The translations under genes and the position numbers were made by a program. Positions 1 to 64,000 of a stretch of DNA of 64,000 nucleotides are shown in pieces. Each line of letters opens with the position of its first letter. Within the stretch, counting starts at the first letter, position 1. Origin of the DNA: Alphaproteobacteria bacterium (lineage in GTDB: Bacteria; Pseudomonadota; Alphaproteobacteria; Micavibrionales; Micavibrionaceae); NCBI GenBank assembly GCA_018399685.1, contig JAGYOK010000002.1:1-64000 (forward strand). Direction: 5' to 3'. The notes below the pieces were generated by a model. The model saw nothing but the letters and a program-made list of their open reading frames with translations, was not told the origin of the DNA and searched no databases.

Positions 1-255
1 GATGATTTTGCTTTGCTGCACCCAAAACAATAATAAGCCACCCATTTGCTACGCTTGATTTTGCAGAGCATGAATGCATTTACAATCTTTGTTGGATGCC
101 CTTCGTGAAGAGCTCTACAAACCAAGTTTTCTTTTAATAAGCTTATAGAACAAGCGCAATATATTTTGAAACCAAGAACTATTGAAGAACGTTGTTTATA
201 TGATTATAAGAATAAACTTAATAATAAAAGACAGCATTAAAAAGGGCTAAGTTTT
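1..255. other. Leader region of tsaB without an intact gene
   Basis: No open reading frame with a start codon and useful length is present. In the forward frame ending with the TAA at 238-240 there are about 43 sense codons after the TGA at 106-108, rich in Lys, Asn, Leu and Tyr, without a plausible start. A second short frame, opening at ATG 78 or thereabouts and ending at a TAG near 150, overlaps it out of phase. Together they could be a frameshifted remnant or the decayed 3' end of a gene to the left. I do not recognise a family. A modest AGGG ribosome site precedes tsaB. Confidence 0.35.
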
Positions 256-987
256 ATGAAAGTTCTTGCTATTGATAGTGCTATGAATGTTTGTCAGGCC
301 TGCGTTTGCGAGATTGCTGATAATGAAATATGTGTATTAGCACAGGAAAATCTTGAAACAACCAGGGGGCAAGCAGAACGGCTTATCCCGATGATTGAAT
401 ATGTAATGGAAAACTCCAGATTTTCATATAATGATCTGGATTTAATTGGCGTAATAAATGGCCCGGGAGCTTTCACAGGTATGCGCGTTGCCATAGCTAC
501 TGCAAAAGGAATTGCGCTCGCCGCAGAAAAGCCTGTGATTGGCGTTCCAACGATTGATGCGATCATGGATAGTTACTTAAACTACTATTCTCCAGGGCAT
601 TCTGTTTATCCCTATTATGCCGTTATACTGGAAACAAAACGAAAAGATTATTATTTTCAAATGTTTGAAATGAATTTGGGAAAAAAAGAGGATAGAAAAA
701 ATATAATTGAGTCTACACCTGCAATGGTTTCCAGCGCTTCTGATATTTCTTCAATCATACAAGAAAAAGATGTTTTCCTTATCGGAAATGCTTCTAATCG
801 TTTTAAAGATGAGTGTAATCATAACTGGCCATATGTTGAAATTGTGATGCCAGACAGTATTTCAATAGCAAAACTGGCAGTAAAAAATTTTCAAAGCAAA
901 GGAGATAGAAATGGTTGTAAACCGGTTTATTTGCGCGGAGCTGAAATAGGAAAATCAAAAAAGAAGCAACGGGTAATCAAAGCATAG
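256..987 (+). CDS. tsaB: tRNA threonylcarbamoyladenosine biosynthesis protein TsaB
   Basis: 243 residues, close to the family length. The N terminus starts with the ASKHA-fold strand (VLAIDSA), and the segment NGPGAFTGMRVAIATAKGIA near residues 69-88 is the hallmark of TsaB/YeaZ. In this family TsaB binds the catalytic partner TsaD and, with TsaE, makes the t6A modification at position 37 of ANN-decoding tRNAs in the cytoplasm. TsaB itself lacks the metal-binding residues of TsaD, so it is a scaffold. The ATG follows AAAAAGGGCTAAG, a usable ribosome site. The C terminus is lysine-rich. In many alphaproteobacteria rimI and a regulator follow; here no rimI is seen and a MucR-type gene comes next. 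Confidence 0.93.
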   Translation: MKVLAIDSAMNVCQACVCEIADNEICVLAQENLETTRGQAERLIPMIEYVMENSRFSYNDLDLIGVINGPGAFTGMRVAIATAKGIALAAEKPVIGVPTIDAIMDSYLNYYSPGHSVYPYYAVILETKRKDYYFQMFEMNLGKKEDRKNIIESTPAMVSSASDISSIIQEKDVFLIGNASNRFKDECNHNWPYVEIVMPDSISIAKLAVKNFQSKGDRNGCKPVYLRGAEIGKSKKKQRVIKA

Positions 988-1170
988 GAAAGCGCTCCAT
1001 TGAATTAAATTTTGTCCAATAATGAGGCGTTTATTAAATAATATATGGTATTTATATAATTTCTTGAGATTATAAGAAAATTATGCAAATCTGTCATCCT
1101 TAAGATTGTGTCCATTATACTATTATACTAGAGTATGGTATGTAAGTTGCGAGAGAAGAAAGAAATTTTT

Positions 1171-1572
1171 ATGAGTGAAGAAATAAGCCGAGCTGAATTG
1201 TTGTATATGACGACGGAAGTCATTTCCTCTTACGTCGCCAACAACACAGTTTCTGTGGAAGATATTTCGACAGTGATTGAGCAGGTTTATAAAACTTTGT
1301 CGGATGTTGGTGTGCAGGGGGTAAGTTTTGCAGATAGACCACAACCTGCGGTGCCGATAAATCGTTCAATCACACCGGATTACCTGATCTGTCTTGAAGA
1401 TGGAAAAAAGTTAAAAATGTTAAAGCGGCATTTGAAGACTGCATACAGCATGACCCCCGAACAGTATCGGGAGCGTTGGGGATTGCCTGCCGACTATCCC
1501 ATGGTTGCTCCAAGCTATGCACAGCGTCGGAGCAAATTGGCTAAAGATATTGGTTTAGGTACACGCAACTAG
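1171..1572 (+). CDS. MucR/Ros-family transcriptional regulator
   Basis: 133 residues from the ATG at 1171, which follows AGAGAAGAAAG; an in-frame ATG at 1135 would add 12 residues with no family match and no ribosome site. The C-terminal part carries the family signature: ICLEDGKKLKMLKRHL, then YSMTPEQYRERWGLPADYPM and a basic tail. MucR/Ros proteins are alphaproteobacterial regulators of exopolysaccharide, motility and cell-cycle genes and often repress their own promoter. The usual Cys2His2 site is incomplete here: the second Cys position is Asp and the position that usually carries the last His holds Ala-Tyr. Zinc binding is therefore doubtful, although zinc-free members are known. The gene converges on proC with only 7 bases between them. 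Confidence 0.92.
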   Translation: MSEEISRAELLYMTTEVISSYVANNTVSVEDISTVIEQVYKTLSDVGVQGVSFADRPQPAVPINRSITPDYLICLEDGKKLKMLKRHLKTAYSMTPEQYRERWGLPADYPMVAPSYAQRRSKLAKDIGLGTRN

Positions 1573-1579
1573 TGTCCTC

Positions 1580-2416
1580 TTAATTATTAAGCTCTTCTCC
1601 GCGATTCTTCGCAGCTTTTAAAGCATCGCAGAAAATAGATTCCAGCTTTCCGTCCATAAGTATTCTTAAGGCTTCGGCAGTTGAGCCACCGGGACTCGTG
1701 ACATCTTCTCTTAATGTGGAGGCCGGGATATGCCCATCTTTTTCTGCAAGAGCAGCGCTCCCTATAACTGTCTGGCGCGCAAGTGCCTCAGCAAGATTTG
1801 CCGGAATTCCAATATTACGTCCGGCTTTGCTAAGCACTTCAATTAAATAGAAGACATAAGCAGGGCCGCTACCGGATAGTGCCGCGATGGCGTTCATAAG
1901 GTTTTCATCTTTGACCCAATATAAAGATCCCAGTACCCCGAGTAATAATTCGACTTTTCTGCGTTGATCGAGCGTAACAGATTCGTTCGCTACAGCTGCA
2001 CTTACACCTTTTCCAATGGACGAGGGCGTATTTGGCATAATACGCACGATCGGTTGTTTATTGTTAAAAAAATCTAAAAGCGTAGACAGTTCCTTACCGG
2101 CCAAAATAGAAAGTATACAGCACCTTTCCGGTATATGTTTAGCAACAGAAAATATAGCTCTTTCAAGCATCTGCGGTTTTACAGCGATCATAAATATATC
2201 GCTGTTCATTACCATGCTTTCGTCAAACGCAGGGCTATACGAAATATTTTGAGCTGTTGCAAAAGGCTCAGGTAATGGTGATGGCTTAATAACGTGTACG
2301 TGTGACAAAGCTCCGCGATCTTGCCACATGCGGAGCATGGCAGAACCCATCTTACCGCACCCTAACAATGTTATTGAAACAGGTTTTATAGAAGGCGTGC
2401 CATCGGACAAGGTCAA
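1580..2416 (-). CDS. proC: Pyrroline-5-carboxylate reductase
   Basis: 278 residues, normal for ProC, which catalyses the last step of proline synthesis: NAD(P)H-dependent reduction of 1-pyrroline-5-carboxylate. The N-terminal Rossmann motif is LLGCGKMGSAML; the C-terminal dimerisation domain holds GSGPAYVFYLIE and the family signature REDVTSPGGSTAEAL. The start is a TTG at 2416, two bases after the stop of the upstream YbjN-type gene. A GGGGAG in the last codons of that gene acts as ribosome site, so the two are very likely translated from one message. A later in-frame TTG at 2410 cannot be excluded as the start. Confidence 0.95.
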   Translation of the reverse strand: MTLSDGTPSIKPVSITLLGCGKMGSAMLRMWQDRGALSHVHVIKPSPLPEPFATAQNISYSPAFDESMVMNSDIFMIAVKPQMLERAIFSVAKHIPERCCILSILAGKELSTLLDFFNNKQPIVRIMPNTPSSIGKGVSAAVANESVTLDQRRKVELLLGVLGSLYWVKDENLMNAIAALSGSGPAYVFYLIEVLSKAGRNIGIPANLAEALARQTVIGSAALAEKDGHIPASTLREDVTSPGGSTAEALRILMDGKLESIFCDALKAAKNRGEELNN

Positions 2417-2418
2417 GT

Positions 2419-2928
2419 TTACGACTCCCCGACAGTATCCATCATAGCTAAAGACAGAACCTGCGGATCAGTCGGCTGGTGGGAAGACAGTATTTGAAAT
2501 ACGCTTTGATAGCGTTCACACTGAGCAAAGCATATATCAACAATATCTTGAATATTTGTATAAACTGATTCGCCATGACGGTCATGAAAAAGGCATGTAT
2601 AGCGGAAGCAGGGAACCCGGTCTTCAGACGTAAGCTCAAAATGCCCCATCCACATTGAGCGGTTAACCTGCATAAGAGTTTCGGCAGCTAACGGTAGGTT
2701 ATGCTTACTAACATTACAGTCGTAATGACACAGTATCTGAAGGGCATCCATATGTTCTTGCCAGATAAAGCATAAACGATAGCTGAAAACAGAGCCGGCG
2801 ACATCCACCAGAAGCTCTTCATTGTTCATCCTGTCATAAATCCAGTTGTTGTCGTTAAGGACGTCCTCAACACTATCAAGAGGGTTAGACAAAAAACCAG
2901 TATCAAAACTTTGTGAAGTTTGGGTCAT
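2419..2928 (-). CDS. YbjN domain-containing protein
   Basis: 169 residues with the length and texture of the YbjN (DUF1790-like) family: an N-terminal segment NPLDSVEDVLNDNNWIYDR, alternating strands with aromatic residues, and the central region on mastering small acidic proteins (YRLCFIWQEHMDALQILCHYD, then a helix ending in NRSMWMGHFEL). This family resembles type III secretion chaperones in fold; the precise role is not established in alphaproteobacteria. The gene sits immediately upstream of proC on the same strand, two bases apart, an arrangement seen in several alphaproteobacteria. No signal peptide or membrane segment, so cytoplasmic. Confidence 0.8.
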   Translation of the reverse strand: MTQTSQSFDTGFLSNPLDSVEDVLNDNNWIYDRMNNEELLVDVAGSVFSYRLCFIWQEHMDALQILCHYDCNVSKHNLPLAAETLMQVNRSMWMGHFELTSEDRVPCFRYTCLFHDRHGESVYTNIQDIVDICFAQCERYQSVFQILSSHQPTDPQVLSLAMMDTVGES

Positions 2929-3209
2929 AAGTGTTTTTTTTCTTTACATTAATGTCCTGTTATATAGCTGAATACAGCAGCCTTCCCGCCTTATAAACAG
3001 CCCCCTACACGGTCGGACTCTTAGCACATGCACAAAGCTCCAGCAAGATCTTTTGATTCTTTTGTCTAATATTAATGTGCATGATTTTGTCAGGTTTTTG
3101 AGAAACGTTCGTAGATCATTTCATTCTAATATCTTTTCGTTTAAACAAGATTTGTATAGACGACTATTTTAATCTTTTTTTTCTGTTGGTTTAGGGGTAT
3201 CCATTTAAT

Positions 3210-4022
3210 ATGAATTTTATTTCAATCGATATAGATCCGGTAGCCTTTTCTTTGGGGCCTTTGGTTGTGCGGTGGTACGCTCTGGCATACCTCGCAGGTT
3301 TTTTATTGGGATGGCGTTATGCTCTTGCGTTCGTAAAAAGCCGCCACACTGAACGCCCTGATTCTGATGATATTGATAATTTATTATCTTGGGCGGTTGT
3401 GGGGGTTATTTTAGGTGGCAGGCTAGGATATGTATTATTTTACAATCTTGATTACTATTTGAGCACACCATTAGAAGCCCTTAAGGTTTGGCACGGAGGT
3501 ATGTCTTTTCATGGCGGAGTTCTAGGGATTATTGTAGCGATGTTCTTTTTCTCAAGACGTCATAAGATCAATGTTTTTTCTTTATCCGATGTGGTTTGTG
3601 TTGCTGCGCCAATAGGACTGTTTTTCGGGCGCATCGCCAACTTTATTAATGCTGAGCTGTATGGGAGGGTGACAGACCTCCCATGGGGCGTAATTTTCCC
3701 TGAAGCAGGCGAATTACCCAGACACCCCAGCCAACTATATGAAGCACTTGCAGAAGGCGTATTTTTGTTTGTGGTTTTGTATTTTGTCTCTAAAATAAAA
3801 AAACTCCCCGAAGGTACATTAAGCGCTTTATTTCTTATATTATATGGTATTACCCGCGGTCTCATTGAATTTGTTCGTGCGCCAGACATGCAAATAGGCT
3901 TGATTGGTAATACTATCACACTGGGGCAGGTTCTCAGTATCCCTATGATTTTGATAGGTGTGATTCTGTTACACTTGGCCTGCAAAGGAGTGTTATCAAA
4001 AAAGGTGAATGATGGGGAGTAA
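3210..4022 (+). CDS. lgt: Prolipoprotein diacylglyceryl transferase
   Basis: 270 residues. Lgt is the inner-membrane enzyme that moves diacylglycerol from phosphatidylglycerol onto the lipobox cysteine of prolipoproteins, the first step of lipoprotein maturation. Several hydrophobic segments are visible. Conserved signatures are GGRLGYVLFYN, the HGGMSFHGG loop and GRIANFINAELYGRVTDLPW with the essential Arg, followed by RHPSQLYEAL. Substrates within this window include the lipoproteins at 16.9, 18.4 and 54.5 kb. The gene stands alone: 281 bases upstream to the divergent YbjN-type gene and 145 bases downstream to pgeF. Confidence 0.96.
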   Translation: MNFISIDIDPVAFSLGPLVVRWYALAYLAGFLLGWRYALAFVKSRHTERPDSDDIDNLLSWAVVGVILGGRLGYVLFYNLDYYLSTPLEALKVWHGGMSFHGGVLGIIVAMFFFSRRHKINVFSLSDVVCVAAPIGLFFGRIANFINAELYGRVTDLPWGVIFPEAGELPRHPSQLYEALAEGVFLFVVLYFVSKIKKLPEGTLSALFLILYGITRGLIEFVRAPDMQIGLIGNTITLGQVLSIPMILIGVILLHLACKGVLSKKVNDGE

Positions 4023-4167
4023 CCCACACATTTTTTTGATTGAACGGATTAAAAAGCAAGGGTAGATAATGTGCTGCCTCCCGATTTAGTAAGAATTAAG
4101 GGGACATCGGGAAAAGCAAAATTAACTCCTATGTGGATTCTAAACAAATTTTTATGGTAATCCTGTT

Positions 4168-4956
4168 ATGAGTCAAAACGTTGAATATCTTGTCTCCGAT
4201 GATTTTACAAACAGCGGCGTTTTCCATGGATTTTTTACCCGTAAGGGAGGGGTAAGCTCAGGGGTATATGAAGGATTAAACTGTGGTCTCGGATCAGAGG
4301 ACAACATAGATTATGTTTCCGAAAATCGTGGCTACGTTGCCCAAAAAGTTGGTGTAAGTTATGATAGATTATTATCTATATCTCAGGTGCACGGATCTAA
4401 GGCGTTCATTGTAGAGGAGCCTTGGCCTGAAGATGAGCGGCCACACGCTGATGCATTAGTTTGCGATAAACCGGGAATAGCAATTAGCATATTAACAGCG
4501 GATTGTGCTCCAGTGCTTTTTATGGGGTTTAAGGAAGATGGGTGCCCTGTGATTGGTGCTGCGCACGCTGGATGGCAAGGGGCTTTACATGCTGTAATTG
4601 AAAATACACTGGATACCATGAAAAAGCTTGGGGCTAGAAAAGAAAGTTTAAAGGCTTGTGTGGGGCCTTGTATTTCTCAAAAGTCATATGAGGTTGGTAA
4701 TGATTTTATGTTACCGTTTTTACAAGAAAATGAGAATTCCAAAGACTTTTTTATGTCGAGTCAAAAAGAAGGGCATTTAAATTTCGATTTGTCAGGATAT
4801 TGTGTTTGGCGCATGGAGCGTTACGGGCTAAAAAAGGTGTTATTACTACCGGAAGACACTTACAAACAGGAGGAAAAGTTTTACAGTTATCGACGGGCAA
4901 CCCACCGAAACGAAAAAGAATGTGGGCGGCAAATATCTGTGATTTCAATCCTATAA
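4168..4956 (+). CDS. pgeF: Multicopper-oxidase-like purine nucleoside phosphorylase (YfiH/PgeF family)
   Basis: 262 residues of the YfiH/laccase-domain family (Cu-oxidase_4). Motifs seen in order are GVSSGVYEGLNCG, SQVHG, TADCAPVLF, GAAHAGWQGAL and GPCISQKSYEVG; the His of QVHG, the Cys of TADC and the His of AHAGW form the metal-binding active site. Members act on purine nucleosides, and PgeF in E. coli is also described as correcting misincorporated L-Ser in peptidoglycan precursors. The neighbourhood downstream of lgt is common in alphaproteobacteria. No signal peptide. Confidence 0.92.
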   Translation: MSQNVEYLVSDDFTNSGVFHGFFTRKGGVSSGVYEGLNCGLGSEDNIDYVSENRGYVAQKVGVSYDRLLSISQVHGSKAFIVEEPWPEDERPHADALVCDKPGIAISILTADCAPVLFMGFKEDGCPVIGAAHAGWQGALHAVIENTLDTMKKLGARKESLKACVGPCISQKSYEVGNDFMLPFLQENENSKDFFMSSQKEGHLNFDLSGYCVWRMERYGLKKVLLLPEDTYKQEEKFYSYRRATHRNEKECGRQISVISIL

Positions 4957-5011
4957 AATATAATGGTTTCAAAGATTAGATATATATAAAATATATAATA
5001 GCGAAAATTTC

Positions 5012-5039
5012 TTGCTTTTTAGGGCTTTTTTTCTATAGT
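5012..5039 (+). promoter_or_regulatory. Likely sigma-70-type promoter of prs
   Basis: TTGCTT at 5012-5017 and TATAGT at 5034-5039 are separated by 16 bases, in an AT-rich stretch about 60 bases before the prs start. The match to the consensus is good and the position is sensible. Not experimentally supported. Confidence 0.5.
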
Positions 5040-5100
5040 GCGGCTGGTAGTAAAGTTTGTTTAGGGTCATAAAAAATATCAATTAAGGGGAAACGGTACA

Positions 5101-6033
5101 ATGAAATTGATCTCGGGTAATTCTAATATGGTACTTGCAGAGCAAATATCAGCCTATTTGGATGTACCACTAACCCAATGTAATATAAGAAGGTTTTCTG
5201 ACAAAGAAATTTTTCTTGAAATATTGGAGAATGTTCGCGGCAAGGATACATTTTTTATTCAATCGACATCTTATCCAGCTAACGACCATCTTATGGAGCT
5301 TCTGATTGCTATTGATGCACTAAAGCGGGGGTCGGCAAGGAGGATCACAGCTGTCATCCCTTATTTTGGCTATGCTCGTCAAGACAGGAAGACAGGTGGA
5401 AGAACCCCGATTTCTGCAAAGCTCGTGGCAAATCTTATAACAGCAGCAGGAGCAGATCGAGTTTTAACCCTTGAGCTCCACGCAGGACAAATTCAAGGGT
5501 TTTTTGACATCCCAACAGATAATTTAAGCTCTGCGCCGATTTTTATTCCTTCACTGGAAGAGGAGTTTAATGGAGAAAAGCTTTGCCTTGTCTCTCCTGA
5601 TGTAGGGGGCGTTGTTCGGGCTCGTTATCTTGCTAAACGTTTGGGGGCAGATCTTGCTATTATTGATAAACGCCGTGAAAAAGCGGGAGTTTCTGAAGTT
5701 ATGAATGTTATTGGTAAAGTTAAAGGCAAAATCTGCGTTCTTGTCGATGATATTGTTGATTCTGGTGGAACCTTGTGTAACGCTGCCGTCGCTCTTGAAG
5801 AAAATGGCGCAAAAGCTGTATATGCATATGTCGTTCACGGTGTATTGTCTGGTCAGGCTATAGAGCGCGTAAAGAACTCGCCCCTTAAAAAACTGGTTAT
5901 CACAGATAGTATTCAGGCTACTGATGAGATGATGAGCGCACCAAATATTGAACAGCTATCTATAGCACCACTAATTGGTGAAGCTGCCCGAAGAATTAGT
6001 GAGGAACGCTCAATTTCTGCATTATTTAAGTAA
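5101..6033 (+). CDS. prs: Ribose-phosphate pyrophosphokinase
   Basis: 310 residues, class I PRPP synthase. The cytoplasmic enzyme transfers pyrophosphate from ATP to ribose 5-phosphate, making PRPP for purines, pyrimidines, His, Trp and NAD. Visible motifs: [20 protein letters not shown] near the N terminus, [11 protein letters not shown] (ATP site), DKRREKAG of the catalytic flexible loop and the PRPP-binding loop [11 protein letters not shown]. Start ATG follows AAGGGGAAACGGTACA. The next genes, rplY and pth, are the usual alphaproteobacterial neighbours of prs. Confidence 0.97.
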
Positions 6034-6193
6034 AATCTTTATCTTCTCTTAAAGGCAGTAAGAATTTTCTTGAAATAACTCCAAATATTTGATTTATGTC
6101 TGCAACGAACTTTTTTGAGCAATGCTTGGAGAGGTACGTATTTGTAATCGATCAGCACCCCTGGAGGCTGGTCACAATATAAAGGAAAAAGTT

Positions 6194-6874
6194 ATGGTTA
6201 AGAACATCACTTTAGAAGCGGAAAAAAGAGAACGCGCCGGCAAGGGGATTGCTCGTTCACTTCGTCGCGAAGGCCGTATACCAGCGGTTATTTACGGAGA
6301 CAAAAAATCCCCCATTAATATTTCTCTCGATAGTAACGATATTAATGTTGAATATTACAAAGGGGGAATATTTACGACCCTTTGTGATATTAATATTGGA
6401 AAAGACAAGCACATTGTTCTTGCACGAGATGTTCAGCTTCACCCGGTTTCAGATCGTGTTGAACATGTTGATTTCTTGCGTGTAAACAAAAAAACAAAAC
6501 TTGCTGTGAAAGTGCCGGTTGTGTTTACTGATGAAGATAAGTGCCCGAGCTTGCTACAAAAAGGGACTGTTAACGTTGTGCGCCACACTGTTGAACTTAT
6601 GTGTAGTGCTATGAACATTCCTGAGCATGTCGAAATTAGTCTTGAAGGAAAAGAGCACGGCGCAGCCATTCACCTTTCTGACATTGTGTTGCCAGAGGGT
6701 GCTGAATTGGTTAATAATCCCAGTCTGGCTGTTGCCACGCTTGTACCACCGAAAACAGCTGCCCAGGAAGAAGCTGAAGAAGCTGCCGAAGCTGCTGAAG
6801 ATGCTGAAGGAGCAGAGATTGTTGAAGATACAAGTGATGAAGAAGCTAAAGAGGAAGAAACGAAAGAAGAATAA
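6194..6874 (+). CDS. rplY: 50S ribosomal protein L25/general stress protein Ctc
   Basis: 226 residues of the long L25/CTC type, which binds 5S rRNA in the large subunit. The N-terminal L25 domain starts ITLEAEKRERAGKGIARSLR and continues RIPAVIYG; the second beta domain (TL5_C) covers roughly residues 95-185. The C terminus, from about residue 190, is a low-complexity acidic Glu/Ala tail of the kind seen in alphaproteobacterial L25. The ATG at 6194 is preceded by AAAGGAAAAAG; the in-frame ATG 72 bases earlier adds residues that do not fit the family. Confidence 0.95.
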   Translation: MVKNITLEAEKRERAGKGIARSLRREGRIPAVIYGDKKSPINISLDSNDINVEYYKGGIFTTLCDINIGKDKHIVLARDVQLHPVSDRVEHVDFLRVNKKTKLAVKVPVVFTDEDKCPSLLQKGTVNVVRHTVELMCSAMNIPEHVEISLEGKEHGAAIHLSDIVLPEGAELVNNPSLAVATLVPPKTAAQEEAEEAAEAAEDAEGAEIVEDTSDEEAKEEETKEE

Positions 6875-6931
6875 TTTCGTGCTTGACGAGTGGCTTTGTA
6901 ACATCTCTAATTTCTTTAATTTTATTAAAAG

Positions 6932-6957
6932 AGAGCCTTGTAATAAAGGCTCTTCTT
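6932..6957 (+). terminator. Hairpin between rplY and pth, possible weak terminator
   Basis: An 8-bp perfect stem (AGAGCCTT, AAGGCTCT) with a 6-base loop is followed by TCTTC, which is only partly U-rich. It lies in the 109-base gap between rplY and pth. It could be a weak terminator, an attenuator or a processing site that sets different levels of the two products. Confidence 0.4.
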
Positions 6958-6983
6958 CACATCTGGACAAGGAAAAAAGCAAT

Positions 6984-7571
6984 ATGTGGCTTTTTGTTGG
7001 ACTGGGGAATCCCGGCGAACAATACGCAAACAACCGGCATAATGTAGGATTTATGGTGCTTGATGCTATCATAAGCCAAAACGCAGGAGTTTTTTCTGAC
7101 TATCGTGCGAAATTTCAAGGATATATATCCGAAGGGCGAATAGACTCATGTAAAGTTATACTTCTAAAGCCTCAGACATATATGAACAATTCAGGACAAG
7201 CTGTCGGGCTAGCTGCCAAGTTCTATAAAATTGAGTCAAAGAACATTGTTGTGTTTCATGATGATCTGGATATCGAAACTGGTACTGTTCGTGTAAAACA
7301 GGGCGGAGGAACAGCAGGTCATAATGGGTTGAAATCAATTCAGGCGCATATAGGGAGCGCAGATTTCTGGAGGGTGCGTATCGGAATTGGGCGTCCGCAA
7401 TATAAGGGACAGGTTAGCAATTATGTCCTTAGTGATTTTTCCAAGGAAAAAAGCAAGCTTATGGAACCAATTATAGATTTCATGGGAGATAAAGCTGGGG
7501 TAATTATTAAAGAAGATCCAAAGGCTTATCAGGGTTTGATAAAAGAGTACCTTAATGGCATATCTGTGTAG
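6984..7571 (+). CDS. pth: Peptidyl-tRNA hydrolase
   Basis: 195 residues from the ATG at 6984, which follows ACAAGGAAAAAAGC; the long reading frame extending upstream to 6627 overlaps rplY and is not coding. Pth frees tRNA from peptidyl-tRNA that has dropped off the ribosome. Family motifs are all present: LFVGLGNPGEQYANNRHNVGF with the catalytic His, KPQTYMNNSGQAV, VFHDDLD with the catalytic Asp, and GGGTAGHNGLKSI. The rplY-pth-ychF order is classic for alphaproteobacteria. Confidence 0.96.
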   Translation: MWLFVGLGNPGEQYANNRHNVGFMVLDAIISQNAGVFSDYRAKFQGYISEGRIDSCKVILLKPQTYMNNSGQAVGLAAKFYKIESKNIVVFHDDLDIETGTVRVKQGGGTAGHNGLKSIQAHIGSADFWRVRIGIGRPQYKGQVSNYVLSDFSKEKSKLMEPIIDFMGDKAGVIIKEDPKAYQGLIKEYLNGISV

Positions 7572-7629
7572 TGTGCCTAAAAATAAATACGATCCAAACA
7601 TACTTATAATTTAGATAAAGGAATAAATG

Positions 7630-8733
7630 ATGGGGTTTAATTGTGGGATAGTCGGTTTGCCGAATGTAGGTAAGTCGACTTTGTTTAATGCATTAACAGC
7701 AACCGCTGCGGCGCAGGCAGAAAATTTTCCATTTTGTACAATCGAACCAAATGTTGGGCGCGTCGCTGTTCCGGACGATCGTTTGGAGAATATTGCCAAA
7801 ATGGCCAAGTCTGCCAATATTATTCCTGCCCAACTCGAGTTTGTTGATATTGCAGGACTTGTAAAAGGCGCATCTCAAGGGGAAGGGCTGGGAAATAAGT
7901 TTTTATCTAATATCCGTCAGACCGACGCTATTATTCACGTAGTGCGGTGTTTTGATAGTGAAGATATACACCATGTTGAAGGTTCAGTTGACCCCCTGCG
8001 AGATATTGAGACTATTGACACGGAATTGATGCTGGCGGATATGGAAAGCGCAGCAAAACAACTGGAAAGTCTAAAGAAAAAAGCGCGCTCCAACGATAAA
8101 GAAATTATGGCACAGGCAGCCCATATGGAGCGTATAAAGAACGCATTGGATGAAGGCAAGCCGGTGCGTAGCGTCGAAATCACTGGTGAAGAGGAAGAAA
8201 GATGGCTTAAAAGCTCGCAATTTATTACATCAAAACCAGTTCTATATGTGTGTAATGTCCCAGAGGGAGAGGCTGCCAATGGGAACGAATATTCTGCAAA
8301 GGTACATAAACTGGCAGAGAAACAAGGGGCTCAGGTGGTTAATATATGCGCTTCGATTGAATCGGAAATTGCACAGCTTGACACAGATGAAGAGAAAACC
8401 GAATTTCTAGAAACTTTGGGGTTAAAAGAGCCGGGGTTAAACCGCATTATTCGCGCAGGTTATGAACTATTATCACTCCATACATATTTCACAGCCGGGC
8501 CAAAAGAGGCACGCGCATGGACAATTCCTATTGGAGCGAAAGCACCTCAGGCTGCGGGAGTTATTCACAGTGATTTTGAAAGAGGCTTTATCCGCGCCGA
8601 AACCATTTCATATGATGACTTTGTAGCTTTTGGAGGGGAACAGGGCGCCAAAGACAAAGGCAAAATGCGTCAGGAGGGAAAAGAGTACATTGTCGCCGAC
8701 GGTGATATAATTTTGTTCCGGTTTAACGTCTGA
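7630..8733 (+). CDS. ychF: Redox-regulated ATPase YchF
   Basis: 367 residues from ATG 7630; a directly preceding ATG at 7627 is possible, but AAAGGA lies 7 bases before 7630 and the family begins MGF. YchF is an Obg-family P-loop protein that prefers ATP, binds ribosomes and is linked to translation and oxidative stress. Seen here: Walker A GLPNVGKSTLFNAL, switch residues FVDIAGLVKGASQGEGLGNKF, the altered G4 motif CNVPE in place of NKxD, and a C-terminal TGS domain (about residues 280-367). It is separated from pth by 58 bases and is probably part of the same transcription unit. Confidence 0.96.
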   Translation: MGFNCGIVGLPNVGKSTLFNALTATAAAQAENFPFCTIEPNVGRVAVPDDRLENIAKMAKSANIIPAQLEFVDIAGLVKGASQGEGLGNKFLSNIRQTDAIIHVVRCFDSEDIHHVEGSVDPLRDIETIDTELMLADMESAAKQLESLKKKARSNDKEIMAQAAHMERIKNALDEGKPVRSVEITGEEEERWLKSSQFITSKPVLYVCNVPEGEAANGNEYSAKVHKLAEKQGAQVVNICASIESEIAQLDTDEEKTEFLETLGLKEPGLNRIIRAGYELLSLHTYFTAGPKEARAWTIPIGAKAPQAAGVIHSDFERGFIRAETISYDDFVAFGGEQGAKDKGKMRQEGKEYIVADGDIILFRFNV

Positions 8734-8739
8734 AAAATA

Positions 8740-8760
8740 AGTTAAATTTTTAACTATTTT
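8740..8760. terminator. AT-rich hairpin between convergent ychF and ilvE
   Basis: AGTTAAA and TTTAACT form a 7-bp stem with a two-base TT centre, followed by ATTTTA on the plus strand and TTATTTTT on the minus strand. It lies in the 39-base gap between two convergent genes and could serve both. The stem is AT-rich, so it would be weak. Confidence 0.35.
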
Positions 8761-8772
8761 ACAGTTATGCCC

Positions 8773-9648
8773 CTAGCTTCTTACCAGAGTTTCATAAGCT
8801 TCACGTAATTTACGGGTAAAAGGGCCAACCGTGTAGGTATAGTTGTCAATCTTCCCTACAGCGGTCACTTCTGCAGCAGTTCCTGTAAGGAAAATTTCTT
8901 CAAAAGAACCAAGCTCCTCCGGCATCACGTGACGTACTTCAACTGGAATATTATGCTCTTCTGCTAATTCCAGTATTGTCTGTCGGGTAATCCCATTTAA
9001 AAAGTTATCAGGTGTAGGTGTAATCAAAGTACCATCTTTTATTGCAAAAAAATTTGCACCTGTAGATTCGGAAACATATCCCCGGTAATCCAAAAATAGT
9101 GCATCGTCATAACCTTCTCTTTCAACTTTATGTTTTGAAAGTGTAGCAATCATGTAAAGCCCCGCGGCTTTGCTGTCTACAGGAGCACATTCTGCAGGAG
9201 GGCGGCGCCATTGTGCAGTTTTTAGAGTTATTCCTTTATCTCGTTTTTTTGCATCGAAATACGTCCCCCATTTCCATGCCGCTATGGCTAAATGTGTTTT
9301 TGTGGCCTGAGCTGAAATCGCCATTTGTTCGCTGCCACGCCATGCAACCGGACGGATATAGGCATCTGTGAGACCGTTTTTTTGACAAATTTCATATTTG
9401 ATCTCATCAAGTTCTGAAGGACTGATAGGGATTTCCATGTCCAAAATTCTGGCTGAATTATGCAAGCGTTCGGAGTGTTGGTTACATTTAAAAATTTTGC
9501 CGTTATACATGCGCTCTCCCTCAAATACAGAGCTTCCATAATGCATACCATGGCTGAGTACGTGTACTTTTGCCTCTTTCCATGGGACAATTTCGCCATC
9601 TATCCATATATAGCCATCACGTTTATCAAATGGAGTATCAGCAGTCAT
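8773..9648 (-). CDS. ilvE: Branched-chain-amino-acid aminotransferase
   Basis: 291 residues, fold-type IV PLP enzyme that interconverts Val, Leu and Ile with their 2-oxo acids. The N-terminal stretch reads YIWIDGEIVPWKEAKVHVLS and HYGSSVFEGERMY. Lys160 in DSKAAGLYM is the expected PLP lysine, and ESTGANFFAIKDGTLITP with the later GITRQTILELA completes the family pattern. The start ATG is 147 bases from the divergent response regulator. The ilvD gene of the same pathway lies at 34 kb, so the branched-chain genes are not clustered here. Confidence 0.95.
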   Translation of the reverse strand: MTADTPFDKRDGYIWIDGEIVPWKEAKVHVLSHGMHYGSSVFEGERMYNGKIFKCNQHSERLHNSARILDMEIPISPSELDEIKYEICQKNGLTDAYIRPVAWRGSEQMAISAQATKTHLAIAAWKWGTYFDAKKRDKGITLKTAQWRRPPAECAPVDSKAAGLYMIATLSKHKVEREGYDDALFLDYRGYVSESTGANFFAIKDGTLITPTPDNFLNGITRQTILELAEEHNIPVEVRHVMPEELGSFEEIFLTGTAAEVTAVGKIDNYTYTVGPFTRKLREAYETLVRS

Positions 9649-9795
9649 TATGTCAGACCTTTCTTTGTCTATCTCACCTCTGCAGTTTTATTAATATTTA
9701 TCCTGCTATCTTTTGTCGAGAATAAATGTATCTTTGATAGGAATATTTTTTCTGATAAAACGAGTATATTGAAGCTTTCACAGCATAGTTAGAAG

Positions 9796-10506
9796 ATGGA
9801 TCTGGAAAAAAAAGCAAGCAAGGATCATATTCTTGTTATTGACGATGATAAGCGTATATGTGAACTGGTTTCGCGATACTTGCGAGACCACGATTATGTG
9901 GTTTTAAGTGCAGGAAACGCCGATAAAGCACATGAAAAAATAGAAAATTTTGAGTTTGATGCGCTTATTGTTGATGTAATGATGCCCGGCCAAACCGGGC
10001 TTGAGTTTACACAGGCGATCAGATCTAAAGGTAATAAAACACCAATATTGCTTCTTACAGCATTAGGAGAAGTTGAAGATAGAATATCAGGTTTTGAAGC
10101 AGGCGCGGATGATTATTTGCCTAAACCATTTGAACCAAAAGAGATGGTGCTGAGATTGGAATCTATATTGCGCCGTACACGACAGAATACAAAAGAACAT
10201 AAAGGATATCAAATTGGAAAATGGTATTTTGACCCATGCTATGATGAACTTCGCAATACAAAAGAAGACAGCGAAATTAAACTAACGTCTGTAGAGGCGA
10301 ATTTGCTGCGCGCTTTGGCTGAGAGTGCAGGGCAGCCGGTAAGCCGTGATGATTTGGCTGAACGCTGTGACATTGATGCAGGAGAAAGAACAATCGATGT
10401 GCAGGTTACTCGTCTTAGACGAAAGATTGAGCAAAACACAAAAATTCCTAAATACTTGCAAACTGTGCGCGGTAAGGGGTATTTGCTGCGCGCTGAGCAG
10501 GTGTAG
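9796..10506 (+). CDS. OmpR/PhoB-family response regulator
   Basis: 236 residues. The receiver domain (about 10-125) has the acidic pair in VIDDDKR, the phosphoacceptor Asp60 in LIVDVMMPG, the Thr in LLLTALGE and the Lys in LPKPFEP. The C-terminal winged helix (about 140-235) contains LTSVEANLLRALAE and the recognition helix region ERTIDVQVTRLRRKIE, ending in TVRGKGYLL. It is followed after 27 bases by a sensor kinase, clearly its partner. By family it is a phosphorylation-controlled DNA-binding protein; the arrangement resembles the OmpR/EnvZ-like pair common in alphaproteobacteria, but the signal and regulon cannot be read from the sequence. Confidence 0.93.
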   Translation: MDLEKKASKDHILVIDDDKRICELVSRYLRDHDYVVLSAGNADKAHEKIENFEFDALIVDVMMPGQTGLEFTQAIRSKGNKTPILLLTALGEVEDRISGFEAGADDYLPKPFEPKEMVLRLESILRRTRQNTKEHKGYQIGKWYFDPCYDELRNTKEDSEIKLTSVEANLLRALAESAGQPVSRDDLAERCDIDAGERTIDVQVTRLRRKIEQNTKIPKYLQTVRGKGYLLRAEQV

Positions 10507-10533
10507 TATTAGTACTGAAAATGTGAATAGATT

Positions 10534-11949
10534 ATGAGCAAAGAAAAAACAGATAATAAACATAATTCAGAGCATAACGAAGTAAGGTATGCCAAAAGAA
10601 AACGAAGGGGATTAATCAAACGGTTCTTGCCACAGACATTATTTTTTCGCTCTATATTAATTTTAGTTGTTCCAATCTTTCTTATTCAAATAATTGTTAC
10701 TACAGTATTTTTTGACAGACATTGGAGCAAGGTCACGTCCAGACTTGCTTTTGCAGTTTCAGGGGAGATTTATTTATTAGTCAACAGCGTTGAAAAAGAT
10801 AATGCTATTGTAGATATGGAACAAAATGTATTGGCAAATATTATGGCCAGTAAGCTTGATATACTTGCTACATATGAGCCTGGGAAAAGTCTGGCAGACA
10901 TACAACCGCTCATAAAACCATCAGTTTTTGGTTGGGATGCAATGATTAAAGGAACTCTGGATAAAGAGCTAAAGCAAAAACTTAACAAACCTTACACAAT
11001 TAGCGTAGATTTTAGAGAAAAGTGGGTTAGCATCAGCATACAACTTGCAGATGGTGTTCTTAACATTGATGTTCCTCAAAGACGTTTATTTTCATCTACA
11101 ACCTACATATTCTTACTTTGGATGTTTGCTGCTTCCACAGTCCTTTTGATTATTGCTGTTTTGTTTATGCGCAATCAGATACGGCCCATAAGGCGTCTGG
11201 CTATTGCTGCGGAACATTTAGGAAAAGGCAGAGATGTCCACAATTTCAAAACAGAAGGTGCAAAAGAAGTACGTCAGGCGGGGCAAGCTTTTGTTGAAAT
11301 GAAAGAACGTATTCAAAGGCAAATCTCACAACGTACAGAGATGTTGGCTGGAGTGTCTCATGATCTAAGAACGCCGCTTACTCGCTTAAAATTACAAGTA
11401 GCGATGATGGGGGATAATCCGGATATCTTTGAAATGAAAAAAGATATTAACGACATGGAAAAGATGATAGATGGTTACTTGAATTTTGTGCGTGGAGAGG
11501 GAAGAGAAAAGTCTGCGCGGACATCTCTGGACGATTTACTTAAGGACATTACACTTACAGCCAAACGTCAGGGATGTTCGGTGGATCTTGATCTTAACGG
11601 AATAAGTGTTACTCCTGTGCTGCGTCCGGTAGCTTTTAAGCGGTGTCTGTCAAATATCACCGGAAATGCTATGAAGTACGCCACGCATATATGGATCACG
11701 CTGGAAAAAAGATCTGAAAAGAGCGTTGAAATTATTATTGAAGACAATGGCCCAGGTATAGATGAAAATAAAATGGATGATGTTTTTCGGCCATTTTATC
11801 GAGTGGATAGCTCACGCAATCAGGAAACAGTCGGAGTTGGGCTGGGGCTACCCATAGCTATGGACATTATTCATGCTCATGGCGGTGAAATCTGGTTACA
11901 AAAAAGCCCCCGTGGGGGCTTGGCTGTTCATATATATCTTCCAGTATAG
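10534..11949 (+). CDS. EnvZ-type sensor histidine kinase
   Basis: 471 residues. A first membrane helix lies at about 37-60 (ILILVVPIFLIQIIVTTVFF), a periplasmic loop of about 130 residues follows, a second helix is at about 190-212 (IFLLWMFAASTVLLIIAVLF), then HAMP. The HisKA H-box is GVSHDLRTPLTRLKLQ with His276; the HATPase_c domain (about 360-471) has the N-box SNITGNAMKYA, EDNGPGI and GVGLGLPIA. It should autophosphorylate and pass phosphate to the regulator encoded just upstream. The last codons contain a perfect GC-rich palindrome that serves the opposing phasin gene as terminator (see 11900-11921). Confidence 0.93.
   Translation: MSKEKTDNKHNSEHNEVRYAKRKRRGLIKRFLPQTLFFRSILILVVPIFLIQIIVTTVFFDRHWSKVTSRLAFAVSGEIYLLVNSVEKDNAIVDMEQNVLANIMASKLDILATYEPGKSLADIQPLIKPSVFGWDAMIKGTLDKELKQKLNKPYTISVDFREKWVSISIQLADGVLNIDVPQRRLFSSTTYIFLLWMFAASTVLLIIAVLFMRNQIRPIRRLAIAAEHLGKGRDVHNFKTEGAKEVRQAGQAFVEMKERIQRQISQRTEMLAGVSHDLRTPLTRLKLQVAMMGDNPDIFEMKKDINDMEKMIDGYLNFVRGEGREKSARTSLDDLLKDITLTAKRQGCSVDLDLNGISVTPVLRPVAFKRCLSNITGNAMKYATHIWITLEKRSEKSVEIIIEDNGPGIDENKMDDVFRPFYRVDSSRNQETVGVGLGLPIAMDIIHAHGGEIWLQKSPRGGLAVHIYLPV
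11900..11921 (-). terminator. Rho-independent terminator of the phasin gene, inside the kinase gene
   Basis: On the minus strand AAGCCCCC, AC, GGGGGCTT are followed directly by TTTT, a perfect 8-bp palindrome with a U-run (practical loop 4 bases). It begins 42 bases after the phasin stop and lies within the final codons of the convergent kinase gene on the plus strand, encoding Lys-Ser-Pro-Arg-Gly-Gly-Leu there. Confidence 0.8.
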
Positions 11950-11963
11950 TAGCAAACTTTGCA

Positions 11964-12410
11964 CTAGGAAGCATTGCTAACTTTTTGCTGCACACCGTGC
12001 ATTTCATTTAGGCTCTGTTTAGCGCTATCTCTAAGAATATTATTTGTTTCAGTGCTGGATTTTCTGATTAATTCAGATATCTCATTAACGCTTGCCAATG
12101 TTGTCTCGTAGCTCCGCTGGATATTTTCAGCACCCATTATTAGCGCAGCTTTAGGATCCGGGTTTTGCATCATATCATTGGCCATTGTGGTTGTTTTCTC
12201 CATAATCTGAGAAAAAATGTTTTGTTGATGTGACGCAATCTTTTGGATGCTTTCCAATGAAGATTGTTGCACTTTCCCAATAGAGCGCATGTTATCTACT
12301 TGAATATCTACAAGATTACGGAAAACATCCGGCATACCGTTATATTTACTCATTAAACTAAAAAACGTGTCATTGGAAAAAGGTGGTATAAAACTATCGT
12401 TATTTGACAT
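11964..12410 (-). CDS. Phasin family protein
   Basis: 148 residues from the ATG at 12410; GAGG lies 6 bases before it, while the adjacent ATG at 12413 would leave only 3. The protein is helical, with many Gln, Asn, Ser and Met and few Cys: VDIQVDNMRSIGKVQQSSLE, then a region ASVNEISELIRKSSTETNNI. This matches phasin_2-type proteins, which coat polyhydroxyalkanoate granules and stabilise them. The granule genes phaR, phaC and phaA lie 10 kb away, so it is plausibly the granule coat of this organism and a target of PhaR repression. The name rests on composition and helix pattern rather than on catalytic motifs. Confidence 0.75.
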   Translation of the reverse strand: MSNNDSFIPPFSNDTFFSLMSKYNGMPDVFRNLVDIQVDNMRSIGKVQQSSLESIQKIASHQQNIFSQIMEKTTTMANDMMQNPDPKAALIMGAENIQRSYETTLASVNEISELIRKSSTETNNILRDSAKQSLNEMHGVQQKVSNAS

Positions 12411-12645
12411 CATGTGCCTCAATTAAGTGTTAAAATTTATGCTGCACCTCAGAAGTTATTATTTTTGTGCACGTGTCGTCAAGCGTAAAGAGAACGTATT
12501 CATTAATATTCACTGGAGAAATGTATATTATAGGTATTCCATCATTGTTATAAGCATCAGGTACGTTATACTCAGTTAATAAAATGCTATATAGACATAG
12601 TGTATTGGTAACGTATTTTATCTCTGGAGAACCTAGAGAGAGGTT

Positions 12646-15234
12646 ATGGGAGCAATAAATCCAAAGGATACAAAGAGTAATAATAACAAGAGAGTGATGT
12701 GGTTAACATCAGGCCTTGCGCAAGCTATGGTTCTTTTGAATGGACTTATCATCACAATTACCGCTTTTCTCGTCTTTAGCTATTTTATTAGTGGAATGTC
12801 TACCGAGGAATACAAACGTACTTCCGACGAAGCCGGACGCGCCCTGGTCGAGGGCATATCCAGTCTGGAAAATTCTATGCGAGTTATTTCCAGTATTATT
12901 GAGTTATCGGAAAGCCAGGATCACGATTTTTTAATCTCTAATATACGCCGTAATATAAAAGAGCTTAATCATTTCGATCAACTCATATGGATATATGAGC
13001 AAAAACCAGGGATGTGGAAATTCTGGACTATACTAGAAGGAAAAAGCAATACGGTAACTCAAGCAAAATACCGGCTTGTTCCTAATGAGCACTTTATCAA
13101 TAGCTTGGTACGAGATGGAATGTTTGATAGCGATGAAATGCGAATTGTATCAAATTTTGAAGGGATGGACTATTATCAGGAAAACGATGATCCCAGTACC
13201 ATGGTGCGTTCTTTTTCTTTTATAAAACCCATCAAGGGCAACAATATGGGAAGAGGGGTATTAATAGGAGTTAGTCGTGCGGCACTACTGTTTGATCAAA
13301 ACATCATTTCTGCGGAAAGGTCTGTGTTAAGAATCACTATTCGTGATGCTGAATCTGATCAGCGGCTGTATCACATGATGCGCAATACCAAAGCTCAATC
13401 AGATGAAAATAAAAACCTGCAGCAACAATACAGTTTTTTTGTTGCTGACAGGCAATGGGATATTATTCTGGAATTTGCCAAGAAGAAAAATGTTTTATTG
13501 CTGGAAAAAATACCTTACATCATTCTTTTCTTTGGCCTTGTTTTAACTTTTATAGGAACACTTTTTGTTCGCAATAATAACAGGCAGGCTCAAAAACTTG
13601 CCGAGATTAACCGTAGACTTGAGCAGAAGAACTATGAACTGCAATCAGAAATATATGAACGTTCGCGCCTGAATGAGGCTCTGGCTCTTGCCGAGCGAGA
13701 TAACCGTGCCATCATTGATGCCGTGAGCGATATTATTTTCGAAACTGATATCGAGGGAACAGTTTTATTTTTAAGCGCAGCTTGGCAGCATATTACAGGG
13801 TTTGAAATAGAGCGCTCACGAGGAAGTAATTTATTTTCAATGCTTCACTTGCAGGATCAGGAAAAACAGCGCAACGATTTTGAGATGCTGATTAGAGGAC
13901 AAAAAACAGCTTATCGTGCTTTTACAAGATTACGTATATCTGATGGTACTTTCAGAGCTGTTGAGTTGGCAGTGTCCATGATTCGTCAGGACGAAAATAA
14001 AAACCTGCGTGTAGTCGGTACGATAACTGATGTTGAAGAGCGCAGGCGTGCGGAGCGAGCTTTGGCCGAGGCAGAAAAAAAGTATCGCGCAATTGTTGAG
14101 AATGCAGCGGGAGGCTTATATCAGCTTACACCTGAAGGCATGTATCTAAGTGCTAACCCTGCTATGGCTAGAATTCTTGGATACACCACCCCCGAGGAAA
14201 TGTTGCGGGCGATCAAGAATGCTAACGGCATGGTTTATCCAGATATAGAGGCACGTAAGTCATTTATTCAGACTCTGGTTACGCAAGAACAGATTTTTGG
14301 GTATGAAACACAAATTGTAAGGAATGATGGGGAAAGAATTTGGGTGCGTGAGAATGTTCGGGTGGTTAAAGATGAACAGCAAAACGTCATGTATTTTGAA
14401 GGATCCATGGAGGATATTACCAAGCGCAAAGAAGCAGATATTGCCTTGATGGAAGCCAAGATACAATCTGATATGGCCAGTCGTGCGAAGTCCGAGTTTA
14501 TCGCAAATATGAGCCATGAACTCAGAACACCGCTTAATGCTATTATTGGTTTTTCTGATATCATGATTAGAGAAGTTATGGGTTCATTAGGCCACGATAC
14601 ATATAAAGAATATGCAGAAGATATCAATAAGAGCGGGAAGGGGTTGCTAAAAATTATTAATGAAATTCTTGATATTTCAAAGATTGAGACGGGCAGTCAT
14701 TCTCTTAATGAGAGTGAGTTTGCATTCGAAGAAATTGTCCAATCAACCGTTGAATTGCATAATTCTCGCCTTAAAGAAAAAGATATTTCCCTTCTTAATC
14801 ACTGCACAAATTTGCCGAGATTAATAGGAGAAGAGCTTTCTATAAAACAAGTGATAGGAAATATTTATTCGAATGCAATTAAGTATACACCAAATGGTGG
14901 ACGTATTACTTTATTTACCAATTACGATACTGATGGAATATTCAGATTTTCTATCACCGATACAGGCGTAGGAATGAACTCTAATGAAATCAAAAAAGCC
15001 CTTTCACCGTTTGGGCAGCTTGATAATGCGCTGGATAGGTCTTCATCGGGAGTGGGTCTGGGGCTTTCGCTTTCCAAGGCGATAATGGATGTTCATGATG
15101 GTAATATAGAAATATTGTCTGAAAAATCTATCGGAACAACAGTAACAATTATTTTTCCCGCCAATCGCGTTTATAAGAATGAAAATAATAATACTGAGGA
15201 GCAAGATGTACTATGGCAGGGAGAAGACGTATAA
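12646..15234 (+). CDS. Membrane sensor histidine kinase with two PAS domains
   Basis: 862 residues. A membrane helix at about 25-50, an extracytoplasmic sensor of about 235 residues, and a second helix at about 287-307 (KIPYIILFFGLVLTFIGTLF) precede a short coiled coil. Two PAS/PAC units follow: about 350-475 (DAVSDIIFETDIEGTVLFLS) and about 480-605 (VENAAGGLYQLTPEGMYLSA). HisKA has NMSHELRTPLNAIIGFSDI with His624, and HATPase_c ends with GVGLGLSLSKAIMD. No receiver domain and no response regulator next door, so it is an orphan; the layout recalls PleC/DivJ-like kinases that control DivK-type regulators, but that is inference. Start ATG follows AGAGAGAGGTT. It converges on recX with 2 bases between stops. 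Confidence 0.88.
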   Translation: MGAINPKDTKSNNNKRVMWLTSGLAQAMVLLNGLIITITAFLVFSYFISGMSTEEYKRTSDEAGRALVEGISSLENSMRVISSIIELSESQDHDFLISNIRRNIKELNHFDQLIWIYEQKPGMWKFWTILEGKSNTVTQAKYRLVPNEHFINSLVRDGMFDSDEMRIVSNFEGMDYYQENDDPSTMVRSFSFIKPIKGNNMGRGVLIGVSRAALLFDQNIISAERSVLRITIRDAESDQRLYHMMRNTKAQSDENKNLQQQYSFFVADRQWDIILEFAKKKNVLLLEKIPYIILFFGLVLTFIGTLFVRNNNRQAQKLAEINRRLEQKNYELQSEIYERSRLNEALALAERDNRAIIDAVSDIIFETDIEGTVLFLSAAWQHITGFEIERSRGSNLFSMLHLQDQEKQRNDFEMLIRGQKTAYRAFTRLRISDGTFRAVELAVSMIRQDENKNLRVVGTITDVEERRRAERALAEAEKKYRAIVENAAGGLYQLTPEGMYLSANPAMARILGYTTPEEMLRAIKNANGMVYPDIEARKSFIQTLVTQEQIFGYETQIVRNDGERIWVRENVRVVKDEQQNVMYFEGSMEDITKRKEADIALMEAKIQSDMASRAKSEFIANMSHELRTPLNAIIGFSDIMIREVMGSLGHDTYKEYAEDINKSGKGLLKIINEILDISKIETGSHSLNESEFAFEEIVQSTVELHNSRLKEKDISLLNHCTNLPRLIGEELSIKQVIGNIYSNAIKYTPNGGRITLFTNYDTDGIFRFSITDTGVGMNSNEIKKALSPFGQLDNALDRSSSGVGLGLSLSKAIMDVHDGNIEILSEKSIGTTVTIIFPANRVYKNENNNTEEQDVLWQGEDV

Positions 15235-15236
15235 GG

Positions 15237-15854
15237 CTAATACATTAATATTTCATCCGTAAAATCTGATTCTAAATCAAGCACTTGTTTTGCGATATCA
15301 TAGGAAAAGCCTGCCCGGGCGAAAATTCCTAGAGCTTTTTTAGTATCTTGTTCCTTTTTCCCCACATGGTAGGGACCTATTTTTTTCTTACTCGCCAGCT
15401 TTAAAGCAGCAGCAAACTCCGCATTTTCAAACGTTTCGTGAGAGAGCAAATCAATTTTTTCAAGAGTTTTCTGTGACTGCTCGGATAAAATACCCTTGTG
15501 ATGCATTTTTACCTGTATAGCCCTCCGGGAGAGGCCTTTACGCCGCATCGAAGATGCAATAGCTTTGGCGTATACTTCGTCATTGAGAAGGCCACAGGCC
15601 TCAAACTTATCAGCCAGATCATCCACCATTTTTGCACAAGATTCGTAGTCTTGATCTTTATGATGCATGCAAGAACGCTTAACCTTTCGAAGCATTACCT
15701 CCTTAAAATGGGCTTTACTGGCAGCAAAACGCTCAAGATAATATAATCCCGAATTATGTAGATAAGTTGGAGTAATCTTTTTCGGGATCTTTTTGCGCCC
15801 GATATTTCCTTTTTCAGGCTTGTTCTTTGAATTTTCTACTTTATTGTTAAACAT
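15237..15854 (-). CDS. recX: RecX-like regulatory protein
   Basis: 205 residues, mostly helical and strongly basic, fitting the three-helix-bundle repeats of RecX. Supporting stretches are YLERFAASKAHFKEVMLRKV, then LNDEVYAKAIASSMRRKGLS followed by RRAIQVKMHHKGI, the typical position of the conserved Arg-Gly-Ser/Arg-Ile motif. RecX binds RecA filaments and limits recombinase activity. recA is not in the window; separation of the two is common in alphaproteobacteria. The first 30 residues are Lys/Asn-rich and likely disordered. Sequence conservation in this family is low, hence the moderate confidence. Confidence 0.8.
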   Translation of the reverse strand: MFNNKVENSKNKPEKGNIGRKKIPKKITPTYLHNSGLYYLERFAASKAHFKEVMLRKVKRSCMHHKDQDYESCAKMVDDLADKFEACGLLNDEVYAKAIASSMRRKGLSRRAIQVKMHHKGILSEQSQKTLEKIDLLSHETFENAEFAAALKLASKKKIGPYHVGKKEQDTKKALGIFARAGFSYDIAKQVLDLESDFTDEILMY

Positions 15855-15944
15855 AGTCCTAAATAATCTGTTTGGGTGACATAAAGAGATGTTACCTAAA
15901 ATTTGCCGAGGCTATAAGTATAAATTAACATTGTTTTTGTAAAA

Positions 15945-16850
15945 ATGATTAGCGACAACTACATACAAACCTTTCAATTAGAAAGCTCATCGATTAGAGG
16001 TCGAATTATTCGACTGGGCAGCGAACTTGAAGATATTCTAACCGCGCATAATTATCCTGATTCTATAGCAAACCTAACGGCGGAAACAATAACGCTATGT
16101 GCGTTGCTTTCGGCTATGCTCAAATATGATGGCATTTTTACATTACAGGCGCAAGGCGATGGTCAGGTCAAAATGGTGGTATCTGATACAACAAGTCAAG
16201 GCATAATACGCGGCTGCGCTTCATATAATAAAGAAGGCTTCATAGAAGGAGAAATAGAAGTAAACGCGCTGTCCTACATTAAATATTTGGGAAAGGCACA
16301 CCTTGCATTCACTGTTGATCAAGGGAAAAATACTGAGCGTTATCAAGGTATTGTTGAACTAAAAGGTAAAAATATGAGTGAGTGTGTACAGCACTATTTT
16401 ATACAATCTGAACAAATAGATACCGGCATAAGGATGGCTATAGGTAAATTTGAAGGGAAGTGGCGTGCCGGAGCGATTATGTTGCAACAAATGCCAGAAG
16501 ATCATGACATCAAAAGTATGGATAAAAACAATACGCATGAAGATGATTGGCGTAGAGCAATGACATTGCAAGAGAGCTGTAAAGACAAAGAACTGCTTTC
16601 ACCTGATTTAGACGGAGATGACCTTCTCTTTCGTTTATTCCATGACGAAGGCGTTCGTGTTTATGAGCGCAAGGAGCTTTCACGCGGGTGTCGCTGCGAT
16701 CACAAGAGAGTAGAAGGCATTTTGCAAGGGATGTCTGCTGATGATATTGAGCACATGGCAGTTGAAGAAAAGATAGAGATAACCTGTGAATTTTGTAACA
16801 AGACTTATACCTTTGAAAAAGATAGTTTTTTGCGTAAGATAGAAAAATAA
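15945..16850 (+). CDS. hslO: Hsp33 family redox-regulated chaperone
   Basis: 301 residues. Hsp33 is a cytoplasmic holdase switched on by oxidation. The N-terminal domain is complete (FQLESSSIRGRIIRLGSELE, GDGQVKMVVSDTT, RGCASYN). The C-terminal zinc switch is intact: CRC in SRGCRCDHKRVEGIL and CEFC in EITCEFCNKTY, giving the four cysteines that bind zinc in the reduced state. The start ATG has a poor ribosome site but is the only start that gives the family N terminus. It is divergent from recX and 30 bases upstream of a lipoprotein gene. Confidence 0.96.
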   Translation: MISDNYIQTFQLESSSIRGRIIRLGSELEDILTAHNYPDSIANLTAETITLCALLSAMLKYDGIFTLQAQGDGQVKMVVSDTTSQGIIRGCASYNKEGFIEGEIEVNALSYIKYLGKAHLAFTVDQGKNTERYQGIVELKGKNMSECVQHYFIQSEQIDTGIRMAIGKFEGKWRAGAIMLQQMPEDHDIKSMDKNNTHEDDWRRAMTLQESCKDKELLSPDLDGDDLLFRLFHDEGVRVYERKELSRGCRCDHKRVEGILQGMSADDIEHMAVEEKIEITCEFCNKTYTFEKDSFLRKIEK

Positions 16851-16880
16851 GCCAAAATGTGTTTTTTAAGGAGCAATAAA

Positions 16881-17453
16881 ATGAAATCTGCAGTGATCGT
16901 AACAAGCATATTATTGCTGGGTGGGTGTGTATCAGGAAAGAATGGCGACCCTTTACCGCAAATAACTTTCGATCATGTAAAGCCTTATCCCATTTATGTA
17001 GCTTCATATGAGCCAGTGGGACTGGAACAGGGGTTGTCGCCTGAACGGCCAATTGGCTTTTCTGTAGATCCAGAAAGAATTGTTCTTGATTATCTTAATA
17101 GCCGCTTCGAGTCCGCAGGATATCAAGGTAAACTAGTTGCAACGATAAGATCAGTTGAAATTGATCATAAGCGCATAGATTCCGATAATGCTGTTGGCGC
17201 GTTTATAGGCCTTGATCAAAAAGATCATTACCGCGTGAGTGTGGTTGTTGATCTAAGTGCTCATGGTGCGCAAGGGCTTGATTGGCAAAAACAAAGTCTA
17301 ACTGTATACAGGGATATATACATTTCCGAACATGTGTCTTTGGTCGAGCGGGAAAAATTGGAAATGCGGGCTATGGATCACATGATTGATGATTTGGACA
17401 TTGCTTTACGAAAAATATTAAAAGACAAATTTGGCATTTTAAGATCAAAATGA
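16881..17453 (+). CDS. Predicted lipoprotein of unknown function
   Basis: 190 residues from the ATG at 16881, directly after TTAAGGAGCAATAAA. A type II signal peptide (VIVTSILLLGGC, lipid-attached Cys at about residue 16) is clear, so the protein should be a membrane-anchored lipoprotein after Lgt and Lsp action. The mature part is about 175 residues with regular strands and a C-terminal helix (LVEREKLEMRAMDHMIDDLD). I do not recognise the family; it resembles small lipoproteins found beside hslO in alphaproteobacteria. The stop codon is inside the stem of a terminator shared with the convergent OmpA-like gene. Confidence 0.75.
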   Translation: MKSAVIVTSILLLGGCVSGKNGDPLPQITFDHVKPYPIYVASYEPVGLEQGLSPERPIGFSVDPERIVLDYLNSRFESAGYQGKLVATIRSVEIDHKRIDSDNAVGAFIGLDQKDHYRVSVVVDLSAHGAQGLDWQKQSLTVYRDIYISEHVSLVEREKLEMRAMDHMIDDLDIALRKILKDKFGILRSK

Positions 17454-17490
17454 GGTGCGCCCCATAAGAAACACACCTCATAAAATTTTT
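17450..17490. terminator. Terminator between convergent lipoprotein genes
   Basis: ATGAGGTG at 17450-17457 and CACCTCAT at 17474-17481 form an 8-bp stem with a 16-base loop, followed by AAAATTTTT. The stop codon of the plus-strand lipoprotein is in the left arm. The A-run then T-run suits termination on the plus strand best; it may act on both. Confidence 0.55.
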
Positions 17491-17513
17491 ACATACTGTC
17501 GATCAGTTCGCGG

Positions 17514-18392
17514 TTAACGGAAGGAGATATTAACCCGACGGTTAGCTGGCTCACGAACATTATCCAATGTATCGACAAGCAACTCTTCTTCACCGCTGCT
17601 CTCGACAACCATCAGGTTTTCACTTACGCCTCGTTCAACCAAAGCTTCCCGTACAGCATTTGCACGTTTAAAAGCAAGACGTTTGTTGTATTCCTTACTA
17701 CCTGATGTGTCGGCGTGTCCGTCAATAATCATCTGTGAAGGTGGGTTTTTAGCCACTTCCTCGGCAATCGCATCCAGAACATTTTTCGCTCCTGAGCTAA
17801 GCTCAGATGCGTCCCAGTTAAAGAACACAAGATACATAGCTTCTTCAGGTATCATAGGTGGAGGTTCTACAGGCTCTGGAGCAGGAGGAGGAGTTTGTTG
17901 TACAAGCCCCTCAAGTTCGGCAACAGAATTCAAGAAGTCGCTCTTGCATTCAACAGCATCTTCAATAACCCAGTGCTCTTCTTGAGACTCAATCCAACAG
18001 TCATATTTAGCTTGCGCTAAAGCTGCCGTAGAAGGAGCAATTTCTCGGCCACCAAGATCGAATGTTATAATAAGACGCCCACGTGCAGCGGCCAATTCTT
18101 TGATGTGCCGCTCACTTAAATTCCAGTCGGTTACGGGTTCCGGCATAACGGCCTCACCTGCTGCGGCTGCTAAACCTTTGCGCGCAAAGTGCAAAGCATC
18201 CGGATAATCCATCATCTTATCCAGTTGTTCATTTGCAAAGGATCTGTATTCTCCGGCTAGAGCCTGAGTGAAGGGGCTTCCTACGGGCTGCGCTTTATTA
18301 AGCGCTTCCACTTCACTATAGGTGTCATACATAGTACATCCACCAATGGCCAAAAAGCCAGTTGCCAGAACAAGATTACGCACGGATTTCAT
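17514..18392 (-). CDS. OmpA-family lipoprotein
   Basis: 292 residues from the ATG at 18392, which follows GGGAGCAGAAAT; an in-frame upstream extension has no family support. The N terminus is a lipoprotein signal (ATGFLAIGGC, Cys19). Residues about 20-175 are an unassigned region with one candidate pair of cysteines, then a Pro-rich linker PPPAPEPVEPPP. The C-terminal OmpA domain (about 190-292) includes YLVFFNWDASEL, IIDGHADTSGSKEYNKRLA and REPANRRVNISF, the peptidoglycan-binding core with the Asp and Arg that contact diaminopimelate. It probably tethers outer membrane and peptidoglycan. Confidence 0.88.
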   Translation of the reverse strand: MKSVRNLVLATGFLAIGGCTMYDTYSEVEALNKAQPVGSPFTQALAGEYRSFANEQLDKMMDYPDALHFARKGLAAAAGEAVMPEPVTDWNLSERHIKELAAARGRLIITFDLGGREIAPSTAALAQAKYDCWIESQEEHWVIEDAVECKSDFLNSVAELEGLVQQTPPPAPEPVEPPPMIPEEAMYLVFFNWDASELSSGAKNVLDAIAEEVAKNPPSQMIIDGHADTSGSKEYNKRLAFKRANAVREALVERGVSENLMVVESSGEEELLVDTLDNVREPANRRVNISFR

Positions 18393-18749
18393 ATTTCTGC
18401 TCCCTAATATAGTAACGCATCGTCTCAGTATTATCGGTTTTTCTATTCCAAAAAACAACAGACAAACCAATATTTTGATTCTTAATCAACACATTAATTA
18501 TGTATCCTTAGAAACATATATTGTAAAGTTTAGTTTAGTTTTTTTAGGTTTTTTGTTGGTTATAAGCACATTTTAGTAGATTGTTGTACGAAAATCTTGA
18601 ATATACAGGGATATCTAAATGTTTTAAAATTTTCATTGTTTATAGCTCAGAATTAATCAAGGACAACCCAGCCTTGATTAATGTAGTTAAATGAGGCTTA
18701 TTATCAAGGTCTTAATTATTATTAATCTAAAGTCAGGATATTATCCCCC
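18393..18749. other. AT-rich intergenic region with inverted repeat before prfB
   Basis: About 357 bases between the divergent OmpA-like lipoprotein and prfB. No gene is supported. The right half holds a perfect 11-bp inverted repeat (listed separately). The remainder is AT-rich, with several TTTAG/TTTTTT tracts, and must hold both promoters; I cannot pick a single convincing -35/-10 pair. Confidence 0.6.
18652..18682 (+). repeat. Perfect 11-bp inverted repeat in the prfB leader
   Basis: ATTAATCAAGG at 18652-18662 pairs perfectly with CCTTGATTAAT at 18672-18682, loop of 9 bases. No U-run follows, so it is not an intrinsic terminator. It ends 67 bases before the prfB start and could be a leader hairpin or a dyad operator. 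Confidence 0.6.
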
Positions 18750-19851
18750 ATGCGTGCCGAAACAGAATCTTTTATCTCGAACATTAATGAAACGCTCTCA
18801 CTTTTACGGAGGCGTCTTTGACTGGGATAATGCCCTGTTAAGACTGGACGAAATCAACGTTCTTAGCGAAGACCCTGAATTATGGTCTAACGCGTCACGA
18901 GCTCAAAAGCTCATGAGTGAACGCACCTATTTGGAAAAAAATATCACAGAGATAAGTGAAATAGAGTCTTCTATAAAGGATTATCTGGATCTTATAAAAA
19001 TGGCCGAGGATGAGGGGGACAACGAAATACTTCAAGAAACGGAAGGAGCCATTGAGGCATTAAGTAAAAAAGTAGAGCGTTTACGCATCGAGAGCCTCCT
19101 TTCTGGCGAGGTTGATGGTAATGATGCCTATCTTCAGGTTAATGCCGGAGCTGGCGGCACAGAAGCCCAGGACTGGGCAGAAATGATATTGCGCATGTAT
19201 ATGCGATGGGCTGATAGCAAAGGCTACAAATATGAGTTTCTAGAGAGAAGCGGAGGTGATGGTGCAGGAATAAAATCTGCAACTATCAAAATCAACGGAT
19301 ATCAGGCTTATGGATGGCTTAAAACAGAAACCGGCGTGCATCGATTGGTAAGGATTTCCCCGTTTGATTCAAACGCACGCCGTCACACAAGCTTTGCGTC
19401 TGTATCAGTTTCTCCGGTAATTAATGATACCATCCATATAGAGGTGGAAGACAAAGACCTGCGTATAGATACATATCGTTCAAGTGGCGCTGGCGGCCAG
19501 CATGTCAACAAGACTGATAGTGCAGTTCGTATTACGCATATCCCAAGCGGTGTCGTGGCAGCATGCCAAAATAACCGGTCACAACACCAGAATAAAGCTC
19601 AGGCAATGGATATTCTTAAAGGGAAACTTTATGAAATTGAGCTCAATAAACGCGCTGAGGAGCAGGCGCAAATACATGGGGAGAAGGGGGATATTGGCTG
19701 GGGGTACCAAATACGTTCGTATGTTTTACACCCGTACCAGATGGTAAAGGACTTGCGTACTAACGTTGAAACAACGCAAAGCCAGGCTGTTCTGGATGGA
19801 GATTTGGACAGATTTCTTGAAGCATCTCTGGCACATAGTGCCGAATCTTAA
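18750..19851 (+). CDS. prfB: Peptide chain release factor 2, made by +1 frameshifting
   Basis: RF2 reads UAA and UGA stop codons. The frame starting at ATG 18750 (MRAETESF...) runs 23 codons to a TGA at 18819-18821; the rest of RF2 is one base downstream, starting GAC at 18820. The coding sequence is thus 18750-18818 joined to 18820-19851, giving 366 residues. The site is canonical: GGAGG at 18808-18812, three bases, CTT, TGA, C. Low RF2 slows termination at TGA and lets the ribosome slip, so the protein controls its own level. Downstream motifs confirm RF2: RISPFDSNARRHTSF and the catalytic GGQ in SSGAGGQHVNKTDSA. A naive continuous frame from 18691 gives a wrong N terminus. Confidence 0.96.
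18808..18822 (+). promoter_or_regulatory. Programmed +1 frameshift site of prfB
   Basis: GGAGG, a 3-base spacer CGT, the slippery CTT, the in-frame TGA stop and a following C. All elements of the E. coli prfB site are present with the same spacing, so translation of the full protein requires a +1 slip at CTT. Confidence 0.92.
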
Positions 19852-20036
19852 GAGAAATGTTTAGATAAAGTATAAAAAGACATAATTTTTTCATCGCTTT
19901 TAATAGGCGTTTTGTGTAAAAATGCCTGAAATATAAACTATCTCTTTGAACGAGGATCGATTTTTCTTGTGTTTCTTGGTTTAACATAATAACATACCCC
20001 ACTAATTACTATGGCAATAAAACTAGGAATAGACCT

Positions 20037-21719
20037 GTGCGTAAGATTATAGCTTCTGTTACTTTTTTGGTGTGCTTGACAAGTTCCGCTTCCGCCATGG
20101 ATATGCGTGGTAATGGTTGGAATCATTTTCTGGAGCAGAATTCATTAAAGCAAAAAATTGGCTGGGACCAAAAAAATCTGGATATACAGACACGTAGTGC
20201 CGGGTCATTAATAGCAAGAATTAAGAAGCTCGAAACCGAGAATGAGCAACTGCGAAATAGTATTAGCCTAATTCGTGACGGAAAGACCTCTTACGGTAAA
20301 CCAGCCCCGGATCCCCGTATCCAAGGATTAATTGACGAAAACAAGCGCTTATCCGCGCAACTGGAAAAAAGCAGGATTAGCCAATCTTCAACAGGGTTTT
20401 ATGTTCAGCAGATTAATACCTTAAAAACAGAGAACCAAAAATTAAGCCGAAAGATTGAAGAACTTAGTGTGAGCGCCGATGCCAGCATAGGTGTTGGTGG
20501 TGGTATAATGGACGATACTTCTGTCTTGAAGGCATACATGGAAGAGAACAATCTTTTGAAAGAGGCGTTGAACCAGCGTGGTAATGGCGCTGAGCGTATT
20601 GTTATGCTTCAACAACAAATCGAAGATTTGAAAGCTGAAAACCAAGAATTTAAGTTAAAAGATGTTTCTGCCAATAGTGGCGATGTTTTGGGATCAGGCG
20701 CAGAGCTTGCCAGAAAAGAAGCTGAAATAGCATCACTTAAAAAAGATCTTGTTGAAGCGCAGGAAAAAAACAGAGAATTAAATTCCAGACTTGATCTGGC
20801 TTCGATAAGTGCAGCAGCCGGTTCTTCAGATAAAGATATTGAGGCATTGCGCCAACAAAATGAAAGTTTGAGAGAAACAATCAAAGCGCAGAGCGAAACA
20901 TTGCGGGCTGCGGACAACGCTGCAAAAACAGCGGAAAGACTTTTGACAGAGAATGCAACTCTGCAAAACAAGCTTGACCGTGCCAAAATTTCAAGTTCCA
21001 CGGACAGCAGAACAGTTCAGGAAATGGTAATGCGCATTAAAACTCTTGAAGAAGATGTTGCACAGCGTGATTTATATATAAAAAAGATGTTAGCTGCAAA
21101 ATCTCAAGAGTTGGCCGAGTTGTCAAATAGTTCCACGCCAAACGCCGCAGGTCACGTTGCTTCTTTACGTGAGAAAAATTCGGCTCTTGCTTTTGCTTTG
21201 GATAAAGAAAAAGAGAGCAATATCGCGTATCGCAGAAAAATCTCCGAATATCAAAAAGAGATCGAGCGCATTAGGGAATTGGAACAAGCCTCTTCATCAG
21301 GAGTGCACAGAGCGAGTATTTTCGAACGCCATGTTAAAAATCTTGAGCAAAAAAACAAGCAGGCAGAGAACACCGTTACATCTCTAAAACTAGAGAATCA
21401 GGAGCTAAAAGCTCGGCTTGAGCTTATGGCCGATAACGCTGGGGATTTGGATAATATACAGCCTGCATTAGGAGGAAATCCAGCAAGTTCCGCACCCTTA
21501 TCAGAAGATAAAGAAGCAAATTTCTTTGATGAGCAATACCCGCCTACTGAGCGCATATTACCTGTACTTGACGAAAACGAAGATGGAGCAAGAGCATTAA
21601 TCGATGACGGAATTAATGAAGCTTTAGAAGATCGTCTGGCTGTAAATAATGAATATGCAGACCCCGAAAAATTATTAGCAACAGAACTCACACCTTTAGC
21701 TGAAAGCATAAGCCGCTAA
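20037..21719 (+). CDS. Exported coiled-coil protein of unknown function
   Basis: 560 residues, starting with GTG at 20037 after ACTAGGAATAGACCT. A signal peptide is visible (IIASVTFLVCLTSSASA, cleavage before MDMRG). From about residue 55 to 470 the protein is almost entirely predicted coiled coil, with repeated Glu, Lys, Gln, Asn and Leu heptads (for example IKKLETENEQLR, INTLKTENQKLSRKIEEL, REKNSALAFALDKEKE). The C-terminal 90 residues are acidic and Pro-containing. No domain of known function is seen. It is presumably periplasmic or surface-attached, forming a long rod; no partner can be named. prfB lies upstream on the same strand, and an intrinsic terminator follows. Confidence 0.8.
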   Translation: MRKIIASVTFLVCLTSSASAMDMRGNGWNHFLEQNSLKQKIGWDQKNLDIQTRSAGSLIARIKKLETENEQLRNSISLIRDGKTSYGKPAPDPRIQGLIDENKRLSAQLEKSRISQSSTGFYVQQINTLKTENQKLSRKIEELSVSADASIGVGGGIMDDTSVLKAYMEENNLLKEALNQRGNGAERIVMLQQQIEDLKAENQEFKLKDVSANSGDVLGSGAELARKEAEIASLKKDLVEAQEKNRELNSRLDLASISAAAGSSDKDIEALRQQNESLRETIKAQSETLRAADNAAKTAERLLTENATLQNKLDRAKISSSTDSRTVQEMVMRIKTLEEDVAQRDLYIKKMLAAKSQELAELSNSSTPNAAGHVASLREKNSALAFALDKEKESNIAYRRKISEYQKEIERIRELEQASSSGVHRASIFERHVKNLEQKNKQAENTVTSLKLENQELKARLELMADNAGDLDNIQPALGGNPASSAPLSEDKEANFFDEQYPPTERILPVLDENEDGARALIDDGINEALEDRLAVNNEYADPEKLLATELTPLAESISR

Positions 21720-21753
21720 TACCAAATATCTTTTGATTTGTTTGTCGTCCAAC

Positions 21754-21784
21754 AAAAAGGGCCGTGACACATGTCATAGCCCTT
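21754..21784 (-). terminator. Terminator of phaR
   Basis: AAGGGC at 21757-21762 and GCCCTT at 21779-21784 extend through one mismatch and a GTGAC/GTCAT inner stem to an ACAT loop. On the minus strand the hairpin is followed by TTTTTG, fitting an intrinsic terminator about 70 bases after the phaR stop. Confidence 0.7.
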
Positions 21785-21803
21785 ATTCATTATAACACCA
21801 TAA

Positions 21804-21827
21804 AGCCACGTACGGGGGCTCTTTTTT
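21804..21827 (+). terminator. Terminator of the coiled-coil gene
   Basis: AGCCAC, GTACG loop and GGGGCT form a short GC-rich stem with one mismatch, directly followed by CTTTTTT on the plus strand, about 85 bases after the coiled-coil gene stop. Confidence 0.6.
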
Positions 21828-21852
21828 GTACAGGCAAGAGGGATGTTAACTT

Positions 21853-22374
21853 TTATTCTTTATCACTGCCCATGTAATTAGCCATATTGAAAGGTGGCAT
21901 CATCTTTATGGCGCGCTCAAACATTTCCATGTTTTTACGTGCAATCTCTTCGAAGTTAACAGTTTGTGGAAACATGTTTTCCATGCCAGCCATACCCATA
22001 CCCTCGAAAGATTTTGTGAACTGTTCCTGCCATTTTTCCTGATTTTGCTTGAACACGTTCATCGTTTGCTCAAGATAACTAGGAACCATAGCCTGAACAT
22101 TGTTGCCATAAAAGCTGATCAAGGTACGCATGAAATCAGTTGGCAGCAGTGTTTCATCATCAGACTCTTGGTCTGCGATGATTTGTGTTAAAACACTACG
22201 GGTAATGTCTTTTCCAGTTTTTGCTTCAAGAACGACAAAATTATGCCCTTCCTGAACCATCTCGCACAGATCTTCGAGCGTAACGTAGCTGCTCCGACCT
22301 GTATCATATAAACGACGATTGGCATATTTCTTTATGACTGTCGCCTCGTCTTTGCTATTCTTAGCCTTGACCAT
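21853..22374 (-). CDS. phaR: Polyhydroxyalkanoate synthesis repressor PhaR
   Basis: 173 residues. The N-terminal PHB/PHA accumulation DNA-binding domain is unmistakable: VIKKYANRRLYDTGRSSYVT, then LEDLCEMVQEGHNFVVLEAK and DITRSVLTQIIADQE. The C-terminal half (about 75-173) is the helical granule-binding part. PhaR binds phasin promoters and moves to polymer granules when these form, releasing repression. Its target here may be the phasin gene at 12 kb. It is divergent from phaC with 154 bases between, a usual arrangement. Confidence 0.95.
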   Translation of the reverse strand: MVKAKNSKDEATVIKKYANRRLYDTGRSSYVTLEDLCEMVQEGHNFVVLEAKTGKDITRSVLTQIIADQESDDETLLPTDFMRTLISFYGNNVQAMVPSYLEQTMNVFKQNQEKWQEQFTKSFEGMGMAGMENMFPQTVNFEEIARKNMEMFERAIKMMPPFNMANYMGSDKE

Positions 22375-22528
22375 TGTTGCACCTATTTTTTGTTAAATGT
22401 ATATACAGAGTAATTGCTATTATGCACAAAAAATATAAAAAGAAAAGTACTGTGTGGAAAAAGTGCAATATTTTTTCATGCTGCAATATTATGGCAATAG
22501 TTTTTAATAAGGTTGAAGGTATTATTTT

Positions 22529-23707
22529 ATGCGCGAAGGACCACACCCATTATCGGTATATTTAGGGTTAGCTGCTGCAAATGCTAAAGGTGTTCAAGAA
22601 TTTGTTATGCAGGGAGCTGCTGGCTATTCACAAGACGAACTAACCAAGATGGTTTGCGGCATACAAAAGTATCAAAATTTCAGATATCATCAAGAGCGTC
22701 TGAAGACGCAAAAAGTGTGGCAGGATGGAACTGTAAGCATATTAATGCCTGATGAAAATATTATTTCTCTCGAAGCTCCTGTATCTGCACCGTTGCTGCT
22801 TATCCCTTCGCTAATAAACAAAGCTTATATTTTTGATTTAGCGCAAGAAAGATCTTTTTTAAGATGGATGAATGACAAGGGTATCCCAACATACTTGCTG
22901 GACTGGGGTGATCTTGCTGCTGAAGGAGAAGGAAACAGCTTATTATCAACATCCCAACTTTTACGAACAAAGATGTGCAAAGCCATAGAATTTATTTCAA
23001 AAAGACACGAATGTAAAATAGATGTACTAGGTTATTGTATGGGAGGAACTTTACTTGCCGGATGCCTTCATATTGTGCGCGAATCTTTGCGCAAGACGGT
23101 TTTTCTTGCAGCGCCGTGGGATTTTCACGCGAAGGGAGTTTCCACCAATACAGAAACCCAAATGAGTGTTGCAGACAAAGAACATCAAGAGCTTGTAGAA
23201 ATGGTGCGTAATTGGGCGCCGATTGTTTTACCAATTATTGAGAAAAAGGGATATTTGCCTAAAGAGAACACCCAAAGTCTGTTCGCTGCACTTGGTGCAC
23301 GCAGTGCGGTACACAAATTCATCAAATTTGTTTCAATGCAGGGTGATTCGCCAGAGACAAGGTTATTCGTGAGTGCTGAAGACTGGCTTAATGATGGTGT
23401 GGATCTACCCGGACGCATTGCACGCGAATGTATTCAAGGATGGTTTTTGGACAATGAACCCGCAAGCGGCTCTTGGTATGTCGATGATCAGCGTATTAAT
23501 CCAGAGAAATTTAATCTTCCATCACTCGTTGTCGCTGCGCGAAAAGACAGCCTCGTGCCTTTTTCTAATGCATCAGCGTTGTATGAGCAGATACCACAAG
23601 TCTATCGCCATATGATAGCACCTGATGTTGGACACGTAGGCTTAATCGTGGGCAGAAATGCGATAAAGGAAGTATGGCAACCATTGCATCATTGGTTATG
23701 CGAATAA
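22529..23707 (+). CDS. phaC: Short PhaC-type poly(3-hydroxyalkanoate) synthase
   Basis: 392 residues, much shorter than class I synthases (about 560-600) and nearer class III PhaC (about 355). PhaC polymerises 3-hydroxyacyl-CoA into PHA. The alpha/beta hydrolase core is complete: the lipase-box-like DVLGYCMGGTLLAG with Cys170, VVAARKDSLVPF with the catalytic Asp, and DVGHVGLIVG with the catalytic His near the C terminus. The N-terminal extension of class I enzymes is missing, and no phaE is adjacent. A class III-like or shortened alphaproteobacterial form is likely; a depolymerase is unlikely given the Cys nucleophile. The ATG follows GAAGGTATTATTTT. Confidence 0.85.
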   Translation: MREGPHPLSVYLGLAAANAKGVQEFVMQGAAGYSQDELTKMVCGIQKYQNFRYHQERLKTQKVWQDGTVSILMPDENIISLEAPVSAPLLLIPSLINKAYIFDLAQERSFLRWMNDKGIPTYLLDWGDLAAEGEGNSLLSTSQLLRTKMCKAIEFISKRHECKIDVLGYCMGGTLLAGCLHIVRESLRKTVFLAAPWDFHAKGVSTNTETQMSVADKEHQELVEMVRNWAPIVLPIIEKKGYLPKENTQSLFAALGARSAVHKFIKFVSMQGDSPETRLFVSAEDWLNDGVDLPGRIARECIQGWFLDNEPASGSWYVDDQRINPEKFNLPSLVVAARKDSLVPFSNASALYEQIPQVYRHMIAPDVGHVGLIVGRNAIKEVWQPLHHWLCE

Positions 23708-23807
23708 GCCTTGCTGCATAGTATAGTAGGTGGTTTTTGGGTATAACCCGCCGATGTCGCCTTCGCGGGGTTGATATATTCACATAGAGATATAAGCTGA
23801 CCCCCGA

Positions 23808-23830
23808 CGCCTGAATTATAGATTCGGGCG
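23808..23830. repeat. Hairpin-forming inverted repeat before phaA
   Basis: CGCCTGAAT at 23808-23816 and ATTCGGGCG at 23822-23830 form a 9-bp stem with one G-T pair and a five-base loop TATAG. It resembles the stem of the terminator after phaA (GTCCGAAT, ATTCGGGCGC). An A-run rather than a T-run follows, so here it is not a plain terminator; a leader hairpin is possible. Confidence 0.4.
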
Positions 23831-23889
23831 CAAAAAACGTGAGCCTGTATGGCTAAATATTAATAGTAATTTTGAAGGATGGAATAAAA

Positions 23890-25065
23890 ATGACAGATCC
23901 AGTGGTAATTGTTGCAGCGAAAAGAACTGCGATCGGAAATTTGGGCGGAGGACTTTCCTCTCTTCCCGCTCATGAACTGGGAGCCTGCGTTATTGACGCA
24001 GTAATGAAAGATGCAGGGTTGAAAGGCGCTGATGTAGATGAAGTATTGATGGGGCAGGTATTAACTGCAGGCTGTGGACAGAATCCTGCTCGTCAGGCTT
24101 CAATTAAAGCCGGTATCCCTGTTGAAAAAACGGCCATGACAATCAATCAGGTTTGCGGATCCGGTTTGCGTACAATCGCTTTGGGGATGCAAGGTATACT
24201 GAGTGGAGATGTAGACATTGTTGTTGCAGGTGGTCAGGAAAATATGACAGCAGCACCTCATGTAATGCATCTGCGCGAGGCGGTTAAATTCGGTGATGCC
24301 AAGATGCAGGACTCAATGATACTTGATGGTCTTTGGGAAATATACAATGGTTATCATATGGGCATTACTGCAGAGAATATTGTCGAGAAGTTTGGCATAA
24401 CTCGCGAAGAGCAGGACGCTTTGGCGGCTATTTCTCAGAACCGTGCAGAAAAAGCCATTAACGAAGGTCGTTTCAAAGATGAGATCGTTCCGGTAGAAGT
24501 CCCATCTCGCAAGGAAACTATTATATTTGATAAAGACGAGTTCCCACGTGCAGGTGTAACCATAGAAGGACTTGCAAAAATGCGTCCAGCTTTCAAAAAA
24601 GACGGAACGGTTACAGCAGCAAACGCATCCGGTATTAACGATGGTGCAGCAGCAGTTGTTTTGATGCGTGAGAGCGAGGCTAAGAAAAGAGGTCTTGAAA
24701 TAATGGCAACCATTAAATCATGGGCAACACGTGGTGTTGAACCAGATGTTATGGGAACAGGACCAATCCCTGCAACAAAGGCAGCTTTAGAGAAAGCTGG
24801 CTGGAGTGTTGATGATCTTGATCTTATCGAGGCTAACGAAGCCTTCGCTGCGCAAGCAGCTTGCGTTGCAAAAGAGCTTAACTTTGATATGGATAAAGTT
24901 AATGTTAATGGCGGAGCCATCGCCCTTGGTCACCCAATCGGTGCGTCGGGAACACGTATTTTAGTTACTCTGTTGCATGAAATGAAGAAGCGCGATGCAA
25001 AAAAAGGCCTTGCAACACTTTGTATTGGTGGTGGTATGGGTATTGCTCTTTGCGTAGAGCGCTAG
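23890..25065 (+). CDS. phaA: Acetyl-CoA C-acetyltransferase (beta-ketothiolase)
   Basis: 391 residues from the ATG at 23890, after GAAGGATGGAATAAAA. The enzyme condenses two acetyl-CoA to acetoacetyl-CoA, the first step of PHB synthesis, and can also run in thiolysis. Three thiolase signatures are visible: [12 protein letters not shown] with the acyl-binding Cys, [17 protein letters not shown] with the His, and [14 protein letters not shown] with the second Cys. It follows phaC but no phaB (acetoacetyl-CoA reductase) is adjacent or in the window, so that step must be encoded elsewhere. An intrinsic terminator follows. Confidence 0.94.
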
Positions 25066-25100
25066 GCTTCAACGCAATAAATAGCCATAAATAATAATGT

Positions 25101-25136
25101 TGCGTCCGAATATTGCATTCGGGCGCATTTCTTTTG
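25101..25136 (+). terminator. Intrinsic terminator of phaA
   Basis: TGCGTCCGAAT at 25101-25111 and ATTCGGGCGCA at 25117-25127 pair over 11 bp with one G-T pair, loop ATTGC region, followed by TTTCTTTT. It lies 35 bases after the phaA stop. Confidence 0.85.
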
Positions 25137-25159
25137 GAAAAATTAATTGGAGTTACTAT

Positions 25160-25204
25160 ATGCCAGTAGCAATATTTGTTTTAATGGATATACTGCAAGG
25201 GTAA
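25160..25204 (+). CDS. Possible 14-codon leader ORF coupled to the cyclic-nucleotide-binding gene
   Basis: The ATG at 25160 has the best ribosome site in the region: GGAG at 25149-25152, seven bases upstream. The frame reads MPVAIFVLMDILQG and stops with TAA at 25202-25204, overlapping the next gene start as TAATG. This suggests a short leader whose translation delivers ribosomes to the downstream gene. A chance frame or a sequencing frameshift near the start of a longer protein is the alternative. Confidence 0.4.
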   Translation: MPVAIFVLMDILQG

Positions 25205-25659
25205 TGCCAAGAGACAGAGTCATATTAGAGCGTCGCTTTGTTCCTGAAGGAACCGTTATTATTAAAGAAGGCGACGAAGGTTACTCGGCTTACCTGATCC
25301 AGTCAGGTGAGGTGGAGGTCTATTCTAAAAATGAAGAAGGTAATAATATAAGCCTTGCGCGGCTTGGCTCAGGCGAAATATGTGGAGAAATGGCTCTAAT
25401 ATCAAATGGTATACGAACCGCGAGCGTGCGTACAGTGCAAGATTGTAACCTGGTAGTCATCACACGTGCAGCTTTTGAAGAAAAACTTAAACGGAGTGAC
25501 ACAACAATACAGGCTGTTGTGCATATGCTTATACGCCGGATTGTATCTTCAAACAAAGAGAGGCTGGATCACGCAGATCTTTGGAAAGATACAGACGATA
25601 AAAAGAGCAAAGACTCTAAAAGCTGCGGAAGCACATCTGATGTCTTTTGGGAATTTTAA
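25204..25659 (+). CDS. Cyclic nucleotide-binding domain protein
   Basis: 151 residues from the ATG at 25204. The cNMP-binding beta-barrel fills about residues 5-120: FVPEGTVIIKEGDEGYSAYL, then IQSGEVEVYSK, GEICGEMALISNGIRTASVR with the phosphate-binding cassette pattern, and CNLVVITRAAFEEKL. No helix-turn-helix follows, so unlike Crp/Fnr it is not a DNA-binding protein by sequence; it may be a regulatory subunit or stand-alone sensor. A longer TTG-started frame from 25147 is possible but has no family match at its N terminus. The stop-start overlap with the leader ORF implies translational coupling. Confidence 0.8.
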   Translation: MPRDRVILERRFVPEGTVIIKEGDEGYSAYLIQSGEVEVYSKNEEGNNISLARLGSGEICGEMALISNGIRTASVRTVQDCNLVVITRAAFEEKLKRSDTTIQAVVHMLIRRIVSSNKERLDHADLWKDTDDKKSKDSKSCGSTSDVFWEF

Positions 25660-25740
25660 TGATATTGAGGTTGCCTTGTTTAAAGGGTAGTATTCTTAAT
25701 ATCGTATGACACAAAGAAACAGATGAACGGAGATGTTCTT

Positions 25741-28700
25741 ATGAAACGCTTTTTTGCTTTTGCGTTTTCTCTAATTTTTTTGATAGTTGCGGCAGCATTG
25801 ATTGTACCGTCCTTTATGGATTGGAGCGCATATAAAAATCAGGCTACCCAAATTATAAAAGAAAAAACCGGCATAGAAATGGATATTAAAGGGGGCATTG
25901 GGTTCTCTGTTATTCCCGCTCCGCGTTTCTATATTGAGCAGGCCGTTTTAAGCGTGGCCAATCAAGAAGAGAAAAAGCCTTTGGTATCTTTTGAGCGTTT
26001 AGAGGTTAACCTAGAGCTTGCCCCGCTGTTTAAAAAACAAGTTAAAGTGACATCCTTTACCCTTATTGAACCTCAAATAACCGTTGAGAAACTTAAAAAC
26101 GGCAAATTTAATATTGTTACTCCGGAAATAGAGGCTTTATTAAAAACAAATAAAGCAGAAGAGGAGGGCGGTAAAACCCAAACAGGGGCACAGCAGGCCT
26201 CTGCGTTTGATATGAGCATAGATGGAGTTCGCATAAAAGATGGTGTGTTTGTTTACGCGGATGAGCTGACAGGCTCTAATACAAAAATACAAAATATTAA
26301 TATGGATCTAAGTGCTCAAAGTCTGATGGGGCCATTTGAGGCCCAAGGATCCGCGTTTTATGAAGGGCATGCGCTGAACATTGATGCAAAAGTTGGGCGT
26401 TATGATTCGGAAAACAGTCTAATCATGCCAAAGATTATAATGGTATTACAGCCAGGCGACATTATGCTGAGCTATGATGGTGTTGTTTCCTTGGAAGGTG
26501 ATAATGGAGCATCTCTACAAGGACAGGCAAGTGTGCGGGTAGACGACGCGGCTAAAACGCTTTCAAATTATAATATAGATATACAACAGATAGGCGTTAA
26601 ATCAGGAGCGCTTGTTGCGAAAGGACTATTAACAGCGGATAGCAAAACATTATCCTATAAAAATATTATCCTGAATATGAATGAACAGGCTATAAAAGCC
26701 AATATGGAGCTAACCTTTTCACCACTTTATTATGAGTTTAATTTAACTGTCCCTAAAGATAAGGAAATTGAACTATCAAAAATTCTTACAGAAAGTTACG
26801 GCTTTAAGAAAGCAAGCTTTGATATAAAACTCACAGGGAATGGGCAAGAGGCTACAATCAAAAACTCTATTATAAATCTGGATGATATGAATATGAGTTT
26901 TTCTGGTTCGTATAAGACATCTAAAAATGAGCGCCCTTCAATATCACTAAACACAAAAATATCTAAACTTGATTATGATGAAATTTTGAAAAAAACATCA
27001 AATGTCCCGGTAAATGCTTCTCAAGGAAAGAGCACATCACAACGAGCCGGTAGCGCAGTTACAGGATTACCAATGGATATTGATCTTGTGGCATCAATAG
27101 ATGAATTGGTCATTCAAAATAAAATGATAAAAGGGGTTAGCACAAAAGCAAAGCTGACGCAAAACAGAGTCATAATTGATTCACTTACGGTTCAGGATGT
27201 TGGGAAATCAAAGCTAACGGCTTCTGGTGAGGTAAAAGATTTAACGAATATGAGCGGCCTGACAGCTTATTTAGATTTGGATAGTCCAGACATAACAGAA
27301 TTAGCCAAGTGGCTGGAAATAAATACGGAAGCCTGGCCAGCCAAAGTGAAAAAAGCAAATGTTAAGCTCAAGGCTACTGGATCAATGCAAGGCCTGGACA
27401 TAACTACTAACATCTCTTCCATGGACGCAAAGATTATAGCTAATGGTCAAGTTAGTGACCTGACAACTAAACCGGCTATTAATAGTCTGGAATTGCAGAT
27501 AAAACACAAGAATATGGCTCAAGCCATACAAATGCTCAGTGGGGCGGAAATTACTGACAATAATCTTAAAAATCCTCTGGATTTCTATTCTAAAATTTCA
27601 CAAGAAGGGCAAATCTACACGCTGGATAATATTAAAGGCGATTTATCAGGCATCACAGTTGAGGGTAGCGCCAAGCTTGATTTATCAAAGAAAACTCCGG
27701 ACATAAAAGCAAATCTGGAGTTTGGTACAATAACACTGCAATCTGTCGTTAACAAAGATGCAGGATCTTCTTCAAAAACATCGGGGGCCTCTCAAAATTC
27801 CGGAGCGCAAAGATGGTCAAGACAGACCATAAATACCGGCGCATTTCATACGGCAGACTTCGATGTTAGTGCTTCTGCAAAAGCAATAAATTACGGGGCA
27901 TGGCCTTTAAGTGCACCTAAGGTGAATCTAAAATTAAAAAATGGAGCTTTAAATATATCAGAATTGAACGCAGGAGTTTTCGGCGGTCAGGTCAATTTAC
28001 AGTCCAGTGTGAAAGCCGCAAAAGAGGTTCGTGCACCACTATATTTTGAAAGTACCAGCACATTTAAAGATGTGGATCTGGGGAAATTATCCAAAGCTCT
28101 TATTGGCACAAAGCTCGTCGATATATCCGGCGCCGGATCACTTGACCTGCAATTAAAGAGCAGCGGTGTCTCTCCGGCTGCGCTTGTTTATGATTTAAGC
28201 GGTCAGGGGAAAGTCATTGGTTCTGATATTATACTGGATGGTGTTGATGTTGTAAGGTTTGTTCGTGCGCTATCGGATGAAACAAAGCCCGGTGACACAG
28301 CCCTTGGTATTTGGAAGGGAAGCACCAAAGGCGGGCAGACAAAATTTGACACGCTAGATGGTGCATTTTCGATTCAAAACGGGGTTGTAGACATTTCATC
28401 CATGACACTGGACGGGCAGACTGCAAAAATTGAGACAAAAGGGAAAATAGACCTGCCGCGCTGGAGCCTTTCTACAAAACATCCAATGAGTGTAAAGGCC
28501 AAAGACGGCGAGGGAGCCGCGGTTCCACCATTTGAAATAGCGTTTGAAGGCTCACTCGACAACCCCACCCAGACCTTTGGTCAGGGATTATTGAAGAATT
28601 ATTTGCAACGTAAGATACAACGAAAGCTAAACAAGATAATTGGTATTCCTGAGGCTGGCAATAATGCTTCTACACAAAGCACAACGAATGGTTCAGGGGC

Positions 28701-28827
28701 AGAAAATGAATCTAATATGAACCAGTCATCTGACCCGCGACCACTACCGGCGCAGGATCCTGAAGATGTTCTAAAAGGCGTTGCTGAGGATGCGCTAAAA
28801 GGTGTTTTACGGGACTTGCTTAAATAA
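25741..28827 (+). CDS. AsmA family protein
   Basis: 1028 residues from the ATG at 25741, nine bases after GGAG; an ATG at 25723 adds six residues and has no ribosome site. One N-terminal membrane helix (FFAFAFSLIFLIVAAALIVP) is followed by the AsmA N-terminal domain (DWSAYKNQATQIIKEKTGIE, then AAPRFYIEQAVL-like positions) and a long beta-rich region; the C-terminal AsmA_2 part includes GQGKVIGSDIILDGVDVV and ends with a Pro/Gln/Ser-rich tail. AsmA-like proteins are inner-membrane anchored, periplasmic bridge-like proteins tied to outer-membrane lipid and protein homeostasis. It converges on the RHH gene with 5 bases between. Confidence 0.92.
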   Translation: MKRFFAFAFSLIFLIVAAALIVPSFMDWSAYKNQATQIIKEKTGIEMDIKGGIGFSVIPAPRFYIEQAVLSVANQEEKKPLVSFERLEVNLELAPLFKKQVKVTSFTLIEPQITVEKLKNGKFNIVTPEIEALLKTNKAEEEGGKTQTGAQQASAFDMSIDGVRIKDGVFVYADELTGSNTKIQNINMDLSAQSLMGPFEAQGSAFYEGHALNIDAKVGRYDSENSLIMPKIIMVLQPGDIMLSYDGVVSLEGDNGASLQGQASVRVDDAAKTLSNYNIDIQQIGVKSGALVAKGLLTADSKTLSYKNIILNMNEQAIKANMELTFSPLYYEFNLTVPKDKEIELSKILTESYGFKKASFDIKLTGNGQEATIKNSIINLDDMNMSFSGSYKTSKNERPSISLNTKISKLDYDEILKKTSNVPVNASQGKSTSQRAGSAVTGLPMDIDLVASIDELVIQNKMIKGVSTKAKLTQNRVIIDSLTVQDVGKSKLTASGEVKDLTNMSGLTAYLDLDSPDITELAKWLEINTEAWPAKVKKANVKLKATGSMQGLDITTNISSMDAKIIANGQVSDLTTKPAINSLELQIKHKNMAQAIQMLSGAEITDNNLKNPLDFYSKISQEGQIYTLDNIKGDLSGITVEGSAKLDLSKKTPDIKANLEFGTITLQSVVNKDAGSSSKTSGASQNSGAQRWSRQTINTGAFHTADFDVSASAKAINYGAWPLSAPKVNLKLKNGALNISELNAGVFGGQVNLQSSVKAAKEVRAPLYFESTSTFKDVDLGKLSKALIGTKLVDISGAGSLDLQLKSSGVSPAALVYDLSGQGKVIGSDIILDGVDVVRFVRALSDETKPGDTALGIWKGSTKGGQTKFDTLDGAFSIQNGVVDISSMTLDGQTAKIETKGKIDLPRWSLSTKHPMSVKAKDGEGAAVPPFEIAFEGSLDNPTQTFGQGLLKNYLQRKIQRKLNKIIGIPEAGNNASTQSTTNGSGAENESNMNQSSDPRPLPAQDPEDVLKGVAEDALKGVLRDLLK

Positions 28828-28832
28828 AAAAA

Positions 28833-29075
28833 CTACTCATACTTTTTAAGACGTGCTTTTATATCCTGTAAGATAAAAAGCCGGATAGCGCTTGAAAGGT
28901 TAATATGCGTTTGTCCCTCATCGATTTTGGATACAAGGTTACCAATAGAGCATTTCTTACGCTTGGCGATGATCTTTAGCTCACCCCAAAATGCATCTTC
29001 CAGCGTAATGCTTGTGGGGTGACCACTAATGCGAACAGAGCGCTTTTTTACGGCAGGATCTTTAATTTTGGCCAT
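28833..29075 (-). CDS. Ribbon-helix-helix protein (RHH_4 type)
   Basis: 80 residues. The pattern KRSVRISGHPTSITLEDAF, then WGELKIIAKRKKCSIGNLV and a helix ending RLFILQDIKARL, matches the RHH_4 family, predicted DNA-binding proteins of alphaproteobacteria. It is the last gene of the purE-purK-fumC minus-strand run, four bases after the fumC stop, and this fumC-RHH pairing is seen in related genomes. The target is unknown; autoregulation of fumC is a natural guess. Confidence 0.82.
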   Translation of the reverse strand: MAKIKDPAVKKRSVRISGHPTSITLEDAFWGELKIIAKRKKCSIGNLVSKIDEGQTHINLSSAIRLFILQDIKARLKKYE

Positions 29076-29078
29076 AAA

Positions 29079-30509
29079 CTAGTCCTTTGGCTTTACCATA
29101 TCAAGCGGGTTGACCCACTCGTTAAATTGCTTTTCACTAACCAGACCAAGCGCAATGGCGGCTTCTTTTAGTGTTGACCCATCTTCGTGCGCTTTTTTGG
29201 CAATTTTAGCGGCATTATCATAACCAATATAAGGATTGAGCGCTGTGACAAGCATCAAGCTTTCACCAAGAAGCTTATTAATACGCTCCTCATTGGCCTT
29301 AATCCCTACGACACAGTTTTTTGTAAAACTGTTTGAGGCATCAGCTAACAGCTTTATTGACTGTAAAACATTATAAATCATAACCGGCTTAAAGACATTA
29401 AGCTCGAAATGCCCGTTTGATCCTGCAATCGTTACTGTAACATGATTCCCCATCACCTGAGTGCAGACCATAGTAAGCGCCTCGCATTGTGTGGGGTTGA
29501 TCTTACCGGGCATAATAGAAGAGCCTGGCTCGTTTGCGGGCAAGTCGATTTCCCCGATACCACAACGCGGCCCTGAGCCAAGCATACGAATATCATGAGC
29601 TATTTTCATCATGGATGTTGCAAGGACATTCAATATCCCAGATAGCTCTACAAGAGCATCATGCGCAGCCAAAGCCTCAAACTTGTTCTTGGCGCTCGTG
29701 AAATCATAGCCTGTGAGTTGAGAGACATGTTTAACAAATTTCTCGGCAAAGCCTTTTTTACAGTTAATACCAGTGCCAACGGCAGTTCCGCCCTGAGCAA
29801 GCTCTTTTAGTCGAGGCATGCAGGATTCCACGCGGCAAATGCCAAGCTCTATTTGGCGGGCATAACCGGAAAATTCCTGCCCCAAAGTCAGAGGCGTAGC
29901 GTCCTGTAAGTGCGTGCGCCCGATTTTTACTATTTTTTCAAAGTCTTTAGCTTTCCGGTCTAAAGCTTTGTGTAAGCTTTTCAAGGCAGGAACAAGCTCA
30001 TTATAAACTTCTTCAACCGCGGCAATGTGCATGACAGTAGGAAAAGTATCGTTTGAAGATTGCCCCATATTTACATGGTCATTGGGGTGTACAGGAGCTT
30101 TGCTCCCGCGCTCTCCGCCAAGAATTTCAATGGCGCGGTTAGAAATAACCTCATTTGCATTCATGTTGGTTTGCGTGCCTGAGCCTGTCTGCCATACAAC
30201 AAGCGGAAATTCATCTATCAACGAACCATCAATAACGTCTTCGGAAGCCTGTATAATTGCATTTCCGAGTTTTTCATCCAATATACCAAGATCCATATTG
30301 GCAAGCGCCGAGGCTTTTTTCTGAATCCCAAGGGCTTTTATAAGGGCAAACGGAATTTTTTCTCCACCGATTTTAAAGTTTTGTAAAGAGCGTTGTGTTT
30401 GCGCTCCCCAGTATCTATGTGCGGGTACGTCAATGGCTCCAAGTGAGTCGCTTTCACGCCTGAATTGTTTCGGCTGCGACAAAATGATTTCTTCACTCTT
30501 CTTGACCAT
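29079..30509 (-). CDS. fumC: Class II fumarate hydratase
   Basis: 476 residues, the iron-independent fumarase of the TCA cycle that interconverts fumarate and L-malate. Seen in order: [20 protein letters not shown] at the N terminus, [35 protein letters not shown], the catalytic [13 protein letters not shown] segment, and the superfamily signature [15 protein letters not shown]. The C-terminal domain is complete to [13 protein letters not shown]. Neighbours purK (22 bases upstream) and an RHH gene (4 bases downstream) suggest a polycistronic message. Confidence 0.97.
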
Positions 30510-30531
30510 TTTTCGATCCTTTGTGTTTCGT

Positions 30532-31638
30532 TTAAGTCATCTTTGTAAGGGTTGTAATATGACCCATTTTCCGACCGTCTTTAATGTCTTTTTTGCCATA
30601 GAGATGGATACACGCATTTTCTTGTGTTAGATAACCATCTATCTCTTTGATATCACTACCAATTAAGTTAAGCATTCCTGAGTCACTATGACGCCCGGGT
30701 GACCCGACATTAAGGCCGCAAACGCACCTTACATGGTTCTCGAATTGTGAGACGCAACAAGCATCAATACTCCAGTGTCCAGAGTTATGTGTCCGCGGAG
30801 CAATCTCGTTAACCAGCACCGTATCGGAATTACAGACAAAGAACTCTACCGTCAGGACACCAGCCAGATTAACCGCATTAGCAATGCGTTCAGCGATTTC
30901 CCGGCTTTTCTTGATAACCGCTTCAGACGAGCCGCACGGTACGGTCGTTTTGTGCAAGATGTGGTTTTTGTGTTCGTTTAGCATAGGGCCGTAAAACTCT
31001 GTTTTTCCATGCTTGTCGCGTGCAGCTATAACGGATATCTCATAATCAAAAGCCGAGAATTCTTCCATGATAAGAGCCTGATCCTTAGCGGCGTTCAAGA
31101 AAGCCTCCAAGTCCTGATCTTCCAAAATGTTCTCAGAATTTCCCTTGACCTGACCTTTGCCATCATAACCAAAGCGCGTGGTTTTAATTACAAAGCTCTT
31201 GGATCCCCACTCATGACAAGCTTGCTCAATATCTTCTATGGTTTTCACTTCTTTCCAGCGCACCGTTTCTATATTAAGGCCATTCAAAAAGCTTTTTTCC
31301 TTGAGCCGGTCTTGAGAAACATCCAGCAACGTTCTTTCCGGCAGCACAGATCCGGGCTTTAATTTCTCAAGATACTCAACTGTTTTAATTGGGATATTTT
31401 CAAATTCGTATGAAATTACGTTGGTTTTTTCTGAAAAATCGCGCAAAGCAGCTTCATCATCATAGGCGGCTGTAATGGTTTCTTTTGCAACGTAAGATGC
31501 CGGGCAATCTATTTCCGGGCAGTAAATAATAACTTCGATGCCAAGGCGTGCGGCGGCCATAGCACTCATGCGGCCAAGCTGCCCACCTCCAAGAATGCCA
31601 AGTGTTACATGTGAAGGGAGTAGGGAAGATGGTGGCAT
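30532..31638 (-). CDS. purK: 5-(carboxyamino)imidazole ribonucleotide synthase
   Basis: 368 residues. PurK is an ATP-grasp enzyme that uses ATP and bicarbonate to turn AIR into N5-CAIR in purine synthesis. Motifs: [20 protein letters not shown] at the N terminus, [24 protein letters not shown] (ATP-grasp loop), [12 protein letters not shown] and [19 protein letters not shown]. It starts six bases after the purE stop, the classic purEK arrangement. Confidence 0.96.
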
Positions 31639-31644
31639 AATTTC

Positions 31645-32145
31645 CTATAATTCCTCTGGTACATCGCCGACAGCGGCAGTTTGTTTATTACGATAAGCTT
31701 CCAGCTTATCCATTATGCTTAAATCAGATGTTCCAAGGATAGAGGCCGCCAATAGGGCTGCATTTTTTGCACCGGCTGGTCCAATAGCCAAAGTCCCGAC
31801 AGGAACGCCTGCTGGCATTTGAGCGATAGAGAGAAGGCTGTCCATACCTTTGAGAGCTTTGCTTTCAACCGGAACGCCAAGAACAGGCAACGGCGTCATA
31901 CTGGCAACCATTCCGGGTAAATGAGCGGCTCCGCCAGCCCCGGCAATAATCACTTTTAAACCGCGATCTTTTGCGCCTTTGGCATACTCAAACATACGCT
32001 CCGGCGTTCTATGTGCGGAAACGATGCGATATTCGTGGGGAATACCAAGCTCATGAAGTATATCGTGAGCCTCGCTCATGGTTTCCCAGTCTGATTGAGA
32101 GCCCATAATAATGCCAACAAGAGGCTTTTTTTCAGTATGTGTCAT
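31645..32145 (-). CDS. purE: N5-carboxyaminoimidazole ribonucleotide mutase
   Basis: 166 residues. PurE converts N5-CAIR to CAIR, right after PurK in the pathway. The class I signature is intact: [14 protein letters not shown] near the N terminus, [13 protein letters not shown] with the catalytic His, [14 protein letters not shown], and [20 protein letters not shown]. The ATG is the first gene of the purE-purK-fumC-RHH run. Confidence 0.97.
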
Positions 32146-32293
32146 TGTTTAATACAATCCATTTTTTGCTACAGATCTAAGGAAAATATATGTTCCATAA
32201 GTCACAGTATTTGCAAGATAATCAGCTAATATTAATTTTAAGTGTTCATTTATAAGAGAAAGCGGGCAAGCTCGCAAGACAGAGTTTTGGTGC

Positions 32294-32500
32294 TCAGGCG
32301 ATAATGTCGTCGATTAAAGCGCTCTCAAGTTTTTGAATCATGTCTTTAAGCCACAATTTCTTTTTCTTGAGCTGCTGCATATGCAGGAGATTTACAGGGG
32401 TATCGCTTAGCGCTGCTTTTTCTATGAGTTCGTCAAGAGCTTGGTGCTCTGCCTGATATTCAGCAAGTCTGTTTTTAAGTTCTTCCTGTTCTTCTCGCAT
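32294..32500 (-). CDS. Small YdcH-like (DUF465) protein
   Basis: 68 residues from the ATG at 32500, which has AAGGA about five bases upstream; a longer in-frame extension to 32596 includes a hydrophobic stretch that is probably not translated. The pattern of a charged helix (EEQEELKNRLAEYQAEHQAL, then LKKKKLWLKDMIQKLE) matches the YdcH/DUF465 family of small helical proteins. Function unknown. It stands alone on the minus strand, 148 bases upstream of purE. Confidence 0.65.
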   Translation of the reverse strand: MREEQEELKNRLAEYQAEHQALDELIEKAALSDTPVNLLHMQQLKKKKLWLKDMIQKLESALIDDIIA

Positions 32501-32782
32501 GGCTTCCTTAAACATGTACCTTGATATAGCAAAGATGACAACCGGTGGAAGATACCACATAATCCGGTTTTTGATAAGAAAAAAGCAATAATACAAACTT
32601 AGGGTCAGAACCTAATAATTTTAGCTTATGAATGTGCAAAAAACTGTGCAAACACTATGATATTGATAAACATGGAACTTGCAGGCTTGCTTTGAGATAT
32701 ATACTATTTATCAGCGGAGGGTTATGGTTCTTTAATGACTATGGTCTTAATATAAAAATTTTAATAAAGAGAGTTTATCTCC

Positions 32783-33313
32783 ATGCTTTATGTTCAACAA
32801 TCCCTTGGGCCTGATGAAGAACTTGTTCACGTCGGCAAATTTCACTGGATGTATACAGTCGGCGCTTTCATGTCCATTTTATGGGGGCTTGTGATGTCCA
32901 TATTAATTATGTTTGCCGCCTATAAAGGCTATGAGATGTTCGGTTACCTTCCTAATGATACGGGTTTTTTAGGGGCAATAAAAATAATTCATCCCGGGAT
33001 TCGCGGCGTTGCTTTCCTGTTTTTTGTTCTTGGCCTTGTTAAGTTTGCTCACATGATGGTGATTAAGGTAACAACGGAAATTGCAATAACTAACAACCGC
33101 ATGGTGTACAAACGTGGCCTGGTTGCGCGTCAGGTTGGCGAAATCAGCATCGACCGCATTGAGGGCGTTAATGTTCTGCAGACAATATTGGGAAGAATAT
33201 TCGACTATGGGCGGGTTATGATCCGCGGTATGGGGGTTGGTGAGGTCGTTTTACCTCCTATTGAAGACCCAATAAGCTTTCGTAGAGCGATTGAAGAAGC
33301 CAAGGTAAGGTAA
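32783..33313 (+). CDS. Membrane protein with bacterial PH domain (first of a pair)
   Basis: 176 residues. N-terminal part has two membrane helices (about residues 20-43 and 73-95, the second containing RGVAFLFFVLGLVKFAHMM); the C-terminal half is a bacterial PH (YdbT/bPH2-like) domain: EIAITNNRMVYKRGLVARQV, DRIEGVNVLQTILGRIF, then IRGMGVGEVVLPPIEDP. Such proteins are inner-membrane, their PH part cytoplasmic, and their role is unclear, often linked to envelope or stress functions. The second gene of the same family starts five bases after this one. The ATG has GAGAG upstream. Confidence 0.85.
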   Translation: MLYVQQSLGPDEELVHVGKFHWMYTVGAFMSILWGLVMSILIMFAAYKGYEMFGYLPNDTGFLGAIKIIHPGIRGVAFLFFVLGLVKFAHMMVIKVTTEIAITNNRMVYKRGLVARQVGEISIDRIEGVNVLQTILGRIFDYGRVMIRGMGVGEVVLPPIEDPISFRRAIEEAKVR

Positions 33314-33318
33314 TACAT

Positions 33319-33960
33319 ATGAGCGAAGATAAAGGCACACCCGCAAAAGCATCCCATAAGCAGGTGCAGGCCAAACAGAAAATGTCTAAAAAAAATACAG
33401 GCAAGCGTGATATTAGCAGTGACCAGGAAATGGAACTGCAAAATATGCTGGTTAAAGGCGAAGAGATTATTCTGCGCGCTCAGATACACAAGGCTTTGTA
33501 TTGGAAATCTGTTGCCGTTATATTACTTGCAATTCTTTTATTTTTCTATGTCCCACCCCTTTCCATGATTGCCGGTGTTGTTGGGGCGCTTATGCTCTGC
33601 GTTGCTATATTGACCCAGCATTATATCCTTCTTGTTGTCACTAATAAACGCGTTCTTGCTCGCTATGGCCTTCTCCAGATGGATATTGTTGACATTCGCC
33701 TCAGCAAGATCGAGAGCATAGATCTGGAGCGCATGCTTCCGGGACATATCTTCGGTTATGCAAGTGTAGTGGTGGCCGGTACAGGCCAGCGCATTATCAG
33801 GGTTCCGTATATTTCCAATGCTGAAGTTTTCCGACGTTTCTATAATGAAATGGCTTTGGCGGAGGAAGGTAACGCGGATGCGGAAGAAGAGATCGAAAAG
33901 ATCAAGGACGAAGCCGAAAGCGCTAAAGATCAAAAAGCTATGCATAAAAACAAAATATAA
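33319..33960 (+). CDS. Membrane protein with bacterial PH domain (second of a pair)
   Basis: 213 residues. A charged, disordered N terminus (KGTPAKASHKQVQAKQKMS) is followed by two closely spaced membrane helices (AVILLAILLFFYVPPLSM and GALMLCVAILTQHYILLV) and a PH-type domain: VVTNKRVLARYGLLQMD, DIRLSKIESIDLERMLPG and a final GTGQRIIRVPYI segment; the C terminus is a Glu/Asp/Lys-rich tail. It is a paralogue of the upstream gene with a five-base gap, so they probably form a complex. The ilvD start follows after 81 bases. Confidence 0.82.
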   Translation: MSEDKGTPAKASHKQVQAKQKMSKKNTGKRDISSDQEMELQNMLVKGEEIILRAQIHKALYWKSVAVILLAILLFFYVPPLSMIAGVVGALMLCVAILTQHYILLVVTNKRVLARYGLLQMDIVDIRLSKIESIDLERMLPGHIFGYASVVVAGTGQRIIRVPYISNAEVFRRFYNEMALAEEGNADAEEEIEKIKDEAESAKDQKAMHKNKI

Positions 33961-34041
33961 TCGTTGTTGATTAAATTTACGCCCTGCGCCCTCTTTGTCT
34001 TTAAAAAAAAGCTCACTAACCGAAAAAATAAGGACGATTTT

Positions 34042-35787
34042 ATGCCTGACTTTAAAAACCAGCACCCGGACGGATGGGATAAAAGCAAACTTGTCAGCCG
34101 CTATGTAACAGAAGGGGCAAAGTCCGCGCCGCATCGTTCATATTATTACGCAATGGGAATGACAGAAAAGCAAATTCACCAGCCATTAGTAGGGGTAGCA
34201 ACATGCTGGAACGAAGCGGCTCCCTGTAATATTGCGCTGGGGCGTCAGGCTCAGGCCGTAAAGAAGGGCGTTGATAAATCAGGAGCTACGCCTCGCGAAT
34301 TCACCACAATTACAGTGACAGATGGGATCGCCATGGGGCATGAGGGAATGCGCTCGTCTCTGGTTTCCCGCGAAGTAATTGCCGATTCCGTAGAGCTTAC
34401 CATGCGCGGCCATTGCTATGATGCACTCGTTGGGCTGGCTGGTTGTGATAAATCCCTGCCGGGCATGATGATGGTCATGCTCCGCCTTAACGTGCCTAGC
34501 GTATTTATGTATGGAGGTACAATTCTTCCCGGTCGTTATAAGGGTAAAGATGTCGATGTTGTAAATGTTTTTGAAGCCGTTGGTCAGCACGCTTGTGGTA
34601 CGATTACCGATAAAGATCTGCACGAACTCGAAAGCATGGCTTGTCCGTCTGCCGGAGCTTGTGGCGGTCAGTTTACAGCCAATACAATGGCTTGCGTAAG
34701 TGAAGCCATCGGACTTGCTCTGCCAAACTCAGCCGGAGCGCCAGCCCCATATGAAAGCCGTGATGAATATGCATTTGCTTCGGGGCAGGCTGTTGTGGAG
34801 CTTATTCGTAATGGCGGGCCACGCCCGCGTGATATCGTAACGCGCAAATCTTTGGAAAACGCCGCCGCTATCGTGGCAGCTACTGGCGGCTCAACCAACG
34901 CAGCCCTTCATTTGCCCGCAATGGCTAATGAAGCAGGTATAGATTTTGACCTGTTCGACGTAGCCGAGATATTCAAAAAAATACCATATCTGGCTAATTT
35001 GCGTCCCGGTGGACGTTACGTTGCCAAAGATCTTTATGATGTAGGCGGTGTTGGTGTTGTTCTTAAAGAGCTTCTCGATAACGGGTATATACATGGTGAT
35101 TGTTTAACAGTTACCGGAAAGACGATCGCCGAAAATCTGGAGAATGTAACCTTCCCCGAAGATCAGGATGTGATTTATCCGGTCAAAAAGCCGATTTATC
35201 CTACAGGCGGAGTTGTTGGCCTGAAAGGTAATCTGGCACCAGACGGCGGAATTGTTAAGATAGCAGGTCTGGAAGATCTGGTCTTTGAGGGGAAAGCCCG
35301 CGTATTTGATGGGGAAGAAGCTTGTTTTAAAGCTGTGCAAAACCGTGAATATGAACAAGGAGACGTTCTGGTCATCCGTTATGAAGGGCCAAAAGGCGGG
35401 CCTGGTATGCGTGAAATGCTTTCAACAACCGCAGCTCTTTACGGGCAGGGCACGGGAGGCAAGGTTGCTCTGGTCACAGATGGGCGCTTTTCTGGCGGAA
35501 CACGCGGGTTTTGCATTGGGCATGTAGGGCCTGAGGCAGCCGTGGGCGGCCCTATTGCACTCGTTCAAGATGGTGATATCATACGTATTGATGCAAATGT
35601 TGGCACGATAGACGTTAAGGTCTCTGATGAAGAAATGGAATCCCGCCGCGAAAAATGGAAGCCGCGTGAAACAAATTACCAATCTGGCGCACTGTATAAG
35701 TACGCGCAGCTTGTTGGTTCCGCCCGCACCGGCGCAGTCACTCATCCGGGTGCCAGAGAAGAAAAGCACGTTTTTGTGGATCTTTAA
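34042..35787 (+). CDS. ilvD: Dihydroxy-acid dehydratase
   Basis: 581 residues from the ATG at 34042, after AAGGACGATTT; an upstream TTG frame to 33964 is not convincing. IlvD is an Fe-S enzyme that makes 2-oxo acids for Val, Leu and Ile. Cysteines for the cluster are in [23 protein letters not shown] and [15 protein letters not shown]; other signatures are [19 protein letters not shown] and the N-terminal [12 protein letters not shown]. Length and motif spacing fit the ILVD/EDD family. Substrate preference for the isoleucine/valine intermediates rather than sugar acids is inferred from overall similarity. Confidence 0.95.
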
Positions 35788-35836
35788 GCGAAGAAGGTCG
35801 GAGGATAATTCTAAGGATAATAAAGAATACTATAGT

Positions 35837-37486
35837 ATGTTTTATACACATGCTTTGACATTTTTAATTTTAGGGACTATATTCCTATTAATAAAGGCCA
35901 TTCCTGTGTTTGCGCAGGAGAGGCCTTTATTTTATCAAACGGCCATTAATAATTTCTATGAACAAAGCGGCAGCGAGCCTTTCTGGATTGCAGGCAGAAA
36001 GTTAAACCCTTCGGGCAAAGTTTTGTGGAGAGCATTATCACAAAGCTGGGAGCATGGCCTAAACCCTGACACATACTACGCCAAGGAAATCGAATATATC
36101 CTTTCCTTACCTACTTACCAAAGAGGAGAAGATTCTGCTCTTGCACTAAAGCTGGAATTGTTGCTAACCAGCGGTTATGTGCAATATGCACGGGATCTCA
36201 GCGGTATGCGTATTGAGGCTAAGAATATGGGGTTGGACGCGCGGGACTGGAAACAGCGCGTAAGTGCTTATGAAGTTCTCTCGTTTCTGCCCCAAAACAT
36301 AGAAAATATGGAAGCACTTCTGAAGGAGCTTGAGCCTCAAACAGCAACCTATCAGCGTCTCAAAAGAGAAATGCACCGCATTATTGCGGATAATAATTCC
36401 AGTAGAAGTGATACAGACCAGCCCGAAAAACCTTATCTGGAATACACAAAAGCTATTCACCCGGGCGATGAGCATGGAGATATCCCCGATATCCGAGCTG
36501 TTTTGAATGTTAAACAGCCCGGTATCGAGCAGCGATATATATACGATCCTGCTTTATTTGAGGCGGTTAAATCGTTCCAGAAAAGCAACAATCTCGCCGA
36601 TGACGGTATTATCGGCAGACAGACAATCGCTGCTCTCAACCGCAATAACGAAAGAAATCTCCGGCAGATTATTGTTAATATGGAGAGATTGCGCTGGGTT
36701 AGTCAGATGAAGCCAGAGCGCTTTATCGTCGTTAACATTCCCATCGAGCGCTTATGGGCGATAGAAAATGGTAAAATTCGTTTTACGATGCCGGTTGCCG
36801 TCGGAACCCCGCAGCGCCCAACAATACCATTCATAACAAGCGTTCATGGCGTAAGGTTTAACCCGACATGGACCGTACCGGAGACCATAAAGAAGGAAGA
36901 TATCTGGCCAAATTTAAAGAAAGACCCGAACTATCTGCATGATAAAGGGATGGAGCTTCTAAGTGATTATAAGGCAAACGCAATAACCCTTGATCCCGCT
37001 TCGATTGAGTGGGACAAAATCAGCGAAGATGAGCTGTTATCCTATAATATGGTGCAAATACCCGGAAGCCATAACCCGCTTGGCCGCATCCGCATTTTAA
37101 TGCCCAACCCGCACGACATCTTTTTACACGACACAAACGACAAGGCAGTTTTCTCATACTCCGATAGAGCAGTGTCATCGGGCTGCGTGCGCATGAAGGA
37201 GCCTGAAAAACTCGCCCTTTTCGTTCTGGAGAAAAACCCGAACTGGAAAGGCAAGGAAGAATTAGAAAATATCTTAAAAACAAACCATACCAAAGATATA
37301 TACACCTCTGACCGCGTCACCGTTTATCTGCTTTATTACACAGTTTGGCTAGACGAAAAACGGCGGATTATCTACGGTTCTGACATATATGGCAGAGATA
37401 AACAGCTCTGGGAAGAGCTTAAAAAACTTGACGGGGTTCCCGCCTCGGGCGATAATATAAGTAGGTTATCCACAACACTGGAGTAA
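35837..37486 (+). CDS. L,D-transpeptidase of the YcbB type
   Basis: 549 residues from the ATG at 35837. A hydrophobic N terminus (ALTFLILGTIFLLIKAIPVFAQ) is a signal or anchor. A YcbB-like N-terminal scaffold, a peptidoglycan-binding domain at about 215-265 (YDPALFEAVKSFQKSNNLAD, then DGIIGRQTIAALN) and a YkuD domain at about 285-500 follow. The catalytic site is HDTNDKAVFSYSDRAVSSGC followed by VRM, giving Cys in SSGCVRM. Such enzymes make 3-3 cross-links and, in YcbB, restore wall strength when D,D-transpeptidases are blocked. The next gene is a YcbK-type peptidase, as in E. coli. Start choice is uncertain: the only clear AAGGA is 20 bases upstream. Confidence 0.92.
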   Translation: MFYTHALTFLILGTIFLLIKAIPVFAQERPLFYQTAINNFYEQSGSEPFWIAGRKLNPSGKVLWRALSQSWEHGLNPDTYYAKEIEYILSLPTYQRGEDSALALKLELLLTSGYVQYARDLSGMRIEAKNMGLDARDWKQRVSAYEVLSFLPQNIENMEALLKELEPQTATYQRLKREMHRIIADNNSSRSDTDQPEKPYLEYTKAIHPGDEHGDIPDIRAVLNVKQPGIEQRYIYDPALFEAVKSFQKSNNLADDGIIGRQTIAALNRNNERNLRQIIVNMERLRWVSQMKPERFIVVNIPIERLWAIENGKIRFTMPVAVGTPQRPTIPFITSVHGVRFNPTWTVPETIKKEDIWPNLKKDPNYLHDKGMELLSDYKANAITLDPASIEWDKISEDELLSYNMVQIPGSHNPLGRIRILMPNPHDIFLHDTNDKAVFSYSDRAVSSGCVRMKEPEKLALFVLEKNPNWKGKEELENILKTNHTKDIYTSDRVTVYLLYYTVWLDEKRRIIYGSDIYGRDKQLWEELKKLDGVPASGDNISRLSTTLE

Positions 37487-37515
37487 TCAACACTCCAACG
37501 GGTGACCCGTTTTTT
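37480..37515 (+). terminator. Tandem hairpins with U-run after the L,D-transpeptidase gene
   Basis: GGAGT/ACTCC (37480-37484, 37492-37496) spans the stop codon; AACGGG/CCCGTT (37497-37511, loop TGA) is followed by TTTTT. The second is a typical intrinsic terminator. The YcbK-type gene would therefore need its own promoter in the 216 bases that remain. Confidence 0.75.
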
Positions 37516-37731
37516 CAAAAAGGCTTCTGATTTAAACAGTTGTTTAACCACTATTTTAATCAATATGATAGCCCAACACAAAACCAGCTTTAGCTTTGCG
37601 CAGTTTGTACAGGCAGGAGTTCATCTTATATTTTATTGCATTTTCTTGCATTTAATTGCGTTTTTTGATATTCCAGACCCTACAAAAACGCAGGTTCGTT
37701 TTTTAAGAAATAACATGGATGTAGAAACATA

Positions 37732-38289
37732 ATGGATCTAAATCGTCGTGAATTTTTAAAATATGGATGCGCCGGACTAGTAGGAGCAGCCATTCCATTC
37801 CTCACAATGAAAAAGGTTATAGCTGCGTCAGGTGGTATCGATACATGGAAAATCGCTTTCCGTAACGCTCACACCGAGGAAAGCTTTTCAGGTGTCTACC
37901 GCGTCGGCGACAAATATCTCCCCGAAGCCTTCGAGCGCATGAATTACGTGATGCGTGATTTCCGCACCAATGAGGTATTTCCTATGGATCCGCATGTGAT
38001 TGATATCATTTGCATGGTTCAAAAGAAGACAGGCTCCCATGACCCATTGCACGTTTTGTCCGGATACCGCTCGCCCAAAACCAACGCCATGCTCGGCAAA
38101 AATTCAAACGGCGTAGCCTCTAATTCCCTGCATATGTACGGACAAGCCGCAGATATCCGCTTACCCGGATACAGCACCCGCAGATTACGCAGCGTAGCAC
38201 GCGCCCTGCAAGCAGGTGGCGTCGGCTATTATCCCCGCTCCAGCTTTGTTCACGTAGATACAGGCAGCGTGCGCACATGGGTATCTTAA
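37732..38289 (+). CDS. YcbK-type D,D-peptidase (DUF882, M15 fold)
   Basis: 185 residues. The N terminus is a Tat-type signal: NRREFLKYG with the twin arginines and a hydrophobic run (LVGAAIPFLTM). The catalytic M15/DUF882 pattern follows: LHVLSGYRSPKTNAML, SLHMYGQAADIRLPG with His and Asp zinc ligands, and FVHVDTGSVRTW with the last His. It should hydrolyse peptidoglycan peptides in the periplasm. Its pairing with the L,D-transpeptidase resembles ycbB-ycbK of E. coli. Confidence 0.9.
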   Translation: MDLNRREFLKYGCAGLVGAAIPFLTMKKVIAASGGIDTWKIAFRNAHTEESFSGVYRVGDKYLPEAFERMNYVMRDFRTNEVFPMDPHVIDIICMVQKKTGSHDPLHVLSGYRSPKTNAMLGKNSNGVASNSLHMYGQAADIRLPGYSTRRLRSVARALQAGGVGYYPRSSFVHVDTGSVRTWVS

Positions 38290-38316
38290 AATAAGTTATT
38301 TAAGGTTATTTATTAA

Positions 38317-38838
38317 ATGATAATCATCGGCCTGGGCGCCAATTTACCAAGTGCAGACGGAACCCCGCCTGCACATTCTCTTTGCAATGCGGCTAAAGCC
38401 ATGAACGGATGCGGCCTGTTAATCACAAAAGCATCACATATATGGAAGAGCGCGCCTGTTCCTGCCTCAGACCAGCCATGGTACCACAACGCCGTATGTA
38501 CCATTAAAACCTCACTTTCCCCCGAAAATCTCTTAAAAACCCTGAACAACATTGAAGAAAAAGCCGGACGCATCCGCACCCGCCGCAATGAAGCCCGCAT
38601 CCTCGATCTGGATATTCTGGCTTATAACAACGAAATTATTAAAGCCGAAACCCTGCAAATCCCGCACCCGCGCATGCATGAGCGAGCCTTTGTGCTCTAT
38701 CCATTGCGGGAATTAGCCCCTGACTGGGTGCATCCGGCTTCAGGTAAGACTTTGGAAGAAATGATTAACGCCCTTGATCCCGCTCAGCAAATAGAAAAAA
38801 CGGATATTGAGATATGCAAAAATCAGCCGATGAAATAA
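38317..38838 (+). CDS. folK: 2-amino-4-hydroxy-6-hydroxymethyldihydropteridine pyrophosphokinase
   Basis: 173 residues. FolK adds pyrophosphate from ATP to the pterin alcohol in folate synthesis. Motifs: IIGLGANLPSADG at the N terminus, the loop PWYHNAVCTIKTSLSPENLL, and the signature RNEARILDLDILAYN followed by IPHPRMHERAFVLYPLREL. The stop overlaps folP: ATG at 38814 is within folK and ATG at 38838 shares its last base with the TAA. Confidence 0.96.
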   Translation: MIIIGLGANLPSADGTPPAHSLCNAAKAMNGCGLLITKASHIWKSAPVPASDQPWYHNAVCTIKTSLSPENLLKTLNNIEEKAGRIRTRRNEARILDLDILAYNNEIIKAETLQIPHPRMHERAFVLYPLRELAPDWVHPASGKTLEEMINALDPAQQIEKTDIEICKNQPMK

Positions 38839-39665
38839 TGGAGCTATGCAATTCGGGCGAGCCTGTAATAATGGGTGTAGTTAATGTTACCCCTGACAGC
38901 TTCTCCGATGGCGGAGAATGCTACGCCCCCAAAGCCGCTCTCACCCATGGTTTACGCTTGTTAGAGCAGGGCGTTCACATCCTTGATATTGGCGGGGAAT
39001 CCACACGCCCGGGGTCGGCAGCAATTTCCATTGACGAAGAATTAAGGCGCGTTATCCCCGTTATCAAAGCACTGAAAGAGCAGGGTGCCCCGATTATCTC
39101 CATCGATACCCAAAACGCAGAAACGATGCGTATAGGGGTCGATAACGGTGCAAATTTAATCAATGATATTAGTGGCTTACATGGTGATCCTAAGAGTGTT
39201 TCAGTGGTCGCCGAGAGTGGTTTGCCTGTGTGCATTATGCATATGCAAGGCACGCCGCAAACTATGCAAAATAATCCTAATTATAACAATATCTTAGACG
39301 AAGTTATGGCGTTTTTTGAGGAGCGTTTGGAGTTCTGTGACTCTCATGGAGTGGCGCAAAACAGAGTCATCCTCGATCCGGGGATCGGCTTTGGTAAAAC
39401 GCTGGAGCATAACTTAACGCTCATCAAAAACATCAATAAATTCAAAGACTTGGGCTGCCCGTTATTGTTAGGAGTTTCCCGCAAAAGCTTTATAGGAGCG
39501 ATATCCGGCGAGACAAACCCCAAAGAAAGGCTCGCAGGATCACTTGCAGCCGCTTTATACGGGCTGGACGCCGGAGTGCAGATTTTCCGTGTCCATGATG
39601 TCAAGCAAACACGGCAGGCATTTCAGGTTCATAATGCTATAAAAGACCACAAAATTAAAATATAG
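38814..39665 (+). CDS. folP: Dihydropteroate synthase
   Basis: 283 residues from 38814, or 275 from the ATG at 38838 that overlaps the folK stop as TAATG; neither has a strong ribosome site, which suggests coupling to folK translation. FolP joins p-aminobenzoate to the pterin pyrophosphate and is the sulfonamide target. Signatures: IMGVVNVTPDSFSDGG, HILDIGGESTRPGS, and the C-terminal LGVSRKSFIGAISG with the Lys-Ser pair, then GSLAAALYGLDAGVQIFRVHDV. folK-folP overlap indicates one operon. Confidence 0.96.
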   Translation: MQKSADEIMELCNSGEPVIMGVVNVTPDSFSDGGECYAPKAALTHGLRLLEQGVHILDIGGESTRPGSAAISIDEELRRVIPVIKALKEQGAPIISIDTQNAETMRIGVDNGANLINDISGLHGDPKSVSVVAESGLPVCIMHMQGTPQTMQNNPNYNNILDEVMAFFEERLEFCDSHGVAQNRVILDPGIGFGKTLEHNLTLIKNINKFKDLGCPLLLGVSRKSFIGAISGETNPKERLAGSLAAALYGLDAGVQIFRVHDVKQTRQAFQVHNAIKDHKIKI

Positions 39666-39899
39666 GAATTTCTTCCCTTTACCCAATTTTTGTGGTAATA
39701 TAGTACTCAAGGTCAAAGGTAAGCCCTGTCCTTAAAACATATATATCAAGGGGATAGAGCAAGAGGATATATATATACTATATCGATATACCGGCGATTT
39801 CCCCCTGAAAAGCTATTGGCTATGTCTTTTAAGGCATTTTATTAGGCAGATTTTCCTAAGAAAATATATACCCAAGATATATACCATGATGCACATATC
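39666..39899. other. AT-rich intergenic region after folP
   Basis: About 234 bases between convergent folP and the phosphatase gene. No gene supported. It contains runs of TATATATA, a perfect TATATCGATATA palindrome near 39780 and a second ATATATACC near 39870; their role is unknown. No convincing intrinsic terminator. Confidence 0.5.
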
Positions 39900-40523
39900 C
39901 TAAGCGTCATCATAAAGCGTCTCGCGGACGCGAATGACTCTATTTTGCGTCTCGTCATAATCGTATGAATAAACATCCCACGGAAAAGGGGATTTGTCTG
40001 GCGCAGGCTGGAATTCATAAAGGTGACAGTTCTTCGTTGTATATGAAAGACGTAATCCGTATATACCGCCAAGTGCTCTGAAAACGCCACCATGAGAAAC
40101 CATTAAAACAGGCGCATCATAAGAATTTAAGACGCCTGTTATTCCTTTTCGAATCCGCGCAAAGAAGTCATTATAATGCTCACCATTTGGTGGGTTTAAG
40201 TGACTAGCTCTTGAATTTTTTATAATGTCATAAGAGCAGTTTTCCCAATCTCCTACATCGCGTTCGGCTATATCGGGCTCCTCGTGCATTGAAAGACCAA
40301 GGGCTTCGTTAATAATGGCGGCTGTATCACGGGCACGTGATAGATGACTATGAACAATAACAGAGGGGTTTATAGTCAGAAAGCTAGCTGATTTCTGCGC
40401 TAATTTGGCTTGTTCCCGCCCTTTATCGGTTAGAAGCGAGTCAAGCTGTCCGGCAAAAACGCGAGCAGCGTTAGCCTCTGTCTCACCATGGCGGATCATA
40501 TAAAAAGGGACAGGAGGGAGCAT
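39900..40523 (-). CDS. Histidine phosphatase family protein
   Basis: 207 residues. The phosphoglycerate-mutase-like fold starts FYMIRHGETEANAARVFAGQ with the RHG nucleophile motif; LSRARDTAAIINEALG and ERDVGDWE supply the other active-site Arg and Glu, and VLMVSHGGVFRALGGIYG holds the second catalytic His. Such enzymes act on sugar phosphates or alpha-ribazole phosphate among others; the substrate here cannot be assigned. It stands between the folP region and a possible NAD-linked gene, nadX. Confidence 0.88.
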   Translation of the reverse strand: MLPPVPFYMIRHGETEANAARVFAGQLDSLLTDKGREQAKLAQKSASFLTINPSVIVHSHLSRARDTAAIINEALGLSMHEEPDIAERDVGDWENCSYDIIKNSRASHLNPPNGEHYNDFFARIRKGITGVLNSYDAPVLMVSHGGVFRALGGIYGLRLSYTTKNCHLYEFQPAPDKSPFPWDVYSYDYDETQNRVIRVRETLYDDA

Positions 40524-40552
40524 AATGTTTCCTTGTTCATATTTATTTCGTC

Positions 40553-40586
40553 ATCACACGTTTTGGCGAAGCTAAATACGTGTGAT
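40553..40586. repeat. Inverted repeat between the phosphatase and nadX genes
   Basis: ATCACACG at 40553-40560 and CGTGTGAT at 40579-40586 pair perfectly over 8 bp with an 18-base loop. It lies in the 126-base gap of two co-directional minus-strand genes. No U-run follows, so it is either a processing hairpin or the remnant of a small repeat. Confidence 0.4.
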
Positions 40587-40649
40587 CCATGGATTGCACG
40601 CATTCATGCCCCTCGGGTATAAAGCGTGTAATGACGTGTGCTGGTGATG

Positions 40650-41459
40650 TTAATAAATCCCCAGTTTAGACGTCATATTCCTCAAAGTAGCCACAATGCT
40701 TTGCGCTGCCAGAGCCGAGCTTTTCGGATTGGCCGGATCGGGCAAATTCTCGATACGGGAAACCAAAGTCGAATAATCACTCTTGACCGTGATCTCATGA
40801 GTATTCCCCGTAGCCTTGGGATCAACCCAGACCTCAACGCGGGTCTTGTCCGCAGGAATTCCCGCAAGGCTTAAAGAGGCCGCTACATTAACATTGGCCG
40901 GAAAACCCTTGGCCGCGTCATAGGCATTACCCTCAAAAATAAGGGTTTTGTCTGTAAACGCATCAAGATCAAGATCATTTTGGACAACATAAGGAGCGCC
41001 TTTCAGACCCTTAGGCGGCTTTGTTGAAGCTATTTTCGAAGACGTAATCCCCATCTCTTTCATACCCAAAACACCATCCAGACCACACAAAGCCCCCGAA
41101 GGCAGATACGCATGGCTTTTCGATACGCCAAGTTCCTTTAATATATGGGGATAGTTTAGAAGAGCCGCCGCGCTGATGAACAAAATATCCTTACCGGCGG
41201 CAAAAACAACCTTTGTTAATTCAGGCACTGTCGCAGCGGGCAAACACTCTATAATGAGGTCGGATCGCTCCGTAAGCTCCTCAAATGACACTTTATCGAC
41301 CCCGAAATGATTCTTCGCGTAAGGATCGGAAATGCATTCCAGCCGCATATTTCCGATTCCTTTTTCGCTGGTAAGCGCGCGGGCAACCGCACTTCCAATA
41401 GCGCCAAGACCGGCTATTCCGATTTTTTCATAAATATTATGGTTGGGGATAGGTACCAT
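40650..41459 (-). CDS. nadX: L-aspartate dehydrogenase
   Basis: 269 residues. NadX oxidises L-aspartate to iminosuccinate for NAD synthesis and can replace NadB. The N-terminal Rossmann motif is IGIAGLGAIGSAVARAL; conserved active-site features include ISAAALLNYP, KGFPANVNVAASLSLAG and GNTHEITVKSDY, which match the DUF108/NadX family. The enzyme could also be used for aspartate synthesis. It is divergent from recO with 53 bases between. Confidence 0.9.
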   Translation of the reverse strand: MVPIPNHNIYEKIGIAGLGAIGSAVARALTSEKGIGNMRLECISDPYAKNHFGVDKVSFEELTERSDLIIECLPAATVPELTKVVFAAGKDILFISAAALLNYPHILKELGVSKSHAYLPSGALCGLDGVLGMKEMGITSSKIASTKPPKGLKGAPYVVQNDLDLDAFTDKTLIFEGNAYDAAKGFPANVNVAASLSLAGIPADKTRVEVWVDPKATGNTHEITVKSDYSTLVSRIENLPDPANPKSSALAAQSIVATLRNMTSKLGIY

Positions 41460-41512
41460 TATTTTTCATATCCTTCTGGCATCGTTACAAAACAGGATGA
41501 TAATAAGATCCT

Positions 41513-42265
41513 ATGGAACAATGGCAAGATCAATCTATTATTTTGGCTGCGCGCGCGCATGGTGAGAACGGGGCTGTCGTCTCGCTTTTATCGCGGGAAT
41601 ATGGCCGCCAGAGCGGATATTTGCGCGGGGCAAGCTCTACAAAAAACCGTGGAACTCTTGAGGTTGGAAATATTGTGGATGCAAACTGGCGCGCCCGTAA
41701 CAGTGATTCTCTGGGCTATTTGACGCTGGAGCTTTCCTATTCTACCTCCAGCCGCATTATGCAAGACGGGCTGAAGCTCTCGGCTCTGCAAGCGGCGTGC
41801 GCCTTGTGCGATCAGGCTTTGCCGGAAAAAGAAGGGCATGAGGGTCTGTATGACGGCTTGAAAGCATTGTTGAAAATACTGGAAAGTGATATATGGGCGC
41901 AGGGCTATGTCATGTGGGAAATAGCTTTGCTCAAGGAATTGGGCTTTGCTCTGGATCTTAGCTGCTGTGCCGCCGGAGGAGATTCGCGCACATTGTGCTA
42001 TGTTTCCCCGAAAACAGGCCGCGCTGTGTGCGAGGAATCCGCGCAGGCCTATAAAGACAAACTCTTGCCCCTGCCGGAATTTTTAAAACCGGACGGCAAG
42101 GAAAGCGGAGAAAAAGACGTTATTACAGGCCTTAACCTGACGCGATATTTTCTTGAGCATTGGGTTTTTGTCCATCATAACAGGGGACTGCCGGAAGCCC
42201 GCCATAGGTTGGACTTGCGTTTTGCCGAAGTTTTTGCAAGAACTGATCTCCTCAGGGCAAGTTAA
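41513..42265 (+). CDS. recO: DNA repair protein RecO
   Basis: 250 residues. RecO loads RecA on gapped DNA with RecR. The N-terminal OB-fold starts DQSIILAARAHGENGAVVSL, followed by the GRQSGYLRGAS segment; the C-terminal region has a helical domain with a cysteine cluster (DLSCCAAGGDSRTLCYVSPK) that recalls zinc-finger-like sites of other RecO proteins. Length and order fit. The parC gene starts 54 bases after the stop. Confidence 0.93.
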   Translation: MEQWQDQSIILAARAHGENGAVVSLLSREYGRQSGYLRGASSTKNRGTLEVGNIVDANWRARNSDSLGYLTLELSYSTSSRIMQDGLKLSALQAACALCDQALPEKEGHEGLYDGLKALLKILESDIWAQGYVMWEIALLKELGFALDLSCCAAGGDSRTLCYVSPKTGRAVCEESAQAYKDKLLPLPEFLKPDGKESGEKDVITGLNLTRYFLEHWVFVHHNRGLPEARHRLDLRFAEVFARTDLLRAS

Positions 42266-42319
42266 AAAAAGATAAAACTAAAATATAGATAAATAGTAAA
42301 CAAAAGTAAGGGCGCGTGT

Positions 42320-44572
42320 ATGTCGCAAGAAGAAAATATAACTGCAGAATCTCAAGTCATCGACCAGCCGATGAGCGATATCCTCTCCGAGCGATATCTA
42401 TCATACGCGCTCTCTACGATTATGAGCCGCTCCCTGCCTGATGTGCGTGACGGACTAAAACCGGTGCACCGCCGTTTGATGTATGCGATGTACCAGCTAA
42501 AGCTCAACCCTGCGCAAAGCCCCAAAAAATCCGCCCGCGTGGTCGGTGACGTTATCGGTAAATTCCACCCCCACGGCGATACAGCCGTATATGACGCTAT
42601 GGTGCGTCTTGCCCAGGACTTCGCACAGCGCTATCCGCTTGTGGACGGGCAGGGGAATTTCGGTAACATCGATGGAGATAACGCAGCCGCCATGCGTTAC
42701 ACAGAAGCGCGCCTGACGGACGTAGCTTTGCTCCTTCTGGAAGGCATAGAAGAAAACGCAGTCGACTTCCGTCCGACATATGACGGCTCTGAAAGTGAAC
42801 CTGTAGTGCTCCCCGGTGGCTTTCCGAACCTTCTGGCCAATGGCTCCAGCGGTATCGCTGTGGGTATGGCAACCAATATCCCGCCCCATAATGTCGAAGA
42901 GCTGTGCGACGCCATGCTCCTGATGCTTGAAAAAGACCCGACAATGGAAGAGCTGTGCGACATCATCAAAGGCCCCGATATGCCAACCGGCGGCACTCTG
43001 ATCGAAAGCAAAAAAGACATCCTTACAGCCTACACAACGGGCAAAGGCACATTTCGTATCCGAGCCAAATGGCACAAGGAAGAGCTTAAACAGGGCATGT
43101 ACCAGATCGTTGTAACGGAGATTCCGTATCTGGTTCAAAAATCCAGACTGGTTGAGAGAATTGCCGAGCTGATTAACGCCAGAAAAGTGCCGATGCTCGA
43201 TGATGTACGCGACGAATCAGCAGAAGACGTGCGCCTCGTCCTCGCCCCCAAAAGCCGTAACGTAGAGCCGGAGCTTCTTATGGAAGCCCTGTTCCGTAAC
43301 TGTGACCTTGAAACGCGCTTTAATATGAATCTTAACGTGCTTGAAGGCGGGCTGGTGCCAAAGGTTATGAACCTTAAAGAAGTGCTGCAAAACTGGCTGG
43401 ATCACCAACAGGAAGTGCTGGTGCGGCGCTCCTCCTTCCGCCTTGAAAAAGTGATCCACCGCCTCGAAGTTCTTGAAGGCTATCTGGTGGTATATCTGAA
43501 CGTCGATGAAGTAATCCGAATCATCCGTTTCGAAGAAAAGCCAAAAGAATGCCTGATTAAAACCTTTGATCTTAGCGAGGTTCAGGTTGAAGCTATATTG
43601 AACTTACGTTTGCGCCGCTTGCACAAGCTCGAGGAAATGGAAATCCGCACCGAGCATGACGAACTAAGCAAAGAGCGCGAACAGCTTGAAAAGCTGATTG
43701 CCTCGGAAGCGCGCCAGTGGACGCGCATCAAAAAACAAATCACCACCCTGAAGAGCATGTTCTCCAGCGAAACCGCTTTGGGCAAGCGCCGCACTAAAAT
43801 TGACAGCAACACGCTTAAACCCGAAGAGGTCGATCTTGACTCTATTATGATCGAAAAAGAACCGATTACGGTTATCTGCTCGGCTCAAGGATGGATCAAG
43901 TCCATGAAAGGTCACGGCCATAATCCCAAAGACTTTAAGTATAAAGCAGGGGATCGCGGCCAGTTTGTTTTGGAAGTCCAGACAACAGACAAGCTGATTA
44001 TCTTTGCCACAAACGGGCGCTGCTATACACTGGGCTGCGATAAACTTCCGGCTGGCAGAGGCTTTGGCGAGCCACTCCGCATTATGGTGGATATACCAAA
44101 TGACGCCAGCGTGACCTATATGCGCACCTATATACCTGAATCGAAAATGCTTGTCGCATCAACGGACGGGCGAGGGTTCATCGTCTCTTCGGATAATGTC
44201 CTTGCGCAAACAAAATCAGGTAAACAGATATTGAACGTTTCAGGCAACACCGAAGGCGCGATCTGCCGCTATGTTCATGATGGAGATGATTATATCGCCA
44301 CCATTGGAACAAATCGAAAAATGCTGGTATTCCCTCTATCAGAACTACCGGAAATGAATAAAGGGCGCGGGGTCATCCTCCAGAAATACAGCAAGGGCGC
44401 GACGCTCTCGGATGCCAAAACATTTAACAGCGAAGAGGGGCTGGAGTATAAATACGGCTCCGGCTCGACAATACTCAACGAGTTTGAGCCATGGGTCGGG
44501 AAACGCGCCTCTGCCGGTCGATTGCCGCCAAACGGCTTCCCCAAAAGCAACCGGTTTAATTACCTTTTCTAA
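42320..44572 (+). CDS. parC: DNA topoisomerase IV subunit A
   Basis: 750 residues, typical ParC length. With ParE it decatenates chromosomes. Motifs: [19 protein letters not shown], the winged-helix region [20 protein letters not shown] with the quinolone-determining residue Thr88, and [12 protein letters not shown] with catalytic Tyr127. The C-terminal beta-pinwheel is present but shorter than in GyrA, and I see no GyrA box, so ParC is preferred over GyrA. An intrinsic terminator overlaps the stop codon; parE is not in the window. Confidence 0.92.
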
Positions 44573-44587
44573 AAGGTGTGATTTTTT
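44562..44587 (+). terminator. Terminator of parC
   Basis: ACCTTTT, CT and AAAAGGT form a palindrome at 44562-44577 that includes the parC stop codon, followed by GTGATTTTTT. It lies just before the convergent motB gene end and serves the plus strand. Confidence 0.65.
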
Positions 44588-44628
44588 AAAGTTAGATTTT
44601 CAAAGTGTAGGAGAGGCGGCCATAGCTC

Positions 44629-45603
44629 CTAAGGAAACTCAACAACTCCGGGAGTTTTCCTGTAAGGATTATTCTTATCGTCATCACCCGCATCCAGCAT
44701 TTCACTGCCATCAACAAGCCCGCGCTCTGCATCTTCCTGAACCTCGGTAACTTCCGGCAACTCCTGATTAAGCAGGATGAGGGTAATGCGCCGGTTCCTT
44801 GGGTCAAGCGGGTTATCTGCAATCAGCGGTGAAGTATCAGCCTTGCCCATAACATTGTTAAGGCGCTTGACAGGGAAACCCGCATCCAGCACAGCTCTGC
44901 GCACTGAATTTGCCCGATCGGCTGAAAGCTCCCAGTTTGTATAGGTGGCTCCCTCTGAATAGCGCATCCCGTCAGTATGCCCGCGAATCGAAAGATCATT
45001 GGGCATTTCCAGAATAACATCCGTTATATGGGTCAAAAGCTCACGGGTTCTTTCATACATATTTGCGCTTCCGGAAGGAAACATGGATTGATCTTCTTTA
45101 TCAATGATTTCAATACGCAAACCTTCCGGCGTTATGGATACATCAATATTATCCTTGAATTTCTTGAGCGCCTTATTCTCTAGCACCGCTTGCTCAATCT
45201 TTTTCGCCGCAGATTCGAAACGTCTTTGCTGAGCGCTTTTCTCGACCTGATTAACCTTCGAGACTTCCGTCCCGCCGCGCTTTCGTTGCTTGGTCGTTTG
45301 TGGTGGAATATGGGGGTTTTTATCAGAAGCCCGCGACCCTTCCGGCGACATGGTCAAACCACCCAATAACCCGCCCGAACCGCTTTCGCTCGAAGAAGCC
45401 ATGGGAGGCCCCGGATCAAAGTAATCTGCCAACTGCTCTTTGGTTTCCATAGGTGTCATGTTCAAAAGCCACATAAGCAGGAAAAACGCCATCATGGCTG
45501 TCATAAAGTCGGCATAAGCAACCTTCCACGCACCCCCGCAATGCACGTAAGGAAGCTCTATGACTTCCATGAATAATTCGGTTTTTGCTTCGTCCTGTTT
45601 CAT
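44629..45603 (-). CDS. motB: Flagellar motor stator protein MotB
   Basis: 324 residues. The N-terminal region ends in a short cytoplasmic part, then the helix KVAYADFMTAMMAFFLLMWL with the Asp that takes part in proton flow, a plug-like segment, and a C-terminal OmpA-like peptidoglycan-binding domain: LSIRGHTDGMRYSEGATYTN, WELSADRANSVRRAVL and DPRNRRITLIL. MotB anchors stators to the wall. It follows motA by 23 bases on the minus strand. Confidence 0.95.
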   Translation of the reverse strand: MKQDEAKTELFMEVIELPYVHCGGAWKVAYADFMTAMMAFFLLMWLLNMTPMETKEQLADYFDPGPPMASSSESGSGGLLGGLTMSPEGSRASDKNPHIPPQTTKQRKRGGTEVSKVNQVEKSAQQRRFESAAKKIEQAVLENKALKKFKDNIDVSITPEGLRIEIIDKEDQSMFPSGSANMYERTRELLTHITDVILEMPNDLSIRGHTDGMRYSEGATYTNWELSADRANSVRRAVLDAGFPVKRLNNVMGKADTSPLIADNPLDPRNRRITLILLNQELPEVTEVQEDAERGLVDGSEMLDAGDDDKNNPYRKTPGVVEFP

Positions 45604-45626
45604 TTTTTATGAATTACTTTTTTCAT

Positions 45627-46517
45627 CTACATAGGCGGCGGAGGGAGCTCGTTCAAAACCTCCTCAAGCTCGTTAAAGCCGGGGCGAACGTCATGGGATA
45701 AGGCTTTCCGCGCAAATTCCACAGCAACCTGCGGAGCCGCTCCGTTCAGGAAGGCAATAACAGCGGCCTTCATAATTTTATAGTACTGCACCTCGGAATT
45801 AGCACGCTCTTCCATCGCAAGGGAAAACGGACCAAAGAAGGCATATGATAGCCAAACCCCAAGGAATGTACCGACAAGCGCTCCGGCAATCAGCTTACCT
45901 AAAACTTCCGGCGGCTCGGAAATAGATGCCATGGTCTTGATAACCCCAAGCACCGCAGCCACAATACCAAGCGCGGGAATACCTTCTGCCATGTGGTGCA
46001 TGGCGTGCGCCGGATGGGTCTCATGAGCCTCGATACGGGCAATCTCCTCATCCATCAAGGCGCCGATCTGGCCGGAATCCTCATTCCCAAGGGAAATAAT
46101 GCGCAAATAATCACACAGAAATTCAACCGAATGGTGGTTTTTGTGAAACCCCGGAAACTGGGAGAACAAAGAGCTGTCATGCGGATTTTCAATATGTTGC
46201 TCAAGCGCGAGAAACCCCTTTGAACGCGCCAGCTTGAAGAGCGTATAAAGCATGCTTAAAAGCTCTATATAATCAGATTTTTTATAGGAGAAGGGTTTTG
46301 CCAGACATCCCATATATTTAAAGGTGTCTTTGATTGTTTGCGTAGAGTTTGCGATAATAAAGGCAGAAAAGGCACATCCAAGAATGACCATCATTTCACC
46401 GGGGGTCGCCGGAAGCATGATGCCTGTCATCAGGTGTATGGCCTTTTCCATACCGGCAGTCAGAACAAGACCGCCAAACGTAGCTCCAAAGACAAGAAGA
46501 AGACCAATTAGCTTCAT
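45627..46517 (-). CDS. motA: Flagellar motor stator protein MotA
   Basis: 296 residues with four membrane segments: LIGLLLVFGATFGGLVLTAG and GEMMVILGCAFSAFIIANS near the N terminus, then IPALGIVAAVLGVIKTMASI and LIAGALVGTFLGVWLSYAFF. The cytoplasmic loop between holds the charged residues that interact with FliG. MotA and MotB form the proton-driven stator, implying that this organism swims although no other flagellar genes are in the window. 349 bases separate it from the divergent LdtR-like gene. Confidence 0.95.
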   Translation of the reverse strand: MKLIGLLLVFGATFGGLVLTAGMEKAIHLMTGIMLPATPGEMMVILGCAFSAFIIANSTQTIKDTFKYMGCLAKPFSYKKSDYIELLSMLYTLFKLARSKGFLALEQHIENPHDSSLFSQFPGFHKNHHSVEFLCDYLRIISLGNEDSGQIGALMDEEIARIEAHETHPAHAMHHMAEGIPALGIVAAVLGVIKTMASISEPPEVLGKLIAGALVGTFLGVWLSYAFFGPFSLAMEERANSEVQYYKIMKAAVIAFLNGAAPQVAVEFARKALSHDVRPGFNELEEVLNELPPPPM

Positions 46518-46866
46518 TGTCTATAATATCCTTTCAAAACCTGATAAACACACACACAACAACAACCGAGCCATACCCGGAGGATGATTCCTGTAAATTT
46601 AAGGAATGTCGGGTTAAGACGGCTGATACTATAAAAAAACGCAGAAACTGGATAACCCATCGCCAGCGGCGGGGTCGAAGAATCGCAAATGACACGATTC
46701 CGATACCAAGGTATAGACTAATTTTGAGGGGGTTGTACTAAAAAATCAAGGATATGTAATACTTTTCTGTGAAGTATACGCAGGCTTTTTAAACATGCGC
46801 TTTAAATTATCTTCTTGTGGTGCTATTCATAGTCATGAGACATTTCGACTTTTGGAGATATAATCC
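46518..46866. other. Intergenic region between motA and the LdtR-like gene
   Basis: About 349 bases, divergent arrangement, so both promoters lie here. No gene supported on either strand. ATACCAAGGTATAG and GTACTAAAAAATCAAGG are local AT-rich stretches, and GGAG at about 46853 is the ribosome site of the regulator. I see nothing else of note. Confidence 0.55.
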
Positions 46867-47331
46867 GTGAATACGACACCATATTACGAAGCTATCCAAC
46901 TTATAGAGCGCCTTCACCGCCACTTTCTGGACGTGTTAAAGGTTGAGCTGGACAAAAAGAACATCCAGGACATCAACAACGTGCAAAGCATGATTCTCTA
47001 TAATGTCGGCGAAGAGGAAATGACAGTGGGGGAATTGACGATTCGCGGATACTATCTGGGATCGAACGTTTCTTATAACGTTAAAAAGATGGTAGAAAAT
47101 GACTATCTGGTTCAGGAGCGCTCTGTCCACGATAAACGCTCTATCCGTGTTCGCCTCTCGGAAAAGGGGATTGAGCTGCGTAACATGATTTCCGAGATGT
47201 TCCGTCGCCATGAAGGGCAGATCGAAGGAACGGAAGTCACCGTAGAACGCCTGAACGACCTTAACCAGACCCTCAAAATGCTGGAGCGCTTCTGGGCACA
47301 GCAAACCAATTTTGGCTCTGGCGGCTTTTAA
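46867..47331 (+). CDS. LdtR-like winged-helix transcriptional regulator
   Basis: 154 residues with GTG start. The core IERLHRHFLDVLKVELDKKN, then INNVQSMILYNVGEEEMTVG, RGYYLGSNVSYNVKKMVEND and VHDKRSIRVRLSEKG is the pattern of LdtR and its MarR-type relatives in alphaproteobacteria; LdtR in Liberibacter controls L,D-transpeptidase genes. An L,D-transpeptidase is encoded at 36 kb here, a possible target. It contains a helix-turn-helix and lies 25 bases before a small conserved gene. Confidence 0.88.
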   Translation: MNTTPYYEAIQLIERLHRHFLDVLKVELDKKNIQDINNVQSMILYNVGEEEMTVGELTIRGYYLGSNVSYNVKKMVENDYLVQERSVHDKRSIRVRLSEKGIELRNMISEMFRRHEGQIEGTEVTVERLNDLNQTLKMLERFWAQQTNFGSGGF

Positions 47332-47356
47332 ATATAAGCCTTAAAGGTAAGGTAAT

Positions 47357-47560
47357 ATGCCGGATTCAAAACTTTCAAATCGGGAAGTTATAATAGAGTT
47401 CTATCCTCTAGGCGGATACGTCAAAGTCTCTGCCATGGACACACAAAGCCTCACAGAAATTTCCATACAAGGTCCGGCAAGCGCTTCGCAGGAAACGCTC
47501 AAGCATAACGCTATTAAGCGGCTTGAGTATGTTTTGAAAAAGAAGGGATTGATTTCATAA
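47357..47560 (+). CDS. Small conserved protein (DUF6898 type)
   Basis: 67 residues. The pattern EVIIEFYPLGGYVKVSAMDT, then TEISIQGPASASQETL and a final helix AIKRLEYVLKKK, fits a short alphaproteobacterial family found just upstream of rpiB and glyA. Function unknown. No signal peptide. A GGTAAGG ribosome site precedes the ATG by a few bases. Confidence 0.72.
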   Translation: MPDSKLSNREVIIEFYPLGGYVKVSAMDTQSLTEISIQGPASASQETLKHNAIKRLEYVLKKKGLIS

Positions 47561-47613
47561 GGCTGAGGCTAGTATATATTGTGTCTCACAGTTAGTTTAA
47601 GGACAAGGAGCTT

Positions 47614-48048
47614 ATGGAAATAATTGCCATCGCTTGCGATCACGGAGGATATGATCTCAAGGAAATAATCAAAAAGCACTATGCGGGTCAGTATGACTTT
47701 CTGGATTTAGGGACGAACTCCCCTGATTCTGTGGATTATCCTGAATACGGGCAGGCCTGCGCCAAAGCCGTAAAAGAGGGCAAGGCAAAGCGCGGCATTA
47801 TAATTTGCGGAACTGGAATAGGAATTTCCATCGCCGCTAACCGTTACCCGGAGATTCGCGCCGCAAATTGCACAGACGTAACAATGGCACGCCTTACGCG
47901 AGAGCATAACGATGCCAACATTCTGGCGCTGGGAGCCAGACTGATAGGGCTGGAAGTCGCTTTTGATATTATCGACACATTCATGAATACACAATTTGAA
48001 GGCGGACGCCACGCGCTCCGCATCGAAAAGATGTGCGCTTCGATATAA
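47614..48048 (+). CDS. rpiB: Ribose 5-phosphate isomerase B
   Basis: 144 residues. RpiB interconverts ribose 5-phosphate and ribulose 5-phosphate. Motifs: IAIACDHGGYDLKEII at the N terminus, DSVDYPEYGQACAKAV, and RGIIICGTGIGISIAANRYP with the active-site Cys, followed by NCTDVTMARLTREHNDANIL. The start follows ACAAGGAGCTT. rpiB immediately upstream of glyA is common in alphaproteobacteria. Confidence 0.97.
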   Translation: MEIIAIACDHGGYDLKEIIKKHYAGQYDFLDLGTNSPDSVDYPEYGQACAKAVKEGKAKRGIIICGTGIGISIAANRYPEIRAANCTDVTMARLTREHNDANILALGARLIGLEVAFDIIDTFMNTQFEGGRHALRIEKMCASI

Positions 48049-48129
48049 AAAACCGGGTATAAAAAACCGGAGCACAAAGTATTTTTATTTTTAAATATTA
48101 CAATTAAATTTAAGGACAGGAACTATTTT

Positions 48130-49446
48130 ATGAGTAATGCAGCAGAAAAACTATCCCCTTTTGGCTATGAAGGTTTTTTCACCGAAGATCTGGCAAACAC
48201 CGATCCCGATGTTTACGGCGCTATTCAAAAAGAGATGAACCGCCAAAAAGACGGTATCGAGCTTATCGCTTCCGAGAACATTGTTTCCAAAGCGGTTTTG
48301 CAGGCTCAAGGCTCTGTTTTTACAAATAAATATGCGGAGGGATATCCGGGGCGCCGCTATTATGGCGGCTGTGAATTCTGCGATGTTGTAGAGGATCTTG
48401 CTCGTGACCGCGCAAAAGAGCTGTTCAATGTTAAATACGCAAACGTGCAGCCTAACTCTGGCTCTCAGGCTAATCAGGGCGTGATGATGGCGCTCGTAAA
48501 GCCGGGTGACACTGTATTGGGGATGAGCCTTGCAGCCGGTGGCCATTTGACTCATGGCGCTGCGCCGAACCAGTCTGGCAAATGGTTTAACCCCGTGCAG
48601 TACGGCGTGCGTAAAAGCGATTCGCTTATCGATTATGATGAAATGGAAAGTCTGGCGCGTGAGCATAAGCCCAGGTTAATTATAGCCGGAGCATCCGCTT
48701 ACCCCCGCCACATTGACTTTGCCCGCTTTCGCCGGATTGCCGATGAAGTAGGGGCGTATTTGTTCGTTGATATGGCGCATTATGCGGGATTGGTGGCTTC
48801 CGGCCATTACCCGTCCCCTATAGAGCATGCCCATGTCGTAACAACCACAACCCACAAAACACTTCGCGGCCCGCGTGGAGGTATGATCCTGACCAATGAT
48901 CTTGAAATATACAAAAAGCTGAATTCAGCGATTTTTCCGGGCATTCAAGGTGGGCCGTTAATCCATGTTATAGCTGCCAAAGCAGTGGCTTATGGCGAGG
49001 CTCTAAGGCCTGAGTTCAAAGCTTACGGAAAAGCTGTGCTTGAAAATTCAATCGCTTTGGCTGAGGTTCTTAAAGCAGGCGGTCTGGATATCGTTACTGG
49101 CGGGACAGACTCTCATATCGTGCTTGTTGACCTGCGGCCAAAGGGCTTGACCGGTGCCGATACGGAAAAAGCTCTGGAGCGAGCAGGCATGACCTGTAAC
49201 AAAAACGCTGTGCCTTTTGATCCGGCTCCGCCAATGGTGACATCCGGCGTTCGTCTTGGCTCTCCGGCTGCGACCAGCCGCGGTTTCGGCATCGAAGAGT
49301 TCAAGCTCGTCGGCAAGTATATTCTGGAAGTTCTCGACGGTTTGAAAGATAACGGGACAGATGGAAATTCCGGTGTAGAAAAAGCCGTAAAAGAGAAGGT
49401 GGACGCATTATGTAAGCGTTTCCCCATCTACCCGGATATGATGTAA
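48130..49446 (+). CDS. glyA: Serine hydroxymethyltransferase
   Basis: 438 residues. The PLP enzyme makes glycine and methylene-tetrahydrofolate from serine. Motifs: [55 protein letters not shown] and the PLP lysine in [14 protein letters not shown]. The C-terminal domain ends with KRFPIYPD. The ATG follows AAGGACAGGAACTATTTT. No glycine riboswitch is seen in the 81-base leader. Confidence 0.97.
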
Positions 49447-49483
49447 GAGCAAAGGGATAAAGGAATAAAGGAACAAACGATAG

Positions 49484-49957
49484 ATGCGCTGCCCGTTTTG
49501 CGGACATGATGATACTCAAGTGAAGGACTCGCGTCCTTCCGAGGATAACTCGGCTATTCGCCGTCGTCGTAACTGCCCGAATTGTGAGCAGCGCTTCACC
49601 ACGTTTGAGCGTGTCCAGCTTCGAGAAATGACGGTTATCAAGGGAGGAGGGCGTAAACAGCCCTTTGATCGTGATAAAATCATCCGCTCTATGCAGGTGG
49701 CTTTGCGCAAGCGCCCGATCGACCTTGATGCTATAGAGCGCGCGGCCAACAAGATTGTTCGTAAACTCGAATCAGAAGGGGAGGCGGAGATTTCATCACA
49801 AAAAATCGGCTCCTACGTGATGGAGTCTCTTATAAATCTGGACGCTGTCGGATATATTCGGTTTGCCTCGGTTTACAAGGACTTCCGCAATCCAGAAGAC
49901 TTTAACGACTTTTTGAATAAAATCACGCATCTCAAAAACAAGAGTAGCGTTAAATAA
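49484..49957 (+). CDS. nrdR: Transcriptional repressor NrdR
   Basis: 157 residues. NrdR binds ATP/dATP and represses ribonucleotide reductase genes. The N-terminal zinc ribbon is [20 protein letters not shown] with CPxC, then [20 protein letters not shown] with the second pair; the ATP-cone covers about residues 50-140 ([20 protein letters not shown]). It lies between glyA and ribD in the common alphaproteobacterial order. Confidence 0.97.
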
Positions 49958-49980
49958 AATAATAGAATCTTATATAAAAC

Positions 49981-51102
49981 ATGATCTCGCAAACCGACAT
50001 TAATTATATGCGCTCTGCTATAAATCTGGCGCGCAGGGGGCTTGGCCGCACAGCGCCAAACCCGTCCGTGGGCTGCGTTATCGTTAAGGATGGCGCGGTT
50101 ATAGCGCGGGCGCGCACAAATGATTTAGGGCGTCCACACGCCGAAGCCCTCGCTTTGGAGCAGGTGACAAAAGGCGCTGGAGCGCAAGGGGCAACCCTTT
50201 ATGTAACATTGGAGCCATGCACTCATCACGGGCAAACACCGCCATGCGCGCAAGCTGTGATTGAGGCAAAAATAAAACGCGTAGTCATCGGCACGCTTGA
50301 TCGCAACCCTCAAGTATCAGGGCGTTCCATAGCTATGCTGGAAGAAGCAGGGATTATCGTCGAGCTTGCAAAAGGCGCTTTGGAAAAAGAATGCGCGGCC
50401 TTAAATGAAGGCTTTTTCAATTCAATCAATACCATAGCCCCGCGCCCTTTTGTAACATTGAAAACAGCATGCTCGCTGGATGGTAAAACTGCGCTTGCCT
50501 CCGGTGAGAGCCAGTGGATTACCGGCCCTCGCGCCCGCGCCCATGCTCACCTTGTGCGAGCGCGCCATGACGGTGTGCTGGTCGGCGTAGGCACAGCGCT
50601 TAAAGACGACCCAATGTTAAGCGCCCGCATCGGCGGATTAGACCATAACGGCGTGCGCATGGTTTTGGATACGCACTTAAAAACACCAGTACAAAGCGCC
50701 TTGGTCACAAGCGCTTACGCAAAGCGCTTGTGGCTGTTACACGGCAGGGAAGATGAAATAAAAGGCGATGTCGGAGCTTTGATCGCCGCAAATGTCCAGA
50801 TGTTTGATGTAGGGGACACAAAAGATCTAGCCTCTGTGCTGGCTTTTCTGGCCAAAAAAGGCATAACACGCCTGCTTGTCGAGGGCGGAGCGCGGCTCCA
50901 TGCTTCGTTTTTACGCTCCGGCCTGTTTGATGAGCTGCTGATCTATCGCGCCCCCGTATTTTTGGGGGAAGACGCCAGAAATGTTTCGGGAGATTTTCAT
51001 ATCGAATCACTGAAAGAACGGCTGGATCTCGAGCCAATAGAAACAATACCCCTTGGCGCGGATATAATGGAGCGCTATAGGAATATTAAAACCACCGATT
51101 AA
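49981..51102 (+). CDS. ribD: Bifunctional riboflavin deaminase/reductase RibD
   Basis: 373 residues. RibD deaminates and then reduces the pyrimidine intermediate of riboflavin synthesis. The deaminase domain has GRPHAEALAL and TLEPCTHHGQTPPCAQAV, the zinc-binding His/Cys set; the reductase domain begins near residue 150 (PFVTLKTACSLDGKTALASG), with GVGTALKDDPMLSAR and LLVEGGARLHASFLRSGLFD. The ATG has a weak ribosome site after nrdR. Confidence 0.96.
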   Translation: MISQTDINYMRSAINLARRGLGRTAPNPSVGCVIVKDGAVIARARTNDLGRPHAEALALEQVTKGAGAQGATLYVTLEPCTHHGQTPPCAQAVIEAKIKRVVIGTLDRNPQVSGRSIAMLEEAGIIVELAKGALEKECAALNEGFFNSINTIAPRPFVTLKTACSLDGKTALASGESQWITGPRARAHAHLVRARHDGVLVGVGTALKDDPMLSARIGGLDHNGVRMVLDTHLKTPVQSALVTSAYAKRLWLLHGREDEIKGDVGALIAANVQMFDVGDTKDLASVLAFLAKKGITRLLVEGGARLHASFLRSGLFDELLIYRAPVFLGEDARNVSGDFHIESLKERLDLEPIETIPLGADIMERYRNIKTTD

Positions 51103-51136
51103 TACTATTTAACACTATTTAACAGGTCAAAAAAAT

Positions 51137-51736
51137 ATGTTCACAGGCTTGGTACAGGATATAGGGACGCTACGTTCCATAAAAGGAAATGATAATTCAA
51201 AGCGCATCGAAGTCGAAGTGTCAGATCGGTTCACCTCGGTTCAGATCGGCGCATCCATTTGCTGTTCAGGCTGTTGCCTCAGCGTAGTAGAGAAGACAAA
51301 AAACTCTTTGTTTTTTGATGTTTCCGCCGAGACTCTAAACAAGACCACCATAGGGTCATGGGAGGTCACGACCCGCATTAATCTGGAAACGTCATTGCGC
51401 ATGGGCGACGAGATGGGCGGGCACATCGTATCCGGCCACATTGACACGACTGCGGAGCTGTTAAGCGTTGAAAAACAAGGAGAATCCTACAGGCTGGAAA
51501 TATCAATCCCTGAGGGCTACGCACACTATATCGCATCAAAAGGATCCATAGCCCTAGACGGCGTATCACTTACAATCAACGAAGTTAATCAGGCGCATTT
51601 CGGAGTCAATATCATCCCCCACACATGGGCAAACACGACCATCGGAGAACGCAAAGCCGGAGATAGATTTAATCTGGAAGTGGATATGCTGGCTCGCTAT
51701 GTAGCAAGGATGATGCATTTAAAGGAAGGCGCATAA
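51137..51736 (+). CDS. ribE: Riboflavin synthase alpha subunit
   Basis: 199 residues. RibE dismutates two lumazine molecules to riboflavin. The internal duplication of the lumazine-binding barrel is clear: first copy MFTGLVQDIGTLRSI with SICCSGCCLSVVE, and second copy beginning about residue 98 with GGHIVSGHIDTTAELLSVEK and GSIALDGVSLTINEV. It is followed one base later by ribB. Confidence 0.96.
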   Translation: MFTGLVQDIGTLRSIKGNDNSKRIEVEVSDRFTSVQIGASICCSGCCLSVVEKTKNSLFFDVSAETLNKTTIGSWEVTTRINLETSLRMGDEMGGHIVSGHIDTTAELLSVEKQGESYRLEISIPEGYAHYIASKGSIALDGVSLTINEVNQAHFGVNIIPHTWANTTIGERKAGDRFNLEVDMLARYVARMMHLKEGA

Positions 51737-51737
51737 T

Positions 51738-52379
51738 ATGGTCACAACGACACGATCATCACTATCACCATTATCATCAATCGAGGAAATTATAGCCGAT
51801 ATCCGCGCTGGCAAAGCTGTGATTATTGTCGATGACGAGGACAGAGAAAATGAAGGCGATATTGTGATATCCGCGCAAAAAGTAACTCCTGAGCTTATAA
51901 ATTTCATGGCAAAAGAAGCAAGAGGGCTTGTCTGCCTGCCAATGGAAAGAAAGATGGCCGAGCGGCTTGAGCTAAAGCTTATGGGCCGCGGAGATAATAC
52001 CCATCACCAGACAGCCTTCACAGAATCAATAGAGGCCAAAGAAGGCGTAACTACAGGCATATCGGCGGCAGACCGTGCACACACAATCCTAACAGCCATT
52101 AATCCCGAAAGCGGCACGGATGAAATCGCAACCCCCGGCCATGTTTTCCCGATTATTGCCCGCGATGGCGGCGTGCTGGAACGTAACGGCCATACAGAAG
52201 CCGCAGTAGACCTCTCAAAACTCGCAGGATATAGCGACGCAGGCGTTATTTGCGAAATCATGAATGATGACGGGACAATGGCTCGCCTGCCTGATCTTGT
52301 CGCTTATGCCGGAAAACATAATTTAAAAATCGGATCAATCGCTGATTTGATTGACTATCGTAAACGTAATGAGCTTTAA
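51738..52379 (+). CDS. ribB: 3,4-dihydroxy-2-butanone 4-phosphate synthase
   Basis: 213 residues. The enzyme supplies the four-carbon unit for lumazine. Signatures: [51 protein letters not shown] and [20 protein letters not shown]. The length shows a monofunctional protein, without the GTP cyclohydrolase II domain of fused RibBA, so ribA must be elsewhere. Confidence 0.95.
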
Positions 52380-52413
52380 TCCTTGAGCACAAAGGAACAG
52401 GAGCACTTAAAAC

Positions 52414-52863
52414 ATGCCACATATAATGATTGTCGTATCACCATATTACGAAGAAATAGCAGCCCATTTGCTTACAGGAGCCAAGGCGGCTTTGGAAGAA
52501 AAGCACTGCACATATGAGGTGTATGAAGTCCCCGGAGCTTTGGAGATTCCTCTGGCCATACAATATGGCGCTCAGCGTGAAGAAGGGCGGGGAGCCGGTA
52601 AAATGAAATTTGATGGCTTTGTAGCACTGGGATGTGTTATCCGTGGCCAGACATCGCACTATGACATTGTCTGTAATGAAAGCGCCAGCGGCCTTACGCG
52701 AGTGTCTTTGGATTACAGCTTGCCCATCGGAAATGGAATTCTTACTTGCGATTCCCGCCAGCAGGCGTTAGAACGTGCTCACCCTGATAAGAAGAATAAG
52801 GGAGCCGCCGCCGCTCTGGCAGTTGTAAACATGCTTGAGCTTGACCTTAAAATGCGCCGTTAG
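52414..52863 (+). CDS. ribH: 6,7-dimethyl-8-ribityllumazine synthase
   Basis: 149 residues. RibH joins the RibD product and the RibB product to lumazine, in multimeric shells. The pattern YEVYEVPGALEIPLAIQ and VALGCVIRGQTSHYDIVCNE matches the family; the later segment GNGILTCDSRQQALERAH replaces the usual GVLTVENEEQALERA, and the final helix carries KNKGAAAALAVVNML. The ATG follows ACAGGAGCACTT. Confidence 0.95.
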   Translation: MPHIMIVVSPYYEEIAAHLLTGAKAALEEKHCTYEVYEVPGALEIPLAIQYGAQREEGRGAGKMKFDGFVALGCVIRGQTSHYDIVCNESASGLTRVSLDYSLPIGNGILTCDSRQQALERAHPDKKNKGAAAALAVVNMLELDLKMRR

Positions 52864-52893
52864 CAACATATAAAACATTGATAAATAATAAAA

Positions 52894-53394
52894 ATGAACA
52901 ATAAGAATAATAATAACAAAGAACATAGTAATAAAGAATATATCGCGCGACTTATGGCCGTTCAGGCTTGCTATGAAATGATCCATAACAACAAACCGGT
53001 TAAGCTGGTCATTGATGAGTATCTCGAAAGCGGCCTTAAAACAGACGATGAAATCGAAGAAGGCACGGAAGAAATAGCGCTTCCCGAAGAACTGGCCTCT
53101 ATCAAAATCATCCCCAACGGCGGATTGTTCAAGAAAATCATGATGAATCTTAAAGAGCGCCGCAGCGATATTGAACAAATTGTAAAGGCGAATATGACCT
53201 CTGAAAAGGATGTGGAGCCTTTACTGAATTCGGTATTACTCTGTGGAGTTTGTGAGCTTCTCCAGCACACAGAAATTGACGCTCCGGTTATTGTTAATGA
53301 TTACCTGAACGTGACACACGAATTCTATCCTAAAGCACAGGTTTCATTCGTTAACGGAATCCTTGATTCAGCATCTAAATCACTGCGTGATTAA
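52894..53394 (+). CDS. nusB: Transcription antitermination factor NusB
   Basis: 166 residues. An Asn/Lys-rich start (NNKNNNNKEHSNK) is followed by ARLMAVQACYEMIHNNKPVK, the start of the helical NusB fold, and the C-terminal region LLNSVLLCGVCELLQHTEID and VNDYLNVTHEFYPKAQVSFV with the canonical residues. NusB forms, with NusE, the boxA-binding complex that supports rRNA transcription. ribH-nusB is the usual order. Confidence 0.95.
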   Translation: MNNKNNNNKEHSNKEYIARLMAVQACYEMIHNNKPVKLVIDEYLESGLKTDDEIEEGTEEIALPEELASIKIIPNGGLFKKIMMNLKERRSDIEQIVKANMTSEKDVEPLLNSVLLCGVCELLQHTEIDAPVIVNDYLNVTHEFYPKAQVSFVNGILDSASKSLRD

Positions 53395-53586
53395 CAGGTG
53401 TAAATTCCCAATATTGACCCTTAAATGACCCCGTAAATGCAAGAAAACATTAAATTTTGTGCATTGCAGTGGATAATTGCTCGAATTACATCGAACCCTA
53501 ACTTCGCGTTAATAATTGTCTGATAATCTGAATACTGTAGTGAGCAGTCGCAGCATTATAGGTTTTATATAAAGGGTTAATAAAGT

Positions 53587-54009
53587 ATGCGCAAAACAGG
53601 GGTTTTGTTATCGTTTTTTTCATTACTATTCATGGCAGGCATGATTGCGCCACAGACTCACGCCGCCGGAAGCAGTAATGCAGAAAAAGGAGTTTCCCAA
53701 TATGTGAAGCTCGCCCCCTTGCTGTTGCCTATTATTGACGAGGACGGCATTCAACAGGTTGTGAGCATGGTTATCGCTATCGAGGTTGATGGCGCCAATG
53801 CCGAGCATGTAAAAAAATACAGCCCCCGCCTTACCGATGCCTATATTCAAAATATGTATGGTATTTTAAATCAACACGCTGCCCTGAAAGGTGGTGTCAT
53901 TCAGGTGCGCATGATTAAAGACCGCCTCAATAAAGTAACCAGCGAAGTGCTTGGGCATGATATTATTACAGATGTACTGTTGCAGCAGGTTCAGCAGCGC
54001 CCTATATAA
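53587..54009 (+). CDS. Predicted secreted protein, possibly FliL-like
   Basis: 140 residues. A signal peptide (GVLLSFFSLLFMAGMIAPQT, then HAAG) precedes a small domain: QYVKLAPLLLPIIDEDGIQQ, then VVSMVIAIEVDGANAEHVKK and PRLTDAYIQNMYGIL. The pattern of a hydrophobic strand followed by a long helix resembles FliL-type domains, seen in flagellar base proteins, although no membrane anchor remains after cleavage. I cannot give a function. It stands alone, 192 bases after nusB, and converges on bamE. Confidence 0.55.
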   Translation: MRKTGVLLSFFSLLFMAGMIAPQTHAAGSSNAEKGVSQYVKLAPLLLPIIDEDGIQQVVSMVIAIEVDGANAEHVKKYSPRLTDAYIQNMYGILNQHAALKGGVIQVRMIKDRLNKVTSEVLGHDIITDVLLQQVQQRPI

Positions 54010-54028
54010 CGCCTAAATATAACGCCTT

Positions 54029-54502
54029 TTAGTAATCCGTTGCACTTGTATCCGGGCTGTTAAAACGGCCAAGATTGCCCAAAAGCTGTTGCATGAAGGT
54101 AAGCTCATTGCCATGGGTAGGGGTCTTTGAGCGCGAATATGGGATATCCTGACGCTCACCGGTATAAGGAGCTATCGTTTCGACAATCCCATTATCATTA
54201 AAAGCAACAACAAGAATGCGCTCTTCCGTCACTTCGTGGTCTAAAATTCCGTGTTTTTCCATTTCCTGCCCGATGTAATACCAGATATCAGGATTGAAGG
54301 TTGATTGCGTCGTAGGCGATCCAAGGATTCTCAACACGTCGGAACGTGTGCTTTCCCCGACTTTGACTTCCTCAACCTGATAATTATTAACAAGGTTCCC
54401 ATGCTGGGACACTACCGGTGTACATCCTCCTAAAAGGCCGCCGCTACTTATTGCAGCTCCGAATGCGAGCAGATATAAAATTATAGGCGCTTTATTTTGC
54501 AT
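54029..54502 (-). CDS. bamE: Outer membrane assembly lipoprotein BamE
   Basis: 157 residues. A lipoprotein signal ends at the lipobox (SSGGLLGGC, Cys27). The SmpA/OmlA domain follows: VEEVKVGESTRSDVLRILGS, then QSTFNPDIWYYIGQEMEKHG and a final strand region VVAFNDNGIVETIAPY. BamE helps the BAM complex insert outer-membrane proteins. The gene is divergent from yceD, as in other alphaproteobacteria, with 211 bases between. Confidence 0.9.
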   Translation of the reverse strand: MQNKAPIILYLLAFGAAISSGGLLGGCTPVVSQHGNLVNNYQVEEVKVGESTRSDVLRILGSPTTQSTFNPDIWYYIGQEMEKHGILDHEVTEERILVVAFNDNGIVETIAPYTGERQDIPYSRSKTPTHGNELTFMQQLLGNLGRFNSPDTSATDY

Positions 54503-54713
54503 GGCTCTTCCTGTAGTGATAGATTAATCAAGCTCTTTTTATGGAGCAAAGCCTAAAGATTATTTACAAAAAAGCCCAGAGTAAATGTTTATGTTCTTCC
54601 AATTATTCATTAAAAATCAAAATTGAAGCAAAAAAAATTTCTCAAGGCGCTAAAAAATCTTTATTCCTGTACCATAATATATACTGACCCTAACAAGAAA
54701 CAATAAAGACGAT

Positions 54714-55325
54714 ATGATAGAAAGAATAAGATCACAAAAACCCTCTACGCACGAGTGGACACACCACATCCTTTCAGAAGAGGTCGGTAGCAAGCCTTTC
54801 CGCGCAACGATATCTGTCCCCGAAGAAAGCATACCCGCCCTGTGCAAACGCCTTGGGATACATTCCATCGAATCCCTGAAAGCCGATTTTGTACTTACAC
54901 GTAACCCGGTCACCAAGATAATTCAGGTAAAAGGAGAGCTTAGAGCCGACCTTTGCCAATATTGCGTAGTAACAATCCAGCCGGTTTTAGAGCACATAGA
55001 AGACAGCTTTGAAGCATGGCTTGCAGAGCCTAATAACTCTGTATCTTTCGCCAAAGCCAAGCGCGAACGCATGAGCCCGCAAGAGCTGATTGAACAACCG
55101 ATGCTCGATGAATATGATGATCCCGAATTAATTGTTGATGGGAAAATTGATTTGGGAGAACTGGCAACCCAGCACCTTTCACTGTCCTTGAACCCATACC
55201 CAAGGAAAGAAGGAGCCGCTTTAAAAGGCGATGATAATGCTCTGGAAGATGAAGAAGAAGGTATGTATAACAATCCATTCGCCGCTTTAAAGGATTGGAA
55301 AGCTTCGGAAAAAAAGAAGGATTGA
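54714..55325 (+). CDS. yceD: YceD/DUF177 family protein
   Basis: 203 residues. The DUF177 pattern is clear: RADLCQYCVVTIQPVLEHIE, then ELIVDGKIDLGELATQHLS with the conserved DLGE and the acidic linkers. In E. coli YceD affects 23S rRNA accumulation, and the gene precedes rpmF, as here. A small Cys-xx-Cys motif (CQYC) may bind metal. The ATG lies after ACAATAAAGACGAT. Confidence 0.9.
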   Translation: MIERIRSQKPSTHEWTHHILSEEVGSKPFRATISVPEESIPALCKRLGIHSIESLKADFVLTRNPVTKIIQVKGELRADLCQYCVVTIQPVLEHIEDSFEAWLAEPNNSVSFAKAKRERMSPQELIEQPMLDEYDDPELIVDGKIDLGELATQHLSLSLNPYPRKEGAALKGDDNALEDEEEGMYNNPFAALKDWKASEKKKD

Positions 55326-55478
55326 GCAATACATTCAAAAAAACTGCATATACCAAACAATTTCCTTGCCAATACCCACGTTTTTATGTATTACCCTGTC
55401 TTCATCGGTTTTTATTGCGAAAGCAAGAAATTAATACAAAAAGCACGATAAAACACGATATGATATAAGGATATAACC

Positions 55479-55658
55479 ATGGCTGTACCAAAGAGAAAAA
55501 CAACAAAATCCAAGCGTAACATGCGCCGCGCGCACGATGCCTTGAGCGTTGAAAACTGGGTAGAAGACAGCAACACCGGAGAGCCGGTGCGTCGCCACCA
55601 CATCGACATGAAAACAGGTATGTACAAAGGTCGTCAGGTCATTGAAGAGCGCGACTAG
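55479..55658 (+). CDS. rpmF: 50S ribosomal protein L32
   Basis: 59 residues, too short for an automatic length cut-off. The N terminus [20 protein letters not shown] is typical L32, and the rest includes [18 protein letters not shown]. The Cys residues of zinc-binding L32 are absent, as in many alphaproteobacteria. The ATG follows ATAAGGATATAACC. It is in the standard yceD-rpmF-plsX-fabH order. Confidence 0.97.
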
Positions 55659-55766
55659 TCATAAGGTTTCCGGCGATCTTCTGTAAATTTTTCAAAAATA
55701 AATCCTCTATTAGGGACTTGCAAAAGAAGTTGTTTGTCTTATAAGTAACTCTTGATTTTTTTATGC

Positions 55767-56900
55767 ATGAACACTTTATTGTGTTTTAAGGCGGCCAGTA
55801 CAAACAACAAAACAGGAACAAGCCCTTTGCGTGAATCTATAAAAGAAGCATCATCCCGCATCAATATTGCTGTGGACGCTATGGGCGGCGACTTTGGCCC
55901 CAAAGAAGTTATGCCGGCTCTAGCCATGGTGCTTAAAGGGCGGCCAGAGGTTTTCTTTCTGATCTATGGTGATAAAAGCAAGATTTCCCAGCACCTTAAT
56001 CACTATCCCGCTTTAAAGAAACATTCCGAGCTTCGCCACACAGATAAAGTTATCAACAATGATGACAAGCCATCGGTTGCCCTGCGCTCCAGCAAAGGCT
56101 CTTCCATGCGTCTGGCGATTGAAGCGGTAAAGAGCGGGGAGGCAAAAGCTGTTGTATCCGCAGGGAATACCGGAGCGCTTATGGCCATGGCCAAAACAGT
56201 CCTAAGAACAGTGCCCGGCATCCGCCGTCCGGCTCTGGCTTCATTATTGCCCGGCATAAAAAGCGATACAATTATGCTGGATTTGGGGGCTAATGTTCTG
56301 GTCGATGGTGATGTGCTAGTTCAATTCGCAATTCTTGGCTCCATTTTTGCCAGAGCCCAAAAGAAGGTTGAGCGCCCAACCGTAGGATTATTGAATGTCG
56401 GCTCTGAAGATACAAAAGGCCCCGATCACGTTAAGGCGGCAGCTCATGTATTATCAAGAATAGACTTTCCGGGGGAATATAAAGGCTTTGTCGAAGGCAA
56501 CGATATCGGCAAGGGAACCGTCGATGTCATAGTCACAGACGGCTATGCCGGAAACATATCCTTGAAAACAGCCGAAGGAATGGGCTCTCTTACAAGACAT
56601 TATTTAACCGAGTCCTTTGCCTCAAGCCCGTTATCATATCTGGGCGCGATTTTTGCTTTTTTCTCTTTAAAACACTTGAAAAAGCGCCTTGATCCAAGAC
56701 GTTATAACGGAGGGGTTTTTCTGGGGCTTAACGGATTGTGTATCAAAAGCCACGGCAGCGCAGACGCTCTGGCCTTTTCAAATGCGGTCTTAATGGCCGT
56801 CAGACTGGCGCGTCTGGATTATATTGACCAGACTGTTAAGGAAATCGCTTACCTGGCCGAGCAGGAAGAAACCATGATTATGGACAAGGCCGCAGGATAA
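55767..56900 (+). CDS. plsX: Phosphate acyltransferase PlsX
   Basis: 377 residues from ATG 55767; the family core INIAVDAMGGDFGPKEVM begins only at residue about 33, so a later TTG start near 55826 is also possible. PlsX makes acyl-phosphate from acyl-ACP for phospholipid synthesis. Motifs include SAGNTGALMAMAKTVLR, GLNVGSE-like positions (LLNVGSEDTKG), FVEGNDIGKGTVDVIVTDG and GNISLKTAEGM. It is followed by fabH after 67 bases. Confidence 0.95.
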   Translation: MNTLLCFKAASTNNKTGTSPLRESIKEASSRINIAVDAMGGDFGPKEVMPALAMVLKGRPEVFFLIYGDKSKISQHLNHYPALKKHSELRHTDKVINNDDKPSVALRSSKGSSMRLAIEAVKSGEAKAVVSAGNTGALMAMAKTVLRTVPGIRRPALASLLPGIKSDTIMLDLGANVLVDGDVLVQFAILGSIFARAQKKVERPTVGLLNVGSEDTKGPDHVKAAAHVLSRIDFPGEYKGFVEGNDIGKGTVDVIVTDGYAGNISLKTAEGMGSLTRHYLTESFASSPLSYLGAIFAFFSLKHLKKRLDPRRYNGGVFLGLNGLCIKSHGSADALAFSNAVLMAVRLARLDYIDQTVKEIAYLAEQEETMIMDKAAG

Positions 56901-56967
56901 AGCTGTATATAAAGAAAAATATAAAACAAAAACATATTCATTTTAGGTACAAGTAAATATTAAAACC

Positions 56968-57942
56968 ATGCCCAAATACGCACATGTTATATCAACCGGA
57001 AGCTATTTGCCGGAAAAAGCATTAACAAACAAAGATCTGGAGAAAACAGTTGATACTTCGGATGAATGGATTTTCCAGCGCAGCGGCATTCGCCAGCGCC
57101 ACATTGCCGCCGAGGGAGAGCTTACATCGGATATGGCGATTAAAGCAGCCAAAAGCGCTTTGGATAAAGCCGGTCTAAACCCTTCCGATATTGATGGAAT
57201 TATAGTAGCAACCACCACGCCTGACCTTACTTTCCCCTCAACGGCTGTTATTGTGCAAGCCGGGTTGAAAGCTCCGGTGGGGCTGGCATTCGATGTTCAG
57301 GCGGTATGCGCCGGATTTATCTATGCTTTAAGCACTGCTAACGGCCTTATCCGTACTGGTCAGGCAAAGCGCATACTGGTAATCGGAGCCGAGAAGCTCA
57401 GCTCTATCATTAATTGGGAAGACCGTACCACTTGTGTCCTGTTTGGCGATGGCGCGGGAGCCGTTATACTCGAAGCCCGCGATATGGAAGGCGAAAAGCC
57501 AAGCGAGGGGATTATCTCCACGCATCTTTATGCAGACGGCTCTTTCAAGAATGCTTTATATACAAACGGCGGAGTAGGGCTAAACGGCCTTAGCGGTCAC
57601 ATTGTCATGAACGGCCATGAAGTGTTCAAGCAAGCGGTTAACCTTATGAGCGAAGCCGTCAACAAAGCTTTGGAATATAATAACCTGAAAGCATCCGACG
57701 TTGACTGGCTTGTTCCGCATCAGGCCAATATCCGTATTATCGAATCAACCGCCAAAAAACTTAAAGTGCCGATGGAGCGCGTCGTCGTAACCCTTCAAAA
57801 TCACGGGAATACTTCGGCTGCATCTATTCCTCTGGCTTTGGATGTGCCCATGCGCTCCGGCATGATTAAGCCCGGACAGCTTGCCCTGCTTGAAGCCCTT
57901 GGCGGAGGTCTTACGTGGGGCTCTGCATTGATACGCCTGTAG
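56968..57942 (+). CDS. fabH: 3-oxoacyl-ACP synthase III
   Basis: 324 residues. FabH starts fatty acid synthesis by condensing acetyl-CoA with malonyl-ACP. Catalytic triad: Cys114 in FDVQAVCAGFIYAL, His in LVPHQANIRI and Asn in NHGNTSAASIPLAL. Also present is the N-terminal GSYLPEKALTNKDLEK and IVATTTPDLTFPST. It lies between plsX and ihfA. Confidence 0.97.
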   Translation: MPKYAHVISTGSYLPEKALTNKDLEKTVDTSDEWIFQRSGIRQRHIAAEGELTSDMAIKAAKSALDKAGLNPSDIDGIIVATTTPDLTFPSTAVIVQAGLKAPVGLAFDVQAVCAGFIYALSTANGLIRTGQAKRILVIGAEKLSSIINWEDRTTCVLFGDGAGAVILEARDMEGEKPSEGIISTHLYADGSFKNALYTNGGVGLNGLSGHIVMNGHEVFKQAVNLMSEAVNKALEYNNLKASDVDWLVPHQANIRIIESTAKKLKVPMERVVVTLQNHGNTSAASIPLALDVPMRSGMIKPGQLALLEALGGGLTWGSALIRL

Positions 57943-58124
57943 TCCTGTGGATAACTCGCACCGTGCCTGATGGTAAAAAATCGGGGAATTTCCGAGACAT
58001 ATGTCAAAAAAACATCTTTACCCATTGAATTGAATCATTTTTTTGTGGTTATCCGCAAGCTCATGATTGACGATAGCTGTTTGAAGCGATACTCTTATAT
58101 GCATATCAATATGGAGTTATTACG

Positions 58125-58421
58125 ATGGAAAGTCGCACGGTTACACGCGCTGATCTGGCAGAAGCAGTTTATGAAGAAGTTGGTTTGTCCCGCAACGAAT
58201 CATCCGAGCTTGTCGAGTCGGTATTAAGTGAAATTTCAAAAGCTTTGGTAGAAGGGGAGAATGTAAAAATATCCTCTTTTGGCAGCTTCACTATTCGTGA
58301 AAAAGGGGAACGCATCGGGCGAAACCCTAAAACGGGTGTGGAAGTGCCTATTTTGCCACGCAAGGTTCTGGTTTTTAGGGCGTCTCACGTTCTTAAAGAC
58401 CGTGTAAATAAAGGAAAGTAA
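58125..58421 (+). CDS. ihfA: Integration host factor subunit alpha
   Basis: 98 residues. The HU/IHF fold reads [20 protein letters not shown], followed by the signature [20 protein letters not shown] and a final [14 protein letters not shown] bends DNA at specific sites and affects recombination and transcription. The position between fabH and a merR-type gene supports ihfA rather than hup. Confidence 0.95.
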
Positions 58422-58508
58422 TTACGCAGTATCAAGCCCTTCCCCGACTTTATTTAAAGCGATGGAAGCCGCCTGAGTGCGTATGATTTTAAAAAAGGTT
58501 TATCAAAG

Positions 58509-59069
58509 ATGTGTGCAGACATGGTCGGGAGCTTGAAAACAAAGCAAAACAGCGATAGTTCTCTGGCGTCAAAAACTTCGTCGTCTTATGATGAAAGCGC
58601 CGGTCATGCAGGTGCCGCGCAGAGGAGTGCCAGCCGCAATAAAGCCGCTGCTGCGTTTAGAACAATAAGCGAAGTTGCGGATGATCTTGGTGTAAAACAG
58701 CATGTATTGCGCTTTTGGGAAACAAAATTCTCACAGCTTAAACCCCTGAAACGAGGGGGAGGGCGTCGCTACTACAGACCCGAAGATATTGACTTACTCA
58801 AGGCAGTTCACCGCCTGCTTTATACTGAAGGCTATACGATCAAGGGCGTCCAGAAGCTATTACGCGAAGCCGGCAAAAAGCAGATTGTAACAGTGTTCTC
58901 GGAAGAAAAAGAAGCTGGAAAGCCTTTTAGCACGGCGAAGAATGTGCATCTTGATGAAAACGATCAGCACTCCGGCGCGGCCAATCTCACCCCTGAGCAA
59001 CGCTCGGCACTGGAATCCGTGCTGGCAGAGCTAAAAGATCTCCGCGGTATGATTAAACCCCGCCGCTAA
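58509..59069 (+). CDS. MerR family transcriptional regulator
   Basis: 186 residues. After a disordered Ser/Ala/Lys-rich start (residues 1-50), the winged helix [20 protein letters not shown] and [20 protein letters not shown], then [20 protein letters not shown], is clearly MerR-like; no metal-binding cysteines are seen, so the inducer is unknown. The conserved run rpmF-plsX-fabH-ihfA-merR-tRNA-Pro is common in alphaproteobacteria. Confidence 0.92.
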
Positions 59070-59095
59070 AATTCAGAGGGCTAACCCTAAAACAG

Positions 59096-59122
59096 TTGAT
59101 TTTCATTAGCGAATTGTATAAA
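59096..59122 (+). promoter_or_regulatory. Possible promoter of tRNA-Pro
   Basis: TTGATT at 59096-59101 and TATAAA at 59117-59122, spacer 15 bases, about 28 bases before the tRNA. The short spacer lowers confidence. Confidence 0.35.
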
Positions 59123-59149
59123 AATCCCACTCTTGGCTTTGGGTAGTAT

Positions 59150-59226
59150 CGGAACGTAGCGCAGCCTGGTAGCGCACTTGCATGGGGTGCAAGGGGTCGG
59201 AGGTTCAAATCCTCTCGTTCCGACCA
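59150..59226 (+). tRNA. tRNA-Pro (anticodon GGG)
   Basis: The cloverleaf can be written: acceptor CGGAACG/CGTTCCG, D-arm with GCGCAGCCTGGTAGCGC, anticodon stem CTTGC/GCAAG around loop ATGGGGT (GGG at the anticodon), T-arm with GGTTCAAATCC, discriminator A and encoded CCA at 59224-59226. It reads CCC and CCU proline codons. No T-run terminator is obvious downstream. The 3' end is a conceivable integration site, as the accessory genes begin just after it. Confidence 0.95.
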
Positions 59227-59448
59227 TTAAAACAAGGGTATATACCGGAGACATGGTATACAGCACTCTCCCCCATGCCATCTGAAACTCTCCTCAAATG
59301 AAAAAAGTGTGTACTATGCCTTCAGGATGTTCAATCTGTTTTCTGGCAAGAAAAACCAGAGACGCAAAGCAAGTATTGGTTGGATATACTGACGTTCCAT
59401 GGAAAGAAATTTCAGGCATTGATTTTGAGATTAAGGGAGGGAGAAAAA
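59227..59448. other. Gap between tRNA-Pro and the DUF4406 gene
   Basis: 222 bases. A small overlapping frame from ATG 59298 (62 codons) is possible but has no ribosome site and no recognised family. TACCGGAGACAT at 59243-59254 recurs as TACCGGAGGCAT at 59810-59821, on the other side of the next gene. GGGAGGGAG before 59449 is a strong ribosome site. Confidence 0.45.
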
Positions 59449-59799
59449 ATGACACAAGAACTGATTATGATCGCCGGGCCATATAGCTCTGGGACGAAAA
59501 ACAAGGAAGAGCGAGCGGCCAATCTTGAGGTTTTGAACAAGGCTGCACTGGAAGTTTTTAAGAAAGGCCATATACCGTTAATTGGTGTCAATAATGCTCT
59601 TCCCCTTATCGAAATCGCAGGAGAAGAGGCCTTTGATGAAATTATGATGCCCATATCTATCGCTCTGGCGGAACGATGCGATAGTTGTTTGCGTGTAGGT
59701 GGCGCTTCCAATGGCGCGGATCAGGAAGTCGAAAACTTCCGTAAACGGGGGAAGAATGTGTATTTTGATGTGGTAGAAATTTCAGAGGAAAAGCGCTGA
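59449..59799 (+). CDS. DUF4406-type nucleoside 2-deoxyribosyltransferase-like protein
   Basis: 116 residues from the ATG at 59449, directly after GGGAGGGAGAAAAA. The start ELIMIAGPYSSGT is the Rossmann-like loop of the DUF4406/nucleoside deoxyribosyltransferase fold; later features are AALEVFKKGHIPLIGVNNAL and DSCLRVGGASNGADQEVENF, with the final strand GKNVYFDVVEI. Such small proteins act on nucleotides or are found in phages and mobile regions; substrate unknown. It lies first after tRNA-Pro. Confidence 0.72.
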   Translation: MTQELIMIAGPYSSGTKNKEERAANLEVLNKAALEVFKKGHIPLIGVNNALPLIEIAGEEAFDEIMMPISIALAERCDSCLRVGGASNGADQEVENFRKRGKNVYFDVVEISEEKR

Positions 59800-60082
59800 T
59801 CATGATACATACCGGAGGCATTAATTTTTTCTGTGCAGTAAATTTTTATTCAGGCTTAACTTTTTAGCATCTGTAAGATACACTGACCCCGTCATCTTTT
59901 GCCTGTCCGGCAAAAAGTTCATCATTTTCGAGGTTTAACTGTTTCTGGGTATGGTTCTGGTCACGCTTTTTTCAAGGCTGCAAAGGGTTGGTTAACATAT
60001 TTTTAAACATAACCATGGTACAAAGATGAGCATTTTACTAAAATTTTACTATGATTTATGGTAAATAAAGTTTAAAATAGTA
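59800..60082. other. Intergenic region before the prepilin-like cluster
   Basis: About 283 bases. Holds the second TACCGGAG copy (59810-59821), a TTTTGCC/GGCAAAA 7-bp hairpin (59897-59915) without T-run, and AT-rich stretches with AACATA repeats near 59995-60012 that could hold the cluster promoter. No gene supported. Confidence 0.5.
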
Positions 60083-61282
60083 GTGTGGGGGTATGGTAAT
60101 TTGGTAAATAATTACGGCTTTATAAAGCGTTTTATCTTTGAAGGTAAACACAACCGATCCGGCGGCTTTTCATTAATAGAAATGGCGTTGGCACTAATGT
60201 TGATCGGTGTTGTTACAGCCGGTTTATTAAACCAGTACAACACATATATAAAGAAAAAACAGCATGAAGATACGAAGAATGTATTGTTCGATATAGACAG
60301 AGCTCTACAGGATTATGTTACCACATACGGTTATTATCCTTGCCCTGCAGATCAGTCAGTCCCTTATGGAGATCCTGATTATGGCGCAAGCGTTAATAAC
60401 TGTATACATCCCTCTGCAGTCCCCCCTTGTCATGGCCTCGGCCAGGGCATATGCCGTACAACCGGCGGCCCGGTTGTTTTAATTGGCGGCGTTCCTTTTA
60501 AAGAATTACATATGGGCGGGGAAGTTGCCTATGATGGCTGGAAAAACCGTATAACCTATGCCGTTAGCCGTATTTTAGCACCCACATCACCGATTATTAC
60601 CCCGTTGCCTAATGGGATAATCACAGTAGAACAAACTGATTCTGTTGGAACGGTTATTAATAATGCGCAATATGTGCTGGTCGCACCAGGGTCAAAGGGA
60701 GCTGGTGGTTTTAACAAGAACGGCACAATATCCAGACCATGCAATCTTTCACAAAGAGAGGGTGAAAATTGCGATCAGGATAATGTTTTTGCCGCAAACC
60801 CTAATCGGAGATGGAGAAACGACGTCGAGGGGCCAAATTATTTTGATGATTATGTGTCATATAGGGAAGTCCCTGATACACCGGATTGGAGCGTTGAAGC
60901 TGCTACTCCCGATGATTTAAGATTTCGCTATGACCGGGTCGGTATTGGTGTAACGGACGCTGATCCCCGTACAGACTTGCACGTAGCGGGGGATATAAAA
61001 GTGGATGACTGGGCAAAAGCAGCCACCATTTGTAATGGCGACGCCAATCCTGCTACGGCAGAATGTTTCGACCCCGAGGCAATCGCAGGCAGCAAAACAG
61101 ATATGCGTTGCGATGCGGCTAATTCTTTGTATGAAAATCAGGCTATGATCGGCGTTGCAAAACAGAAGGTCAAATGTAAATTAACTGTTCAACCGACGGC
61201 AGCGACACCTGCTCCATGCCCTACAGGCTATCTTGCTGTAGGGTTTTTAGCCAATGGTGCGTTGGACTGTCAAATATTTTGA
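60083..61282 (+). CDS. Prepilin-like protein 1 with fibre-like C terminus
   Basis: 399 residues from GTG 60083, or 393 from TTG 60101, which has GGGGG nine bases upstream. The class III/pseudopilin signal is RSGGFSLIEMALALMLIG: cleavage after Gly28, Phe29 at +1, Glu33 at +5, then a hydrophobic helix. The globular part starts with DYVTTYGYYPCPADQSVPYG and GAGGFNKNGTISRPC. The C-terminal third has VGIGVTDADPRTDLHVAGDI, similar to stretches in phage tail fibres and adhesins, and a Cys pattern ECFDPEAIAG, DMRCDAAN, KCKL. It probably needs a PilD-type peptidase; function unknown. Nine bases later its paralogue begins. Confidence 0.82.
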   Translation: MWGYGNLVNNYGFIKRFIFEGKHNRSGGFSLIEMALALMLIGVVTAGLLNQYNTYIKKKQHEDTKNVLFDIDRALQDYVTTYGYYPCPADQSVPYGDPDYGASVNNCIHPSAVPPCHGLGQGICRTTGGPVVLIGGVPFKELHMGGEVAYDGWKNRITYAVSRILAPTSPIITPLPNGIITVEQTDSVGTVINNAQYVLVAPGSKGAGGFNKNGTISRPCNLSQREGENCDQDNVFAANPNRRWRNDVEGPNYFDDYVSYREVPDTPDWSVEAATPDDLRFRYDRVGIGVTDADPRTDLHVAGDIKVDDWAKAATICNGDANPATAECFDPEAIAGSKTDMRCDAANSLYENQAMIGVAKQKVKCKLTVQPTAATPAPCPTGYLAVGFLANGALDCQIF

Positions 61283-61291
61283 GGTGGCTAT

Positions 61292-63505
61292 ATGCGTAAT
61301 TTATTGAAAACTATAAAGGGATATACCCTGATTGAAACTGCCATGGTTCTGGTTATGACCGGAATGATGATAGGCGCTTTCGCATCGGTATACACCATAT
61401 ACGTTAAAAACAGGGATTTCTCAGAAACACAGGCGTCTGTGAAAAGAGTGTCTAGTAACCTTGCTGCCTTTGTCAATCTTTACGGCAGATATCCTTGCCC
61501 CTCCCAGCCTAATCTAGGGCGCGGTCAGCCCGGTCATGGAATGGAGCTTTGTGCTCCAAATAACGATTCTATTAACCCGCTTCCGGCTGCCGGAAATTGT
61601 TTTGAATATAGCTCTGCGAACAGCTCTTTAACAGAAGGCATTTGTGTAGAGGAGAGTACAGCCGCTGTGGTTGACAAGCGCGTGTTAAGAGGTACTTTGC
61701 CGTTTAAGGCTCTTAATATGTCTGAAGAGCAAACGATAGACCAATACGGAAACAAATTAACCTACGCTGTAACCTACAGCATGACAGATAAAGATACGTT
61801 TTCTATCAAGCCCGGAGAGGCAGGAGCAGTTATTTTAGTTGATGATAACGATAATGAAGTTGCCGGAGGCACAAACGCAGCGCATTTCTACGTGTTTAGT
61901 TCTGGTAAGAATGGCGCTGGTGCATATACTCGCAACGGTGTGTTGTCTTTACGATGCCCGTCATCCTCATCACAGGAAAACGAAAACTGCGATACTTCGG
62001 ATGGTGATGGTATATATCGTCACGCAGCCAAAACAGAGCGGCAAGGCACAAATTTTTTCGACGATCAGGGGTTTTATAAGGCTGGTCTCAATATACAAAA
62101 ATGGGAATATCCTGATCCGGACTCGGATGATGTTACTCATAAACTGCCCGGCAAGCTTGTTATCGGCGCTCCTATCGCTGCGGATCTTACAAATGCCAGC
62201 AAAGTTGAAGTGAAGGGCAATGTGCTCTCCGACGGTGGTGTTTTAATGTCAGACAAGATTTGTCATACAACAGCAGGACGTTCAGATATGGATCCGGCTT
62301 GCTTCACATCTGAAATGATTGCAGGCCAGCTTGCTGAAGGAGAAGGGCTTCAATGTCCGCGTGATGATCCCGACGGTGCAGGTCAGTATATGGTTGGTAT
62401 CCAAAATGGCCGTGTTATTTGTGAGGATGAAATCTTTATCTCCTGTGCCGGAGGTACATTTGTTAGAGAAATAAAGCCTGATGGTACAGTAGTTTGCAAT
62501 TCTCCACCGCCTGCGTCATGTGCACCATTGACATTAACGCTTTGCGGGGAAGATATAACAGTCGGAGCGCGTGTTCACGGAGATTACGGATATTTTATCA
62601 CCGGAACATGCTATGAAAAGGACACACCGACTTCGCCTCTTGTAGAGGAAGATTGTCCTTTATATGGTCGGCGATATCTATGTAACGACGGAAACTGGCG
62701 TTACTCATACTATTGGAGGCAGTCTTATCCATGTACTTGTACAGAGCAATACCAGACTATTGATAATGGCCCGTGCCCTGTCGGATATACAGGAAGAAAG
62801 GAGCGCACAAGAAAGTATTTTTGCCCTCAAAGAAGATGGTATTGGCAGGGATCAACATCAAGTGAAGGATGTGTATGTGATGATGGTGCGCCCAAGGATG
62901 TACCAAGGCGTTGCCCTCCTGGCCTCACGGGCAGACCTAAAGACCGTTATACTATGGATTGTACAACGGAAACATGGATTTATCAGGGGCCAAGCCCGGA
63001 TTCAATTCCTTGTACCTGTCCATTTAATCCGGACACCGTAAATACTATAGGATGTGATGATGGCTTTTCAGGAACACATGAAGTCGTAACAAAGTGGGTG
63101 TGTCCTGACGGGGTAGGCGGTCCTACAGCCGGTTTTTGGGATACAGCCAATAATATAACTATGAACACATGTGAATGTGACAGCTCATATTTTGAGTATG
63201 AAACAGATCCATGTCCTCCCGGCGAAACAGGGACAATCCAGATGAGGTATAAGAAGCCATGGATATGTGATTCTGCAACCGAAGGACACTTTGGCCCTCG
63301 CGTTTTAGATGTAAACGATTGTGTGCCGATAGTGCCGCCCATATGTCATTGGGAATCCACTTCCTCTCCCGTGGAGACGCCTGAGCCTATTGGTAACGGC
63401 CGCATCGGAGACACTTGCGAATGTCACGTGGAGACGGCTCCGGCTGGTTGTTACACGGGAGGAAGCGGTGACGCTCAATATTATAGAACCTGCACATGTA
63501 AATAG
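61292..63505 (+). CDS. Prepilin-like protein 2 with cysteine-rich C-terminal repeats
   Basis: 737 residues. The prepilin signal is IKGYTLIETAMVLVMTGMMI: cleavage after Gly10, Tyr11 at +1, Glu15 at +5. The globular region shares NLYGRYPCPSQPNLGRGQPG, PFKALNMSEEQ, YVFSSGKNGAGAYTRNG-like positions with protein 1, and the fibre-like part (KVEVKGNVLSDGG) is followed by the same Cys pattern ACFTSEMIAG. From about residue 455 the protein is a cysteine-rich repeat array ending at about residue 725, with CxC at residues 481, 527, 574 and 627. Repeats have CPxGxTG, Trp/Tyr and a terminal CxC. Start ATG follows GAGGTGGCTAT. A surface or pilus-tip adhesin is likely; none is proven. Confidence 0.82.
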   Translation: MRNLLKTIKGYTLIETAMVLVMTGMMIGAFASVYTIYVKNRDFSETQASVKRVSSNLAAFVNLYGRYPCPSQPNLGRGQPGHGMELCAPNNDSINPLPAAGNCFEYSSANSSLTEGICVEESTAAVVDKRVLRGTLPFKALNMSEEQTIDQYGNKLTYAVTYSMTDKDTFSIKPGEAGAVILVDDNDNEVAGGTNAAHFYVFSSGKNGAGAYTRNGVLSLRCPSSSSQENENCDTSDGDGIYRHAAKTERQGTNFFDDQGFYKAGLNIQKWEYPDPDSDDVTHKLPGKLVIGAPIAADLTNASKVEVKGNVLSDGGVLMSDKICHTTAGRSDMDPACFTSEMIAGQLAEGEGLQCPRDDPDGAGQYMVGIQNGRVICEDEIFISCAGGTFVREIKPDGTVVCNSPPPASCAPLTLTLCGEDITVGARVHGDYGYFITGTCYEKDTPTSPLVEEDCPLYGRRYLCNDGNWRYSYYWRQSYPCTCTEQYQTIDNGPCPVGYTGRKERTRKYFCPQRRWYWQGSTSSEGCVCDDGAPKDVPRRCPPGLTGRPKDRYTMDCTTETWIYQGPSPDSIPCTCPFNPDTVNTIGCDDGFSGTHEVVTKWVCPDGVGGPTAGFWDTANNITMNTCECDSSYFEYETDPCPPGETGTIQMRYKKPWICDSATEGHFGPRVLDVNDCVPIVPPICHWESTSSPVETPEPIGNGRIGDTCECHVETAPAGCYTGGSGDAQYYRTCTCK
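62652..63342 (+). repeat. Coding repeats: cysteine-rich units of prepilin-like protein 2
   Basis: The encoded units run about 46-53 residues. Their boundaries can be set at the CxC or Cys positions 481, 527, 574, 627 and 677. Shared core: CP, short spacer, G-x-TG, hydrophobic residues with Trp or Tyr, another Cys and a closing CxC. The DNA itself is diverged; repetition is clear only at protein level. Confidence 0.75.
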
Positions 63506-63513
63506 GGTATAAA

Positions 63514-64000
63514 ATGAAACATTATAAAAAGTCTGTGTATGGTTTTACTTTGGTGGAACTGGCTATCGTTATTTTGATTGGGGGACTTTTCCTGTCCGCA
63601 ATCGGACATTCGTATAAAATATATATGGAGAAGTATTTTTACAATGTTAATAACTACCGGCTGCAACAAACGCGTGACTCTATATTGCTGTTTCAGGCAG
63701 GCGCTGGCCGTCTTCCATGTCCCGCCGATGCCACTTTAGACCCCTCCGATGCTGGGTATGGCTGGGAGGTCTGCCCCCCTGCCGGCGTTTGTGCGCCGGG
63801 TATAGAGTGCGTTGACGGGCGTGATGTTGATGGTGATGGAACTCCTGAACGTGTCCTTATAGGCGCTGTGCCGCATAATTCGATTCTGGACTTATTTGAA
63901 AACGGCCCTTTTGCGGATACGGCCAAATTTCCCGATTTTGCCGCTTACAGCGTAATAGATGCATACAGGACAAAACTTAGATATGCCGTCACGGAAGGAC
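63514..64000 (+). CDS. Prepilin-like protein 3, cut by the window end
   Basis: At least 162 codons, open to the last base. The start ATG 63514 follows AATAGGGTATAAA, nine bases after the previous stop. The signal is VYGFTLVELAIVILIGGLFL: cleavage after Gly10, Phe11 at +1, Glu15 at +5. The region FQAGAGRLPCPADATLDPSD matches the PCP-region of proteins 1 and 2, and LRYAVTEG resembles their ITYAVS and LTYAVT positions. This suggests a third paralogue in the same operon; the C-terminal fate is unknown. Confidence 0.85.
   Translation, partial: MKHYKKSVYGFTLVELAIVILIGGLFLSAIGHSYKIYMEKYFYNVNNYRLQQTRDSILLFQAGAGRLPCPADATLDPSDAGYGWEVCPPAGVCAPGIECVDGRDVDGDGTPERVLIGAVPHNSILDLFENGPFADTAKFPDFAAYSVIDAYRTKLRYAVTEG

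Follow-up and report, generated by a model that had tools for sequence, protein, structure and literature searches.

The window, by which we mean the whole stretch of 64,000 nucleotides analysed here (positions 1-64000 of a source contig of 118579 bases), ends in three class III prepilin genes that lie in tandem on the forward strand and code for proteins of 399 aa (A), 737 aa (B), and 421 aa (C). Gene A (60083-61282) starts with GTG, with the in-frame TTG at 60101 as a second possible start; besides its open reading frame, it is backed by a paralogue alignment and an AlphaFold model. Gene B (61292-63505, ATG start) is backed by its reading frame and a model. Gene C (63514-64000, ATG start, called from its reading frame) continues beyond the window, and by extending the contig we found its stop at contig position 64779, about 0.8 kb further on. 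A preliminary description of this DNA had the sizes of the two complete proteins right, and its nine-base gaps apply to A-B (9 bases) and not to B-C (8 bases).

The cassette sits between a tRNA-Pro (GGG; 59150-59226, forward strand, found by tRNA scan) and rplM/rpsI. To the right of C, reading the translations gave rplM, rpsI, a gamma carbonic anhydrase, PhaC, GlpX, and RecJ, and no pilus machinery gene was found in the 13 kb read on that side. PilB, PilC, and PilD had been thought to lie perhaps beyond the right end; another contig of the genome (C15) carries PilB and PilC together with a prepilin peptidase. The neighbours are housekeeping genes, which speaks against an ordinary type II secretion operon.

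The same genome carries a second, divergent A-B-C cassette on contig C25, also amid housekeeping genes. The C25 set is the syntenic one in the genus, and the window set is additional and divergent. A recent in-place duplication does not explain it: 14 cassettes, the C25 set among them, form a clade (100/100) to which the window set does not belong. In one relative (G001), tRNA-Pro stands directly beside rplM with no cassette between, which shows only that the cassette position differs. Insertion by recombination at the tRNA was also discarded, as no second copy of its 3' end was found within 20 kb (up to 6/22 mismatches) and the G+C content differs little (46.4% in the cassette vs. 45.2% in its surroundings). 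A tRNA scan of 10 rplM loci found tRNA-Pro within their short flanks at just two (L234, L238).

Prepilin signals and family membership

Each of the three proteins has a leader ending in Gly, a hydrophobic helix, and Glu5, with the motifs G/FSLIE in A, G/YTLIE in B, and G/FTLVE in C. The Pfam N_methyl model scored above its cut-off of 21.2 bits for A (23.3) and C (22.3). Window B had no Pfam match at E 0.1 and reached 15.3 bits in the genome search, under the cut-off. Among homologues, N_methyl was matched at E ≤ 0.01 by 27/38 A, 31/36 C, and 31/35 members of the B alignment, to which window B does not belong. The pattern G-x-[STAD]-[LIV]-x-E fits 59 of 65 family proteins; the remaining six deviate in some cases by start choice or the strictness of the pattern, and two have Gln or Ala for Glu5. 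The tandem of large class III prepilins first described from the letters is thus borne out by motifs and N_methyl profiles, and the signals are prepilin-like in profile searches.

The PCP segment reported as common to the three proteins is present in all six paralogues of the genome, but with VP for CP in one; the YAV segment, ENCD, and DD...W are likewise common to the six. Across genomes, A, B, and C each form an orthologous family of their own. The earlier view of related class III prepilins that most likely reach the surface by a pilus pathway is supported. A profile built from the six proteins matched at E 0.001 in 55 of 58 sampled genomes, its own included; an ordinary major pilin scores up to 48 bits on this profile, so weak matches may stem from the major pilin.

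Pilin modules and distal parts

The pilin module of A begins at the cleavage Gly (residue 28) and extends to about residue 262 (60164-60868, forward strand). Its AlphaFold model (mean pLDDT 78.8) shows a long N-terminal helix (residues 31-82) followed by a pseudopilin-like globular beta domain. All 11 rows shown by VIA-align for A, at Z 6.3 to 3.0, were pilins or pseudopilins, GspG/EpsG/PulG among them at Z 5.8-6.3; these values are below 8 and may reflect just a common arrangement, and Foldseek alone was non-significant, with no match at E ≤ 0.001 for the models of A and B. The B pilin module spans residues 10 to about 264 (61319-62083, forward strand; model mdcdca9bef060, mean pLDDT 72.3). 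It gave no pilin or pseudopilin row in VIA, and the B-homologue profile matches solved pilins across the helix region in a search of PDB sequences.

Behind the pilin module, A carries a tail-fibre/MAT-type motif, VGIGVTDADPRTDL (60938-60979, forward strand), located by motif scan and by the profile of A homologues. C has its own, VGMGVEVPQAKL, on the same strand beyond the window end, located by motif scan. The A-homologue profile matches Bd2133 (PDB 8ond), one of the fibres by which the predator Bdellovibrio recognises prey, at E 2e-8 and the C-homologue profile at E 4.8e-11; both match the fibre structures 8ol4, 8oml, and 8ojn too, and the B profile matched none of them in the PDB sequence search. 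These matches are what ties A and C to the capping-loop motif of the MAT trimeric beta-prism. By pattern scan, the motif lies behind the pilin domain in 29/37 C, 19/40 A, 6/46 B, and 5/18 short types, against 63/7050 shuffled sequences, and is therefore absent by pattern in 21/40 A and 40/46 B. The scan gave at most one motif per protein, though a chimera in G012 has several. The same motif is also present in many unrelated bacteria.

The C-terminus of A is a six-cysteine domain (Cys317 to Cys396; 61031-61270, forward strand); its six cysteines, all after residue 280, occupy columns that are invariant in the six paralogues. Overall, a family member has a pseudopilin-like pilin domain, to which many A and C proteins add a fibre motif; a six-cysteine domain is usually present as well. 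The B protein ends in a cysteine-rich, beta-rich tail (about residues 381-737; 62432-63502, forward strand), in which sequence and model give 30 Cys and six CxC motifs. A known fold was sought for this tail, and Pfam, PDB sequence, Foldseek, and VIA searches returned nothing useful, the structure searches having used the tail within the full-length model, so that a known fold may have escaped them. The B alignment matched no Pfam family apart from N_methyl at E 0.01.

Further modules appear in single homologues, and beyond the pilin module the family thus has the make-up of modular minor pilins. The A protein of G038 has a SUEL lectin domain, the sole carrier among 38 A members. A 1007-aa protein of G012, the chimera mentioned above, combines N_methyl with an S74 chaperone. 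S74 occurs at 42 places in 26/58 genomes; among the 30 S74 loci examined with short flanks, this chimera is the only vouched fusion and one further locus (L206, in G049) gave a weak profile match of 19.1 bits, so S74 as a general family part is unsupported. A phage origin was also dropped: PHROGs matches were weak, and in one of them residues 304-336 of the C protein on C25 aligned with a tail fibre (E 0.0054).

Within the genus, median identity is 46-53% for the pilin module and 35-44% for the distal parts (28 pairs each, 8 genomes), and the C15 PilB of nine genus members is 70-81% identical to our genome's own copy across the aligned parts. A variable tip as the sole fast-evolving part is only weakly reflected in these values.

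The MSHA-type pilus cluster and its co-occurrence with the family

Contig C15 of the same genome holds an MSHA-type type IV pilus cluster, in which an MshL-type secretin, an MshE-type ATPase (PilB), the platform protein PilC, a prepilin peptidase, and two PilT/PilU-family ATPases stand together. The secretin scores 214.5 on the MshL equivalog, under the cut-off of 250.2, and "MshL-type" is meant by best match only, because TIGR02519 reaches its curated cut-off in 0/58 genomes. Three further proteins are called MshI/J/K-like by position and have no Pfam match. In this genome, the cassettes and the pilus cluster are on separate contigs.

Our sample comprised 58 genomes, including the one studied here. 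A MshL-type secretin match of at least 154 bits was found in 51 of them, and the other seven had at most 123 bits. The six-protein profile matched at E 3.1e-18 or better in 47 of the 51 secretin-positive genomes and more weakly (E 2.7e-13 to 4.4e-16) in four (G008, G046, G047, G054). In the seven secretin-negative genomes it matched at E 9.2e-6 or worse, or not at all; kinship inflates this co-occurrence, as the seven fall in three families (f2, f6, f7). PilB of C15 was matched at E ≤ 1e-150 in 46/58 genomes, and was missing in the same seven and in five others.

Family genes lie inside the pilus cluster or directly at its end in five genomes (G038, G039, G050, G053, G056). The order in G038 and G050 is major pilin-C-A-B on a single strand, and the triads of G053 and G056 run opposite to the adjoining cluster genes. 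Elsewhere, the matches listed include no family gene at 10 kb or less from the secretin, many assemblies being fragmented, and the cluster of G047 (L189) has no triad behind the major pilin.

We took a prepilin inventory of 15 genomes. Every above-cut-off N_methyl match was either a pilin of the MSHA cluster (one or two per genome, 1.8-5.4 kb from the secretin match) or a family member. In nine of the 15, the inventory came to a single cluster pilin and the A, B, and C proteins, with nothing further at E ≤ 1 for N_methyl. This model misses some real prepilins (the A protein of G006 is one), so small minor pilins may escape notice.

Candidate tip pilins and other readings

We consider it likely that the triad supplies the minor pilins, placed at the tip, of the MSHA-type type IV pilus whose genes are on contig C15. 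A tip location is suggested by the small prepilin set and by the linkage to the cluster. The pilus may be a simple one, with no minor pilins other than three large modular subunits. Going by the motifs, the C15 prepilin peptidase would cleave the leaders after Gly. Gene content, co-occurrence, and linkage are consistent with pilin modules that would co-assemble, one each, and prime or cap a filament made of a single major pilin beside the MshL-type secretin, with PilB/PilC driving and PilT/PilU retracting it. The tail-fibre-like segment and the six-cysteine domains would project at the tip, and the cysteine-rich tail of B would be the largest exposed module. These distal parts may bind a surface, given the architecture, the lectin-bearing homologue, and the analogy with the Kil tips of Myxococcus and with Streptococcus sanguinis PilA/B/C. 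The tip complex is probably adhesive, and the putative adhesin role now has one lectin-bearing homologue on its side; the triad may also form a heterotrimer and bind prey.

It is improbable, in our view, that the triad consists of pseudopilins and the MSHA-type machine works as a secretion piston, with the triad pushing or loading exoproteins. TcpB/CofB tip pilins do carry secreted proteins (PMC9565799), and two short-type triads (L058, L072) have large proteins beside them, the five tested having no Pfam match at E 0.01. The A pilin module is also most like T2SS major pseudopilins, but with the Z values below 8 given above, and subunits of 400-740 aa with fibre motifs are unlike pseudopilins. 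GspG and GspH models scored far under cut-off on family proteins, over the N-terminal part only, and no gsp operon was found around the cassettes. Two PilT/PilU-family ATPases, as in the C15 cluster, are untypical of T2SS. Slightly less probable still is a competence pilus whose triad binds DNA and not cells: type IV pili are frequent in DNA uptake, but the SUEL lectin homologue and the fibre motifs would suggest glycan or surface binding.

Assembly by other machinery has a lower standing again. The genome does have a second, R64/type IVb-like machine on contig C1 as well as Tad genes, and either could in principle assemble the triad. However, the platform protein of C1 is missing from 14 of the 51 genomes with the secretin and occurs in five of the seven without it, the C1 region L022 has no family member, and two proteins beside this machine have no Pfam match at E 0.001. 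We give just as little credit to surface proteins that are cleaved at a prepilin signal and enter no filament. The large distal parts and the housekeeping surroundings of both cassettes would suit them, but the triad supplies the sole above-cut-off prepilins besides the cluster pilins in the 15 genomes, and five genomes have its genes within the pilus cluster or next to it.

There is precedent for modular pilins, for pilin-S74 fusions, and for three-pilin tips. The published list of modular pilins includes pilin-S74 (PMC8179133), and hence we do not claim this fusion as a novelty. A 2011 study of Micavibrio aeruginosavorus described eight proteins with prepilin signals in three operons and suggested a role in adhesion (PMC3189940); as far as its accessible text goes, that account gives no families, architecture, or link to a machine. 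It names GMV0902/0903 of strain ARL-13 as strongly expressed, and these may be triad genes. The family had been put forward as undescribed, which is therefore only partly right.

The nearest parallels come from tips of other pili. In Myxococcus xanthus, KilL/KilM/KilN are TadE/F/G-type pilins of a Tad pilus genetically linked to predation, with disulfides predicted for their many cysteines (PMC12075869). Like them, the present pilins come in threes, of which one is large and has a distal domain; they are rich in cysteine, and a genome can hold several divergent paralogous clusters; unlike them, and compared by description only, A, B, and C are class III prepilins with N_methyl-type signals and an MSHA-type pilus. 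Streptococcus sanguinis PilA/PilB/PilC also join a pilin module to a grafted adhesive one, and its few minor pilins are modelled as a tip complex (PMC8179133, PMC9934059), but the modules are vWA and ConA-like lectin and the host is monoderm. TcpB/CofB are large, three-domain, trimeric type IVb tip minor pilins with beta-rich distal domains (PMC9565799), from one gene as a homotrimer, whereas here three families are co-encoded; no chain named TcpB or CofB was among the PDB sequence matches of the A, B, and C profiles at E 1. Bdellovibrio MAT fibres (Bd2133) resemble the family in that the VG-x-G...P...L motif is close to their published capping-loop consensus and in the S74 chaperone of one homologue (PMC10769870). 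However, in MATs the signal peptide leads straight into a conserved, beta-rich N-terminal domain some 130 aa long (PMC10769870), whereas in A, B, and C the class III prepilin signal is followed by the helix and the rest of the pilin module, and the fibre motif, where present, comes after these.

More tentatively, and with the odds against it, the triad may be an obligate heterotrimeric tail-fibre-like spike. Three pilin helices would form its base, each chain would give one set of fibre strands, and the cysteine-rich B tail would be a receptor-binding head, the whole replacing the usual small priming pilins of a type IV pilus. Cassettes would then be swapped between Micavibrionales lineages as interchangeable prey-recognition tips, in parallel to Kil tips and MAT fibres.

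In the accessible literature (PMC3189940 among it), we found no protein-level account of how the epibiotic predator Micavibrio holds its prey. Three genes and a major pilin, tied to one pilus machine, make a small candidate set for this grip. Predation is a trait of related Micavibrio, and the window organism is known here from its DNA. A photoheterotrophic member of the order has been proposed (PMC9933672); the order may include non-predators, and therefore the ligand need not be prey. The triad is present across most sampled families of the order, with fibre-like motifs that it has in common with Bdellovibrio.

The three-prepilin cassette and its origin

The A-B-C cassette is a real, conserved set of three pilins. 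In the window, the three genes lie in tandem on the forward strand, each with a class III prepilin signal: A (60083-61282), B (61292-63505), and C, which starts at 63514 and ends at contig position 64779 (421 aa). The spacers are 9 bases (A/B) and 8 bases (B/C). The window covers bases 1-64000 of the contig (118579 bases), which continues 3' of C with rplM, rpsI, and other housekeeping genes, named from our reading of the translations. Between tRNA-Pro and A, a small ORF (59380-59799) matched DUF7768 at 16.8 bits, below the cut-off of 26.

On contig C25, the same genome (91.95% completeness) contains another A-B-C set (L007:9346-14639; 442, 839, and 469 aa), located between genes that we read as cold-shock-like and GcrA-like, and syntenic in the genus with the sets of genomes G001, G003, G010, and G016. 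All six proteins align along a stretch that starts at the prepilin signal and ends at the C-terminal cysteines, and both B proteins present a long additional cysteine-rich tail.

In a phylogeny of 65 proteins (22 loci), where several deep forks lacked resolution, the long members formed three groups, each normally represented once per cassette; profile scores across more loci also supported this split. B is the large family, mostly 605-974 aa, with shorter exceptions at loci L123 (487 aa) and L126 (544 and 577 aa). The gene order is A-B-C within the genus, and in other genomes B comes last. An exception to the one-of-each rule was G016, with two B copies, which are nearly identical and in tandem within one cassette (L073:7412-11764). 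G023 harbors a tandem pair of cassettes (L124), just one of which falls with the main clade. In some genomes, including G033, the long set is replaced by a short type that mostly measures 290-540 aa and has few distal cysteines. Proteins of 400-991 aa adjoin the short-type triads at L058 (G033) and L072 (G014); they had no Pfam match, four out of five fall in one similarity cluster, and they are possibly partner proteins. In G034, a protein adjoining the triad (L055:12056-14446) matched inverse-autotransporter and Laminin_G_3 domains.

Regarding the origin of the window set, neither base composition nor repeats gave any sign of a recent insertion. Since a 14-cassette clade including the C25 set excludes it with 100/100 support (tree of 33 cassettes, 1424 columns), and since rplM directly adjoins tRNA-Pro in G001 with no cassette between them, the window set is either an old paralogue or an acquisition from outside that clade.

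Association with an MSHA-type pilus

On contig C15, the genome encodes an MSHA-type type IV pilus cluster. It includes PilB, in which an MshEN domain is present, and two ATPases of the PilT/PilU family, along with PilC, a prepilin peptidase, an MshL-like secretin, and a pilin of 224 aa. The genome also has a second machine on contig C1 and further T2SSE/T2SSF places, which we take for Tad and the like. The C1 machine (L022:5471-15096) is R64/type IVb-like and includes 244- and 259-aa proteins with hydrophobic starts (GNVLF and GSALV) and no Pfam match.

The MshL-type secretin was found with at least 154 bits in 51/58 genomes (own included) and with no more than 123 bits in the other seven (G037, G041, G042, G043, G049, G052, and G055). 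The family profile matched 47 of the 51 secretin-positive genomes at E 3.1e-18 or better and four at 2.7e-13 to 4.4e-16; because the major pilin itself reaches 48 bits with this profile, these four weaker matches may reflect the major pilin alone. Secretin-negative genomes gave E 9.2e-6 or worse, or no match. The C15 PilB (E<=1e-150) was present in 46/58 genomes and missing in the seven secretin-negatives plus G008, G009, G027, G031, and G053. The C1 platform protein, detected in 42/58 genomes, was present in five of the seven secretin-negatives and absent from 14 of the 51 secretin-positives.

In five genomes, family genes are part of the pilus cluster or directly adjoin its end: as a triad behind the major pilin on the same strand (G038 and G050), as two short-type genes between the major pilin and PilB (G039), and as a triad on the opposite strand (G053 and G056). 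Outside these genomes, no family gene was located less than 10 kb from the secretin among the matches listed.

We searched 15 chosen genomes (own plus 14 relatives) with N_methyl, the Pfam prepilin-signal model, at E<=1, and compared the positions with those of the family, secretin, and cluster. One cluster pilin plus A, B, and C, with no further match, was the result in G001, G004, G010, G017, G018, G020, G022, G028, and G044. Our genome presented one cluster pilin, both A-B-C sets, and a 12-aa frame. The single cluster pilin was accompanied by B, C, and a sub-cutoff frame in G006 (A was missed by N_methyl), by A-B-C and four more family genes (three divergent) in G021, and by the short set and one more in G033. 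Two cluster pilins were found together with A-B-C in G051, and with A-B-C and one more in G034. Above the cutoff, N_methyl, a model that may miss minor pilins, found nothing besides cluster pilins and the A/B/C family in the 15 genomes.

Pilin modules and distal domains

With a mean pLDDT of 78.8, the AlphaFold model of A displays a helix (31-82) followed by a globular domain to about 262. By VIA-align, T2SS major pseudopilins ranked first (3gn9, Z 6.3, rmsd 2.2, 89 aligned), with CofA (5.2) and PilE (3.5) in lower rows, and Foldseek retrieved nothing at E<=0.001. The distal third of the model has low confidence, which might fit folding only in a trimer.

The match of the 38-protein A profile to Bdellovibrio Bd2133 (8ond) had E 2e-8, and those to three more sequences (8ojn, 8oml, and 8ol4) had 0.0013-0.0023. 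The profile of 36 C proteins matched 8ond at E 4.8e-11, and that of 35 B proteins had no match to Bdellovibrio fibres. The A/C stretch resembles the published capping-loop motif (PMC10769870). Our search pattern for the stretch was present in 29/37 C, 19/40 A, 6/46 B, and 5/18 short-type proteins, compared to 63/7050 shuffled sequences. Because such motifs also occur in unrelated bacteria (23/38 loci matched over that stretch only), the motif suggests a fibre-type trimer rather than kinship with predators.

The window B tail contains 30 cysteines and six CxC, and comparison with Pfam, PDB sequences, and folds gave nothing useful for it. In G038, an A-type pilin (L131:8612-10192) harbors a SUEL lectin domain inside the pilin module (38.9 bits, cut-off 31.4). 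A 1007-aa chimera in G012 (L141:8563-11586) has, besides N_methyl and the pilin module, a number of fibre motifs; it also contains an S74 chaperone with an SDARLK sequence, which scored 34.9 bits (cut-off 22).

A candidate tip complex and the wider distribution of its pilin domain

The A-B-C set is most likely the tip complex of an MSHA-type pilus in Micavibrionales. The prepilin signals, families, domain order, co-occurrence, and linkage in five genomes were observed directly; on this reading, the leaders would be cleaved, and the three pilins would co-assemble at the tip and mediate adhesion, with prey as the presumed target. Its closest counterparts are the Kil tips of Myxococcus (PMC12075869), PilA/B/C of S. 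sanguinis (PMC9934059, PMC8179133), and TcpB/CofB (PMC9565799). PMC8179133 already lists 264 architectures of modular pilins, pilin-S74 among them. For M. aeruginosavorus, prepilin operons and four highly expressed pili-related genes were reported in PMC3189940. The accessible sections of PMC5430801 refer neither to MSHA nor to minor pilins, and none of the literature titles listed described the triad.

The three-gene set itself was sought within the order only. A profile restricted to the globular pilin domain, with the helix left out, matched 42/387 genomes drawn from the class and 27/397 drawn from the phylum, so the domain is not confined to the order. Among the 37 matching genomes of the class sample that lie outside our family, 33 had one match each, in frames of 228-381 aa. 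Several members each were found in G151, G314, G439, and G765; G151, G314, and G765 are other Alphaproteobacteria, with some members in frames of 550-850 aa.
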